DNA of 64,000 nt from the NCBI RefSeq assembly GCF_963675165.1, contig NC_087379.1, positions 3,476,201 through 3,540,200 of the forward strand. The letters run 5' to 3'. Every line of letters begins with the position of its first letter. Within the stretch, counting starts at the first letter, position 1. Origin of the DNA: Halichondria panicea. Lineage: Eukaryota; Porifera; Demospongiae; Suberitida; Halichondriidae. Positions 1-64,000 of the stretch are shown here, in pieces. The notes below the pieces were generated by a model. That model saw only the letters and a program-made list of their open reading frames with translations, was not told where the DNA came from and ran no database searches. Made by a program: the position numbers and the translations under genes.

Positions 1-173
1 AACATCTGGATTGTTTAGTAAGTAATATCTACTACTAAGAGCAATTGTTGTAAGCATGTTGTAGTATACCCATGCATGCATGTAAAGAAATCAATGATGA
101 AAACCTTTAGCAGGCTTGCAGCTAGTTTTTATGCCTCGGTGCGTATTCCTCGGTGTGTATTCCTTGGAGCACC

Positions 174-378
174 CTCGCGAAAATAAGCCCATCTTGAATA
201 AACACCCATCCCCTCTTTTGCTTTGAAGTTCTTGCATGAGGGTATTTTCACTCGATTATAAGCCCACCCAGAATGAAGAGTTGAGCATGCGCAGTAGCTG
301 AATGCCACATGTTCACTATTATGTTCACTATTATCTTAGTGAAGAAAGGAAGTTTTAGGTAGTAGCTAGTAAGACTAC
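174..378. repeat. dispersed repeat, copy also at 30738-30918
   Basis: The stretch beginning CCCTCGCGAAAATAAGCCCA and running through the GAATGAAGAGTTGAGCATGC segment recurs nearly base for base at 30738-30918 in the same orientation, with the second copy lacking a short duplicated ATGTTCACTATT segment. No coding frame is convincing. The 128-165 stretch also contains a partial GCCTCGGTG repeat end. Bases 378-1055 hold no gene I can support; TG-rich simple sequence lies near 575-598. Confidence 0.6.
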
Positions 379-1055
379 ATAATGTATACTCCTTGAACTT
401 TCTCTGTAATGGACACTTATGCTGACTTCTACTTTACCGTTCAGTTGGTCACAGCTGCGAGAGATCATAAAGACACCTCAAGCTTTGTAATTTATTATAT
501 AATAGATTCGTTGAAGAAAAGAATACAATTTTTAGAGTCTTCGGTACAAGCATGCGCAAGCAAAATATACGCTAGTGTGTTTGTGTGTGTGTCTGTGTAG
601 ACTATAGGCTACAGCTGCTCGAAGATCAATGATGTTTTCTTGGATTTGCAAAATAATGCTTGGTTCTCTTATAGAGGCCGGGTTCCACTGTAATTAAGCC
701 ACCCAAGTAAAGGAACATAATTATAGCACTTAATTAAAACGAACCAACTCATTATTATTATACATGTATACTACAATCACGTGTCACTACTAATAATTGA
801 TCAGCTGTTAGTAGGATACAGTAGACTCTCATTAATCCGGAATAGCGAGGTAGCCGCATTTCAGAACATAGCCAAGGCTAAAAAATGATCTTACCTTTTC
901 TAGTGCTATCAATGATTTTGTGGTAACCGCATGCGGTCTAGTCACTTAAGTTGCCACAAATATCGTGGCACGAGTCTCTACATGGAGTTTTACCAGTCTA
1001 CTGTTTGCCGTGCAACAGTGACGACTTTTGTGAGTCTACTCTCCAATAGCTATAT

Positions 1056-1348
1056 GTAGGTCAATGGGGGTGATCACAAACATAAGAAAAGTCTGCATCA
1101 TATTCCGTATACTGGCCATGCAGTACTGCATGGCATAGGTAGTTTATTACGGCCAGATATGACGTTTTGGGTGTGGTTTGACAGATAAAAATAATGAAGC
1201 TATAATTAATAATGTAGGTCAATGGGGGTGATCGCAAACATAAGAAAAGTCTGCATCGTCTATTCCGTATACTGGCCATGCAGTACTGGCATAGGTTTTT
1301 AATGTATGTTTATTACGGCCAGATATGACGTTTTAGGTGTGGTTTGAC
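1056..1348. repeat. two-copy tandem duplication of about 130 bp
   Basis: The block GTAGGTCAATGGGGGTGATC through GACGTTTT(G/A)GGTGTGGTTTGAC occurs at 1056-1181 and again at 1214-1348, with a few substitutions and small indels. The short ORF across it has no recognisable domain and simply follows the repeat. Confidence 0.75.
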
Positions 1349-1376
1349 TAATGAGCTCGAGCATAATGATCCATTA

Positions 1377-1992
1377 CAGAGGAGGGAGGACACGATTAGC
1401 TCTAATTAGCTAATTATCGCGACCTTTTATTTGAACAATTCATCTTTTCTTTCTTTATAACCTCTACATAATTATTGAGCTAGAGCGAAGTAAGCCTTTT
1501 CTCCTACTGGAGGTACCCCTATGGCCAAGTTGTCAGGACCTGAAGGTAATAGGACCCCTATAAGAAGCACCTCAAGTACTCCTATCTCTAAGATCCCTGT
1601 GAGAAGCATCCCAAGCACTCTGATCTTGTCTATGTGAGAAGCACTCTCGATCCTGTCTCCAGGATCCCTATGAGGAGCACCCAGGCACTCCTGTCTCCAA
1701 GATCCCTGTGAGAAGCACCCCAGGCACTCCTGTCTCTGTGATAAAGCTGCAACATGGAATTGTTTAGTTCAGAGTGTCTCCAACATGAAGAACATCAATG
1801 ACACTTACAGTCTCAGCTTCTAGCACCCCTTTATTTTTATAGTTTGCTCTGTGCCTGGCTGTCACTCATACTACAGTACTGTTCTAGCTGTGTGTCCCAA
1901 TATGTAGAGGTTATAAATAAAGAAATGAATCGTTCAAAGTATTTCATTATAAAAGGTCGTGATAATTAGATAAAGGTTAATCGTGCCATTAT
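1377..1992. mobile_element. non-autonomous Mutator-like element, family A, copy 1 (right end degraded)
   Basis: The left end CAGAGGAGGGAGGACACGAT and the inverted right arm (…AAGGTCGTGATAATTAG, then GGTTAATCGTG) match copies at 10267-11770 and 14290-14881. The arms are long (about 100 bp). The core is a roughly 40-bp minisatellite (GATCCCTGTGAGAAGCA units) at about 1500-1740. The terminal CCTCCTCTG of the right end is missing, so no target duplication can be shown here. Bases 1992-2363 between it and the carrier stop codon hold nothing I can identify. Confidence 0.75.
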
Positions 1993-2363
1993 CCTCGAGA
2001 CAGAACTGCAAAATAAGTCATTTTGATCCGCAAGGTAGGGTCTTTTTAGCCGTAACTATTTTCAGAAATGCAGCCACCTCGCTATTCCAGCCAAGCTGCA
2101 CGAGCGTCTACTTTACTTGTAGATGACATGTGACCGATAATTTAACACATGGCTCACCTGGCCAAAAAGTTGTTGGCGGGACTGATAATTATTTTGTTTA
2201 CGACTATCTTTTGCATTGCAGAATCAAGACCTTCTGCCAGAGGGAAACTCAGAGGTCATGTCAGATAACACATAAATAAAAATTATTGCTTATTGACATA
2301 ACATTTAAATTAATATTAATGATTTACACTTGTGATCAAAGTTTTAACTTCTATTGCTTGCAG

Positions 2364-5300
2364 TTACTTGTTTCTCACATAGTAATCGTAATATAATCTC
2401 CTAAATTGCTCTAAGAAAATGAAAGTAAGCACTGTATGGGGGCCAAGTCGGGCGTAATATGGTGTGAACCCCTTCCAGAGACTAAAAATTCCTTCCTTCC
2501 GAACCAGCTGCTTCCACACATCCTATAATAAATGACAGTACATGTATTATGATAATATTATCCTCTAAAAATACTAGCATAATTATAACTACAGAGAAGA
2601 TAGAGGAGGAACAAAAAGAAAGAAAGAAGAGAGCAACTTAAAAAACTAGAGCACTAAAGTGCAAACCCTCGGCTGGTGACATGATATTATACATCCAGTG
2701 CGTATAGTATGTATGACTGAGCTGTCTAGCACAGCAACTATTAAAACCAGAGACACAGTGCATGGACTCAGGAGGCATGCTGAAACATTTGAGAACAAAG
2801 TGGAGACATGCACTGGGGGGACTAGGATCACAGCAAAGAAGCCTGGAGTTTTAGAGAAGTATGGCTCCTTGGTGCTAGGATTCAGAGTCAGCAAAGAAGC
2901 CTCCCCAGACAACAAACCAGTCATGCACAATTCTAGCTTTCTACTGGAGTGACCCTTTTCCATTGTTTCTGGTACGTGATCCATAAGGCCACAGTGTAGC
3001 TAGCTCAACGTGCAAGTTCAATTAAGCTTTAACATCAAAATCTGCCACTATCACGTTTTTTTATGCTGTAAATGCAGCGTTATGATATACAGGTGAGTAG
3101 ACTCAGAATACACAAACAGGCTAACAAACCAACGGACTACTATACCCGCCGGCCGCGGGTAATAAAGTCTGCCGCGCTAAATCGCATGATCTACTACATG
3201 TATCTAAAACCAAGCCAAAAAACTATAGGCAGGGTTTTATCTAGTACGGGGGGGGGGCAGGGGTGAACCCCCAATGTTGTAGAATAACGACATCATCACA
3301 TTAATTAGTACTGTCTATGAGATGTGCAATATATGTAACTTGTTCTGTTCACTGATGCATTATGTCCAAGACTAGTACATTTGCAAGCGCTCTGGACTGA
3401 ATAAAATGTAATATCAGGAGTGCATGAATATATTCATGCACTCCTGATAATATTGATAGGTTGAGAGTCATTCTGGTATCAGGGTTCGGATAACCGAAGT
3501 TAGTTATTATAGCTAGTTTTTGGTGTGCACACGAGTTGGAAAGTATGTGGTTTTTTTGAGGAGAGAAAATAATAATACTATGATTGATTGTAGCTCTCAA
3601 AATTTGACACCACATCTTTATAATTATGCTTTGTCTATCTCAAGTGGGTGGGATGAAACGAAAACTTTATACATAAAAAGTACGTACCATGCTGCCATTG
3701 TACTCAGGAACTCCGTCCACAGTCTTCATGGTTTGAATTCTATAGGCAGTATGATGGTGACAGACATTAATTATGTACATGTACATGTAAACACACAATC
3801 TCAAATACAGTCATGTTAATTAACGTACATACATGATACAATGTTTATCCAGGAGGTTTGAAGGGCAGTATAATTATTTGCTTAGTATTATCAGAAGCAT
3901 AGTATTATCAGGAGCAGATTACAGAAGGAGCGTTTTATGTTGGGAATCACATCTCGTGCAAGTTTGCAAAGCATGACCTTATTTGCAAAACCGATAAGGT
4001 GATAATCATATGCGGGCGAGTGCTAATTGAGCTGATGGTGCACTTTATCAGAGCATAGGTCAATAAAGGTGAAAAGCTACAGCTCTAGCTAGCTACAGGC
4101 CTGGTAGTAAACCCTCTCTTTTAAGAACCCCAGTAAGACTCCCTACTGCAAAAACAAAACACCTAGTATGTGTTAGTCTAGGTATAGGATATGCTCCTCT
4201 TCAGAACTTTCTGTACCTCACCAATGACAGCCTCTTCCATGATGCATATACCAACATCCATCAAAGGTCTAGCTATTCGTTTTAGCTCTTTCTGGCTAAC
4301 ATACCTGCTGCACTACATACAAAATCCATTCATAATGATACTCACAGGCTGACCATGCACAGTCTGTAATTACCGCATATCTTTTAATTTATCGGACAGC
4401 AAAAAATATTTATTTTGGAAATTATCCGGGTAAAATTGGAACAAGCAAGCAGGTTAGAACGAATTAAAGCACTAGAGTGTCCATTGTATTAGAACAGCGA
4501 AAATTGCCCAAAAGAATGTCCGGGGTAATTAGAAGTGTCCGATAAATTAGTAGATATACGGTACATGTATGTACAATGTACACAGTACATAAACACTTTT
4601 CTTACAAACAATGCAGGGTTAGGAAAACACACGATTATGTAGAGTTAGACGCTCCTTCTGTAATCTGCTCATGGTATTATGTAGAACTTTGTTGGAGGTT
4701 TGTTGTGCTCAAGAAAGTACATACTGCTTGCTATATATCTGCTTAGTTTTCTCGTAGGGGGCCTAAAAGAGAAATTTGAAGCAAACATGCGCACATACCC
4801 AGCACTACTGATAGCTACAGCTGCTATGTTAGTGTAGAGCTTTCTTTTATTTGTGTGAAAAACACAAAATTGTAAGTTCTGTACCTCTATCTCCAATATT
4901 TATAACATGTTGGTTTCACAGAATTAAAGTGTGTTTTTATAACTGCATGGAACAAAGCATAATTATTTCCCAGCTCATAATGCAGTGAAGTAGTGGCAGC
5001 ACCATGAAACGTTTGTGTACCTCTCGTGCTCTAAGACACAACTTAGGTATTAGGAAGTGAAACACAAGTATCTTTTTCTGTCTTGTGTGATCGAAGAGAT
5101 GACATTTGAAGGAGTTGGGAAATAACAGACCTGTTATGGCTAGTACTGACACCCCCTTTGGAGCTCACTTCCTCATCACTCTAAAACATTAATAGCCTAG
5201 ATGTCTTGGTTGTCTCCTCAAGAGCACAGCTTGCCATATTACTTAAGCTATAAAATCTTAACTGACATTTTGCTCATTACACGCCCCGTTTTACTCATTA

Positions 5301-8300
5301 AACGCAACTAGCCTCATCCAACGGAAGTGCATGCTGGGCGTTGCCTATCACTCTCTTTCGTTTATCTATGGGTACACATACATGTAAGTGTTCTATCCTT
5401 GAAACTAAGAGGCAAAAAACACACATGACCAAACCTTGTTTTAGCAATGTCCACAGGCATAGATACCAAAGTAGTGACCAATCCACTTATCATACTTGAT
5501 CCAAAGTGACATTTAATATCGTCGACAAAGTAAGCTGCATTAGAGGTGAAAAATTGCATTGGAATTTACTCTAGCTCTTACAGGTTGTTAGCAAGAACTG
5601 TTTTGCTTGAGAATAAGTTGCAAGCTGAGCAGCATTTACAACCATTGCACGCAGCACAGTTGGTCCACAGCCCTGTGGAAGTAACGGCATGTTTTAAAAC
5701 GCACTATAGAAGCCATGCATATTATATCACTATAATTTATGACGTACTCTCCACAGAGTTCCAAGTCCTTCTTCTCGACTGATTCGAGCAAGGGCATCAA
5801 ACACATTCTTATACCCCCTTTGTTCACTGGGAGGAAGCCTGTACATCAGAATGTTACACGGTCAATAATTATAGTTATTCAGAAAACAGTGTAAACTGTG
5901 GATAAAATTTGACTCGCACCTGCCATCCGATGTCATCCGGATTAATGAAATCTCAGCTGGGGTACCGATAAGCGCACCTGTTGCACCAGCAATCATTCCT
6001 ACAAAGAGAAGAAATAAGTCGATGTGATCATGAGCATGAATTGAAGTTGTATCAACAGCAATGTATAAGCTAGCTATCCCTATTAGTGGAACCCCTCTAT
6101 AACAGACACCTTTGGGGAATAATGTTTTAGCAACTGGCCTTTATTCGGAGGTGGTTGTTAACAGAGGTTCCACTGTATATGAGTGTTACATAACGGGATT
6201 GACTATACGTTACATATTTACTTCTCTATCGTACATGTACGGTATCCCTCGATCTGCTCAATAGTCTCGTTTACACGAGGCCTTTTTTCCAGGTCTTTAA
6301 TCCAATCCTGAGCCTATCCACGTTTGTGTAAACGGTAATTAGACGAGTTCTATTGACCAGGTGTTTTTTCAGAAAACGAATGGCCTGGTCTCGAGGCTAG
6401 ACAACGAGTGTTATATACCGATTGGAATGAAAAATGCTTGCTACCTAAGCTACATGCATGTACCTCACCTTATAGATACAACTAGCTAACAAAAACGAAC
6501 AGCAAGCTTGTAGCCAGTGCTAACCTTCTAGCTCTTTGCACAAACTTGTCCATGCAAGTTCATGTCCAAGCAGTAAGCCCCACCCTTTCTCCAGCCTTCC
6601 TAGTTGTTAAGCGAGCTCCACCCATCTGTCCTGCTACCAACAAGTGTCATGCTTCTTCAGCTATAAAAATCAGTGTGCCCTAAAGGCAAGGAAGTTCATG
6701 GTAGTTAAACCCCACCCAGTTGCTATGCCATTGCAGTGCTAAAAAACACTAAAACAACAGGCAGCAATTGCAAGATCACTTTTAGGTCGCTAGAGCATCA
6801 TGTAGCCACACATTTTGCTGACACGACAATAAACACAGCACGTAATCGTTTATATGCAATTGCTAGTTTGTCATACGTACCACCACTGCTGACCGGCTGG
6901 TGACAACGGTACGACCTCAACTTACATGTAATTAGCTACGCACATGCATGTATTCATATACACTGTAAGGCTGCACATATAACTATGCTCGACCTAGGAA
7001 AAGTATGCAACTCCTGCCAGACCTACATCTCCTATTGTCAGGGGCGGATCTAGGATTCTTGATAGGGGGGAGCTAAAAATATTTTAACTCACGTACAATG
7101 TGTTTCCTGCATGACTCATCAATAATAATTATTGATGAGTCATGCAGGAAACAATTATTGTTCATGCTCAGTAATAAACTGGGTGTGGCCATGATAATGT
7201 AACCGTAGCTACGTGCTATCCAGTACATGCAGTGTGTTGATAGCTAGCTCTAGATTCTATTCTTCAGGCTTGTCATCAAGGCCAGGGGGGTGCTTAAGCC
7301 CCCAAAGCCCCCCACTGGATCCGCCCCTGATTGTAACCACATGCAAGGCGCTCCTGGCGCTCAACAATAACAATGCAGATAATGAATAACATTAGTACAT
7401 TATAATATAACCACTAATATGTTATTCATTGCTAATTTAAGATTTCAGTGGTTTAGTATACTGGACAGGAGTTGAGTACTCTTCCTAATGAACTCTTGTC
7501 TATAATTATACACATTGCTGTGGTGTTTAATCTCCTGCTATGAAAAAGATCAGGGCCAATGTTTAACAGGAAGCAGGAAGTAACCCTAAGGCATGCTGGT
7601 CACTCATGACTCAACAATAATCACAATAATCACAGCATGTGATCGTTACGTAATTACCAATCGCCAAATTCCATGCACGTCATACCTCCTCTGCTGACCC
7701 AGCGGGTCACATACATTTCCTTAATCTCACTATAAAATACATGGCGAGCAGGTACACTAGGGTTACATATTTCGAAACCAGGTTATACACACAGTATTTT
7801 TAGGCTTTCCTATCTAGGGCCAATGTTTAACAGGAAGCAGGAAGTAATCACTAAATAGGAAATGCCCTAATGTACCTGCTGGTCACACGCAACACTCAGG
7901 AAATAGCTACATTGTACACATACATGTATTCATATACTAGTTCTCTACGCATTAATTACCATTGGTGTACTATATCGGCATTGAATTTGGGTGGGCGTAA
8001 TCTCGGTGGAGTGTGGTATAATATTATGTTATATGTACTACACATTTACCCTCAACAGCATGGATACGCTTGATTCACTGAACTTACAGGTTTCACTGGA
8101 TTTCACTATACGATTACCTAAGCTACATTTTCACGCACCAAAAGCAATCTTTGTTAAAACACCAGGAGGCCTTCCATCAGAGCTGTATGGAAACACCATA
8201 CACTGACATAATTATTATATAGACAATGGAACATTACAGCAAATATGAGTCTTAATGGAATTAAATAAAGCTGTAGCTAATGGTGGGTAATATTTATGAT

Positions 8301-10120
8301 TATACCTGGAGAATCGATCGAACAAAGATTGGTAAACACCTAATCGTGTTGTACTGTAGGTAGCTTGGCGGAATAAACCAGCAGACAAACTGTGGATGAA
8401 AAAATATGAGCTTTGAACGAAGACATTCTTGCAATCAATCTCTTTACCCATTATAAAGAGCAAAAAATCCTTCAGTTCTGACTATCCTAACCAAAGCATG
8501 GAAGCTTGTTTTGTGAACACGATTTGCCCCACCTTCACCTACAAGAAAACAAACAAATTAATGGTAAGGGAACAACAGGAATCAACCCATTGCTAAGCCA
8601 CTTGGGAATCATAAAGGTTTTCCGAGATCTTACAGCGTACAGTATACGAGTGCTTGCAATTGCAATGCATAAATTGCAATGCATAGATAGCCTCACCGCT
8701 TAGCTGCATTCTATTCTTGACTAGGTCCAAGGGTTGAACAAACACAGTGGCTGCCATTCTGCACAACAAGCATGGTCACTAATCTATTTGCTACTTTGAT
8801 TATGGACGTGTCGAGTTTATCGCATACGATTAGAAGAAACAGATATCGCTTGCTCACTGAAAACGTCAATGAGCACACAAGCTACTGATCCAAGTAAAGC
8901 ACGTTGTCTGTGTACATCTGTGCACAGACTGTTTTAAGCAATTGTTCTAAGTTGAATGAATATTCATTCAGCGTCGAACTGCAGCAGAGGGAAGTTACAT
9001 GCAGTACCTTAAAGCCACACAGCTAGTTTATAGTTATTACTATTCGCAATAATAAATTGCTAACAGTCTCAGACTTCAACAGGACACAAAAAATGAAAAT
9101 TGGCTCCGCCAAAATTCGAAGAGTGCACACGGCATTCGTAAATGCCATTTACACTTACCACTGAGTTGCATACGATTCTTGATCAAGTCCAGAGGCTGAG
9201 TAACAAACACAGCCCCACACCTACACAAAGTCAATGAAATTCAATACTTGAGTATCACAGGAACCAGCAATCTAGAGACTACACCACTCTACTCATTCGC
9301 AGTGCACTCAACAGTTTAATACACTGTAGAATAGCCATATAAATATCCGCCATTACCACTTCAATATTGTCTGGCTTCTCCAAATACACACACTGCAAGG
9401 AACTGATCACAAATTAATAATAAACCCTTTTGCTGTGAACAAGTCAAAAGGATGCCAACCCTGGGTAAGTATATACACACACATGTATATTAACGAACAA
9501 ATAATAAAGACTGATGTATGTACTACATGTACATGTACGTAAAGGAGTAATATAATATGCATCTATATTAATTATACATGCTACTTATAGATACTTAGTC
9601 TTGTCAGCAAAAGTTTCAAGAGCCTCCTTTGCCAAGGTACATGTAGTTGGACTAAATTATACAAATAAGAACATCTAGCGAATGCAGAGCACATGCCTAT
9701 CAATACAGGTACCTTTGCATTTCAAGGCAAGGGATTATAGACTTATGTTCACATGCAACAGCTGTATTAATGGGCATGAATAGATTAGCTCCTATAATTA
9801 TAGAGAGTATTATAAATGTGTATTAGCTACGTGTAAAAACAGCCATAATGGTACATTTTAAAGGGCAGTTCGATCGACTGCAATACACAAACGTACGTAC
9901 ATCTACACACGTACATCTACACTAAAATTAATAAGTACATTGCAGTATATGTTACATTTCAGCTCCTACACAGGTTATCATACACTGCTACATGTACTTA
10001 CCCAGCAGTGCCACCTAACAGAAAGTTCACTGAACGAGGAAGTGAACCAGGAGGAATGCTTCCACCAGAGTTAACCTTCGAAGGAGCTGAATTTTCTTTC
10101 ACTGCCATAGCACCACTCAT
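2364..10120 (-). CDS. SLC25A11: mitochondrial 2-oxoglutarate/malate carrier homologue (SLC25A11-like), 11 coding exons
   Basis: Spliced gene read by eye. Exons 5' to 3': 10002-10120, 8697-8758 or 9159-9220 (alternative), 8448-8538, 8306-8389, 8139-8182, 5920-5998, 5748-5838, 5582-5672, 5435-5534, 3688-3739, 2364-2522. With one exon 2 the total is 972 bp, 323 residues plus TAA; vertebrate homologues have about 314. Every junction has GT/AG and phases agree. Seen: NFLLGGTAG near residue 32, QPLDLVKNRMQ (first carrier signature), GTPAEISLIRMTSDGR near 146 (second), SMPVDIAKTR near 246 (third), and GFTPYYARLGPHTVLTF close to the C-terminus, all as expected for this family. Known role: exchange of malate and 2-oxoglutarate across the inner mitochondrial membrane in the malate-aspartate shuttle; three repeats of two membrane helices. 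The start ATG at 10118-10120 gives a 30-residue leader; a TATAAAG word lies about 20 bp upstream, too close to call a promoter. The nearest transposon stack ends 137 bp upstream. Confidence 0.93.
3412..3449. repeat. perfect 38-bp palindrome in carrier intron
   Basis: TATCAGGAGTGCATGAATA is followed immediately by its exact reverse complement. It lies in the last intron of the carrier gene and could extrude as a hairpin with no loop. It may be the residue of a short inverted-repeat element. Confidence 0.9.
3912..4670. mobile_element. inverted-repeat element in a carrier intron carrying exon-like pieces
   Basis: GAGCAGATTACAGAAGGAGC at 3912-3931 is repeated in inverted orientation at 4651-4670, with partial matching beyond (AGTATTATCA / ATGGTATTAT). 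Inside, on the minus strand, one open block reads KELKRIARPLMDVGICIMEE followed by a GTACAG donor (about 4227-4300). After a TTTTTTGCAG acceptor a second block reads GSLTGVLKREGLLPGL and stops (about 4092-4140). Neither belongs to the carrier, whose exons are accounted for. I do not recognise the protein. Captured host exons or a nested gene are both possible. Confidence 0.5.
4373..4561. mobile_element. small TA-flanked inverted-repeat element (mariner-like MITE)
   Basis: TA then CCGCATATC at the left; GATATACGG then TA at the right. Internal arms include TTATCGGACA and TGTCCGATAA. A related sequence is at 26518-26640 (CCGTATATCTATCGGACACT). TA flanks fit the Tc1/mariner pattern; no transposase is present. 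It is nested inside the 3912-4670 element. Confidence 0.6.
7039..7329. mobile_element. CAGGGGC-ended element 1, 5-bp target duplication ATTGT
   Basis: The left end CAGGGGCGGATCTAG and right end CTGGATCCGCCCCTG are inverted copies, flanked on both sides by ATTGT (7034-7038 and 7330-7334). It lies in the largest carrier intron. A perfect palindrome sits inside (7101-7153). Two further elements with the same end and 5-bp duplications are at 10781-11636 and 13299-13657. The ends resemble hAT-type CAG ends, but that assignment is an inference. Confidence 0.8.
7101..7153. repeat. perfect 24-bp-arm hairpin
   Basis: TGTTTCCTGCATGACTCATC and four further bases are mirrored exactly after a 5-base spacer, ending GATGAGTCATGCAGGAAACA. 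It lies inside the 7039-7329 element. Nearby intron sequence at 7550-7860 repeats words such as CAATGTTTAACAGGAAGCAGGAAGTAA twice but has no gene. Confidence 0.9.
8697..8758 (-). CDS. SLC25A11-like alternative exon 2b
   Basis: Also 62 bp, with acceptor TGTGCAG and donor GTGAGGC, reading MAATVFVQPLDLVKNRMQ then LSG. Phase is identical to exon 2a. Because 62 is not a multiple of 3, including both exons, or skipping both, would shift the frame, so only one can be used per functional transcript. This copy is nearer the vertebrate carrier sequence (GMGATVFVQPLDLVKNRMQ region). Confidence 0.88.
9159..9220 (-). CDS. SLC25A11-like alternative exon 2a
   Basis: A 62-bp exon between acceptor TTTGTGTAG and donor GTAAGTG. 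It reads CGAVFVTQPLDLIKNRMQ then LSG and so carries the first carrier signature P-x-D-x-x-K. It starts with one base completing a Gly codon from exon 1 (GG+G) and ends with one base of the next Gly codon, exactly like exon 2b. The coding sequence differs from 2b at many third positions and a few residues (Cys-Gly versus Met-Ala at the start, Thr versus none-equivalent Val/Gln spacing, Ile for Val), so it is not a recent copy error. Both versions keep the motif intact. Confidence 0.85.
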
Positions 10121-10266
10121 CACTATGAAATGAATCTTTATAGCTATACAAATTCAAATAGGTAAATTAACTAGACTGCACTGTAGTGTACGTACCGGTA
10201 TGTTACGTTTTTATGTACTGCTGGGCGTGGCACCCTAACACGATCACTTTGCTATATGGAACGCCG

Positions 10267-11770
10267 CAGAGGAGGGAGGACACGATTAACCTTAGCTCTA
10301 ATTAGCTAATTATCGCGACCTTTTAATTACATTCTTTGAACAATTCATCTTTTCTTTCTTTATAACCTCTACATATTGGAGCCTTTTCTCCTACTAGAGA
10401 CTAAGAGGTACCCCTATGGCCAAGTTGTCAGGACCTGAAGGTAATAGGACCTATATAAGAAGCACCTCAAGTACTCCTATCTCTAAGATCCCTGTGAGAA
10501 GCATCCCAGGCAGTCTGATCTTGTCTCTGTGAGAAGCACTCTTGATCCTGGAGACAGGATCCCTATGAGGAGCACCCCAGGCACTTCTGTCTCCAAGATC
10601 CCTGTGAGAAACACCCCAGGCACTCCTGTCTCTGTGATAAAGCTGCAACATGGAATTGTTTAGTTCAGAGTGTCTCCAACATGAAGAACATCAATGACAC
10701 TAACAGTCTCAGCTTCTAGCACCCCTTTATTTGTATGGTTTGCTCTGTGCCTGCAAGAATTGCCTGTCACTCATACTGCACAGGGGCATAGCTAGACATT
10801 TACTAAAGGGGTTTCTGAAGAATTTTGGACCACGCCCACTTCCGGTGACACGCCCCTTAATTATACCGGTTACACCCCTTATGGCTGCATTTTTTTAGAA
10901 GTCGTAGCTTCATTGACAGTGGGCATATGAGCTCTGAGGTTGGTGGCTGAGAATCAGATTGTGGTGAGACTGCATATAGGTACTAGACTCGCCAGCCAGC
11001 CCTTGGGAAAGGGACTGGTCAAACTCCGTGTAGAGACTCGTGTAACGTTTGCCACGATATTTGTGGCAACTAACCGCATGCGGTTACCGCAAGATCAATG
11101 ATAGTGACGTTTCACTAGAAAACTCTATGTATCACATGCAGTATACTGACGTCACGAAAACCGCAGCCACTTAAAATATTTTCTGATATGCTGACTGTGC
11201 AACACAAGTCTCAACACAGAGTTTGACCAGTCTATAATATCTACTGTTCGCCTGCAACAGTGACGGCTTGCGAGTCTATATAGGTACATGCAGTCTGGAG
11301 TCTGAGCATGCAGTAGAGGAACTGGGCTGACAATCAGGTCTCTTATCTTGGATTGCAGAAGCTAAACTAGTATTAATGATAGGTATTGAAATAAATCCAG
11401 GCTAGATATCAATCCATACTCTTGCTAGTCTCCAGCCATTAGCAGTATACACTGTAAAATACAGTCTGGAGTCTGACTCTGAGCAGTAGTAGAGGAACTG
11501 GGCTGATCTTGGTCTCTTATCTTGGATTGCAGAAGGTAACTAATAGGCACAATAAAAGCACATGATCAGCCCCACCCATTTTTCAGCAAGCAAGGGGGTT
11601 TCTGGGCAACTAGGAAACCATTAAGCTACGCCCCTGCTGCAGTACTGTTCTGTGTGTCCCAATATGTAGAGGTTATAAAGAAAGAAAAGATGAATCGTTC
11701 AAAGAATGTAATTAAAATCGCGATGATTAGCTAATTTAGAGCTAAGGTTAATCGTGTCCTCCCTCCTCTG
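10267..11770. mobile_element. non-autonomous Mutator-like element, family A, copy 2, 9-bp target duplication
   Basis: Begins CAGAGGAGGGAGGACACGAT and ends with the inverted CCTCCTCTG. It is flanked by GGAACGCCG at 10258-10266 and 11771-11779. The uninterrupted target ATATGGAACGCCGTTTGCGAC is present at 33940-33960, so the insertion can be read directly. Arms exceed 100 bp. The minisatellite core spans about 10385-10640. A second element (10781-11636) is inserted in it. Long inverted arms plus 9-bp duplications are the known pattern of Mutator-like elements; no transposase is present. Confidence 0.88.
10781..11636. mobile_element. CAGGGGC-ended element 2 nested in family A copy 2, target duplication CTGCA
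   Basis: Starts CAGGGGCATAGCTAG and ends TAAGCTACGCCCCTG, flanked by CTGCA at 10776-10780 and 11637-11641. The empty site is seen in sister copies (CATACTACAGTACTG near 14748 and 1870). Interior has duplicated words (CAGTCTGGAGTCTGA twice) and a segment shared with 895-1035 (CCGCATGCGGT and CAACAGTGACG), but no coding sequence. Confidence 0.85.
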
Positions 11771-12000
11771 GGAACGCCGTTTGCGACAAAATTCAGGCAG
11801 AATGTGATAGGCGTGTGCATCCAATATAAAATCGATTTTTGAAGATCCATTTTTAATAATCGATTTTTTACAGTTGATTTTCGATTTACACGTTGATCGA
11901 TCTTTGACAATCGATCTGATAATCGATTTTTGAAATTCGATTTTTGATAATCGATTTTTGATAATCGGCCTAATCACGAGTCCATGTCATAGAGGGCGAC
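11771..12000. repeat. half of a foldback element with AATCGATTTTTGA repeats
   Basis: GGAACGCCGTTTGCGACAAA followed by many near-copies of ATCGATTTTTGATA. The same arm occurs at 33941-34170 and, inverted, at 34636-34883. The other half is on the far side of the inserted Mutator-like element or lost. Bases 12000-12474 contain no gene I can support. Confidence 0.7.
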
Positions 12001-12862
12001 TGATTTATGAGACAATGTTTCTGCACGGTTTCTGTCGCTGAATCCAGGGGGGCTTTGGGGGCTTGAGGAGCACCCCCCTGTCCTCCCAGACAACCATGAA
12101 ACTAATCGTATCACTCAGTAGCTAGCTAGCTAACTCTATCTCATTGACACAACGATTACAAGTCATGACCACGCCCAATTGAGCATGTGCAATCAGTATT
12201 GCCATTCCAATGTTGTTATGTAATGCTAATTGCATGCATAATAGATCCTCTGCACTATCCCAGTCACCTCTTGCTCCACTGAGAGATACTGAGAAGCAAT
12301 GACTAACACTAGAATGACTGGACATCCCCATTGTGATTGACCAGTTTGCTAGGATGTACCCCAGAAGAATAGTGCATGGAGATCCTACAAGATGACTGAC
12401 TCATAATTATGTCTTATTATCACGCTATGCATGCATTAGATCCCATTTGAGTGTATTTAGCAGGGAAATATGAGCTATAGTACCGGTGTAGAAGCGATAT
12501 GGGGCTCCCCCCCATTTCAGGGCCCCCGGGCCCTAAAACGCTAGCGATTTGGGGCCCCCCCACGGCCCTATTTCACTAGCGCTTTGAGGCCCCTCCAGCG
12601 ATATGGGGCCCCCCTTATAACTTGCAGTGTAGATGGTATCTATGCTTGTAGCCTCAGCCTCATGGTCTAAGTAAATCTAGATGTCCCTTGCTGGCTAGAT
12701 CTTGCACAGTACTTACTCATAATTAGCTCTCTTGCTGACTAAGTGCAGAGTTTAATAACACCATGACTTGCAGGTGCTATTGGCTAATGTTAGGCTAGCT
12801 ATACCAGAGCAGGAAGATATAGATCTATCCTCAATACTTTAACTGAACTCGAGAAAGTTGTT

Positions 12863-13062
12863 NNNNNNNNNNNNNNNNNNNNNNNNNNNNNNNNNNNNNN
12901 NNNNNNNNNNNNNNNNNNNNNNNNNNNNNNNNNNNNNNNNNNNNNNNNNNNNNNNNNNNNNNNNNNNNNNNNNNNNNNNNNNNNNNNNNNNNNNNNNNNN
13001 NNNNNNNNNNNNNNNNNNNNNNNNNNNNNNNNNNNNNNNNNNNNNNNNNNNNNNNNNNNNNN
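12863..13062. other. assembly gap, 200 N
   Basis: Exactly 200 N, which suggests a placeholder or estimated scaffold gap. An ORF called across it is not real. Confidence 0.99.
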
Positions 13063-13298
13063 CTGCTTGTATTCTCAGTAGTATATGCTCAGCCTATATG
13101 AATGCATGCATGCATGTGCTGTGTATACAATGGCTATGTGCTGCCACACTGTAACGTAGGCCTTATTTTGCACATAATTATGGCTGCCTTATACTGTTAT
13201 CGTCAGTGACCAAGCAGCACAGATTATAGGCTAGTCTGTATTGGAGTTTAGATCTACATAAACATTATAGCCATTGATTCTCAACTCAACCTCCTATT

Positions 13299-13657
13299 CA
13301 GGGGCGTAGGGAGGGGGAGGGCTTTGGGGGCTGGAGCCCCCCCTTTCTCTGCAAAACTTACACTAAGAGCCCCACCTTCTCTGATGAGTCTTCAGCCTGG
13401 GAATTACTGGTATAGATTAGTGGCAGACAAACAGCATGTCCAAGAGCTAGCTATACTATACTAGTAACTTTGATTCTTTAGTGCAACTAGCTACGGCTAG
13501 CTAGCTAGCTAGCTTTAGCAGTATTATTAATTGAAGCAAGGTGTGGCTATTTTCTTGCACATGCGCAATGAGCCATTAATTAGGGGGTGTGGCTTCCGGT
13601 CACCGGAAAATTTCGGCGCTCAGCCCCCCCTTCCTCAAATTCCTGCCTACGCCCCTG
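13299..13657. mobile_element. CAGGGGC-ended element 3, target duplication CTATT
   Basis: Left end CAGGGGCGTAGGGAGG, right end GCCTACGCCCCTG, flanked by CTATT at 13294-13298 and 13658-13662. Third member of the family in this window, each with a different 5-bp duplication. Confidence 0.82.
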
Positions 13658-14289
13658 CTATTACTGTTGTGCTGACTTGACTCCACTGCTCAGAATAGAC
13701 TTCTCTAGGGGGGCCCAGCCCCTATAATCACTAAGGGGGCGTATACCGCTAGTCAATGGGGCCCCCCCCTTACACCCCAAATCGCTAGCGTTTTAGGGCC
13801 ACCAGGGGCCCCAAATAAGGGGGGGCCCATATCGCTTCTACACCGGTACTATAGATTACTCTGGGCTACAAACTACAACATTATACATTATATTGTCATT
13901 TACAAGAAGATACACAGAAAAATTATTGTAGCTAGATGCTTTGTCTAGTAACATAGTAACAGAACTAGAATGGAAGAGAGAAGCTCTAGAGGAGAAATTG
14001 AATAGTAGGAGCCGCTCTTTTCTTGGGCAGTGTGCTGTACTTTTTTGCTGCAAGGCTGCATGGGGGAGGAGCTGGATGTATGAAAGATACGCCGCAATAA
14101 ATGCGGGGGCGTAAAATCGCGCGCGCTATGCGCGCGGCTCCATTTTTTTTCTGTGCTTTTGAGCACCCTCCTGCTTCAATCTCTAGAAACGCCCCTGGAA
14201 TCTGTTGACAACTTGTTGTGTTGGTGTCTGTGATGGTTACTGGACCTAACCCTATCAGCATATAATAGCCATACAAGCTAGATCCAGTC

Positions 14290-14881
14290 CAGAGCTAGAG
14301 GAGGGAGGACACGATTAACCTTAGCTCTAATTAGCTAATTATCGCGACCTTTTAAGCAAAGTAAGCCTTTTCTCCTACTGGAGGTACCCCTATGGACAAG
14401 TTGTCAGGACCTGAAGGTAATAGGACCCCTATAAGAAGCACCTCAAGTACTCCTATCTCTAAGATCCCTGTGAGAAGCATCCCAGGCACTCTGAGTCTGA
14501 TCTTGTCTCTGTGAGAAGCACTCTTGATCTTGGAGACAGGATCCCTATGAGGAGCACCCCAGGCACTCCTGTCTCCAAGATCCCTGTGAGAAGCACCCCA
14601 GGCACTCCTGTCTCTGTGATAAAGCTGCAACATGGTTCAGAGTGTCTCCAACATGAAGAATATCAATGACACTAACAGTCTCAGCTTCTAGCACCCCTTT
14701 ATTTGTATGGTTTGCTCTGTGCCTGCAAGAATTGCCTGTCACTCATACTACAGTACTGTTCCGTGTGTCCCAATACGTAGAGGTTATAAAGAAAGAAAAG
14801 ATGAATCGTTCAAGAACGTAATTAAAAGGTCGCGATAATTAGCTGATTAGAGCTAAGGTTAATCGTGTCCTCCCTCCTCTG
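14290..14881. mobile_element. non-autonomous Mutator-like element, family A, copy 3, 9-bp target duplication
   Basis: Flanked by GATCCAGTC at 14281-14289 and 14882-14890. Begins CAGAG(CTAG)AGGAGGGAGG with a small insertion in the tip, and ends CCTCCCTCCTCTG. Arms and the GAGAAGCACCCCAGGCACTC minisatellite (about 14370-14630) match copies 1 and 2. Short minus ORFs reading HRDLGDRSAWG are translations of the minisatellite. Confidence 0.88.
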
Positions 14882-14931
14882 GATCCAGTCGTGTTCTACT
14901 GCTGAGTCAGCAAAAACGAAAAGCAATTTGG

Positions 14932-15371
14932 CAGAGGAGGTTGGACGCGCGTCATCCACCGTCAGGTTTTATCACGTGCGCTCATAAGATTAGGCACCCT
15001 TAGGCGCGCACCTCGATGCTCCATTGTTTTGTAGGCTGTAGTGTACAGAGACACTGCAAGTAGCCAGAAGTGGTCTAGGAGCATTCCCACCGCCCTCTCA
15101 CCTTCCCTACACTGCTGAAAAGATTCCAAGATGGATCTAGACTAGTATTTAGATTTTTTTGACACTTTTCCAATTTTTGTTTAACAGGATTATGATCTAT
15201 ATGAGCAGAGGAGGTCAGAGCACCATTAATCTGTTTCTCTTTAGCGTTCTCTAGCTCTTACTTGCACTGATAAGCTTTTACATTCTCACCTTTGACCTCA
15301 AAGGAATTCTAAAGGTGTATAATTATCACATGACTGAAGGCGTCATGATGATGCGTGTCCAACCTCCTCTG
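14932..15371. mobile_element. Mutator-like element, family D, 9-bp target duplication GCAATTTGG
   Basis: Left end CAGAGGAGGTTGGACGCG; right end CGTGTCCAACCTCCTCTG, an inverted match. GCAATTTGG flanks both sides (14923-14931 and 15372-15380). It shares the CAGAGGAGG tip with family A but not the interior. A further CAGAGGAGGTC end at 15206 and GACCTCCTCTG end at 15441 suggest an overlapping second element. Confidence 0.85.
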
Positions 15372-15685
15372 GCAATTTGGCCTGGAATGTCATTAAAAGG
15401 TCATAATTAGTGAAAGTTCAAGTGATGTCCGACCTCCTCTGGGGCGGACTCTAGCTCTCTCGCCATGCCCAATTAACTAGGCCACGCCCTGCTAAGAGAT
15501 CGAGAAAGCTAAACAAGGGAGTGAAGGTTCTAAAAATTAGCCTGGTGAAGGGTACATGTACCAAAGATGTCGCTTCAGGTTACGTACAGGTATAAAAATC
15601 AAGTACCAGATGAATCTCTCAGAAGGTCAGAAGGAATTAAAGTCAAAAGGAGATTTCCTGCAAAGATACCAGTAAGTGTTGACTA

Positions 15686-16090
15686 CCGTAATTGATGTAA
15701 TTACAGCGCCAGAAAAAATTAATTCCACTTCTGAGTGGCGCATCTTTAGAACAAAAAAATTGCGTTCAGCCCAAGCTGGCGCCTAAATTATCGTGGTGCT
15801 TATATTCAACAGCTAGAGAATTTGTAGAGAAAATTGGCGTGGTCTAGCTCAGTTTCACTTGCACCGTTGAGAGCTGAGTGACTCGTGAACAACATTCATT
15901 GACTGTAGCTATGGGTTAGACAACTGTTTAGAAGTGAAGGAAGTCAACGATGCAGGATGATTGTCTTAATGTCTCAAACAAGCCTTTTTATAAGCGCCAG
16001 AAAAAAATAATTCCTCCAGCACAACGGTTGGCCTTTTTTAGGGCCTATTATGCAGATGCTAACGTGGCGCTGTAATTACATCAATTACGG
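15686..16090. mobile_element. TA-flanked MITE with 26-bp perfect inverted ends
   Basis: After TA at 15684-15685 the end reads CCGTAATTGATGTAATTACA then GCGCCA. The right end is its exact inverse, followed by TA at 16091-16092. The interior repeats GCGCCAGAAAAAA near both ends. TA flanks fit Tc1/mariner, no transposase. Confidence 0.85.
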
Positions 16091-16211
16091 TACTAGATTG
16101 TAAGTGAACTAGAGCACTGAAGTGCTAACCCTCGGCTGCATGTTTGCATGAACACAATATATATGTATGTACTGCACTGTATACCTTCTAATTACTGCAC
16201 CGCTCTATTTA

Positions 16212-16642
16212 TAATATGTGACAGGCTCTGGGAAAACCAGACTATTGGAGCAGACTAAAATATGTGTGATTAATGTACCAAATAATAGAGCAGAGCATTG
16301 CCTACACAATGATATGCTTAGTGTTCACATACCTAGTTTCATACCCGAGTCATGCGCGTTGGAAACTCGAAGCCGTAAAATGTAGTATCGAGAAAAACGA
16401 CTCTCAAAGATTGCTTAATTAGGAAAAATAAGGTAATAGCGAAACTTTGGACGAAGCGTTTCGATGGAAAGAGTTGGATTTAGAGCATCAGATTTTACAG
16501 AGAGGTAGTAGAAGGACTGTAGATACTTATACATCAATAACATTTTATTTGAGATTTTATACTGTAGGCATAAATTTAGCTGTAGCTCAATACTAAATTC
16601 TGCTCCAATAGTCTGGTTTTCCCAGAGCCTGTCACATATAAT
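16212..16642. repeat. inverted repeat of about 43 bp arms
   Basis: AATATGTGACAGGCTCTGGG…CCAGACTATTGGAGCAGA is found inverted at 16599-16642. The interior includes AATAAAATGTTATTGATGTA-type AT-rich sequence with a short minus ORF of no recognised domain. From 16643 to 17470 I see only AT-rich sequence, a GCTAGCTAGC run near 17085 and a poly-C run near 17361. Confidence 0.7.
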
Positions 16643-17472
16643 ACTAGCATCAACCTCGAAATATAATTTTCTGAGCACCAAGTGTAAATTGAATTATTAT
16701 TTTCTGGTACTTAGCTAGAATGACCACGAGGTAAATAGAGGAGGCAACAATAATAATTATTTGTTGTATTTTGAGCCCTGAGATCAAAGGAAACACTGTT
16801 CCAATATCTGCCATATGCCACCATAATTATAATAGATAGAGTAGAGAGGGATTGGAAACGATGTACCCTCGAAGTACCATCTGTGTTTCCTCGCGGTTTT
16901 AATCGAAGCTTACTTTCAACGTGGGGTCTAAACTAGCCTCCTTCACTAGCCTTCATAGAAAAGAAGGCCTGCTATCGACTGCTTGCGCATGCGCAAAATT
17001 ATTAGATATTTTTTCTCGTAAATTTCCTATAATACTGAATTCATCAGAGAAAATATCCTAAAAGTCATACACAAAGCTATATAGCTAGCTAGCTAGCTAG
17101 CTAGAGACAGAGCTGTGTAGGTTTAATTGTTGTACAGCTATTTCTTCTGCAGTAGCAGTATAGTATAGTAGACTTTCACCAAAGTTAGTGTTAAATGGGC
17201 GTGGCCTGTCCATATAGGCTCTTGTCAGCTTTCACTCTGTTCAGACGATCGTCATCCACACCAGTGCTCCCGATAAGAAAATCATTTTGCTCTGACACAA
17301 TGTCCTTACATATCTAAATTTGACCAGACATCTCAAAAATTGAAAGGACAAAGGCACGAGCCCCCCCCCCCCCCAAGTCAAGTATTTATCATTTTTATCA
17401 TTTTGAATATTGATGTTTCAAAATAATTATCATAATTGAGTAATTGCATACTGGTACAAAAATAAATATAAA

Positions 17473-18048
17473 CTAGTCTGAGTCATTGTCAATAAAGGAA
17501 TCCCAGTCATCCAGATCAAACTTGTATAGTTCACTTTCAGAAGCTGAAGGGGTGCGTTTTGGCAGTTGTCAAGTGTCTTTTACTTGTCTCCTATGTTTCT
17601 CGTTCCACCACAACTCAATGGCATCCCACTGAGACAGAGGTGGTGCATCCACTGCAATTCAAAGAAGGTCGTCAAGTAAGTGCCTTTGCAATTGGAGAGT
17701 ACTCAGTAACTTGACTGCCTTGGCTCTTCCTGAAAAGAATCATCGCTCGTTGATGCATATCAGTCTTAGCATGATCCCTGAAGCTGGGGTTAGTAGAGCC
17801 TACAATGAAGGCGTCGTTGTAGTTTCTTGAGTCTCTTATCTTTTCATCGAAAGTATAGTACAGATAGAACAATTTATGGATGCTACATGGTCACGATCGT
17901 ACTTCTTGTACTTAAGCCACAGAGCTGTGTTAAGCTTTCTATCACAGCTAGAAATCCACTTTTGCACAGTCCTAATAGCTACACAACGTTTCTTTTGTGG
18001 AGGCTCACTGCTAGAACTAGAACTAGACTGACTAACTTCTCCTGACAT
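17473..18048 (-). pseudogene. BED-finger/hAT-like protein, internally deleted and frameshifted
   Basis: Opens MSGEVSQSSSSSSSEPPQKK at 18048, then RTVQKWISSCDRKLNTALW, a Cys-x2-Cys pair (NCSICTI) and FRDHAKTDMHQRAM with spaced His residues, as in the BED-like zinc finger at the start of many animal hAT-derived proteins (KIAA1586/ZNF862-like). The frame shifts between CTI and FDEKIRDSRNYN near 17850. After SPIAKALT, past an intron-like AG, comes a C-terminal-type block (VDAPPLSQWDAIELWW…, DDWDSFIDNDSD) with one internal stop, ending at 17473. The catalytic middle is absent, so it looks like a deletion derivative. Family assignment is from memory of the pattern. Confidence 0.6.
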
Positions 18049-18870
18049 TTTAGCCGACCATGTGCAATTTTGGGCAGACACGTGATTAAATTGACCGGAA
18101 GTTGTCTGATGTCCGGAAGTAAACACGAGCACTGCACACTGTTGCTGACATAGCAGGCTAAGGGTAGCTATCAGAGAATGCTATCCAATGGGCTAGAAAC
18201 CTTCAATCGAAGTTTCTATCTACTTCCTTCCATCCACTTCCGTTCGTTGTGATGTCATTATTTTACTGAGCATATACGATGTTATCTAAAGCCCCCCGGA
18301 TACCCGGGGGATATTAGCGCATGCTCAAGCAGTCGATATCAGGCCCAATTCCCTGAGTGAAGTGCGGCCTGGGATCGAGGCTAGGTCTAAACATGAATAA
18401 TTCATGAAAATTGTTTTTGCTGCCCGTAAAAAGTCCACAAGCCAGTTTTGCTGCTAAACATCAACTTCATCAACTATTTGTGGCCATTTGGAACACAACA
18501 CACTAATTAGTGACAGAGTAGCTATAAAACTAACACAAGCATGACAAATCGCTCTGTGTTAGACTGTCTACTTCACGACAATCAGGATTATATTTTCTTT
18601 AGTTACAAATGATACAGTGCCAACCAAAGAGACTGAAACTTTTATACAGCTCCATCCGTATATATTTAAGATAAACTGGGATGTAATATGATAGTATATT
18701 AGACAGATACCTTGAGTTATAGCCAGCACAGTACAAAGAAGCAAAGAACAGAGCAAAGTTAATATGTTTTGTGTGTAGTGGCGTTAAATACAGAAGGTTA
18801 GCCGAGGTCAAAGTTCGCAAATTGACTCAATATCTCATGAATTAGCCGCCCTTCCAAGATAGTGCAGTGG

Positions 18871-18904
18871 TAGCCTCGATTCCAGGCCGTATTTTAATAG
18901 GCTA
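18871..18904. mobile_element. 34-bp micro-element with TAGCC/GGCTA ends
   Basis: TAGCCTCGATTCCAGGCCGT, then ATTTTAATAGGCTA. Flanked by GTGCAGTGG (18862-18870) and GTGCAGTTG (18905-18913), an 8/9 match. Same ends as the RecQ-carrying elements at 31229 and 34894. Confidence 0.6.
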
Positions 18905-19503
18905 GTGCAGTTGTACATCATGGATGATACATGTACAATGCATGATGAGCCACTTAGCCTGAGCCAAAGAAGGAGAAGTCCCTTATTATAATTGTCCCTT
19001 CAGGACTCTGCAAATAACTGCTATGCCATGTGTACGTGTATCAGTGCTGAATCATTTCTTGACGTACTTGTAAGTAGCTGCAACGATGTAATGCGGAACA
19101 CAATACAGAATTGTTCTCATGAAGGCAAATTTATAATTATACTGTTATAATTAACAATAATTACATGCAGGGTGTGTGGTGACTGGTGATAGAAACAGTG
19201 AACTGTCAGATGAGGGGGTATAACAAAATTTAATTAATGTCCGACGGGATCCACTGACTCCACCATCATCGTAGAGTCCCTGCAATAAAGAGTTACAACT
19301 AACATAACATAACAAAGATGCGCACGAGTTCTACCGCCATATCTCAACCATTTATAAACAAGAGTGCGTGCGTACTTTTATACGGTAGTATAACATTAAC
19401 AAAGGCCAATAGAGCCAAAGGTATGTGTGCCTCTGATTTGAAAGAAAACAATCCTGTCAACACAATTGAGTGAATACCTACGTAAGCATGGCTACAATAC
19501 TCC

Positions 19504-19554
19504 TAGCCTCCTCACAGGCCTGAGAAATGTGCATGCAGCCTGGGATCGAGGCTA
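19504..19554. mobile_element. 51-bp micro-element with TAGCCTC ends
   Basis: TAGCCTCCTCACAGGCCTGA … CCTGGGATCGAGGCTA. The flanks CAATACTCC and CAATACATT match at the first six of nine bases. Likely the same family as 18871-18904. Related end pairs are at 34592-34631, 43970-44027 and 55938-55991. Confidence 0.5.
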
Positions 19555-20114
19555 CAATACATTGTACCTCTAGGTACTAAAGAATCATAAATACTCCAAA
19601 ACAGACTCAGCTTCTTGGCAGAAAAATGGGAACGCCACGCCCATCTTGAATGAAATTAGTAAACTCTGACCTCGGCTAACCTTCTGTCTTTAATGGCTAG
19701 TGATTGCTTTAGAATCCATTTTCACTGATTACATGGTGGCAGATCTCTGCACATGCGCAGACTGGTTAAAAGTTTATGTTGCAGAACTCTGCAAAACCCT
19801 GTATGACATCATCAGGATCCAGTCCAGTCCAGTCCAGTGATTGTATGGTACACTGTCTAAAGCAGCTACAAATGTAGCTATAGTAGCCATTTGTGAACTT
19901 GATCTCTTTGCAGCTCTTTCTCAGCTAACATTCTAGGTGCAGAGCGAATACATGTACTAATTAAGTAGAATAGCAAGACTCCATTATCCTTGCGTGAGTT
20001 GACCAGACTAGATGGGCACTCTTACCAATGAGGAAAGCATTGGTCTTACCAAGGCTGTAGTCAAACAAAAAAGTAGCAATGCTTGTAACTACGTACATGT
20101 ACGTAGCTATAATT

Positions 20115-20606
20115 ATGCCTCGGTGCGCATGCGAAAGCGAGGTACACGGTAGTGTGTTTGTGTGTGTCTGTGTGTGTGTGTAGACTGCTACAGCTGCTCA
20201 AGGATCAATACGGTGCAAGTAAAAGTTTGTATAGGCTTCTATAGTCACGTTTTCTTGGATTTTAATTGGTGGATTTGCAAAAAATAATTCTTCGTTCTCG
20301 AGTTATGCCTAGTTTTGCTTGGAATGCCATTGCAGCCTTTTCAGAAGAGTGCGTAGCAAAACTTTTTCACCGAGTGTTGCTACTCCACTTAGTACTTATA
20401 GCTCTGCACTAGAACGCTAGCTATTGGTAGCTACAAGAGTGAGAAGAGAGTTGCAAGGCTCTGCTGATACAGCCATTCATTTTAGACTTGGACTTTTGGC
20501 ATCGATTGTTTTTAACACAACAATCATGGTTGATCATTACACTCTTCGAGATTCCATGCAGCAAAATTTATGCAAAAATGTGATGAGAATATTCAGTGCA
20601 ATATAC
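20115..20606 (+). repeat. GCCTCGGTG-ended dispersed repeat, plus orientation, cut at the Copia boundary
   Basis: Starts ATGCCTCGGTGCGCATGCGA, followed by a TG-rich tract and TTGGATTTTAATTGGTGG, as in copies at 25692-26212, 28937-29422 and 33447-33933 (all minus). It lacks the far end present in those and stops beside the Copia LTR. The ORF through it (20424-20609) is not conserved among copies. Bases 19700-20114 hold only short repeats (CCAGTCCAGTCC). Confidence 0.65.
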
Positions 20607-20613
20607 TAGCAGG

Positions 20614-20873
20614 TGAGAGATCACTGACAGTTTTGATAATAACTTTAATGCAACAAGACAGAATCAGCACAAAGACAAAGAACTAAGAACACAAGACATA
20701 ACAGGCACTAATAAGAAAACAGGGAGGGCGCAGGGCCCCATGAACAACAACAAAAGACTTTTGTTACAACTAGAGCAATGCTCTCTATTAACCAATAATT
20801 AACATTCTTAACAAAAACCATGGAAACTATAACTAAACTAATTAAGTCATAAGTGTACAGTATTATTCCAACA
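20614..20873 (-). repeat. Copia 3' LTR
   Basis: On the minus strand it begins TGTTGGAATAATACTG and ends GATCTCTCA, giving TG…CA tips and 260 bp. Directly upstream in element sense lies a polypurine tract, TTGAGGAGGAG (20874-20884), the usual primer for plus-strand synthesis. No partner LTR is seen at the other side. Confidence 0.75.
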
Positions 20874-23840
20874 CTCCTCCTCAATTATAAACTTAATTAA
20901 TTCAGGGTGGTTTGACAATTCCTGCCATCGTTCTCAATTTGCAAAACAGTTCACGACTCAGTCCTTTTGTAAACATATTAGCCACCATTTCAGCTGTCGG
21001 ACAATATGTACGTTCGATATTTCCTTTGTTCACTTGCTCCCGAATAAAGTGATATTTAATATCAACACGGTACGCCCGTGAAATTGTGGGTTTTTAGTCA
21101 TTGAAATAGCGGACTGATTGTCTTCATAAATCGTGGTTGGGGTTGGGGACTCCACAATTCGATGATAATTTTTCTGAGCCACACTGACTCTTGTGCGGCA
21201 CTGGAGAGAGCTACATACTCGGCCTCGGCAGTTGAGAGAGCAACACAGCTTTGTTTTTTGCTCTTCCATGTGACTGCTCCTCCACTTACTTGAAACAAGT
21301 AACCAGATGTAGACTTCCTGTCGTTGACATCTCCAGCCCAATCAGTATCAGAGTATCCAACACAAATAATAGATTCGTTTCGACTGTATAGAATACCATA
21401 GTGTGTCGTACCTTTGAGATAACGCAGCACACGGTTCAGTGCTGTCCAGTGAGCTTTAGTTGGTTTGGAAGTGTATCGAGCCAGGTTGCCTACAGCGTAC
21501 GTTATATCCGGCCTTGTACTCACAGATAGATACATTAGGCTTCCGACCACAGACTGGTACAATTGTTAATCAACACATTCGTCTTCGCTTGATGCTGCTA
21601 ACAATTTTGAGCTGACATCTACTGGAGTGCCAACGGGGTTACAGTCCTGCATCCCAAAGTTCTTTATCGGTATAGGTTGGTTGACCAATCCAGACAGAGT
21701 TTTTTGTCTCAGTTTGTATGACAGTCATGCCCAAAAAATAGTGAAGTTGTCCCATGTCTTTGATTTCAAATTTCTTAGCGATTGCATCCTTCACTTCTTT
21801 GATTCTTTCATCGGATCGTCCTGCCAAAACAATATCGTCATAGACACCAATGAAGAAAACATCTCCACCTGCATCCATGTATATGCAGTGGTCACTCGTC
21901 GATTGGATAAAACCCATTTCTTTGAGGTGAGTATCCAGAGAGGTATTCCAGCACCTGGGTGATTGTTTTAACCCATAAATACTTTTCTTTAGCCGGCAGA
22001 CATGTTGTTTTTCTTGCTCGCTTACAAATCCTTTTGGCTGTGACATATACATCTCTTCTTCAAGGTTTCCATTCAGAAAAGCAGTTGCTACATCGACTTG
22101 GTGTGTCTTTAGACCATACTGCACAGATAATGCGACAAGCATACGAAGCGATTCAAGTCAAACAACAGGACTAAATGTCTCATCGTAGTCACTCCCGTAC
22201 TGCTGAGTGAATCCTTGGGCTACAAGTCGAGCCTTGTACCTTTCCACCGATCCATCAGTCTTTGTTTTCACTTTGTACACCCATTTACATACAACAGGTT
22301 TTCTTCCAGCTGGACATCTCAGACATCATTGTCTCTCAGGGATTGCATTTCTGTTTCCATCGCTTCTGTTTCCATCGCTTGCTCCCAGTTTGAACTGCCA
22401 GATCCAGACATAGGCTCTTGGGTAATTCAGATAAACAAGCTCGTTCCATTGCATAATAGTTTAGTGAGTGCCTCTCTCTAGTAGACCTTCTAAGCACTGG
22501 CTCAGGTACATCCTCCTCACAAGGTTGATTTTCACATTCAGTTGTGTCACAATCGCTTGAAAAATCCACTATCAGGTGGTGATCTTTGTCATCGTTAGTG
22601 GTATCATCGTTGCTTTCTTTAGGACTTTCATTAAATTTGACGTCCCGACTGAATCACCGACTGAATCACTTTTCCTCGAGTCGTATCAAATAGTCTGTAA
22701 CCTTTTGTCTCTTGGCCATAGCCTAGCAGGATGCATTTCCTTGCTTTAGATTTGCTTCGCTCATCTTTTGGAATATGAGCAAAAACATCGCATCCAAACA
22801 CTCTCAATAGTTCCACCTTAGGCTTTTTACCAGTAAATGCTTCGTAGGGGTCATTCTTTTGACTGCTTTCGTAGGGCAGCGATTTGACAGCTTCCGCCCA
22901 GAATTTGTGAGGTAGATTGGCATCTAGTAACATCGATCGAGCCGATCCAACAAGCGTTCGATTAAGTCTCTCGGCAACACCATTTTGCTCTGGAGTCTTG
23001 GAGTCTTGGGAATTGTACGTTCATGACGGATCCCTTCTCCTCTCATATATTCTTCAATCTGGTTGGACGTATATTCTCCCCCATTGTCAGTTCGAAAAGT
23101 TTTTAACTTTTTTCCACCAGTGCTTTCCACTCTAGACTTGGTCAGATCCACGTATAGCGAGTGTAGTCATCGATGAACGTTGGGAAGTATTCTGCTCCTC
23201 CTATTGACTTTTCTCTCAGTTTTCCACAGACATCAGAGTGAACCACTTCGAGAGGTTCTCTTTAGTGTGGCTACTGCTGATCTCAAAACGACTTCGATGA
23301 AGTTTTCCGCCGACACACGTCTCGCAAAAATCGATAGTCTTTTTGACGTTGTAGTCGAATTTTTCTACCAGCCCTCGTTTGGCTAGCTTCTGGAGACTCT
23401 TTTCTCCAAGGTGACCATACCGACGATGCCAACGATGCCACAATCTCTCCTTGCTTTCACTTTCGGCAAAATTCTAAATGGTAAAGACTTCCGGTTTTGG
23501 TGGCAAAAGCGATGACTTTGTTGTCTTCATTCAGGATTTCGCATCCAGTTTTTGTAAACTTCGTTGTTTTCCCCAATTCAGATGCTTTCGATACACTGAG
23601 GAGATAGTTTCGGCACATAGAGGACGTTTGTCAGTTTACACTTCTTTGAGCATCCATCCGGCAAAAATATCTCTAGGGTTACCGATGGCATCTAACTCAT
23701 GCCCATCTCCCAAGCTGACTTTCTGTGGTTTTTGTAGACGGTTTAGTTCTCCAAAAGTTAAGACCTCCACCGAGACATCAGCACCCATGGTGCTTTCATT
23801 ATCAAAGCAGCTCAGAACTAACCGGTCTTTGCCCTGCTAG
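20874..23840 (-). pseudogene. Ty1/Copia pol, 5'-truncated and frameshifted
   Basis: Reading from 23840 down: LGDGHELDAIGNP (end of a protease/linker region), then a GAG-pre-integrase block (HRRYGHLGEKSLQK, CETCVGGK; 23216-23443), integrase core (FRTDNGGEYTS; about 22924-23130, then FWAEAV and FGCDVFAHIP at 22631-22933), reverse transcriptase (QVDVATAFLNGNLEEEMYM, YGLKQSPRCWN, VYDDIVLAG; 21639-22142) and RNase H (GYSDTDWAGD, SKKQSCVALSTAEAEY; 21030-21562). The order integrase-RT-RNase H defines Copia. The usual YVDD is VYDD here. Several frameshifts separate the blocks; gag, the primer site and the 5' LTR are missing. Function: copy-and-paste retrotransposition, now inactive. Confidence 0.92.
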
Positions 23841-23940
23841 TTTAGAACATAACAAACATGTAGCTTGCATGAAGTAAGTATTATAATTATACGTAGTACC
23901 AGCTAGGCCCTTTTAATGACATTATAATAATTATAGTACC

Positions 23941-25680
23941 GTATTCTACCGAGATTACGCCCAACCTATAATTGCATTTTACAAAGCAACTACAGGTGGG
24001 ATGGGCTTAAATTCGAAAACTGAGTATTTTTGTCTCGAAATTAAGGGTGTTTTCCTCAAAATTACACCCACCCATTAATTAAAAACTAATGTGTCTGCGT
24101 CTGACGCCTGTCAGCTTACATCAATATATGCAGGAGAACATGAGGGGATGGAGCGTCTTACTACACATATTCTGTATCCTCTTGCTATGTACAAACAGGA
24201 GCCCATAAATAAGAGAAAGAGAGGTTTACTACAGGGATCACGTGGTTATGACAGCAAGTGATTGAATCCCTACACGTGTTATACGCAATTCAGGGCTGCG
24301 GTTTGCAAACACTTAGTCGCTTCCATAAAAGGAAGTGCGGTTTCACCGGCATCGTGATCCTGCATGAGTATACGTTGAAGTTAGCCGCTCCTTCTCTTAT
24401 TTATAGGCTCCTGGTACCATTCTTTTTATAGAAGCATATTAAAAAGACAACTATTTAAAGACGCACCAGCTGTAGAAACAATACAGTCAAATAGTAGATG
24501 ATCAAAGGAAAACCATGCTAAAGGATATATAATAAGCCCTTTTCATGATGGATATCTCTGAAGAAGGACAGAGGAGTCTATTACCCCCACTTACACATTT
24601 ACATGTAGCTCTCTTGCAGACCTAGTTTTTAGTGTCTTATTTTTCAGGGGGGTTTATTTTCGCAAATTTTGCCCAGATGCAAAGATACGAGTGTTGAGGT
24701 CAACTGTGCTTTGATTGAGAACAAGCCGCTCATGTATCGAGTCCAGCACAAGAGCACTGACTTGTAATTATATCTCTGCTTCTGAGGTAACTAACATTTG
24801 ACCCCCCCCCCTGCAAAATAAGATTTTAAGCTTGCAGATACGAGAAGTACACAGCAAGAGAAGTTTGGAGAAATACATTAGTTAGCTAAGTTCAAGTGGT
24901 TCCAGCCTCCTCTGACATTATGTTGGCAGAAAAGATTAGCAGGGCTAACACTCAGATCTGCGCGTGCGCAGTGACGCTTTTGAAGTTTGACCAAAATTAA
25001 TCATGTATAAAGGAAGTGTACAAGTCAAAGATTCTGCATCATAAGGCTGTTCCTTGTCACTGTCAGAGTCTTCAACAGAGATTCAGAGAAGATTGCCCTT
25101 AAATGTCTCCTATACTGGCAAATAGGCGTAATTATTGGATCTATAGTAGCTATGTTCAGAGCTAACCAGCTTCCACAAAAAACTGCTAAACCTTTTCTTG
25201 ACAACTGCTCACTGACAAATGCATCACTTCCTGGTGGGCGTATTCTGGAGGCAAATTAGCCTATGCAGGAACTTTTACTCAAAAATTGGGGTGGGCGAAT
25301 TTCGGATGCGGGCTTAATCTCGGTAGAGCATACATCAGAGAAGAATTGGGCTATGGTGACGGCTGTAAATAAAAAATTGCTCATAGTGGTAAGACATCAA
25401 AACGATTGTGTACTAATTTTAGCGAATTTGCAATTAACGCTAAATTAAGTACTCGCTAATAATAAAACGCATTTAAAAAATTATGAATCTCATTAAAGAA
25501 CAAAAAACCATAATTTGATAATGTAATTTTGAGAGTATGCTTAAGCAAGCTTTTTCATCTGTATCTGACTCTAAACGTTCCTAAACTCATACTTGTTGAC
25601 AAATATTGTGCTAATGAATTTGCTACAAATCCGCCAAAATTAATACCCAAAAGAATCTGAAAATGCTAAAATGAAAGCAC
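23941..25680. other. no gene supported; AT-rich dispersed repeat sequence
   Basis: I see no coding region. Notable content: a stretch at 24655-24800 (TTTATTTTCGCAAATTTTGC and GAACAAGCCGCTCATG) that is repeated in diverged form at 27945-28090, and a CCTCCTCTG tip at 24907-24915 of the type that ends the Mutator-like families. Confidence 0.5.
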
Positions 25681-25691
25681 CGCAGGTGCTG

Positions 25692-26212
25692 ATGCGTCGG
25701 TGGAGATGCCAAAGCTACATAACATAAAGCTACTAATAGCTTTATGCACATGATAAACAATAATTTTGCTGCATGTAAAAACTCAGGGAGTAGGTAATGA
25801 TTGACCATGATTGTTGTTAAAAATGATCGATGCCAAAAGTTCTAAAATTAATGGCTGCATTAGCAGAGCCTTGCAGCTCTCTTCTCACTCTTGCAGCTAC
25901 CAATAGCTAGCGTTCTAGTGCAGAGCTAACTACTAAGTAGAGTAGCAACACTCGGTAAACAAGTTTGGCTACGTGCTCTTCTGAAAAGGCTGCAATGGCA
26001 TTCCAAGTAAGCAAAACTAGGCGTAACTCGAGAACGAAGCATTATTTTGCAAATCCACGAATCAAAATCTAAGTAAACATGACTAGAAGCCTATAGAAAC
26101 TCTTACTTGCACTTGATTCATCCTTGAGCAGCTGTAGCAGTCTACACAGACACACACACAGACACACAAACACACTACCGTATACCTCGCTTGCGCATGC
26201 GCACCGAGGCAT
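25692..26212 (-). repeat. GCCTCGGTG-ended dispersed repeat, copy
   Basis: From ATGCGTCGGTGGAGATGCC to GCACCGAGGCAT, the two ends being inverted. The interior carries GCTAGCGTTCTAGTGCAGAGCT, a TTTCAGAAGAG-type segment and a CA tract. It matches 28937-29422 and 33447-33933. Confidence 0.75.
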
Positions 26213-26517
26213 AATTACTACCCGTCTATAATAGTAACATTAAGGTACATGCCTGTGTGTTATCAATACCACATCCTACCCAGGATGCAGACCTAAATCA
26301 CCACTCACCACCGTATTAGCTTTTATAAGAAACTGGAGTGCATTGATGCGTGGCGAATCCCAATGCAAGTCGGGTAGAATCCTGTAATCTGATTGGTAAC
26401 AATTATGATCCTTAAATTATTACACAATCAGATTATTATCATGCCCTCGTGCTAGATACTACAAGTCGGCTCAAGTTTTATTGTACATCGATCCCTCGTG
26501 CATGAATAATAACCTAT

Positions 26518-27615
26518 ACCGTATATCTATCGGACACTTCTACCCCGGACACTCTTTTGGGCAATTCGTTGTTCTAATACAACGGACACTCTAGTGCTTT
26601 AATATTACTAAATATCCGGACAACACCTTGAAAAGTCGAGTTAATTCATAGACGGCAAGTAAGACTTAAGAGTGCTGCAGTTATATAGCTTTGAGTAGCT
26701 ACTTTTAAATACCATATTACTAGAATAGTTTGCGAGCATCAAACATTTGCGAACTTAGCGATGGTTGATCAATTCGCAACAATAAAATCCGCAAAGCCAA
26801 AATTATTACTAGTAAATACACACAATCCTTGCCATATATAAGCCACGCCTTAATCCACCCACTTTATTGATAAACAGCAGTGCCACATGGTTGTCTGCGC
26901 ATGCGCAGAAGATAAGCACACTGTCTCCATAGTAACAGCTGCAATGCGCATGCGCATTTCAGGGACATGCTCATTTTCTGAATTATTAATCTTCCAAGCC
27001 GGATAATCGAGGTTCCGGATAATGGAGGGCCTGGTAATCTATTGTAGTTAGATCACAAAGGTCAAATTTTTTGCTGATTTGGCTCATTCGCAAAGGTTTT
27101 TCACCAGCAAAATATTCTAGTAATATGGTAGCTAGTGCTACTATTCAGTCGCACACTGTTCTATTAGCTCACATGCAGCTGCTTGCTTGTTCTAATAATT
27201 CCGGACACTTTGCATGCTCTATAAAAATCTGTTCCAATTATACCCAGACAATTCCAAAATAATAATTATCTTTTGCTCTCCGATAATAATTATAATTAAT
27301 TTTTTACATGTATAAATTATTATTACTGTACAGTTGGTAGTTGGAAGAGTGAACAGCTCCGAGCTTCCTGATCTTGAAAGGAGCAAATTTCTTTTTCCAG
27401 CCACAGCCACAGGTGATTGTTCAATTTGTGGTGCCTTTGTAGTGCCTGCCTAATTGCAATATTCAATTATCGATTTAAATCGACACAGCATTTTTTAAAT
27501 ATTTATCCCACATACAATGTACCATGTGTTGGTGTCCCAAAAATCAACTCGATTTGTTTTATCAACTCAATTTTATCGACTTTATCTGGTAGGGATCGAC
27601 TCGATGTGTCATCGA
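26518..27615. other. no gene supported; mixed repeats
   Basis: Contains a CCGTATATC…TATCCGGACA repeat (26518-26640) related to 4373-4561. A segment at 27045-27125 (GATCACAAAGGTCAAATTTT, GGCTCATTCGCAAAGGTTTT) recurs near 33165-33240 and 33285-33340. No ORF is convincing. Confidence 0.5.
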
Positions 27616-27691
27616 GTTGATAAAAACACATCGAGTCGATCCTTACCTGGATAAAATCGAGTTGATAAAACATATCGAGTCGATCCTTACC
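27616..27691. repeat. tandem pair of ATCGAGTTGATAAAA units
   Basis: The unit ATCGAGTTGATAAAACA(C/T)ATCGAGTCGATCCTTACC occurs twice in tandem, preceded at 27540-27605 by diverged inverted versions (ATCAACTCGATTT). The CGA/TCG-rich unit is internally palindromic. Confidence 0.75.
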
Positions 27692-27692
27692 T

Positions 27693-28674
27693 CAGAGGAG
27701 GTGCTATAATTAGTGACCTTATATAGCTACATGTAATTAAGGTCACTAATTAGATTTCTCCTACCTAATTCTTTTTCAGACGACTTCTAGCTGTGTACAG
27801 AGGAGGTGCTATAATTAGTGACCTTAATAGCTACATGTAATTAAGGTCACTAATTAGATTTCTCCTACCTAATTCTTTTTCAGATGACTTCTAGCTGATG
27901 TTTTGTGTCTATAAACTTAAAACATGATTTTTGCTGTAGAATTATTTATTTTCGCCAATTTTGCTCAGAAACCGAGATACAGGCCTTGACACCAGCTTGT
28001 TGTTGACCTTGAGAACAAGCCGCTCATGATATCAATGCTAGCAGAAGAGCATTGTATCTCTGCTCAGATCTGAGCAACATTTGCAAAATAGAATTACTAG
28101 GAGCCATGCAGGGCATGTGTTTGGGGCGAGCGAGCGAATTGCAATAAATTGTTAACATTTCAATGAATTAGTAAAGTATGGAATTCGTCACAGTTAATTC
28201 TGGGAAATAGTTAATTCCGAGATACAGTATTGATAATCTGGTGGTTGTATGTAAAATTAAAAGGAGAGGCTTGCAGAAGTGCATCTATAGTTATTGGTTG
28301 TTGTAGACACATTTCCTTCTTGCTAACCTTTCTTGTTCACTGTTGTCTCGATTCATCTAATTCTCTTTTCTTCTTTAATTATCACAATTTTATGTCTTGA
28401 TACAAGTTGGTAAGGATCATGACGTCCAAAAGAAAATCATTGTGTTGGTAAGGATCATGACGTCCAAAAGAAAATTATTGTGCCGGTCCTCCTCCATGAC
28501 ATACATACAAAATTGCAACGTTGAAGACTAGGTAGGGACTCGCTTTGCTCGCCCCAATAACCCTATGTATACAGTAACAGACACTAAAAACTCAGCTATG
28601 AAAGAGAAGGTACATGTAGGAGAAATCTATTAGTAGCTACTTAAGGTCAAGTGCTTCGCACCTCCTCTAGCACG
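27693..28674. mobile_element. CAGAGGAGGTGC-ended element with a tandem-duplicated left end
   Basis: CAGAGGAGGTGCTATAATTA begins a 105-bp unit repeated at 27693 and 27798. Each unit holds a hairpin (TAATTAGTGACCTTA / TTAAGGTCACTAATTA). The right side ends GCACCTCCTCTAG near 28662-28674, an inverted match. Interior has a second tandem pair (GGATCATGACGTCCAAAAGA twice near 28412-28485). No target duplication could be confirmed. Confidence 0.6.
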
Positions 28675-28936
28675 TACAACCATAATTAACTCAAATGCTT
28701 CTATTCAATCCAAGGCCTGCATGTGAAGGAGGCTAAATATAGACTCGCAAGCACCTGCAAGCCATTCCTTTTTCTCTGATTGGACGGGGGCTGGAGACAA
28801 ACGGATTGGTGACTCTGGGTTACAGCTAGCTTGTGTATCTCAGGAATGCTGTGTAATAATGTCACATGCAAATTATGCGATTTATTCTGACACGTCAAAG
28901 CAGAGTCAAAGTTAAAGAAAAGTATCGCGGGTGCTG

Positions 28937-29422
28937 ATGCCTCGGTGGAGGTGCCAAAGCTACATAACATAAAGCTTTTTATACACACATTATATCATGA
29001 TGAACATTTTTAATTTTGCAGGCAGAAATCCAGAATCATGGGAAACTCAAAGAGTGGGTAATGATCAACGATGATTGTTGAAAAACGATCGATGCCAAAA
29101 GTTCAAGTCTAAAATTATTAAATGCAGCTTTTTTCTCACTCTTGCAACTACCAATAGCTAGCGTTCTAGTGCAGAGCTAACTACTAAGTAGAGTAGCAAC
29201 ACTCGGTGAACAAGTTTTGCTACGTACTCTTCTGAAAAGGCTGTTAGGCATAACTCGAGAACAAAGCATTACTTTACAAACCCGCAAATACCAATCCAGG
29301 AAAACATGACTAAACGCCTATAGAAACTCTTACTTGCTCTTCATTGATCCTTGAGCAGCCTACAGACACAGACACACAAACACACTACCGTATACCTCGC
29401 TTTTGCATGTGCACCGAGGCAT
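28937..29422 (-). repeat. GCCTCGGTG-ended dispersed repeat, copy
   Basis: ATGCCTCGGTGGAGGTGCCA to GCACCGAGGCAT. Preceded by GCGGGTGCTG, which also precedes the other minus copies and which matches part of the Copia pol near 23785. Confidence 0.78.
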
Positions 29423-29821
29423 AATAAGTATACACAGATCTACATTGTATCTAGCCAGCCTTTTGATCCTTGTACCTTGTAGTAGCATGGAACAGCTGAT
29501 GTGTGTGTGTGTGTCTACATGTGTAGACTTCTACAGCTGCTCAATGATCAATCAGAGATAAAAGGAGTAGAGGGATTGGCAACAGGAGTAGCTCACGTAA
29601 TCATTTAAATATTGATTTCCTCTACACAACCATCCTTGATGCGCATTATTTCCCGGCACAACGCCCGCGAATTGAAGTAATATTACTTTTAGCTAGCTAT
29701 TAGACCTTAGAATTGGCTACTGTTAAGTTGAGTTGACTACACTAGTGCTTTTTCTTGTTCTTTTAGCAACGTTCTTGGAGCAAGCAAGTCAAACAAAAAT
29801 TCATAGCTGCTAGTCAAGCAG

Positions 29822-30075
29822 GGTTTCATACAGAGGGGGGGGGGCACCCTGGGATTTCCCACCCCCGTCAAAATTCCCCCTCCCTAGAAATCTGAAAATT
29901 AATGATATCATAATAATAATAAAACTATAGATTAGTAAAATGTATGGTTTGAAGCACACAAAAACCCAAATTGCACTTCAGATAATGATTCCACAAACAT
30001 TTTTCCAGGAGAGGACCCCCAGACCCCCTCAATTAAACATTTCCCCCTCCCAGCTAAAAATCCTGTATGAAACGG
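29822..30075. mobile_element. short element with GTTTCATACAG ends
   Basis: GTTTCATACAGAGGGGGG at the left and CCTGTATGAAAC at the right are inverted, with G-rich and C-rich subterminal sequence. A C-rich block (CCCCCAGACCCCC) lies near 30010. No coding region. Confidence 0.55.
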
Positions 30076-31228
30076 TTGACCTTTTGCATGCTTGGACGTA
30101 TTGAATTCTTCTGGTTTTGACACTAACGTAATGACAATTAACATTCCATTGTGGAATAACCTCTAGACTAAAGTGCTCAGACTACATATTGACCAGGAAT
30201 TTGGAATAAAATGACCTCATCCATGTCTCACATTCTCTCAGCATGATCAGACACAAGGTAACAGCATGCCCAGAGAGTCCTCTTCCAAATGGATATCACC
30301 AGCTATTGTACAAGCTATTAAACTAGCTCATAGATAAACAAATTAGCTGAATCAATTCTAAAATTTCACTAATAACCTTCGCATAATTGGAAAAGCGCTT
30401 CAATTCGAGTATAAAGGCCTGCAGTTGAGATACGCTTATAATCCAGTTTCTACGGTAGCTGTTTCTACGGTAGCTGATTTGATTGTACGCAAAGCCCGTT
30501 TCCGCCTACGCGTGTACTACGCTGCAGTTACATTGTTTACACTACAAACCGCTAATTGGATTCGTAGTAATTAAGGCAATTGCTACTTGCTGTTGAAGGG
30601 TTTGCAGAATCACTTCTTTTTCTTGAGGTCCTGGTCCTGGTAAACCACAATGATACCTTATAATAATTATATAGAATAGATAACAATAGATGCATGTACA
30701 CAAGTCTGGTAACAACAGATACATGCATGTACCGTACCCTCACAAAAATAATCCCATCTTGAATAAACGCCCATCCCCTCTTTTGCTTCGAAGTTCTTGC
30801 ACGAGGGTATTTTCACTCGACTATAAGCCCACCCAGAATGAAGAGTTGAGCATGCGCAGTAGCTGAATGCCACATGTTCACTAGTGAAGAAAGGAAGTTT
30901 TATGTAGTAGCTAGTAAGACTATACTTCTTGCTCTGTATGGATCTGTTTGCCCTTGAAGACGTATATGCAGGGAACAGAGAAAAGAAAACACAAAGTCCA
31001 GACTCCAGGAAAGTTATCAATTTTGCAGGTTACCTTGCCTTGGTTTTCTGAAACAAAGTACCTGATAGCTGCTAGCATGCTCAGTAGGAGTATGACCTAC
31101 CATCCTTCAGGAAGTTTCTGCTACATCTGACATCGACAAAAGCAACGAATAGAGTCAGAGTCCACTTCTTTTTGTTCATTCTCTTGTCATGCTTTAATGC
31201 ATTACAATGAAATGTTCATACTATAATT

Positions 31229-32013
31229 TAGCCTCGGTCCCAGGCCGATTTTTTTTTTAATAGAGAACGAAGTTGAAAAATACGGCCTGGTATTGATTGT
31301 ATCTGGGCGTGGCAGGAACCGGAAACTAAAGCAGAGATTCTTCACATTTTGTTTCCTGCTTTTTTCTGTAATACTAAAGGTGTACGTAGAGGCATTTTAC
31401 TCCCGTAAAAGTTACAGTAATGTATCTCCGTGTCATGTTCTCAATTTATAGCTAGCTAGCTATGGCATGCAACGCGTTGTCTTGTTTGAAGCAAGATGGC
31501 CTCACTCTCATGGCAGAACAGGCCCAGGCTCCTGTTTGAGGGACCGGGAAGGGACGTGTTTATCTGGTTCCCAACGGGGTATGGCAAGTCTCTCTGCTAT
31601 ATCAGTTGCTACCCTTTTTAATGGACTACAAGCTAGGTAGGACCAAGGCTCCTCCTGTTGACAAAAGTGTTGTTCTTGTTAATTGTCTCTCCCCTTGTAT
31701 CTCTCATCATGAGACTCATGATTGACCAGGTCAGGAGTCTAAACAATAGAGGTGTTTCTGCTGCCATCCTCAGTAGCAATAAAGGAATCGATAAAGATTT
31801 GGTTGCCACTGCTAAAGAAGTGTCTTCTGGGAAGCTGTATACTGCCCCAGAGGCTGTTGTTGAAGACCACTGTTGGAGGATTCATTTTTTGTTGTACCAC
31901 AGAGTCAATTTATTAAAAAACCAAGCCCAGATCACGCCCAAATACAATCAATACCAGGCCTAGTAGGCGACCTAGCGTTCAATTGGAGACCGATCCGCCT
32001 GGGGTCGAGGCTA
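31229..32013 (+). mobile_element. Mutator-like element carrying a RecQ helicase exon fragment, copy 1
   Basis: Ends TAGCCTCGGTCCCAGGCCGA and GGGGTCGAGGCTA are inverted. Exact 9-bp flanks ACTATAATT at 31220-31228 and 32014-32022. The cargo on the plus strand reads GRDVFIWFPTGYGKSLC (Walker A of RecQ-type helicases), then, in another frame, LIVSPLVSL and MIDQVRSLNNRGVSAAILSS, SSGKLYTAPEAVVED. Frameshifts near 31600 and a small duplication around SPLVSLIMRLMIDQ make it non-coding. RecQ helicases unwind DNA in repair; this piece covers only the first helicase motifs. It is inferred to be captured host sequence. Confidence 0.82.
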
Positions 32014-32144
32014 ACTATAATTATGAAAATGCAATACAAATTGTCACAAAGCAAAGTATAAACCTCGATTTGAGGCCGCGGGTGGGTGTATATTCGAATA
32101 AAAACTCGGCGTTCGTGATTAAACGCCAAATCCGCAAAACCTAA

Positions 32145-32520
32145 TTATGCCTCGAGGCGTAGCCGCACGAGGGATACGGTAAAGCTGACTGTGTGTGTGT
32201 CTGTCTGTGTGTGTGTGTGTGTCTGTTCCAGCTGTAACTGCTCAACGGTTGCAATGCGACGAAAACTAACAGCTTCTATAGGCTTCTAGCCACGTTCTCT
32301 TGGATTTTGATTCGTGGATTAGCAAACTAAAGCTTCTTTCTCGAGTTATGGCTAGTTTGACTCACATTGAAGGCCTTTTTAGAATCTTTCATAGCATCAT
32401 CTGTCCGCACAAACTTTCTATTCAACATATGAGTTAGCCTTGCACTAAAGCGCTAGCTTTTTGTTAGCTACAAGACTCAGAAAATACCTGTTTTAAAACA
32501 GCTAGCTAGCTAGCAGTAGC
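32145..32520 (+). repeat. diverged GCCTCG-ended repeat with TG tract
   Basis: ATGCCTCGAGGCGTAGCCGC, then a (TG)n tract at 32188-32225 and segments like TTGGATTTTGATTCGTGGAT, resembling 20115-20606. Ends in a GCTAGCTAGC run near 32500. Confidence 0.55.
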
Positions 32521-32844
32521 CATTTGTGAAATTGGACACACCCTTTAATTATTCCTGTGGATGTAATGCACATGCGCGCTCATTCCCCATGTGTGATATC
32601 CAAGATCCAGATCCAGATCCTCCTGGCAGAATCATTGAGGGCCTGGTAAGCCACAAAACACTACTATATAACAATATAGATAACAATATGCATGTACACA
32701 AGTCTTTTCTTCTTAGATATTATATACACTGAACTACAGATTTTTCTTCTTTCTTGAGGTCCTGGTATTAAAGCCACATAATACAACAATAGATGCATCT
32801 TTTCTTCTCAGTGACTTTATATAGATAAGCTAACTTTATGAAAT

Positions 32845-33122
32845 AATTAAATTAATTAGTAAAATTATGCACTTCCGCTTATAATTAATTGAAAACAAAA
32901 TCTTCTTCTTTGTTGCTTCCTAGATCCTTGAGGTCCTGGTATAAGCAGCCACTAAACACAACAATGATACCACAATTGAAGTCAGTTTTAGACAGATTAT
33001 TTTATACGCTTACTTTTTCCTCTTCTATACTTCCTCTTCTATACTTCCTCTTCTATACTTTTGAGCGAGAGCAAATCATGGCGAGAGGCATTAGCACAGC
33101 GCCAGCTTGAACACTAGTTATT
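32845..33122. repeat. dispersed repeat, second copy at 42395-42639
   Basis: Both copies contain CCACTTCCGCTTATAATTAA(TT), TTGTTGCTTCCTAGATCCTT, a CCTCTTCTATACTT tandem and ATGGCGAGAGGCATTAGCAC. Same orientation. No coding potential recognised. Confidence 0.75.
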
Positions 33123-33446
33123 ACTAGTAAATATACACACAATCCTTGCCAGAATGCAATAGTTAGATCGCAAAGGGTAAAATTTTCTGCTGATTTGGCT
33201 CATTCGCAAAGGTTTTTCACACGCAAAATATTCTAGTAATACGGTATCTGGTATGACACAAGATCACAGCAATTATATACAAGGGTCACTCATTCGCAAA
33301 TGTTTTTCACACACAAAATATTCTAGTAATACGGTATAATATATAATTATAGAATTTATAATTTATAATTAAAAAGCGGGCTGAGTACACTAAGGCATAC
33401 TCAGGTTTAAGTAAGTCATGTGAGAATGAAAGCACCGCGGGTGCTG

Positions 33447-33933
33447 ATGCCTCGGTGGAGGTGCCAAAGCTACATAACATAAAACTACTAATAGCTGGCT
33501 TTTATACACATTGATTTGTAATTATCATGATGAACATTTTTAATTTTGCTGCATGCATGCGCAATCACAGGGAAACTCAGATAGTGGGTAATGATCGACC
33601 ATGATTGTTGTTAAAACGATCGATGCCAAAAGTTCAAGTCTAAAATTAATGGTGCTAGTCAGCAGAGCCTTGCAGCTCTCTTCTCAGCTAGCGTTCTAGT
33701 GCAGAGCTAACTACTAAGTAGAGAAGCAACACTCGGTGAACAAGTTTTGCTACGGACTCTTCTGAAAAGGCTGCAATGGCATTCCAAGTAAGCAAAACTA
33801 GGCATAACTAGAAAATGAAGCTTTTTGCAAGTCCACAAATAGCAAGCCAAGACCTATAGAAAGAAACTCACACACACACACACACACACACAGACACTAT
33901 CGTTTACCTCGCTTGTGCATGCGCACCAAGGCA
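33447..33933 (-). repeat. GCCTCGGTG-ended dispersed repeat, copy
   Basis: ATGCCTCGGTGGAGGTGCCA to GCACCAAGGCAT, with a CA tract at 33866-33895. Nearly identical in layout to 25692-26212 and 28937-29422. Confidence 0.78.
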
Positions 33934-33935
33934 TA

Positions 33936-34889
33936 ATTATATGGAACGCCGTTTGCGACAAAATTCAGGCAGAATGTTATAGGCGTGTTCATCTCATATA
34001 AAATTGATTTTTGAAGATTGATTTTTAATTAATCGATTTTTTACAGTTGATTTTCGATTTACACGTGAACGGTCTTTGACAATCGATCTGATAATCGAAT
34101 TCGATTTTTGATAATCGATTTTTGATAATCGATTATTGAAATTCGATTTTTGATAATCAATTTTAGAACTGCTGTGAAGGGGGCTGGGGGGGTCCCTGTC
34201 TAAAGCTGTATCACGTGAGACTATCCTTAGAGAAATTTTGCATTGAAGAAGCCACTATTCATGACTTCTATTCTATCTGGAATCACCAAAGTCTTTCTCA
34301 GCTCTTTCTCTAAGCACACACAAGATTGCCAAATAAAACAGTGCTGGCAAGAAAACATACAAAAATGGGTGCATGAAGGAACTAAATAAGATTAGCACCA
34401 ACAGAACAATTTTAAAATTAATGATTTTTATTGTGACTTATGGCCCTCCTTTTTAATGGTTCCAAAAAACAATCATGTTTCGCTTTTGTGTTATAGTCTA
34501 TCATGTGAGATAGCTAACCAAGCCAACCTTTGATTCCAGGCCGTGGAGAAGGAGTTTGTGCATGTTCTGAATTTCAAGGGCGGCCTAACTGTAGCCTTGA
34601 ATCCATTTTAATCGGCCTGGATTCGAGGCTAGTATCAATCAATTGCAATAGATTTTCAAAAATCGATTATTAAAAATCGATTATTGAATTTCAATAATCA
34701 AAAATCGATTATCAAAAATCGAATTTCAAAAATCGATTATCATGTCAAAGATCGTTCACGTGTAAATCGAAAATCAACCGTAAAAAATCGATTATTAAAA
34801 ATCGATCTTCAAAAATCAATTTTATATTGGATGCACACGCCTATCAGATTCTGCCTGAATTTTGTCGCAAACGGCGTTCCATATAATTA
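33936..34889. mobile_element. foldback element with GGAACGCCG arms and AATCGATTTTTGA repeats
   Basis: TAATTATATGGAACGCCGTT begins the left arm; the right arm is its inverse and ends AACGGCGTTCCATATAATTA. Each arm is about 230-250 bp and carries arrays of ATCGATTTTTGA. The loop (about 34170-34635) has a CTGGGGGGGTCCC stretch and a small TAGCC/GGCTA pair at 34592-34631, no gene. A third arm copy at 11771-12000 carries an inserted Mutator-like element. Confidence 0.82.
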
Positions 34890-34893
34890 AGCC

Positions 34894-35677
34894 TAGCCTC
34901 GACCCCAGGCCGATCCGTCTCCAATTGAACGCTAGGTCGCCTACTAGGCCTGGTATTGATTGTATTTGGGCGTGATCTGGGCGTGGTTTTTTAATACATA
35001 AAACAAATTGACTCTGTGGTACAACAAAAAATGAATTCCTCCAACAGTAGTCTTCAACAACAGCCTCTGGGGCAGTATACAGCAGGAAATACTTCCCAGA
35101 AGACACTTCTTTGGCAGTGGCAACCAAATCTTTGTCGATTCCTTTATTCTCTATTGTTTAGACTCCTGACCTGGTCAATCATGAGTCTCATGATTAGAGA
35201 TACAAGGGGAGAGACAATTAACAAGAACAACACTTTCGTCAACAGGAGGAGCCTTGGTCCTACCTAGCTTGTAGTCCATTAAAAAGGGTAGCAACTGATA
35301 CAGCAGAGAGACTTGCCATACCCCGTTGGGAACTAGATAAACACGTCCCTTCCCGGTCCCTCAAACAGGAGCTTGAGAGCCTGGGCCTGTTCTGCCATGA
35401 GAGTGAGGCCATCTTGCTTCAAACAAGACAACGCGTTGCATGCCATAGCTAGCTAGCTATAAATTGAGAACATGACACGGAGCTACATTACTGTAACTTT
35501 TATGGGAGTAAAATGCCTCTACGTACACCTTTAATATTACAGAAAAAAAGCAGGAAACAAAATCTGAAGAATATCTGCTTTAGTTTCCGGTTCCTGCCAC
35601 GCCCAGATACAATCAATACCAGGCCGTATTTTTCAACTTCATTCTATTAAAAAAAAATCGGCCTGGGACCGAGGCTA
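34894..35677 (-). mobile_element. Mutator-like element carrying a RecQ helicase exon fragment, copy 2
   Basis: Inverted relative to copy 1 and nearly identical. Ends TAGCCTCGACCCCAGGCCGA and CGGCCTGGGACCGAGGCTA; flanks AATTAAGCC (34885-34893) and AATGAAGCC (35678-35686), 8/9 identical. The same helicase fragment is read on the minus strand, here retaining KYFLLYTAPEAVVEDYCWRN in one frame, with the same frameshift after GYGKSLC as copy 1. A shared lesion means the capture and decay predate the duplication. Confidence 0.82.
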
Positions 35678-36187
35678 AATGAAGCCTTGCACACCACTGT
35701 AGCAAAGATTCTGCAAAACCCTGTAAAAAGGTAAAAAGGTTTGTGGTGTAACAGCAAGTATCAATTGCCTTAATTACTACAAATCCAATTAGCGGTTTGT
35801 GCAAGTCAACACACTATTGCACATGCACCAAAAGGATCGTTTTACTGGAGAATCAAAGCAAACGCGGCAAAACATAAATTTGGCCTCTACTGTAATTTCC
35901 AGTGGGCCAGGGGCATAGTCAGGGGGGTGCACCAGCCTGAATCAAGTATACAAATCACCGAGATATGTATCCAGCTGAGCACAGTTAGTAGCTACAGTTT
36001 CTGCGTTAGATATGTAGCTGATTAGATTGCACACAAGGCCCGTTTCCGCCTACGCACGTTGTTTACACTAACAGCATGTATACAAATCCAATTAGCGGTT
36101 TGTGTAAGTCGAGTGCACATGACAATAGACCTTTTTACTTAACTCAATGGAATGTGCTGACATTGCGATTAGTTTCCAATGACTCAC

Positions 36188-36755
36188 TGGGGGACGGAAG
36201 TGCTGTTGCCACGCCCACTATCAAATGTGCATGAAAATGATCACTTCAGTTGCAAGTGCATTCTGTATACTGCCATGTGCTTGATCTATTTATGCAAGAC
36301 TGCATGCAAAATTGAAGTTTTAGCTATTGAATGATGCACGAGTGATTGTTAGCAAGCGCTCAGGAGAGGAGCTACAGCCCACAGAAAACAAGCAGTTATG
36401 ACAGTAAATCCAACCTTCAGTGAACAAAACAAGAGTGGCAACTTGCAGTAATACTGTCTGTATAGCTACAGTATGCAGTAAGCTAAGGTATAGGCAGGAT
36501 TTGTTGCAGAAAAATCACTTTTACTGGTTGGATTACTGTCTTACCTGCTTGTTTTCTGTGGGCTGTAGCTCCTCTCCTGAGCGCTTGCTAACAATCACTC
36601 TTGGATTATTCAATAGCTAAACTTCTATTTTGCATGCAGTCTTGCATAAATAGATCAAGCACATGGCAGTACAGAATGCAATTGCAACTAAAATGATCAT
36701 TTTCATGCACAGTTGATAGTAAAAGTGGGCGTGACAGCAGCACTTCCGTCCCCCA
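36188..36755. mobile_element. foldback element, arms of about 225 bp, spacer about 115 bp
   Basis: TGGGGGACGGAAGTGCTG begins the left arm; CAGCACTTCCGTCCCCCA closes the right. Arms match through TGCATGAAAATGATCA, GCATGCAAAATTGAAGTTTT and GAGAGGAGCTACAGCCCACA, with a few substitutions. No ORF of note and no clear target duplication. Confidence 0.85.
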
Positions 36756-37569
36756 GACTGCTGGAAAAGCTAATTAACTCTAATCAAATTCCTTCTACCG
36801 TTGTGTGGAAAGGAGTATTGTTTTGCTTGCGTGCAACAGAATCGCAGAGTACTGCGCAAACGGAACAGAATGCCCTTTTCGTTGCACAGGAATGACTGCT
36901 TACCGGAAGCCACGCATTTGCACGTTTTATAGCAGATTGAACAATTTTCGTGCACTTAATTTTTGTGAAGGATTGCTAACCCACGAAATCAGCGAAAATT
37001 AAGCTGTACGGTATTCAATCTGGAATCGTAATTATTTAATAAAAAGTGCGCACGTACTTTAAATTACCTATTAGAAAAAAATCGGCCTTGGACTTATCCC
37101 GGCTTGGTCAAAAATGGGCGTGTTCTTAATGCGCATGCACAATATTAACAGCTGTTACCATAGACTCAGACATGTTTGTCTTCTGCACATATAATTATGC
37201 GTATAGACCAAGGCGTTGTTTAGCATCATACATGTACATCTGTTTTGTAACATGTACGTTTTTATCTAGGATAAAGGGGACGATTTGGGCATGCGTATAA
37301 TTATAAGCACGTCGCAAACTGTTTGGCACCTAACGCATCACAATAGATCTAGTAGATAGATCTATTAATCACATTATGACATGTATAGTTCTAATGTGAT
37401 ATGTCATCATTCTACAACATTTTGGAGGGGAAGCTGAGCATTTTGGGATGGAAGGTTCACCCCTAGGCCCCCAAACCCTGCCAGCAGTGTGGTGCTCTAG
37501 CTTTAACATAGGGCTGTATTATAGTAATCTTCGCTATATACACACACACACACTGTAGTTGGGAATCTG

Positions 37570-37752
37570 GTGCAGTTCATCAACACCAAAGTTGGCCGTG
37601 GCGAGAGTGAGGTGCTGCACATATACATACAAAATGAATTAATTGCAGCAAAAGAATGCACAATGGCAAAAATCTACCAAGAATACAGAGAAGATGATTA
37701 TTTTTTGTATTTGGCATTTTTTGAAAAAAACTTGTATGATCCTGGACAGTAG
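37570..37752 (+). CDS. short ORF of unknown function
   Basis: 60 codons from MQFINTKVGRGESEVLHIYI to FFEKNLYDPGQ, stop at 37750-37752. The composition (balanced charged and hydrophobic residues, YQEYREDDYFLYLAFFE) looks more protein-like than its repeat surroundings, and the frame is open upstream for a few codons (GIW). No domain recognised; could be a stranded exon. From 36756 to 37560 there is nothing else I can support. Confidence 0.25.
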   Translation: MQFINTKVGRGESEVLHIYIQNELIAAKECTMAKIYQEYREDDYFLYLAFFEKNLYDPGQ

Positions 37753-38329
37753 TACAGAGTTACAATCGAATTAACTTACTTGCAACTATAATTATCTTTT
37801 GAGTTAATGTCATCCATATCAGAGGAACTTTTAATGATTATTCCAGGTCAAATTGCTTTTCGCTCTTGCTGACTCAGCAGTAGCGTCTACGGCTAGCCTC
37901 ATATTTCAGCCGCCCTCTAAAAGTTAGGCGGCGAGTCTATGTTAAAGAGGGTGACTGTTAATGCTTCTGCACGGTTTCTGTAGCCTCCTTCACAGCCTCT
38001 CCGTTCTTTGTCACAATACTTGAATTGGAGGACAAAGAAAGAAAGAAGGAAGAGACAAGGAAAGCCTGCCTTGCTATGTTGCGTGACGGGTAGACAAGTG
38101 AAAATGAACGTGCATGGTAGATCTCTAGTAGTACAGCAGTAGTCTACTCTAGTGTTTCATACTTCCTCTCTGACTAAAGGTCTGCTGACTCTACTGTTAG
38201 CCAGCACACGGTCTTGGGTTGTCCCACTTTGAAGCTATAGTAATAATGGCCAGTCTTTTGTAGAATGTATTGGCTAGCCCTCCTGTGGCAGACACTACCA
38301 GGGGTGTAAAGTTGGCATGTGCTTATGGG

Positions 38330-38720
38330 GTGTTATCTGTGTCAAAATGACTATGACAATGTACACACGCGTGCATTCATATGCACATTACAATATGCAT
38401 GTCAACATGCGTATGCACGTTACAATCATGTGCATATGCATATCAACATGCATATGCACATGCAATATGCATGTCAACATGCATATGCACGTTATAATAT
38501 GCATGCAATATGCATATGCACCTTACAATATGCATGCAACATGCATGTCAACATAATAATAATTACCATAATTATACACATTACAACATGCATGTCAACA
38601 TCATTACAACATGCATAATTATACACTTGACATGTACGTATATACACGGTAAAACATGCATGTCAACATGTATAATTATACATAATGGCATGTGCATGCA
38701 CGTATACTTACACATTACGA
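38330..38720. repeat. CATGCA/TGCATG-type satellite
   Basis: Irregular tandem of CAATATGCATGTCAACATGC and CATATGCACGTTA words, strongly palindromic. Overlapping ORFs rich in Met, His, Cys are translations of the repeat. A shorter related stretch is at 40090-40390 (ACGTGTGC, CATGCAGCACGTA). Confidence 0.85.
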
Positions 38721-38865
38721 GAGTAATTACAGAGTAATTACAGAGTAATTACAATGTAATTAGATTATTGTGGTCATTGGGTCAAAGTGCAAGTGCTCAT
38801 TATATAGAATAAGATTAGCACAATAATTGTTGGCGCAAGTAATCTTGTCAGCCATGCTAGCTAGT

Positions 38866-39125
38866 AGTTGGGCGGAGCCCGACCGTCCCTGATGGAAGGT
38901 CGGGTTTCAAGGGTTTGTCTTGCTGAATTATGTAACACGCTGATGTAACACGCTGATAAGCAACTATGAATAATCATTTTATTCTATGAATATTATTATT
39001 CTGAAGTGGGTGTTAACCTTGCTTGAGGTTGCGCAACCGGCCGTGACACAGACCACAGTAGAAATGCTGCAATCTGATTGGGCTGCAACTATAGTTGCAG
39101 CAAAGCGTCAGGGCTCCGCCCAACT
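38866..39125. mobile_element. short element with AGTTGGGCGGAGCCC ends
   Basis: AGTTGGGCGGAGCCCGAC at the left, GGGCTCCGCCCAACT at the right, perfectly inverted over 15 bp. Flanks are GCTAGCTAG runs, so the target duplication is ambiguous. A 70-bp relative (AGTTGGGCGGAGTCC … GTCCGCCCAAC) lies at 57712-57775. Confidence 0.8.
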
Positions 39126-39378
39126 AGCTAGCTAGCTAGCTCAGAGTCTGTCGGTATTTCTTCTTTATTATTCTCGCCTCCAGATTCAGATTTCTTGTGT
39201 TCTAACTGCTTGGAGATGATGTCGTGGCCATATCTTGGATCTTGGGAGTCACTGAGAGTGGATGTGAGTGCCAAAAGACTGTTGGCCAACTAGAGTCTAT
39301 GCAATACTCAAGAAGTATTCTGCTCTAGCACCGGAACTAGCGATGGAAGAAGGAATCGTGATGAGAGCCAACCGAATT

Positions 39379-39600
39379 AAAACTCCAGAAAGAAATACTT
39401 GAACAATTGCACACTGGTCATCAAGGTATCCAGAAGACCCAGTTGGAGCAGATCGTGAGAGACTGTATTAATTAAGTATCAGACACAGAGAGTAGATTTG
39501 CTCCAACCAACCAACCCAGTTGCCACCGACTTATTCGAATGGAAAAAGTCCACCTACCTCTTAATCGTGGACCGTTGCTCACGTCATTCAACACACGAAA
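39379..39600 (+). pseudogene. Ty3/Gypsy integrase fragment
   Basis: KLQKEILEQLHTGHQGIQKT, with the HTGH pair of an integrase zinc-binding module, stops at 39468. A shifted frame continues QPTNPVATDLFEWKKSTYLL IVD, matching the first catalytic-Asp segment of Gypsy integrases (…DLFEW..STYLLVVD). No LTR or RT nearby, so a fragment only. Confidence 0.6.
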
Positions 39601-40574
39601 TCCATCGACCCCAGTACGCTTCTCAGCAATACACCCAGATTCGTACACAATGGCACGAGACAAGCAGCCCCTACCACCAACACAAGAAACCAACAATTTC
39701 CAATTTGGTCACAGCCAAGTGTCTATAACAGAAAGAGTTCCGTTCCAACAATTTTCAAATTTGGGTTAAAATTTTTTTTGAGCACTTTGTTGGAACGGTC
39801 TGAATCTTTGGCCACAGCCTGGTGTCACTCATTTCAGGTGTCACCCATTTCACTTTAACGAGCCGTGTAGAGGCACTCGAAGGTCAAGGCACAAAGATCT
39901 CACCAACGGAGTCATCCCTTGGACCCGCTTCGAAAGCTTCTTGCCATCCTGTACGAAGACCTTGATCTCGGAAGAATCTGTGCGGTTGAGCGCAAAGAAC
40001 ACGCCCATGAACAAAGAAGACTTGGGCGCTCTCAAAGGTATATAAATTGAGTTTCCATGGTAAAAATTAAACTATGACATTCGTATCAAGCGTGCATTAT
40101 ACGTGCTGCATGCATGCTACATACAGTATCAAGCGTGCATAAAACATGCAGCACGTATGTTGAATCTGGACAAAAGCATCACACACGTCATGCATACGTG
40201 TGACAAACCATACACGTATGCCACACGTATGCCACACACAGTAGGTGCAGTACGTGTGCATACAATAAGAGCAGCACGTGTGCAGACTGCATTCACAGTA
40301 CAGGCACTCTTAGTACAGCTTTCTCCTTCTAAGTGCGAAATTCTGAAGTGTAGCACACGTGTGGCATACGTGTGTGCTATGAGGGTACTGCCTGCCACAC
40401 TCATTGCATTTCTGTAAGGGGGCTAGTCGTAAGGGGTAGTGGCCGGATAGATCCTACACCAAAACACAATAACTGATTTTTCACCCCCCCAAACATCATC
40501 TTTACATCATTTTTCCATGACTTCCGGCCACTGGGATAAATGCTTCAGTCCACTGAAACAGCCAATTCAGAATG

Positions 40575-41096
40575 TCTGATCCGGAGGATGAGCTTCTGAG
40601 AATTAGAGACCGAAGTGAAAATATGGATGAAGACAATATGGATGAAGAAACAATATGGATGAAGAAAATGCTTTGCTGAACATGTCACCCGCTCCCAACC
40701 CACCAGTCACTGGCACTGGTCAGAAAATTGCTGAAGCTCCTGGGTGTCGCATATTTGGAGGGCTCTAGCAAACAGCAGCCCACATCCAATCACTGGCACT
40801 GGCCTACAACTACAACTCTCAGGAAACAGACCCTTCAGAGGTCTACAATATCCACCTCCTCCATATCCATACCCTCCTCATATCCATACCCTCCTCTCCC
40901 TCACCTCACCTATGTACCCCCGCCCCCACCTTTCCACGGACATGAAGATGGACAGTACGTGCCACGGCATAGAGAGAGGACCAGATCTCGAAGAAACACC
41001 CCTTACAATCGAACAAGGCCTCTGCTGGATACGCCCGCACCCACCGTCGTACTGAACTTAAAGCACGTTCAACAACTATTCAACAGGATCTGCTGA
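40575..41096 (+). CDS. acidic then Pro/Arg-rich reading frames, unknown
   Basis: MSDPEDELLRIRDRSENMDE opens at 40575 and stops about 35 codons on. A shifted frame further down reads a Pro/Tyr-rich segment (YPYPPLPHLTYVPPPPPFHG) and a basic segment (RHRERTRSRRNTPYNRTRPL) to a stop at 41096. The arrangement could be a retroelement Gag-like protein or a decayed nucleic-acid-binding protein. No domain is recognisable. Confidence 0.3.
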
Positions 41097-41099
41097 ACT

Positions 41100-42394
41100 G
41101 AACACGGACCATTATTGTTCACGTTGTTTATCTTATTGAAGTGTCGTTTATCGGCGTGGCCCCCCACCCCGGACGCTCAGCCAGAGCTTCATGGTGAAAA
41201 TCGTTTAGACATTTTTAAATTGTCAGATGAATATCGTTCAGTTAAATTGGTTTTGTGCACAGACCTACCATGTGCTCCAACCTACCATGTGCTCCAACTT
41301 TACTAACCTGAACATACCTGCCAGCCTTCCAGCTAGTTCCTGACAGCAACCTCAGCAACCTCGCGCCCACTCACCACATAGTATACCTTGTGTATCTAGC
41401 TACTCTCCAATTCCCTGCATCTATCATTATTATTACAACAGTATAGTCCCCATTCATACCTTTACAATGGCTACACTGTCCAATCTACCTCTACTCATAC
41501 ACATCATTATCGCACGCTATCTACTACTATTATACGCAAAACTTTCACAGGTAATGCATGCATGATGCTGTGGAGTACGTTTTCTCGCATGTGTACACTT
41601 GAATTCACCTCTATTCTAGGACCACTACCAATGAACCCTGAACGACCAAGAATAATGCCCCTCGATTGTTCGATGTTCCTAGACATTATTGTTCGTGCCA
41701 AGACGATCGTCAGCTTCCAACTTCCACTGGAATTTCCATACAATGATACGTAGAAGGAAAATGTCAAGCATGGAGTAGGACATCCCAATGGTCAATTGGA
41801 AAACTTTTTTGCCCACTCCTCCTCATATTGCGGATCATCTGATAAATGGGAGTCATTAGTGCTTAGAGAACCCTACATGTATGAAACAACCGACGGAACG
41901 TACGCATTTTAGCAGCTAGCAGCTGACGACTTCAACAAAGTGCCCGGATGTTGATATCAAGACACCAAAGGAATCACGTATCAAGCCCTGGTATGTGTAC
42001 GCCCCAGATATCGAAGGCTCTGTGAAAATTGCCAAGAAAATTGGAAAATTGCCATGAAGGAGAAAAATTTCAAGCATTGATTTTCGCACACAGTGTTTCT
42101 CTCTGATGTCATAGTCCACACACACATACCCACATATGCACAACCATTATTTTTACTTACATGCAGCTAATTATACCACATATACACACACCATATACAC
42201 ACACACACACACATACCCGCACACACACACACACACACACACACCCACACACAAACCAACAAACACGTACCACAATTCATTACTGTGTTTAATCAATTGC
42301 TAACACCTCAATTTGATATCATAATTAACACTCTAATACTTTTGAGCGAGAGGCACTAAAAGAAAAAAAAATGATAAATTTGTATGATTAGTAA
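41100..42394. other. no gene supported; AC microsatellite at 42180-42260
   Basis: Short ORFs on both strands at 41500-41790 overlap each other and show no motif. The (AC)n tract at 42180-42260 is the only clear feature. Confidence 0.5.
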
Positions 42395-42639
42395 AATTAT
42401 TAAAATTATCCACTTCCGCTTATAATTAATTGAAAACAAAATCTTCTTCTTTGTTGCTTCCTAGATCCTTGAGGTCCATGGTATAAGCAAACACAACAAT
42501 GATATTCAAGTCAGATTATTTTATACACTTTTCCTCTTCTATACTTTCTCTTCTTTACTTCCTCTTCCTCTTCTATACTTTTGAGCGAAAGCAAATCATG
42601 GCGAGAGGCATTAGCACAGCGCCAGCTTGAACACTAGTT
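42395..42639. repeat. dispersed repeat, copy of 32845-33122
   Basis: Contains the same CCACTTCCGCTTATAATTAA, TTGCTTCCTAGATCCTTGAG and GGCGAGAGGCATTAGCACAG words. Downstream (42665-42740) a short acidic frame, MAESDIESEEEQDKQLLEDD, ends in a stop; it may be a transposase N-terminus but is too short to assign. Confidence 0.7.
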
Positions 42640-43189
42640 AAGCCTATGCTAGTGCCAGTAGCAGCCACCCTATGGCTGAGTCTGATATTGAAAGCGAGGA
42701 AGAGCAAGACAAGCAACTGCTAGAGGACGATCAAGGTGTCTGAGGTCACCAAGTACAAGTTCCGGTTCTGGATCTGGGAGGTTTAGAAAGAGCTGGAACT
42801 TACAGTTTATTGAAACAAACTCTGCCATCGAGATTTTTCTGTCGCACATGGTGGACATATGATGCTAAACGTCACTGTGCCAGTTCAGGTCCTGTGCCAG
42901 TTCAGGTCATCAAAAGAGGTGTAATGAGAGCACTAACTTTTTTTGTAGAATCCAGTGTTTCTCATGCAATAGCCACAGTTTATTGCCTTACATAAATTAC
43001 CATTTCAAGCAGCTGATCACTTAAGTGATCTGATGTCACACATGTTTTCTGATTCTAAAATAGCAGCTGATTTTTCTTGTAAGCATTCCAAGATAATCTC
43101 ATTTTAAGTCATTGACACCCCCTTTTTATGTGTGTGGTGTGTGATGAGTCAAGGGTGATCAATGTAAGCTTCTTACAATGCTTCTTACA

Positions 43190-43296
43190 ATCCTAGTTAG
43201 ATTGTATGATTCCACCACAATTATGTGGTTAGCTCGCCACTTAGATACTGTTGGCATAACTGATTTCACTGCCGAAGGAATATTCCAGGCCCTTAA
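43190..43296 (+). pseudogene. exon-like block interrupted at a TTAA site
   Basis: After a polypyrimidine stretch and AG, the frame RLYDSTTIMWLARHLDTVGI then TDFTAEGIFQAL runs to TTAA (43293-43296), where the 43297-46865 element begins. Past the element (after TTCA 46866-46869) the same frame stays open for about 24 codons. Family unknown. Together with 46943-48105 this may be one split gene. Confidence 0.4.
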
Positions 43297-44759
43297 CCCT
43301 TTCCCTGTGTAGTAGTATTGGTTATTGTATTTATAGCTTACAATATAGTGATGTAATGGCTTATGTTGAGTTATGTAATAACATGTGTTCTGGACTTAAA
43401 GTGATTGATTATATCTTATGAATCTTATGAGACCTAGTGATTCTAGAGCATATTACACCCTGCTTTAATTAAAAAACAAAATACAGAATAAATACACATT
43501 TTTGTTTAAAAATACATATCTCATGAACAATGCATTGTAATCACTTGCAACTATTTTCTACAGGTAGCCCAGATTCTGGGGGTACCATGACATCATCATC
43601 CCATGACATCATCATCATTACCTAGCAACTGACCACCCCCACTAATATAACATTTTTTTACACATTTTCACAATTATAAACATAAACAATAATTATTGTA
43701 TGAAGGCATGAAGTAACTGTAACTAACTAAGTGTTCTCAATGTGACATGGTTCAATCAGGATCAGCATGTTTACTTGGATTTTAATTCGTGGATTTGCAA
43801 AATAATGCTTCATTCTCGAGTTATGCCTACTGTAAGATCTAAAGCGACACTTTTTAAGAGGTCGCATCTTTTGGAGGTTGAAAAATTATAAAATTATATT
43901 GAAGTCCTGGTGTCGCATATTTAGAGGGTCGCCATCTAATTGGAGGTAACTTTACTGACAGAGTCTACTTGCCTCGATTTCAGGCCGCTTAAAAACACTG
44001 ATTTTCCAGTGGGCTAAAATCGAGGCTAGGGAGTGGCTACATTTACCTCTATTTAGAACGCGACAATAAAAAATAAGTGTAAATTGCTGAAGCTCCTGGG
44101 TGTCGCATATTTGGAGGGTCGCCTTAAATCGAGGTCTTACAGTAGTTTTGCTTACTTGGAATGCAGAGCACGTAGCCAAACTAGTTCCGATAGTTGGTAG
44201 CTGCAGGACTAGCAAAAGAGCTGCAAAGGCTGCAACACGTACAGCCATTCTGAAACCAAGCCCCCCTTTCTTTTGGAAAAATTAAGGGGCGTGGTTCCGT
44301 CTATCTAATTATTTTTGCGCATGCCCAAGTCGTGTTTAATACTGCAACAATTTTCCTTGATCCTTGGCAAGTGATTGTATTCCATAGAAGACAAGGAGTA
44401 GGACTAAAGGTGAGTCAGCCTTCTAAAGTTAACTTCAAAAGGGGGGGTCTGCTTCTAAGTCACTCGCTATAATTATGCATTAAGTGCGCATGCTCTGTGG
44501 TTGTGGCAATTGTGGTCAATTAATTTATACTAATTAAGCTGTGGAGTTTATAAACATTGAGTTCTTTGTTGACCATGAGCAGGAAGAGGAATACAGCCCT
44601 ACCCATTACAGTAGTAACATCATTTACCTGAAGTTGGATGATCACTTTCTGATCACTATTATCCTCAATGTTGTCACTACTTACTATTTTCCTCTAATAT
44701 TATTTTAATTTACGCGTTTTATAATTATGTCAGTTTTATAATTATGTCATCTTAAAGTT

Positions 44760-46365
44760 ATGAGTCTGACTGAAGTGGTGTTAATTCTTTTGGTGTTAAT
44801 TAACTATAATGTCACACATAATTATACAGGTCCTAGCTCGTTAAGTTTGCTTCAGACAGATCATGAATCTGAGTTGCCTGCCTCTGACATCGGTGAGCTT
44901 CTGAGGACAAATGAAGACTTGAAGAAGCTGAGCCGAGAGCACAAATATCGTATTTTGTCAATAGAGCCAAATGTTGATTTTTCTTATCCGCGGACGCGTT
45001 GTTCAGCATCAGGCTCTTTCCGCCAGTTTCAACCAAGCTGGTTCAAGCAGTATCACTACAGCTCTACTGTGGATGGTGCATTTTGTCGGGCGTGTGCTGT
45101 TTTTGCTCCAGCGTACGTTGGTGGGCATGTCCTCGGCCAATTTGTATCATCACCTTTCAAGACTTGGAGAAAAATGTCCCAGAAGGCAAGTGCTCATGGT
45201 AAGCTCGAGTACCATTTGTCATCACTGGCCAAGATGAGTGAGTTCTTAGCCCGCTATGAAAACCCATCAAAATTAATCGACAATATCTTGTTAACTGAGG
45301 CTCAGAAGAGGATTGCGAAGGTGGTTAGCTCACTTTTTAAGGTAGTGTTGCTAATGGGAAAACAGGGCATAGCATTTCGAGGCCACAGAGACGACTGTGT
45401 GAACTGGGTTGATTGCAATGAAGGCATCTCTTCAAACCAGGAAAACTTTGTTGAGCTGGTGCGATTTCGGGCTGAGACGGATGATGTTCTTGCTAATCAT
45501 CTCAAAAATTCGCCAAGGAGTGCTCGTTACACGTCTAAGACAATTCAGAACGAGCTGATTGAGGTAATCGGTAACCATATCCGCCAAGGCATCATAGACG
45601 AAGTTAAATCGAGCAAATTCTACACTTTCATTGCCGATGACGTCTCAAACAAAGAGCAATTGTCCATTTGTCTTCGTTATGTACATGGTGGTACGGTGTT
45701 TGTCTGCTATAGATCAGTTGAGAGAATTACTGGGAAGTTGCTTGCTGATACGATTTTGAGCTGGTTGGATAGGGTAGGATTGTCCCCCACAAACATGCGA
45801 GGCCAGTGTTACGATGGAGCAAGTAATATGTCCGGAGCCAGGTCACCCTTGTACGACAGCAAGCTCCAATGGCCACATATGTTCATTGTGCTGCACATCG
45901 ACTGAATCTTGCTGTGGTGTCCGCTTGTAAGATTCAAGTGCTAAAAAATGTGGAGGCGTACATTGGAGAGATTGCCAGTCAGCGCTGGTCTCTTCAACAA
46001 GCAATTGATGTCACTCTCCCAAGCGCAAAAGTTAAAGGATGCTTGTCGAACAAGGTGGATTCAGAGGATTGACTCGTACATTGTTTTCTTGGAGCTACTT
46101 CCTGCCCTTCACACCACTCTTCAAGCAATGGTTTTACCGAGGCAGTATGAAGACTTAGGCACTCACTGGAGCTGGGATAGTGACACGATTACCAAGGCCA
46201 ATGGATTTTGTTTTCAATTGCAATCATCTTCCTTCTTGGTTGGCTTCAAGATATTGCTCGAAGTATTGTCAAGTCTGCGTGGGCTCATGCAGCCATTGAC
46301 GTAATTTACGCTTACAAGCAGGTGCAATCCGCAAAATCAGAAGATGAGTATGAGTTCTCATGCTG
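44760..46365 (+). pseudogene. hAT/ZMYM1-like transposase-derived ORF (TTF-type finger, DUF4371-like), frameshifted
   Basis: Open from ATG at 44760 for 381 codons; homologous-looking sequence probably begins at an AG-preceded GPSSLSLL (44830). It has a TTF-type finger region (FRQFQPSWFKQYHYSS, GAFCRACAVFAP), FRGHRDD, QNELIEVIGNHIRQGIIDEV, the catalytic-Asp-type FYTFIADDVSNKEQ, and RGQCYDGASNMSG. A frameshift near 45845 moves the frame to MATYVHCAAHRLNLAVVSAC. A further shift gives CRTRWIQRIDSYIVFLELLP and FQLQSSSFLVGFKILLEVL to about 46300, then AIDVIYAYKQV and a stop at 46365. The C-terminal hAT dimerisation region is absent. Family role: DNA cut-and-paste transposase or a domesticated relative; this copy is broken. 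Confidence 0.82.
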
Positions 46366-46520
46366 AGAGCTCCATGGTGAAACCTTCGTGCCGGATGAAG
46401 AACCGGCTCCTGCAAAGTCTATGGAGTAGTAGTCTGGATAGTGCTTCAGTATGATATGCTTAGTCTAGTTAGTACGAACGACATCATGAGCCACCATTGA
46501 ACTTGTAAACCTGTGTGTAG

Positions 46521-46587
46521 GTGAAGAAAACATTTCCCGGGAAAAAAGCGTCTGCCGATACGACCGCTGATCCTGCTGATCCTGATT
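46521..46587 (+). CDS. conserved terminal exon-like block of the TTAA element family
   Basis: After CCTGTGTGTAG the frame reads VKKTFPGKKASADTTADPAD, then D and TGA. The reverse-strand counterpart in the 53968-54800 element (about 54240-54290) reads VKKTFPGKRASADTTSQ, preceded across an intron-like gap by EEEALAAMEQLLGSG with a GTAAGT donor. Similarity at protein level in two otherwise differing elements suggests the C-terminus of the family's own protein. Confidence 0.45.
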
Positions 46588-46942
46588 GAACCATGTCACC
46601 GTGAGAACATTGAGAACACTTATTTAGTGTCTTTAGTTACTTCATGCCTTCATACACTATTCATAATTATATAATATTCATAATTGTGAAATGTGTAAAA
46701 AAAATCGTTAATTAGTGGGGGGTGGTCAGTTGCTAGGTAACGAATGATGATGTCATGGTACCCCCAGGATATGGGCTACCTGTAGGAAATAGTTGCAAGT
46801 GCATGGTATGTATTTTTAAAGAAAAATTTGTGTATTTTGTTTTTTTAATTAAAGCCGGGAAAGGGTTCAACGAGAAAGTGGTGAAAATATTTTTATATTG
46901 ACATTCATACAGGCAATCATACTTTTACTGGTCGTATGAAAC

Positions 46943-47312
46943 AGGGGTATTGAAGGAGTTGAACGACATCATTTCACACCTGTTCATGAAACAGAGTACC
47001 GCCTTGAGTTTTTTTCCTGGGTAGTGATTACAAGGTGAGAATGTATAGTTAATTACTGACTATAAAAATTGCATTTGCATTATTAGTTTCTTTTACTGAG
47101 TATGGGCCTCAACAAAGCAACCTCTATGTACGCTCCTCTATGTACGCTTGTGTCTGGTGTACCATCAAGAAGGTATATCTATAATACCTAGCTTCCCCAT
47201 TTGCTGCTATATAGGTGGGATATGTCAAAGGATAGGGCTGACTACACCGTAACAAATGCAAGAACATCTACAAGCAAAAAGCGAAAGGCGCACTTCCCAG
47301 CAGTAAACTAGC
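46943..47312 (+). pseudogene. two exon-like blocks, unknown protein
   Basis: Block 1 (about 46947-47034) reads GIEGVERHHFTPVHETEYRL EFFSWVVITR with donor GTGAGA. Block 2 starts after CTATATAG at 47215 and completes the Arg codon, reading WDMSKDRADYTVTNARTSTS KKRKAHFPAVN, stop at 47310-47312. Splice signals and phase agree. The basic KKRK tail could be a nuclear localisation signal. I do not recognise the family. Confidence 0.4.
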
Positions 47313-47560
47313 AAGTGTACGACTAGGATCAATTACAACACCACTACTGAACATAGAGCCAGACCATATAATACCCGATGAGCTACACCTACTCCTACAT
47401 ATAGCTGACGTTTTAATCACTCACCTACAGACGATCGTTAAGACTGTGGTATATCACGTTCAGGGTATGGGAAGCAAGGGGTCCAGATGGCAAAGCTTAC
47501 GAATGGACATCACTGCAGGGGAGAAGTTTCTGGAACGTCGAGGTTTGCTGACCTACTGAA
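47250..47560 (+). CDS. exon-like frame KLASVRLGSITTPLLNI…, unknown repeat-associated family
   Basis: In a second frame overlapping the end of the previous feature: CKNIYKQKAKGALPSSKLAS VRLGSITTPLLNIEPDHIIP DELHLLLHIADVLITHLQTI VKT, continuing to a stop near 47558. The motif P-DH-IPDELHLLL-I-DVL has strong protein character and I have an impression of it from uncharacterised cnidarian and sponge proteins, which I cannot verify. Two overlapping plausible frames in one stretch imply at least one is fossil. Confidence 0.35.
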
Positions 47561-47929
47561 GACCTACTGAAGGAAGAAATTCAAGCTAAAATGGCCCAAC
47601 TTTGGACAGTGAGTACTAATTAAATTTCTCTTCGCATTTTCATAATTATTTATATGGTCTGGCTCTATAGGAATTTCTCTCTTTGTATAAGATGGTTTCT
47701 AGCTGGACTCAGTGTTAGTTTACTAGTAGGGAGAACTCTAATTTACTATAATCTATCATGATAGGCGAAAGACTGGATAAAGCTTTTCTTGAGCTTGAAG
47801 CACAAGTGTCAAGGGTTTCAGGAAAAGAATATTACTTTCACTTCCCTTACTTTATTCAAAATACGGAAATGTCAAGATGTTTAGTGAGTTCGAGTGTAAA
47901 GAGATAACATTTTAATCACCTTTTTCTCT

Positions 47930-48105
47930 AGGGGTGGAGAAAAATTAATAATGATGACGCCAAGAGACCCAGTAATCTGCATGACCCAGTGGGGGAGGTT
48001 CTGAAAGCTGAAGCAAGAATAGACGAGACATCACAATTTAAGCGAAAGAAACGAAAGTACATTCCAGTAGACATGAACAAACAGCCACGACTTGACTCTG
48101 ACTAA
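47930..48105 (+). CDS. terminal exon-like block, basic C-terminus
   Basis: After the acceptor TTTTTCTCTAG the frame reads GWRKINNDDAKRPSNLHDPV GEVLKAEARIDETSQFKRKK RKYIPVDMNKQPRLDSD then TAA. KRKKRK looks like a nuclear localisation signal. A block upstream, ERLDKAFLELEAQVSRVSGK (47765-47830), is in a possible preceding exon. Bases 48110-48590 hold no gene. Confidence 0.4.
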
Positions 48106-48624
48106 TCATGATTAGTATACTATATATCCTGATAGATTGTAGACATTTACTATCTTAATACACATAAGTAAATGACTGCTAGCCTACTTGCTAGCCTACT
48201 TACCACACTGTACATTGCGATTAATGGGGAATTCCCCAAATTAGTGGCTCTTTCTTAGGTATGTGTAGATAATGCATGTGCGATACGTGATAATTGTGGA
48301 TTTTTTGACAAAACTAGACACATTTTGGAACCGCTTAGTCCACTTTATATCGAGCAGCAGCCGCTTTAAATAATTATATGTGTAAGAATGCCGCAAGAAT
48401 GCCGCAAATCAAACACAAAAATACAAAATAATCAACAAATTTTACAATAACATTGATCAACAAAAGCAGTTAGGGAACTAGCTTCTTAGCTAAGGCAGGG
48501 AAAAAGGGAAGCATAGCCTTTGATCAAATAACAATAAGAACACATATAAAATCATACCGTAATATACAGAAAATTACTAACTAATTTACTGGCATTGGTG
48601 TCCAGTCATCATTGCTGGCAATGC

Positions 48625-49405
48625 CCCTACACACACACACACAACACACCACACACACACGGCTTACACACACACAACACAGACACACACTCCACACACA
48701 CACAAACCCCCCCCAACACACACAACCCACACACACACACACAAACACAGCGTGCACACCACACACACACACACGGCGTGCACACCGCACACCACACACA
48801 CACAAAAACCACACACACAAACATTGCGTGCACACCACCCCCCACACACACAGGGCGTGCACAACCCCAACCCCCCCTACACACACACACACACAACACC
48901 GACACACACTCCACAGACACAAAAACCACACACACACAAACCCCCCCAACACACACACACAAACCACACACACGGCTTGCACACACCACACCCCCTCCCA
49001 ACACACGGCCCACACACACACACACAAACACAGCGTGCACACCACACACATGCACACACACGGCGTGCACACACACACAAACACGGCGTGCACACCACAC
49101 ACACAAACACGGCGTGCACACCACACACACACAAATACGGCGTACACACGGCTAACATGGTGTGCACACCCTGCACACCCCCCCCACACACGGCTTACAC
49201 ACACAGCGTGCACACCCCTCCCACACACACACCGGCGTGCACACCACACACAGATGCACACACACAAACAATGCGTGCACACCCCCCCCCCACACACACA
49301 CACACACACAACACACCACACACACACAGCTTGCACATTGCACACACCACACACGCACACACACAAATACTGCGTGCACACCCCCCCCCCACACACACAC
49401 ACTAA
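48625..49405. repeat. compound CA satellite with GCGTGCACACC punctuation
   Basis: (CA)n broken every 25-45 bp by GGCGTGCACACC or C-runs. All long ORFs here (both strands, rich in Thr/His or Cys/Val) are translations of the repeat. Confidence 0.95.
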
Positions 49406-49410
49406 CATAA

Positions 49411-49950
49411 CCAAGGTTAGATCTTATACATGTAGCTACAAGCCACAAAACGCCTAAAGTAAGATGATACACCCAGATATGGGAATCACATGAGCCTAAA
49501 GTCATGGTACTAAAAAAAACTGAGAGAACAAAGAGACAGAAATAAAAGAGCTGACAAGAATGGAAAAGAAAGAGACTGACATTGTCATAACTTAATTACT
49601 TATGTACACAATAACTATAAGGTAGCAAATTTGAAGTACTTTCTAAACAAAAAATTTAGCTTGCTTTTTCAACTGCATGTTTTGTGGTGTTAACCATAGA
49701 GTCTTTGGTTTGACAGTCACACCCGGACTCCGCATGTATGGGAGTGGTCCCGCCTTTCCTCGAGCTATCCACAAGTCAGGAAATTAAAGGGACCGAAAGT
49801 TGTGGACTGGCAATGACGGGTTTGGTGCTCCTCTGAAGACCGGAAACAATTATATAAATTGTCAATTGAATGTCCTTCAAAAATAAATGTGCATCCCGTT
49901 TGAGTCAAAATGGTACGCTTCAGCGGGCCAGTTAGCCTTCCAAACACACA
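49411..49950. repeat. direct repeat 1 flanking a Penelope-like element
   Basis: CCAAGGTTAGATCTT through GTACGCTTCAGCGGGC and CTTCCAAACACACAC. It recurs in the same orientation at 53054-53532 with small indels. Contains a hairpin CCACAAG … CTTGTGG-like near 49770-49805. In Penelope-like elements such flanking copies are called pLTRs. Confidence 0.8.
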
Positions 49951-50224
49951 CGTACTTGATACGGGCCTGGCTTGCCAGGCGGGTGAGTTCCTCTCGTCGC
50001 GCCCCCCTACTTCTTGCTGTGACGATCTCACGATCCTCCCGGCATTTTGTACAGGGGTCAGAGGTCTCTGTTGCCTACGCATTCGGCTCAGCATTAAGTA
50101 TAGGTTCAATGAGTTCATATAAATCGCCTAAGAATCGGAAGGATATTCAATTGTGTACTATAACTTCACTATGGAAACCATATAATTATCTTATCATATA
50201 TGAGTATGATGTATCGTAACCTAT

Positions 50225-52690
50225 AGTAGCTACGCTTTATCCCGCCAGAAAATTCATTGGACAGCAAATTAAAGAATACAACGCAACAACAAAATAACTA
50301 CGAAAATTAAACGACACCATAAGACAACAAGAATCCGCTCAAACACACAAGACGATTCCTAAACAACAAGTACCCAAAATACCGACAATTCTGAACGAAA
50401 CAGACAGAAACTATAAACAACTTTACTTCACGTTCCTAGACAAAATCATTACTCAAAACACTATCAAACAAGAACGTACCAAGCTGAAACTCCGACCATA
50501 TAATCACACACACCGAACAGCAGCTATGCTCCTTTGACGTTACTCGCAAGACTTTGATACACTTCCATGCCCACTTTATAAACAGATGCAACATAGAAAT
50601 GCACGACTGCCTTCCTGAATATATTAAGAAAACAACAAGTGAAGATACCTCCGCAGCGATCACTAAAACAGGCAAAAAAAGACAGTCACAGGAACCCCTA
50701 CCACACTCAACAAAACAACAGATAACCATTTTTTATGCCCAGGCCCACCACACACAAAATTCCCGACGTAACAGTCCATACCCATACCTCAGCTCACAAT
50801 CTCTGAACACGGAACAACTAACGCTACTCACTAAAGGACTCTCTTTCGCACCAACCCCCCAAATAAACTACGTCAATACAATGAATTTGCAAGATCACTT
50901 CGACCAATCTACACACACGCAGTTACCAAACCAAACATAACACCCACCAAAAGAGAACAACCTGAACAATCCCTTACAGATAGACTACAGACGAATGACA
51001 TTTTTACCGAAATCGAACTTACACTCAAGTATATTCACGAATGCCTACTTTAGACTCGACCAAACAAAAACAGAATTGGATGAAAAACTACCACTCATAT
51101 TTAACCAAACAACATCCAACCTGAACAAACATACACGATATGCCCTCGCCAAACTTAAAAAACAAAGAACAGAAATCACAATAAAAGCAGCAGACAAAAA
51201 TCTTGGCATAGTTATACTAGACTCCGTGATCAAAGTACATATAGACTAACACTACAACACCCAACCAAAGATATAGAAAATCAACTGCAAGAAACGACCA
51301 GAAATTTTTCACCACAACTAAACGCAACGCAATACACAAAAACCTAAAAAAAATGTTTACTGCCCAACCCCAAAAATCCAAAAATACACAACCTCCCAAG
51401 TTCTACAGAATACCCAAAATCCACAAAAAATTTACAACACTACCCCCGGTACGACCAATAATTAATTCCATGCTCTCCTCGATCACGTACTACAACCACT
51501 CGCACGCAGATTACCTACAAAATCTACTAAAATCGCTACAAGACTTACATGTACCTGACGATGTAATACAATAGACGTTGACAGTCTCTACCCCTCTATT
51601 CCACAAACAGAATGCCTCGATATTATTTATAACCAAATGCATGAAAGAAAACATTTACTTCTCTGTGACCCTAATCTCATACATACATCATACATACATC
51701 TGCTACACACAAACGTTAACTACAATTATTTCGAATTTGGTACACTAACATTTCAACAAATTAAAGGTACAGCAATGGGAGCCTCCTTCTCACCAACAAT
51801 AGCTTCGCAACACAACCGTTAAAACCACTTCTGCTTAAACGTTACATCGATGATATTTTCAGCTCTGACCAACTCAACACCTTTCACTCATCACTGCATT
51901 TTACCTCCAGTCACTCTCAAACAGAAACCAATTTTTTAGATATCACTATTTTCAAGCACGACACCTTTCCCTACACCAACACACTCGACACGAAAACATA
52001 CCAAAAAACCCAAAAACTTGTATCAATACGTACATTACAATTCAGCCCATTCACGGAAATTATACAAAGGTATTATTCAAGGAGATATGTACGTACAAAC
52101 AGCCTGACTAGTAACTACTATGCAACAATTACACTATTCGAACAAAGACTATTACAACGAGGATACCCCAAACAACTTATCAACAAAACAATGAAAACTA
52201 TAACGTTATAAAGAGAGACAACGATACCTTTCACCAACACCACCCCAAAACTCTACGCGACGACCAATCCTACCTATTTAGTCTGTTAAAATCCACGATC
52301 TTACAAAACTATAAAAAGATTTCTAAATATGTCGATTTATTACTTTAGGCCCGAATTAGTGCGAGCACGAATCAACCCCACAGACGAGCAAATTCAGACG
52401 AGCAAATTATAGATATAATTCTTGACCTTGTCAATCACACACGACTGCTGGTATGATGCCCAACCTCGTCGATGCTAAAACCATAATCCAAACATGCAAT
52501 GTGTAACCTGCAAGCACTACAACACCGGCAATTCATTTAAAAGCACATCGACAGGTCGCCCGCCAATACACCATTAGAAATTCCTTCACCTGTAACTCAA
52601 ACAACATTATCTACCTAATAACCTGCACTAAATGTAAGAAGCAATATGTAGGATACACCCAGACAAGACCGACACCGAACGAATATTAAC
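50225..52690 (+). pseudogene. Penelope-like element: reverse transcriptase plus GIY-YIG endonuclease, degenerate
   Basis: Successive frames read LTLLTKGLSFAPTP (50815), AADKNLGIVILD (51185), PKFYRIPKIHKKF and LPPVRPIIN (about 51385-51465), VDSLYPSIPQTECLDII (51575), FQQIKGTAMGASFSPTIA (51750), KRYIDDIFS (51838; YxDD-type catalytic pair) and FLDITIFKHDTF. Near 52605 comes NNIIYLITCTKCKKQYVGYT, a GIY-YIG-type motif in the variant YLI…YVG. RT followed by GIY-YIG defines Penelope-like elements, which copy themselves by target-primed reverse transcription, often at telomeric or microsatellite sites. Many stops and frameshifts; inactive. Confidence 0.85.
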
Positions 52691-53053
52691 AATAATAAAC
52701 AATAATAAAACAATCTACGTATGCATTTCAATTTTCCGGACCACAAAACCTCGAACTTATCAGTACTTATCAGTACAAGTAATAGACACAGCAACTACTT
52801 TACACGAACTGAAACAATTAGAAGACTTTTGGATTCACAATTTAGAGACTTATGTCCCAAAAGGACTATGTGTATATCTACATTGTTACTAACCGATCAC
52901 CGAAACCGAAACCATAACAGTGTACTAAATGGGTCCCCCACCTATACAGGGTCTCCCGCATTCGTGTCGTGGGGGCCCACACACACACATACACCCACAC
53001 CCACACACACACACACACTAACATCTAATTATTTTGACTAATGGCAAATCCAA

Positions 53054-53532
53054 CCAAGGTTAGATCTTCCACAAAACGAAGATGATAAACCCATAATCGT
53101 CATGGTACTAAAAAACTGGTACAAAAACTGAGAGAACAAAGAGACAGAAATAAAAGAGCTGACAATAATGGAAAAAAAAGAGACTGACATTGTCACGTGG
53201 GTTCCATTTTGCTTAACTTAATTACATATGTACTATAAGGTAGCAAATTTGAAGTACAAAAAAATTTAGCTTGCTTTTTCAACTGCATGTGTTTAACCAT
53301 AGAGTCTATGGTTTGACAGTCACACCCGGACTCCGCATGTATGGGAGTGGTCCCGCCTTGCTATCCACAAGTCAAGGGACCGAAACTTGTGGACTGGCAA
53401 TGACGGGTTTGGTGCTAGACTAGAAAAAATTGTGTCAATTGAATGTCCTTCATAAAAATAAATGTGCATCCCGTTTGAGTCAAAATGGTACGCTTCAGCG
53501 GGCGCGGTTCCCCTACCCCCCTTCCAAACACA
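53054..53532. repeat. direct repeat 2 flanking the Penelope-like element
   Basis: Same order of words as 49411-49950: CCAAGGTTAGATCTT, GAGAGAACAAAGAGACAGAA, TTTAGCTTGCTTTTTCAACT, CACACCCGGACTCCGCATGT, ATGCGT-free end and GTACGCTTCAGCGGGC. It is bordered on both sides by CA tracts (52975-53018 and 53525-53635). Confidence 0.8.
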
Positions 53533-53784
53533 CACACACACACACACACGGACACCACACATGCACAATGCGTGCACACCCCCCCCCACACACACACACA
53601 CAACACACACACAACACACCACACACCCCACACACACAGCTTCAACTACGTCCTTGCATAGTTGAGTTGAAATTCACCCCTGCCTGTGTCAACTCTCTGT
53701 ATGTGTTAAAACTCAATCAATAACAATGCTGAGTGTATCCATTGCATGATAATTATTATTGTATAATTATAGTAAAACTTGTAC

Positions 53785-54993
53785 CTGTAGTTCCTCAGTA
53801 GTCTCTACAGACTCTCCCAGCATTGTGAGTTCCTCTCTCAATGTGTCTGTTGTTTTGTCGTTTTCTGGACCCACCCATACGCTCATGTCTTTCAAGTAAC
53901 TTGGGTTCCAATAGCGAAATTTTTCTGGCATGGGCTGTTTCGATAACTGTACCACTTTGCTTGTTAACCCTTTCCCCGTTTTAAAAATACAGAATTTTCT
54001 TTCAAAATTCATGTCATGAACCATACATTGAAATCACTTGTAACTATTTCCTACAGGTAGCGCAGACCCCAGAGGTATCTTGACACCATCTTCGTTACCT
54101 AGCAACTGACCACCCCCACTAATTAGCAATTGTTTACAAACATTCACAACTATGTACACAAATAATATTGTATGAGGGCACAGAGTGCAGTGTTCTCAAT
54201 GTTCTCACGGTGACATGGTTCAATCAGAAAGTTCTCTGCGAGGTCGTATCAGCAGACGCCCTTTTCCCGGGAAATGTTTTCTTCACCTACACACAGGTTT
54301 ACAAGTTCAATGGTGGCTCATGATGTCCACTGCTGTACTAACTAGCCTAAACACAGGTATACTGAAGCTATCAAGACTACAAATGCTACTCTAGACTTAC
54401 CAGATCCAAGAAGTTGTTCCATCGCAGCAAGAGCTTCTTCCTCAGGCCTTCAGGCTCATAGCTTGAGATAGCTTTTTATCTAGCTATGATCCCAGTCACT
54501 GTCCTCTCACTCAACAAGGCCATAAGCATCGATATTCTCAATATTCTCACTGTCTAGCTATACTTTAGAACCTCACTAAGGTTGTACTACAAAGATCTTG
54601 AAACATTATCAAACGGTCACTTTTCTTTTGTACAAAGCGTACCTCGAGGCAGCATATTAAAGATACCACGTGAAAGAGCAGCTCAATGCGCATGTGCTGG
54701 TACCTACAGCGTGTGCATAGCTCCAACACAGCGGGCACAACGAATTTTTGAAAATGACCACTAGAGTGGCCGTCATATGACGGCTTCAACGGGGAAAGGG
54801 TTAAACTTCCTTGAGCTGAGTTAATCATGTCAACAAGCCTTTTTTTGTGAAATTCGGAAGGTTTTGGCATCGGAAAGGGAATGCCTTCAGGGAGCCCTTT
54901 CCGCATTCTGCGAGCTGTCTGATGTGATGAATTGCTTTGTTGTGCAATGAGGATGCCTTCCTCTCTAAGGTATTCTTTCACTGTCTGCCCTCC
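53785..54993 (-). pseudogene. single exon interrupted by a TTAA element (53968-54800)
   Basis: Upstream part: GGQTVKEYLREEGILIAQQS to FHKKRLVDMINSAQGS, reaching TTAA at 54801-54804. Downstream part from TTAA at 53964-53967: LTSKVVQLSKQPMPEKFRYW to SVETTEELQ with donor GTACAAG at 53784. Removing the element plus one TTAA joins GS-LTSK in one uninterrupted frame. I do not recognise the protein; it has a KEYL-REEG, PFPMPKPSEF pattern. The upstream border is cut by a second TTAA element remnant (about 55013-55291). Confidence 0.65.
53968..54800. mobile_element. 833-bp non-autonomous TTAA element
   Basis: Ends CCCTTTCCCCGTT and AACGGGGAAAGGG, flanked by TTAA at 53964-53967 and 54801-54804. Its left 250 bp (TAGCAACTGACCACCCCCAC, GTGACATGGTTCAATCAG) matches the arms of the 3.6-kb element at 43297-46865. 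piggyBac-like by target and tips; no transposase. Confidence 0.88.
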
Positions 54994-55012
54994 GTTAGCA
55001 TCAGTTAGTTAT

Positions 55013-55291
55013 AGCTTGTCTCTCTTGGTATGATCCCAGTCACTGTCCTCTTACTCAACAAGGCCATAAGCATCGTTATTCTCACTGTCTAGCTGCCCCG
55101 CTGAGGTTGTACTACGAAACGGTCACTTTTCTTTCTGCACGAAGCGTACCTCGAGGCAAGATATTAAAGATACCATGTGAAAGAGCAGCGCATGTGCTGG
55201 TACCTACAGCTAGCTTCCAACACAGCACCCACAACGATTTTTTGAAAATTATCACTACCGCTGCCGTCATATGACGGTAGCCGGGAAAGGG
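55013..55291. mobile_element. partial copy of the TTAA element, right half
   Basis: ATGATCCCAGTCACTGTCCT through GGGAAAGGG-TTAA (55292-55295) matches 54490-54804. The left half is missing. Confidence 0.75.
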
Positions 55292-55444
55292 TTAATATTT
55301 TTATTGTTAAGCTACCCATGCCTGATAAAACATTGTCTTGAATTTCTGGATATGCAAATGAGAGAAGTATGATATTGGAGCTCCGTCACCACTGAGTTTT
55401 ACTTTTATTGGTTGGGCCATAATAAGTGTATAATTTCTTCTATA

Positions 55445-55725
55445 CTTATGATCTTAGCTAGCTCTTCCTGGATTGCAGCTTTCGGTAGTCTATAAGCACC
55501 AGGATAAGGACCTTCGAGATGTCGAGAGAGTTGTTAATTGAGATCCTTGATTCGGTACAGTGGTGGTAAATCAGATGCAACGCTCAATTCATGATAAGCT
55601 TCGTCACTGTACATTGCTGTACCCTCGCAGAATCGCTGGCGTTTGATGTTGTGGCTTGTGAGATGATTCACAAAACCAAAGCGCTTGCTTCTGCAGAGTG
55701 TGTTTTACCGTGATACCTCGTGAAC
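55445..55725 (-). pseudogene. exon-like block, unknown protein
   Basis: One frame reads GFVNHLTSHNIKRQRFCEGT AMYSDEAYHELSVASDLPPL YRIKDLN, then after a one-base shift QLSRHLEGPYPGAYRLPKAA IQEELAKIISIEE. Composition is protein-like and splice-type sequence surrounds it, but the frame is broken. May belong with the interrupted exon at 53785-54993 on the same strand. Confidence 0.35.
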
Positions 55726-55937
55726 TTTTTTGCCTTTGTTGATGTGTGCTGTGGTAGTTTCGGGGATCGTTGTTGGCTGTGGAGATTCAGTGGATAGTTG
55801 CTGCTCAATTTCAGAATACGATTCTGCAAGAGGTTGTGTTCTCCAGCAAGTACGGCATACGGTTGATTTCACTTCCCTTCGAATATCCGTAGTCCGTATT
55901 GTACGATGTATCTACCCCGCCCACGCGCTGTTGTACT

Positions 55938-55991
55938 TAGCCTTGAGACCAGGCCGATTAAAATACGCCTGGATTCCTGGATTCGAGGCTA
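55938..55991. mobile_element. 54-bp TAGCC/GGCTA micro-element
   Basis: TAGCCTTGAGACCAGGCCGA … CTGGATTCGAGGCTA. Flanks TGTTGTACT and CACTGTACC are only partly alike. Same end sequence as 18871-18904, 31229-32013 and 34894-35677. Confidence 0.5.
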
Positions 55992-56319
55992 CACTGTACC
56001 GGAATTTTAAAAATCGAAGATGTCTGCTGAACCTGGGAGGAAAGCTGCATATTCAGTACTTATCTGAGAGAGATATGCAGCATAATAACTGGAGCTACAG
56101 TGTGCCGTGTTATGAAGAGGAATGGATTCATAAGAAAGAAAATTCAGCAAGCAAAGAAGTATAGAGCTGACACATGCATTGCTCTTTAGGAAAGAACAAT
56201 TTGTATGGAAGTGGAAGCGATAAGCGCCAATCATTAAGGAAATTTGGGTACTCACCTGAAAGGCTTACCCCCAGTATGTCATCGCTTCCTAGTACGTGGA
56301 ATTAGAGTCTCTGCACTTG

Positions 56320-56613
56320 CTGCTATTTGCCTATTTGCCTACTTGGAGTCGAACTCACTACGGGAACTTTGACAAATTTTTTGGTTTTCTTAGAGGAACT
56401 CTGATACCCAACATGAACCCATTTGATGGTTCAAGTTCCATTCACCATGTGCCAGAAGTCATTGAGCTACTTGAGGATGCTGGAATACTAGTTATGTCAA
56501 TAGAGGAAACCTTTAGTTCTGTAAAGTACTTCATTAAAGATGACCCTCAAAGTATTAGCAACATCACAAAAGAACAATGTATACGTTGGATAAGTGATAG
56601 TGGATATGCATAA
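56320..56613 (+). CDS. ORF of unknown function
   Basis: The frame from about YLPTWSRTHYGNFDKFFGFL through SSIHHVPEVIELLEDAGILV and SSVKYFIKDDPQSISNITKE QCIRWISDSGYA ends in TAA at 56611-56613. It lacks low-complexity bias and a CAA/GAG-type codon mix suggests real coding history. A nominal ATG lies at 56296, but an upstream AG may mark an exon start. No domain recognised. Confidence 0.4.
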   Translation: MLFAYLPTWSRTHYGNFDKFFGFLRGTLIPNMNPFDGSSSIHHVPEVIELLEDAGILVMSIEETFSSVKYFIKDDPQSISNITKEQCIRWISDSGYA

Positions 56614-56652
56614 GCATGATTACTTTACAATGTTCTTGCTTTAATATTACAC

Positions 56653-57408
56653 TCAAAACTTCTTGATGTCACTCATGATTGTATCCTTATGCTCTACATA
56701 TTGATCTTGTGTAATAGCACCTAGCTCCATCAGCTTGTGCCATTTCTCAAGCTGATCAATGCTCAGACGTCAGTGTGATTCGTTTGGCAGGCAGGTGATG
56801 TAGATCGTTTCTTCAACTTTGATTGGCGAAAGAATGGCTTGTCTGGAGGCTCGTCATATGATACGTGCTTGTTTAGCTGAAGGCTCGAAGTTGCTCAGGA
56901 CTAAACTCTCCAGAAGTGTGTTTTTCCTCTAGCTCATCAACAATAGAGGCCATTTTCGACGAATGGCCTTGGTAGCGGGCAGGTTTGTTTTTGTCCTCTT
57001 CAGGCTTTTTCTTCTTCGGGGGTACACCAGAATTTACATCAGAAATAGAGAGGCGCTTTCGAGCATGTGCTTTTATCTTTGCCCAAATGATTATAGGGGT
57101 TTTTTCTTTTTGTAAGAGTCATACATTGTTGCCACATTCAGCATCACTATCAACTAGTTGCTGCTTTCCTTTGAAACCATGACCAGGCATTATGTGTACG
57201 CCATCAGTACTTTTAATGAGCTTCTCAGATTCCAAAGTACACATAATTTTCTCCTCCAATTCTTGTTTGCTATGAAAGACTGTTTGCTATGAAAGACACT
57301 TGCTGAGAACCGTTCCACGGCACCACCTGGAATAAGACGGTTAATGATCTTCAATGAATACTCCACTTGAACTTGAGGGGACTGTTTCGGTGCACTTCCA
57401 TGGTCACT
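56653..57408 (-). pseudogene. basic nuclear-type protein with SHOCT-like C-terminus, degraded
   Basis: After an AG at 57409-57410 the frame reads SDHGSAPKQSPQVQVEYSLK IINRLIPGGAVERF. Then, in shifted frames, LEEKIMCTLESEKLIKSTDG VHIMPGHGFKGKQQLVDSD, KAHARKRLSISDVNSGVPPK KKKPEEDKNKPARY and MASIVDELEEKHTSGEFSPEQ-type text. The end, LSIDQLEKWHKLMELGAITQ DQYVEHKDTIMSDIKKF and TGA at 56653, matches the SHOCT pattern (L-KL-ELG-IT-E/D). One in-frame TGA interrupts just before it and other frameshifts lie upstream. Function unknown. Confidence 0.5.
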
Positions 57409-57823
57409 CTGTAATAAATAATACCACAGTATTTTAGTATGAATATGTAGTAAAACTATAGCAGCAGTAGGTGTGTTAATGTAAGTTTGTGCAATCTCTG
57501 GGCTTGAGCTAGCTAGGGCTTATCACCGTGATGTCAGTCCCACTAGCACGTACCACACCAGATGTACTAGACTCACAGTCTTCACGCATGTGAAATGCGC
57601 CTACTTCAAAATGCTGCCTTGGGGGCCATTTGTTCGACAATGGATGTCCCAGTCATCCATCTTAGTTTAATAAGTTGTCTCGAAAATAAAAAATGGTTTC
57701 ACACGTGGCATTAGTTGGGCGGAGTCCAACCAACGCTTCGCCCAGAGCGAGCGTTGTCCGCCCAACCAACGTGGCATACGCATACGCAGTACCTCCTTCT
57801 TCCTTTTTAGCCCCCGTATCTAC

Positions 57824-58020
57824 CTTGCTTCTGCAAGCCTTTTCTCCAGACGATCGCTTTGTGCTAGTTTAACTATTGTCTCTTCTAATGAATGTCTCTT
57901 GTTCATATACCAATGATGCAGCAGAGAGAAGTTTGGCTGTACTTGTGGTTCTGTGTGGCTAGCTGAAGTCAGAGTACTTCTTTGCTGAATTTGCTCTCTG
58001 CTCTTCTGGACTGGCTTGTT
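57824..58020 (-). CDS. exon-like block, coiled-coil-prone, unknown
   Basis: NKPVQKSREQIQQRSTLTSA SHTEPQVQPNFSLLHHWYMN KRHSLEETIVKLAQSDRLEK RLAEAR with donor GTAGAT at 57821-57823 side. The last 25 residues form a charged helix with heptad-like hydrophobics. Same strand as and upstream of the SHOCT-like block, so possibly the same gene, although the junction phase I tested does not fit. Confidence 0.4.
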
Positions 58021-59240
58021 TACTAGGAGCTGTTATGTACTAGGAGCTGTTATGTAACAAAATTTATTAGCCATGTCAATATGAGTGGGTGGGTGAATAG
58101 GCTGCGGGTGTTATCACCCACTAAATTAACCACAGTACTCATTCAATAGCATGATAACACTTCTCAGATGCATTATGGCGGGTATTTTGCGACCTCTGGT
58201 TCTCAAGCTCAAGAGGCTCAATCGAAAAGCTGTGTATGGAGCCTTGAATGCAGGGAACTCAACGTGTATCGAGCTAAGCAATACTAAACCACTAAAGTTG
58301 CTAACAGCAGCCATGAAGACGAGTGCAATCAGTCTACCCAAGGCAACTCCAAGAATGTGTACAAATAGATAAGAGAAATGTTTAGCAGATGGTGACGTTC
58401 ATATAGGATGCTCTCGTATGATTTTTATGACGTCTGTGTCAAAACATTTACTTCCGACTCCTCAGTATATTACTTACATTAAATTCCAGCCCACACTGTT
58501 TTGGTAATGTCAGCGTGAAGCCTTGTATTCAACTAACGAATTTCATGGATGCAAATACTTAGTCTCGCCCCGGATTATTTGAACGCTAGGTCGATAACAT
58601 GGGTCTGGTGAACTTCCTATGTACAAGTTGTGTCGACACGCCTCGGCGTGTTAACCGCTGCGGTCAACTGGAGGCAAAAAGAAGGAAAGATAGTTATACA
58701 AAGCGCCTCTTGTTGCTAAATGCAACTGACAATAATGGCTTATTTATGCCAGAGAGAAGTTCCATGGGTAGTGAGTTGTAGATAATTAGCTTCAAGGATG
58801 TCTAAATTTCGTGCGCATAAATTTTCGTCCGTTATATTAACGTAGGTGTGGCTAATTTCGTGCGTTGAGTCCAAGGACGAAAAAAACAAAATTAAACATC
58901 CGCCGAAAATTTCAACGTTTACGGTAGTACTACATCTGTACCTGAAACCAGCATTCCATATTCAAGTGGCAGTACTGCATTTGATTTGCATCTTTTTCTC
59001 TGAGAACTGAATCCATGCCATTGTTGAGAACCTTGAAACATAACATGCCTGGTTTATGTAAGCGAGATCTTTCTAGTGACTCTGAGTAGTTGCTATAGCT
59101 TCTGCATGTGTAGCACTGAGCACAGAGGACTCTCAACATACACATGGTTTTCACTAATATTATTTGTGACCACTATCACCCACTTAAAGCCTTGCACAAC
59201 TCGTTGATAGGAAGTTCTCCAGACCCTATTTTTAATCGGG

Positions 59241-59510
59241 GTCCAAATTTGTGATGGTCTATCATACATGCACAAGCTGAGTATTCTTCACAATGATCTT
59301 AAAGTAGACAATGTAGTATTAGGGACTTAAAATCGGCCATGTATTGTGGATTTTGGAAAGGCATGTAAAGAAAAGCATGCTAAGAAGTACTGCCTGACCG
59401 AAGTAACAGAAAGTCACACTCAAGTAGCTGGCTTGTTTCACAGAGCACACAGAGCGATATATACTCATTTGGTAGAATAATGAAGAAATCAATTAAGGAA
59501 TGTCTTTCTT
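59241..59510 (+). pseudogene. protein-kinase-like catalytic fragment
   Basis: VQICDGLSYMHKLSILHNDLKVDNVVL-type text holds the catalytic loop as HND instead of HRD with the Lys and Asn in place. It is followed by an in-frame TAA and then RPCIVDFGKACKEKHAKKYC, containing DFG. A shifted frame continues DIYSFGRIMKKSIKECLS, the helix-F region. The N-lobe is not visible. The pattern resembles a kinase-like family I associate with sponges; that link is from memory. Too short and broken to be active. Confidence 0.7.
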
Positions 59511-60433
59511 ATACCGTCCTAGCTTAGAAACCATTTCTCTTAATGTTGAATAATTATTATGGCTATGTGACTAATTATGTCTTACATTCATTCATGTTTA
59601 AATCTGGTATGTATAATTGTTGGTATGTATAATTGTAGGCAAATCCGTGCTCTCTAATGGAAGGCTGACAAGGTTAGCTGTAAGTCGGGATGCGTGTTGA
59701 CCCAGCCATTTGTTTGATGTTTGAGAGTCATTAAAAGCATTATGGTAGAGAATTGGCCTGAAGCCGTTAGTTATGAGTCACATAGTGCCTGGGCCATGCA
59801 TGCATTAACAATTAGCAATTAACAATATGAATTGATCAACAACGTTTTTCACCAGATTTACACATACAACTTCAGAGACTAACATTTCACCATTGCTATT
59901 TCTAAATGTTTTCGGTCCATACTTAATTCGCACTGTACAGGAGAAGCAGAAGAAGACGAGGCCTCTTGCGAAGTTCCTTTGAGGTCGTTGTGGATGACTT
60001 TTACATTATCATGAAGGCAAGATAATGAAGGCAGATTGTTTCACCAGAACTATACGATAAGGAAGTGATGAAGAAGAACACATTCCAAATATAATATGGA
60101 TGATTCAGTAATGAGAGTCACATCAACTTTTATACGAAAGCAAAAGAGCCCCTTCCTATGTATACTTCTGTAGGCTTGCTATCATGGTGTTGGAGAAGCT
60201 AGGTCTATGATGTGTACCTTCGGCTTACTTCAACAAAGAGGTGATAGTACTTCTGCATTAACTCAAGTTCATTGTTGTAGGATCACAATTACTGCCATTG
60301 CATGTAAGTTTGCTGCCTATACATAATTATGTCTAAGGTTGCACGATTCATAATTTTTTGTCACCCTTGTATGAGATGTACTGTACTTTGTGTATGGCCA
60401 TTGGCTTGTGAGTTAGTGCTGTGTTACCTACCC

Positions 60434-61825
60434 AATTGTGACAGTGCCAATGAAAAGGGACCTTAACGCGGGCATTTTCGAATCAGTTTTTATTGTTGAA
60501 TCAGATAGGGCGTCCTTTAAGCTTCAAAATGATACCAAGATCGACCTCCTAGCTACTTTCTTTCCGGAGATATGTTCGAGGGAACGCTACGAAGGTATTG
60601 CAACGCCCTCTTGAGTAAATGACGCTCAAACGTCATGATAATTGAAGTTCAATTATTGGCTTCCGGGCACTTCCGTATACTCATAAAGCTTAGTAAAAGA
60701 TGTTCTGGAGAAGACAAGTTAGTTAGATGAAGGCTAGGCGTTCTAGGACTCTCTAGCTAGCTAGTATAGCTATGTAGCTGGATTGCTTGGCACCTAGGAA
60801 GGATCTTCGAAGAAATAAAGAGACAAAGACTCCCGTCGCTCAAATGGTAAGCTCTCATGTCTTGTTATAAGCTTGTACTTATTATCTGTGTAATGTATCA
60901 GTCTTATAAAAGATCCCTCACTTGTATGGAGCCTACAGAAAGTGTCTCTGTCCTTCATACAGCTTAAAGGAAGCCTAAGTGATCTATTATAGGTAGTCTT
61001 TCACTTAGTATTCGTCGGTATCAATCTAAGGCTTGATCCAACTTATTAGTAGCCTTATAAGAAGCTTTCCTCCTTTAATTTAGTACTGGTATCACTGCCA
61101 TTGTGCTTAGTAGTAACAGGCCTGATGGGATGGGTGATCACATCATGGAGGGCCCAGGAAACTGCGTGGAATTGTTGTATAACATTTATATTGATGGTTC
61201 CCCCAGGTGGTGGTAAGTGTCGGAGGCCTGAGAAACGCTAGTCTATTGGCTAGAATGTAAGTGACATTGATATTGTGTCTATCTTAACTTACTACTTATC
61301 TGTAGGTTGTTATGGAGTGTTTATGAGGACAAGTGGCACGGGATACGTACATCTAAAGAAACAAGAGTGGATCTACGCCAAGCTAGCTAGCTAGATAGCT
61401 GCTCTTTCTAATCTATTTCTGTTGCTAAATTATGTTTGTTAAGAAGTGGAGCTATAATATACCTGGCTCCTCTTGATGATTGTAAGTACTGGGCTGATGA
61501 AATAGTCCTGTACAAGTTGTCATCTTTTATTTGTTAAAAATAATTAACAATAATAGGGAAATTCCCAGGGAATTTCCCCTCACGTAGACAGTAAATTTCA
61601 TTGTAAAAAATGAACGTTTGGTGAGTTTCTTCAACGTCCACGCTTGACCTGTTTAAAGCTTCGTAGAGACCCAAATTTTTACAGGTAGGTAGAGGAAGGG
61701 TTGAAGTTAGCACCTGTGAAAAAAAAATTTTTTTGCCCATGTTTTTCATTTCTACTAAATTGGCCTATAGCTTAATGTAATTATTGCCGCGTTAAGGTCC
61801 GTTTTCATTGGCCCTGTCACAATTT
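60434..61825. mobile_element. 1.39-kb inverted-repeat element
   Basis: Left end AATTGTGACAGTGCCAATGA then AAAGGGACCTTAACGCGG; the right end is inverted with three mismatches (CCGCGTTAAGGTCCG, TTTTCATTGGCCCTGTCACAATT). No transposase frame; contains a smaller inverted pair (GGGAAATTCCCAGGGAATTTCCC, about 61556-61580). Bases 59511-60433 hold no supported gene. Confidence 0.75.
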
Positions 61826-63230
61826 ATAATTATGTGTTATTATTCAATTTAGTGTGTGTATTGATTGATAATCTTTTGATCTTTTAGGCACCACCCCAAA
61901 GTCAGCTCGTGTTCAGTGGTAATTTGTCTGTAAACATTTTCCCCATTGTCCTCAGTATCGCCAATCTCAGTTTTTTCTCACTTTCTGATTTCAAATTTTC
62001 TTCTTCTATCAAACATCTGCACTGATACTATAATTATACCTCACCCTTTTCTGATATGCCTTTTTTTGTGCATTCTTTTTGTTGACTTGAACTTTTTCGT
62101 ACGTGCTGGTTTATTGTCATTGCATAGTAACGATAAATTCATAAATTGCTTCGTTTGTTAACTTTATACTTACTTTTGGTACTTGTTCTGGTTATCTGAA
62201 AACTGGCCTTTGATTTCTCGATATATAAAGTCTGACTGTTGTGAGCACTGGAACATCTGTGAAGATAATTTGATGTATTGTAAATCACTAGCCTGTACTT
62301 ACAACTCAGCAGCAATGAACTTGCAGTCATCACTAGCAATATTGATTGATACACTGTAAAAACTGTGGTGGGATATACCCACTGTAATTGGTGGGACAGC
62401 TTCGTCTCCGTAGGTACGCCAAATTATGCGTGTAAAACACACCATTATTTTGAGTGGGAACAACACACCCAGCTTAGTGTGGATAATCAGTGGGCACATC
62501 ACACCTTATTGATTGGGCCTGCGCACACCAATTCAATAATTATCATGCACCACCCCTTACTTATCCGAGAAATATAATCCGCATGAAATCTGAACAAAAA
62601 AATACTAATCAATATTCTGTAAAGAGGCAAGGAAATGCTTAACAGATGGGGGACACTTAGATGATCCACAAAACATGTGCTCAAGAAAAGAGAAACTTGA
62701 ATATTGAAAGTATAAAAGGCACTGACATGTGAGCACATGCACGGAAGACACTTCACAAATGATAGATTTGTCGACAACCAAAAATGCTCCCTGTGAGTAA
62801 CATATATGGAGGCTTCTGTCCTTTCTTCACAGCTTTTGTGAGAAAAACACAACGTAAATATCAGCTACCAATAGCTGCATTACAGTGCACACACACAAAC
62901 TACCATACACTTCATCTACTATACGAACCTGGTTAAAAGTAATCACCCTGTTGTAGTCTCTTGACATCAGGTAGGAGATGGAATACGATGGCAAGAGCTG
63001 TCAGTGATTCCCCCTCCCCAATTCTGTAGCGAGAGGATTACATGATTGTATAATAATTATTTAAGAAGTTCCTCGTACACAACGGATACGGTGGCTCGAC
63101 TGGCTGACTCCAATGCTGCCTGCTTGATGATGCATGGGGCCCATTTTCCGTTCCACTCACTTTCTATTTTCGATATTAGAAATCCGTTCTAATCAACTAT
63201 TTGGGAATTAAAGTGCATGTAAAACATACT
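61826..63230. other. no gene supported
   Basis: AT-rich with short ORFs overlapping on both strands. A possible inverted-repeat word set (GGTGGGATATACCCACTG; GTGGGAACAACACACCC) lies at 62365-62480. Nothing more. Confidence 0.4.
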
Positions 63231-63334
63231 AGCTAGAAATTCCTTTACCTGTGCGGAGTCTTGCAAAAAAGGATATTTCTTTATATTTCTTTATACTGCT
63301 TTGACCATCACTATTGTCCTCGAGCATCGGTGTT

Positions 63335-63850
63335 CTACCAGCCATTTCGACTGGACTTACTCCACTCTGCCTGGAGACACCGGTTGTGCCTTTTAAAAGA
63401 AGTATCATCTTCACCTTCTGGTACATCGGGTATTGAAAATGTACCCTTCTCTCTTTTCTTCCGTAACTCCTTGAACCTGTCATTTAAGGTCTTAACAATT
63501 CCACCCTGTATGCAGTATTAAAACTTAACATATGACGCCTCAGTAGCAAGAAATGGGTACTTCGTCACTATCTGCCTGCCAACATTAGCCTTTTCATCAT
63601 GATCTGGGTATTTTTTGTATTGAAACATTGCGGCAGCAATGGATGAAAAGAAGGATTTGTTAGCGGAAGTAGTCATTAAGTTTTTTGGTAATGGAAAGGG
63701 TTCAGGCAACCGTTCATCGTCACTGTCATTGACTAGGTTTGTCTCTTTCTTGACTTCTTCTTTCTTGACTTTTTTCTCGACTAAATCAGACCCACCCTGA
63801 TCAGATTCATCAGAGGTATCATTCTCATAAAAAAAGCTTTTGAACCAAAC
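63335..63850 (-). pseudogene. two-exon fragment, SAMD3-like/transposon-associated family (tentative)
   Basis: Exon 1 (about 63530-63850) reads SDESDQGGSDLVEKKVKKEE … RLPEPFPLPKNLMTTS … FFSSIAAAMFQYKKYPDHDE KANVGRQIVTKYPFLATEAS Y, donor GTTAAG. Exon 2 (63335-63505) follows acceptor GCATACAG in phase: GGIVKTLNDRFKELRKKREK GTFSIPDVPEGEDDTSFKRH NRCLQAEWSKSS, then a stop; the adjacent frame (VEMAGRTPMLEDNSDGQSSIK) suggests a frameshift. The YP…VA-QIV-KYPFL and GEDD-KRH patterns recall multicopy SAMD3-like proteins in fish and sponges. Upstream exons would lie at or beyond the window end. Confidence 0.45.
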
Positions 63851-64000
63851 TGTCATTAAGTGAGTATAGCTGCATGGGGGATAATTTATAAAAAGAAATG
63901 TCACTTACTGTCAACACTTACATTTTGTAGAGTGCGATTGAGGAAGGGTAGGAAGGGCTTGATTGGCATGCCAGAAACGATTCATCAGGTGGTCCACACA

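Follow-up and report, generated by a model that had tools for sequence, protein, structure and literature searches.

Tandem exons that are exchanged for one another are rare, and almost half of the human and fly genes that have them encode membrane proteins (PMC9741552). Such an exchange can swap a pore (PMC3557258). The exon pairs 15a/15b and 31a/31b of NALCN resemble the pair described here in that tandem exons exchange a path-lining piece of a membrane protein (PMC3557258), although NALCN is an ion channel whose filter residues are known. Sponges are described as having a single NALCN exon 15a (PMC3557258), so the exon duplication in that gene came later. Exons 4a and 4b of OGDH are also mutually exclusive, belong to 2-oxoglutarate metabolism, and have a joint length that is not a multiple of 3 (PMC7969005).

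Within the mitochondrial carrier family, the phosphate carrier gene SLC25A3 has tandem alternative exons, III-A and III-B, that reach into the first helix, and this pair has been counted among mutually exclusive exons (PMC5740500). The III-A and III-B isoforms differ in tissue pattern (PMC7226361) and in kinetics (PMC7611780). A patient change in exon 3A falls at cavity position 14, which is taken to be in helix 1. The oxodicarboxylate carrier has been reported as alternatively spliced (PMC2765418). Other SLC25 splice forms are known as well (PMC7504413), and alternative splicing in this family is therefore not in itself surprising. For SLC25A11, the oxoglutarate/malate carrier (OGC), no second version of exon 2 is described among the matches listed in our search of the open literature, in agreement with the original prediction, which knew of none. 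Exon exchange is known in SLC25A3 of the same family, but we found no description of it for OGC.

The window analyzed here is a stretch of 64,000 nucleotides from the sponge Halichondria panicea (G000:C3:3476201-3540200). From the raw sequence we rebuilt a complete SLC25A11 gene on its minus strand, running from 10120 to 2364. The gene consists of exon 1, one of two exons 2 (here called 2A and 2B), and exons 3 to 11, and every intron is GT-AG. Its features are as follows.

10002..10120, minus strand: exon 1 (coding part); ATG at 10120, ends ...LLGGTAG, donor GG/gtaagt
9159..9220, minus strand: exon 2A; 62 nt, encodes (G)CGAVFVTQPLDLIKNRMQLS, variant helix 1
8759..9158, minus strand: intron between 2A and 2B; 400 nt, fold better than that of shuffled sequences (100 shuffles, z -3.04)
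8697..8758, minus strand: exon 2B; 62 nt, encodes (G)MAATVFVQPLDLVKNRMQLS
8448..8538, minus strand: exon 3
8306..8389, minus strand: exon 4
8139..8182, minus strand: exon 5
5920..5998, minus strand: exon 6; second signature PAEISL, with the OGC-type leucine replacing K/R
5748..5838, minus strand: exon 7
5582..5672, minus strand: exon 8
5435..5534, minus strand: exon 9; third signature PVDIAK
3688..3739, minus strand: exon 10
2364..2522, minus strand: exon 11; stop codon TAA at 2366-2364

The original prediction had assigned the gene to an SLC25A11-type carrier, and this assignment is borne out by three carrier repeats, the signature residues, and the OGC leucine. Pfam Mito_carr matches three stretches of the protein, with E values of 1.1e-66 for the 2B form and 2.4e-66 for the 2A form (the query protein lacked one serine). 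The second PX[DE]XX[KR] motif reads PAEISL, and the leucine at this place, L144, is absolutely conserved within the OGC subfamily (PMC9104175). Cysteine mutants of D43 and K46 (helix 1), E141 (helix 3), and D241 and K244 (helix 5) are less than 4% active (PMC9104175). The OGC key residues are present in both forms, in PLDLIK (2A) or PLDLVK (2B), PAEISL, and PVDIAK. Based on the PAEISL leucine and the kept PLDxxK and PVDIAK residues, both versions are OGCs by sequence, and oxoglutarate/malate exchange is predicted for each. The closest relatives with a solved structure are UCP2 and UCP1.

Between exon 1 (end 10002) and exon 3 (start 8538) lie two adjacent, homologous 62-nt exons, 2A (9220-9159) and 2B (8758-8697), whose starts are separated by 462 nt. 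Each has AG before it and GT after it, and they share an identical phase and contain no stop, so the reconstruction agrees with the earlier claim of two 62-bp exons with intact signals and equal phases. The junction positions given earlier (10002, 9220, 8758, 9159, 8697, and 8538) are all correct. Translation gives GCGAVFVTQPLDLIKNRMQLS for 2A and GMAATVFVQPLDLVKNRMQLS for 2B. In an ungapped comparison the two exons share 36 of 62 bases, and seven of their residues differ, six of them before QP, which is where the first residues had been predicted to differ. We also scanned the introns for stop-free AG...GT stretches of like length and compared these with the inner exons (2A, 2B, and 3 to 10). 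Only 8 of 679 candidates exceeded 0.16 of the self score, and all of them were 2A, 2B, or alternative-donor forms of 2A. Among the best 12 of the 679, the cross matches between 2A and 2B reached 0.42 to 0.68 and the next candidate reached 0.16. The resemblance of 2A and 2B is not due to chance.

Exon 2B carries what we take to be the usual OGC helix-1 sequence. It also opens with A/ATG, an in-frame ATG that is its first whole codon, which would suit a gene in which 2B has its own promoter and 2A is used with exon 1. Against such an alternative start, 2B has an AG acceptor and matches the phase of exon 1 exactly, and exon 1 joined to 2B yields the OGC sequence that we presume to be the usual one. 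We regard an alternative start as very unlikely.

Either exon alone, together with the other exons, gives an open frame of 323 amino acids that ends at the TAA in exon 11. When both exons are joined, a stop is met inside 2B after 72 codons, and when neither is used, a stop is met at the border of exons 1 and 3 after 40 codons. The earlier claim that using both or neither breaks the frame is thus confirmed, with stops at codons 73 and 41. These stops lie many junctions upstream of the last exon. Early stops placed in this way are the usual targets of nonsense-mediated decay.

The differences between 2A and 2B have a pattern that fits selection on both copies (Nei-Gojobori counts). Over the 21 codons there are 26 base differences, and 14 residues are identical (pS 0.93, pN 0.26). 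Over the last 13 codons, QPLDL[IV]KNRMQLS, pS is 1.15, which is saturated, while pN is 0.06; a single residue of the 13 differs, and 10 of the 11 base differences fall in codons that keep their residue. In neutral simulations of 2B, 12 of the last 13 residues were kept with 11 changes in 0 of 200,000 runs, and for the whole exon, 14 of 21 residues were kept with no stop in 1 of 50,000 runs; these simulations place all change on a single branch. The probability of at most one amino acid change would be 0.17, 0.016, or 0.004 if the neutral branch had received only 3, 5, or 6, respectively, of the 11 changes. Because the synonymous sites are saturated, an unconstrained 2A would have had time for more residue change, and because residues were kept meanwhile, both copies seem to have been held by selection for a long time. 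This rests on two compared sequences and is not proof. It also depends on branch length, since 2A can be cleared of neutral decay only when a reasonable proportion of the changes took place on its own branch. Beyond the exon, a repeat search found that the likeness continues for 5 bases at the donor side and then ends, as is expected of an old duplication.

These counts bear on whether 2A is a relic duplicate that is never or rarely spliced in and is open by chance. An open frame alone is not rare, since 0.54 of the neutral whole-exon simulations were stop-free, and 2A is the copy that departs from what we take to be the usual OGC sequence. With 3 of the 11 differences on the 2A branch, chance conservation would have the probability of 0.17 given above. 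A relic, however, would not be expected to conserve its last 13 codons to a degree (residue kept at 10 of 11 base differences) that no simulation equaled. The 2A donor, moreover, is better than the 2B donor (7 of 9 matches to the U1 consensus, equal to exon 1 and best of the 11 donors, versus 5 of 9), and the indels described below seem to balance in frame. We consider a relic quite improbable. The same conservation bears on a productive/unproductive switch, in which regulated double inclusion or double skipping lowers carrier output and the difference between isoforms is minor. The early stops in transcripts with both exons or neither, many junctions before the last exon, would serve such a switch. 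A poison exon, however, would be free to change in protein sequence, whereas 2A and 2B have both conserved theirs, and we give this possibility very little weight.

The explanation that we prefer, with a probability of about 0.77, is that 2A and 2B arose by an old tandem duplication of the SLC25A11 helix-1 exon and are used as mutually exclusive exons to make two OGC isoforms. The gene, its exons, and its frames are observed directly, as is the pattern of change. For the splicing choice, the decay of the wrong forms, and a functional difference between the isoforms, we infer the following sequence of steps. The helix-1 exon would have been duplicated in tandem long ago. Each productive transcript would now include 2A or 2B, while transcripts with both or neither would meet an early stop, yield no carrier, and be expected to be destroyed. 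The result would be two oxoglutarate-type carriers, alike except in helix 1, one usual (2B) and one variant (2A), so that one gene probably encodes two versions of the transporter. In the 2A form, the first part of helix 1 would be altered and the part with the PxDxxK gate motif kept. The two carriers probably have different rates, affinities, or substrate preferences, by cell or by condition. If the exons are used in this way, OGC would join SLC25A3 among mitochondrial carriers in which splicing swaps the first helix, and its exchange presumably arose independently, in an early animal branch. The carrier concerned serves the malate-aspartate shuttle.

Before QP, the residues that differ (2A/2B) are C/M, G/A, V/T, F/V, V/F, and T/V, and after it they are I/V. 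An 11-nt exact match, CTGTGTTTGTT, is present in both exons 3 nt out of register, and shuffling the first 36 nt of 2A produced a match of this length with an in-frame shift in 21 of 200,000 trials. The simplest reading is that a three-base loss before the match and a three-base gain after it (or the reverse in 2B) would have moved VFV by one position; a free aligner sets the gaps slightly otherwise, at 4, 3, and 1 bases. Since the match is 3 nt out of register, in-frame indels seem to be balanced, with the length of the exon and of the helix kept.

Position 22 in ADP/ATP carrier numbering lies in the cavity and is lysine in that carrier and aspartate in UCP1. It is T in 2B and V in 2A, and 2A has T at position 25. 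This genome's DIC-like carrier (SAGAAACTHPLD), UCP1, and UCP2 likewise have T at 25. Of the nine residues that precede P, 2A has 3, 3, and 3 in common with DIC, UCP2, and UCP1, respectively, compared with 1, 1, and 2 for 2B; nine residues are too few for proof, and we treat this likeness only as a hint. It is possible, though unlikely, that the loss of T at 22 and the T at 25 shift the 2A form toward another preference, nearer that of the dicarboxylate carrier or the uncoupling proteins. If so, splicing of one helix would switch mitochondrial exchange between two sets of substrates.

DIC was also considered as the source of 2A and was rejected: read by eye, its helix-1 exon ends after PLDLLK and lacks KNRMQLSG. 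The DIC-like (SLC25A10-type) region (G000:C17:4780900-4785000, L005) contains a tandem repeat at about 2,600 to 3,050 of the locus, with the repeated frame SLSVLLGRGLLSRYLVKCAARQGLTLPLPR. In searches of this genome with the 2A and 2B peptides, each has the other as its second match. No donor of 2A was found elsewhere in the genome, the next carriers having E values of 0.039 and 0.139 with the 2A peptide; for the 2B peptide, the next carriers have E values of 0.206 and 0.309. Protein searches of the genome found no second OGC locus. The 1,463-bp interval 8539-10001 matched only itself in a genome search that skips very common words. Degenerate patterns for OGC gave 0 matches in prokaryote and virus collections, which exclude animals by design, and in protein searches of prokaryote genomes and viruses, again with no animals included, 36 and 8 stretches fit the pattern and none was a relative; given the make-up of these collections, neither outcome is evidence of absence.

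SLC25A3 differs from the present case in being another carrier and in that it appears in this genome as two tandem gene copies rather than with tandem exons, so exon duplication is not the sole route for carriers in this genome. The two SLC25A3-like copies (G000:C13:1999900-2005400, L006) lie about 3.5 kb apart, and their helix-1 stretches are nearly identical (GGILSCGLTHTAVVPLD[LI]VK).

Mutual exclusion can be enforced by reading frame with decay, by a U2/U12 mismatch, by RNA structure, or by a short distance between donor and branch point (PMC7969005). Of these, frame with decay fits this gene, and no second mechanism was found in the checks described next. All 11 donors are GT and all 11 acceptors are AG, of the common kind. 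No U12-type site was seen among these 22 sites, judged by the U12 consensus. In OGDH, exclusion depends on distant branch points located close to the donor of an intron of restricted size (PMC7969005), whereas the intron between 2A and 2B has 400 nt, and an additional AG lies 18 nt before the AG of the 2B acceptor; a distant branch point is thus not indicated.

Pairing between introns was not detected in whole-intron duplex energies, which were matched or beaten by 68, 71, and 88 of 100 shuffles, in a crude test that would miss short selector-type paired sites. Folds compared with shuffles gave z -1.88 around 2A, 0.43 around 2B, and -0.49 for the next intron. One local structure lies at the 2A donor.

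9115..9165, minus strand: putative hairpin that extends into the donor of 2A; -16.8 kcal/mol

In this 51-nt cut, which was picked after the hairpin had been seen, z is -2.97 and 1 of 200 shuffles is as good. A 76-nt cut gives z -1.08, with 30 of 200 shuffles as good, and two further cuts of the donor region give z -2.26 and 0.20. Because the 2A donor is stronger than the 2B donor, use of 2B may require a brake on 2A, and we propose that the hairpin may be such a brake. An inverted pair (15 nt, 80%) between the 2A donor and a stretch before exon 3, which may be a chance match, is among the 25 listed of 31 inverted pairs in the interval.

Elsewhere in the window, a repeated element is present on the minus strand at 10451-10651, at 14352-14633, and at about 1480-1900. 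The frame MLQLYHRDRSAWG is found in two copies, and the third copy was spotted by eye. One copy lies just upstream of the start of the carrier gene. A run of N occupies about 12860-13070.
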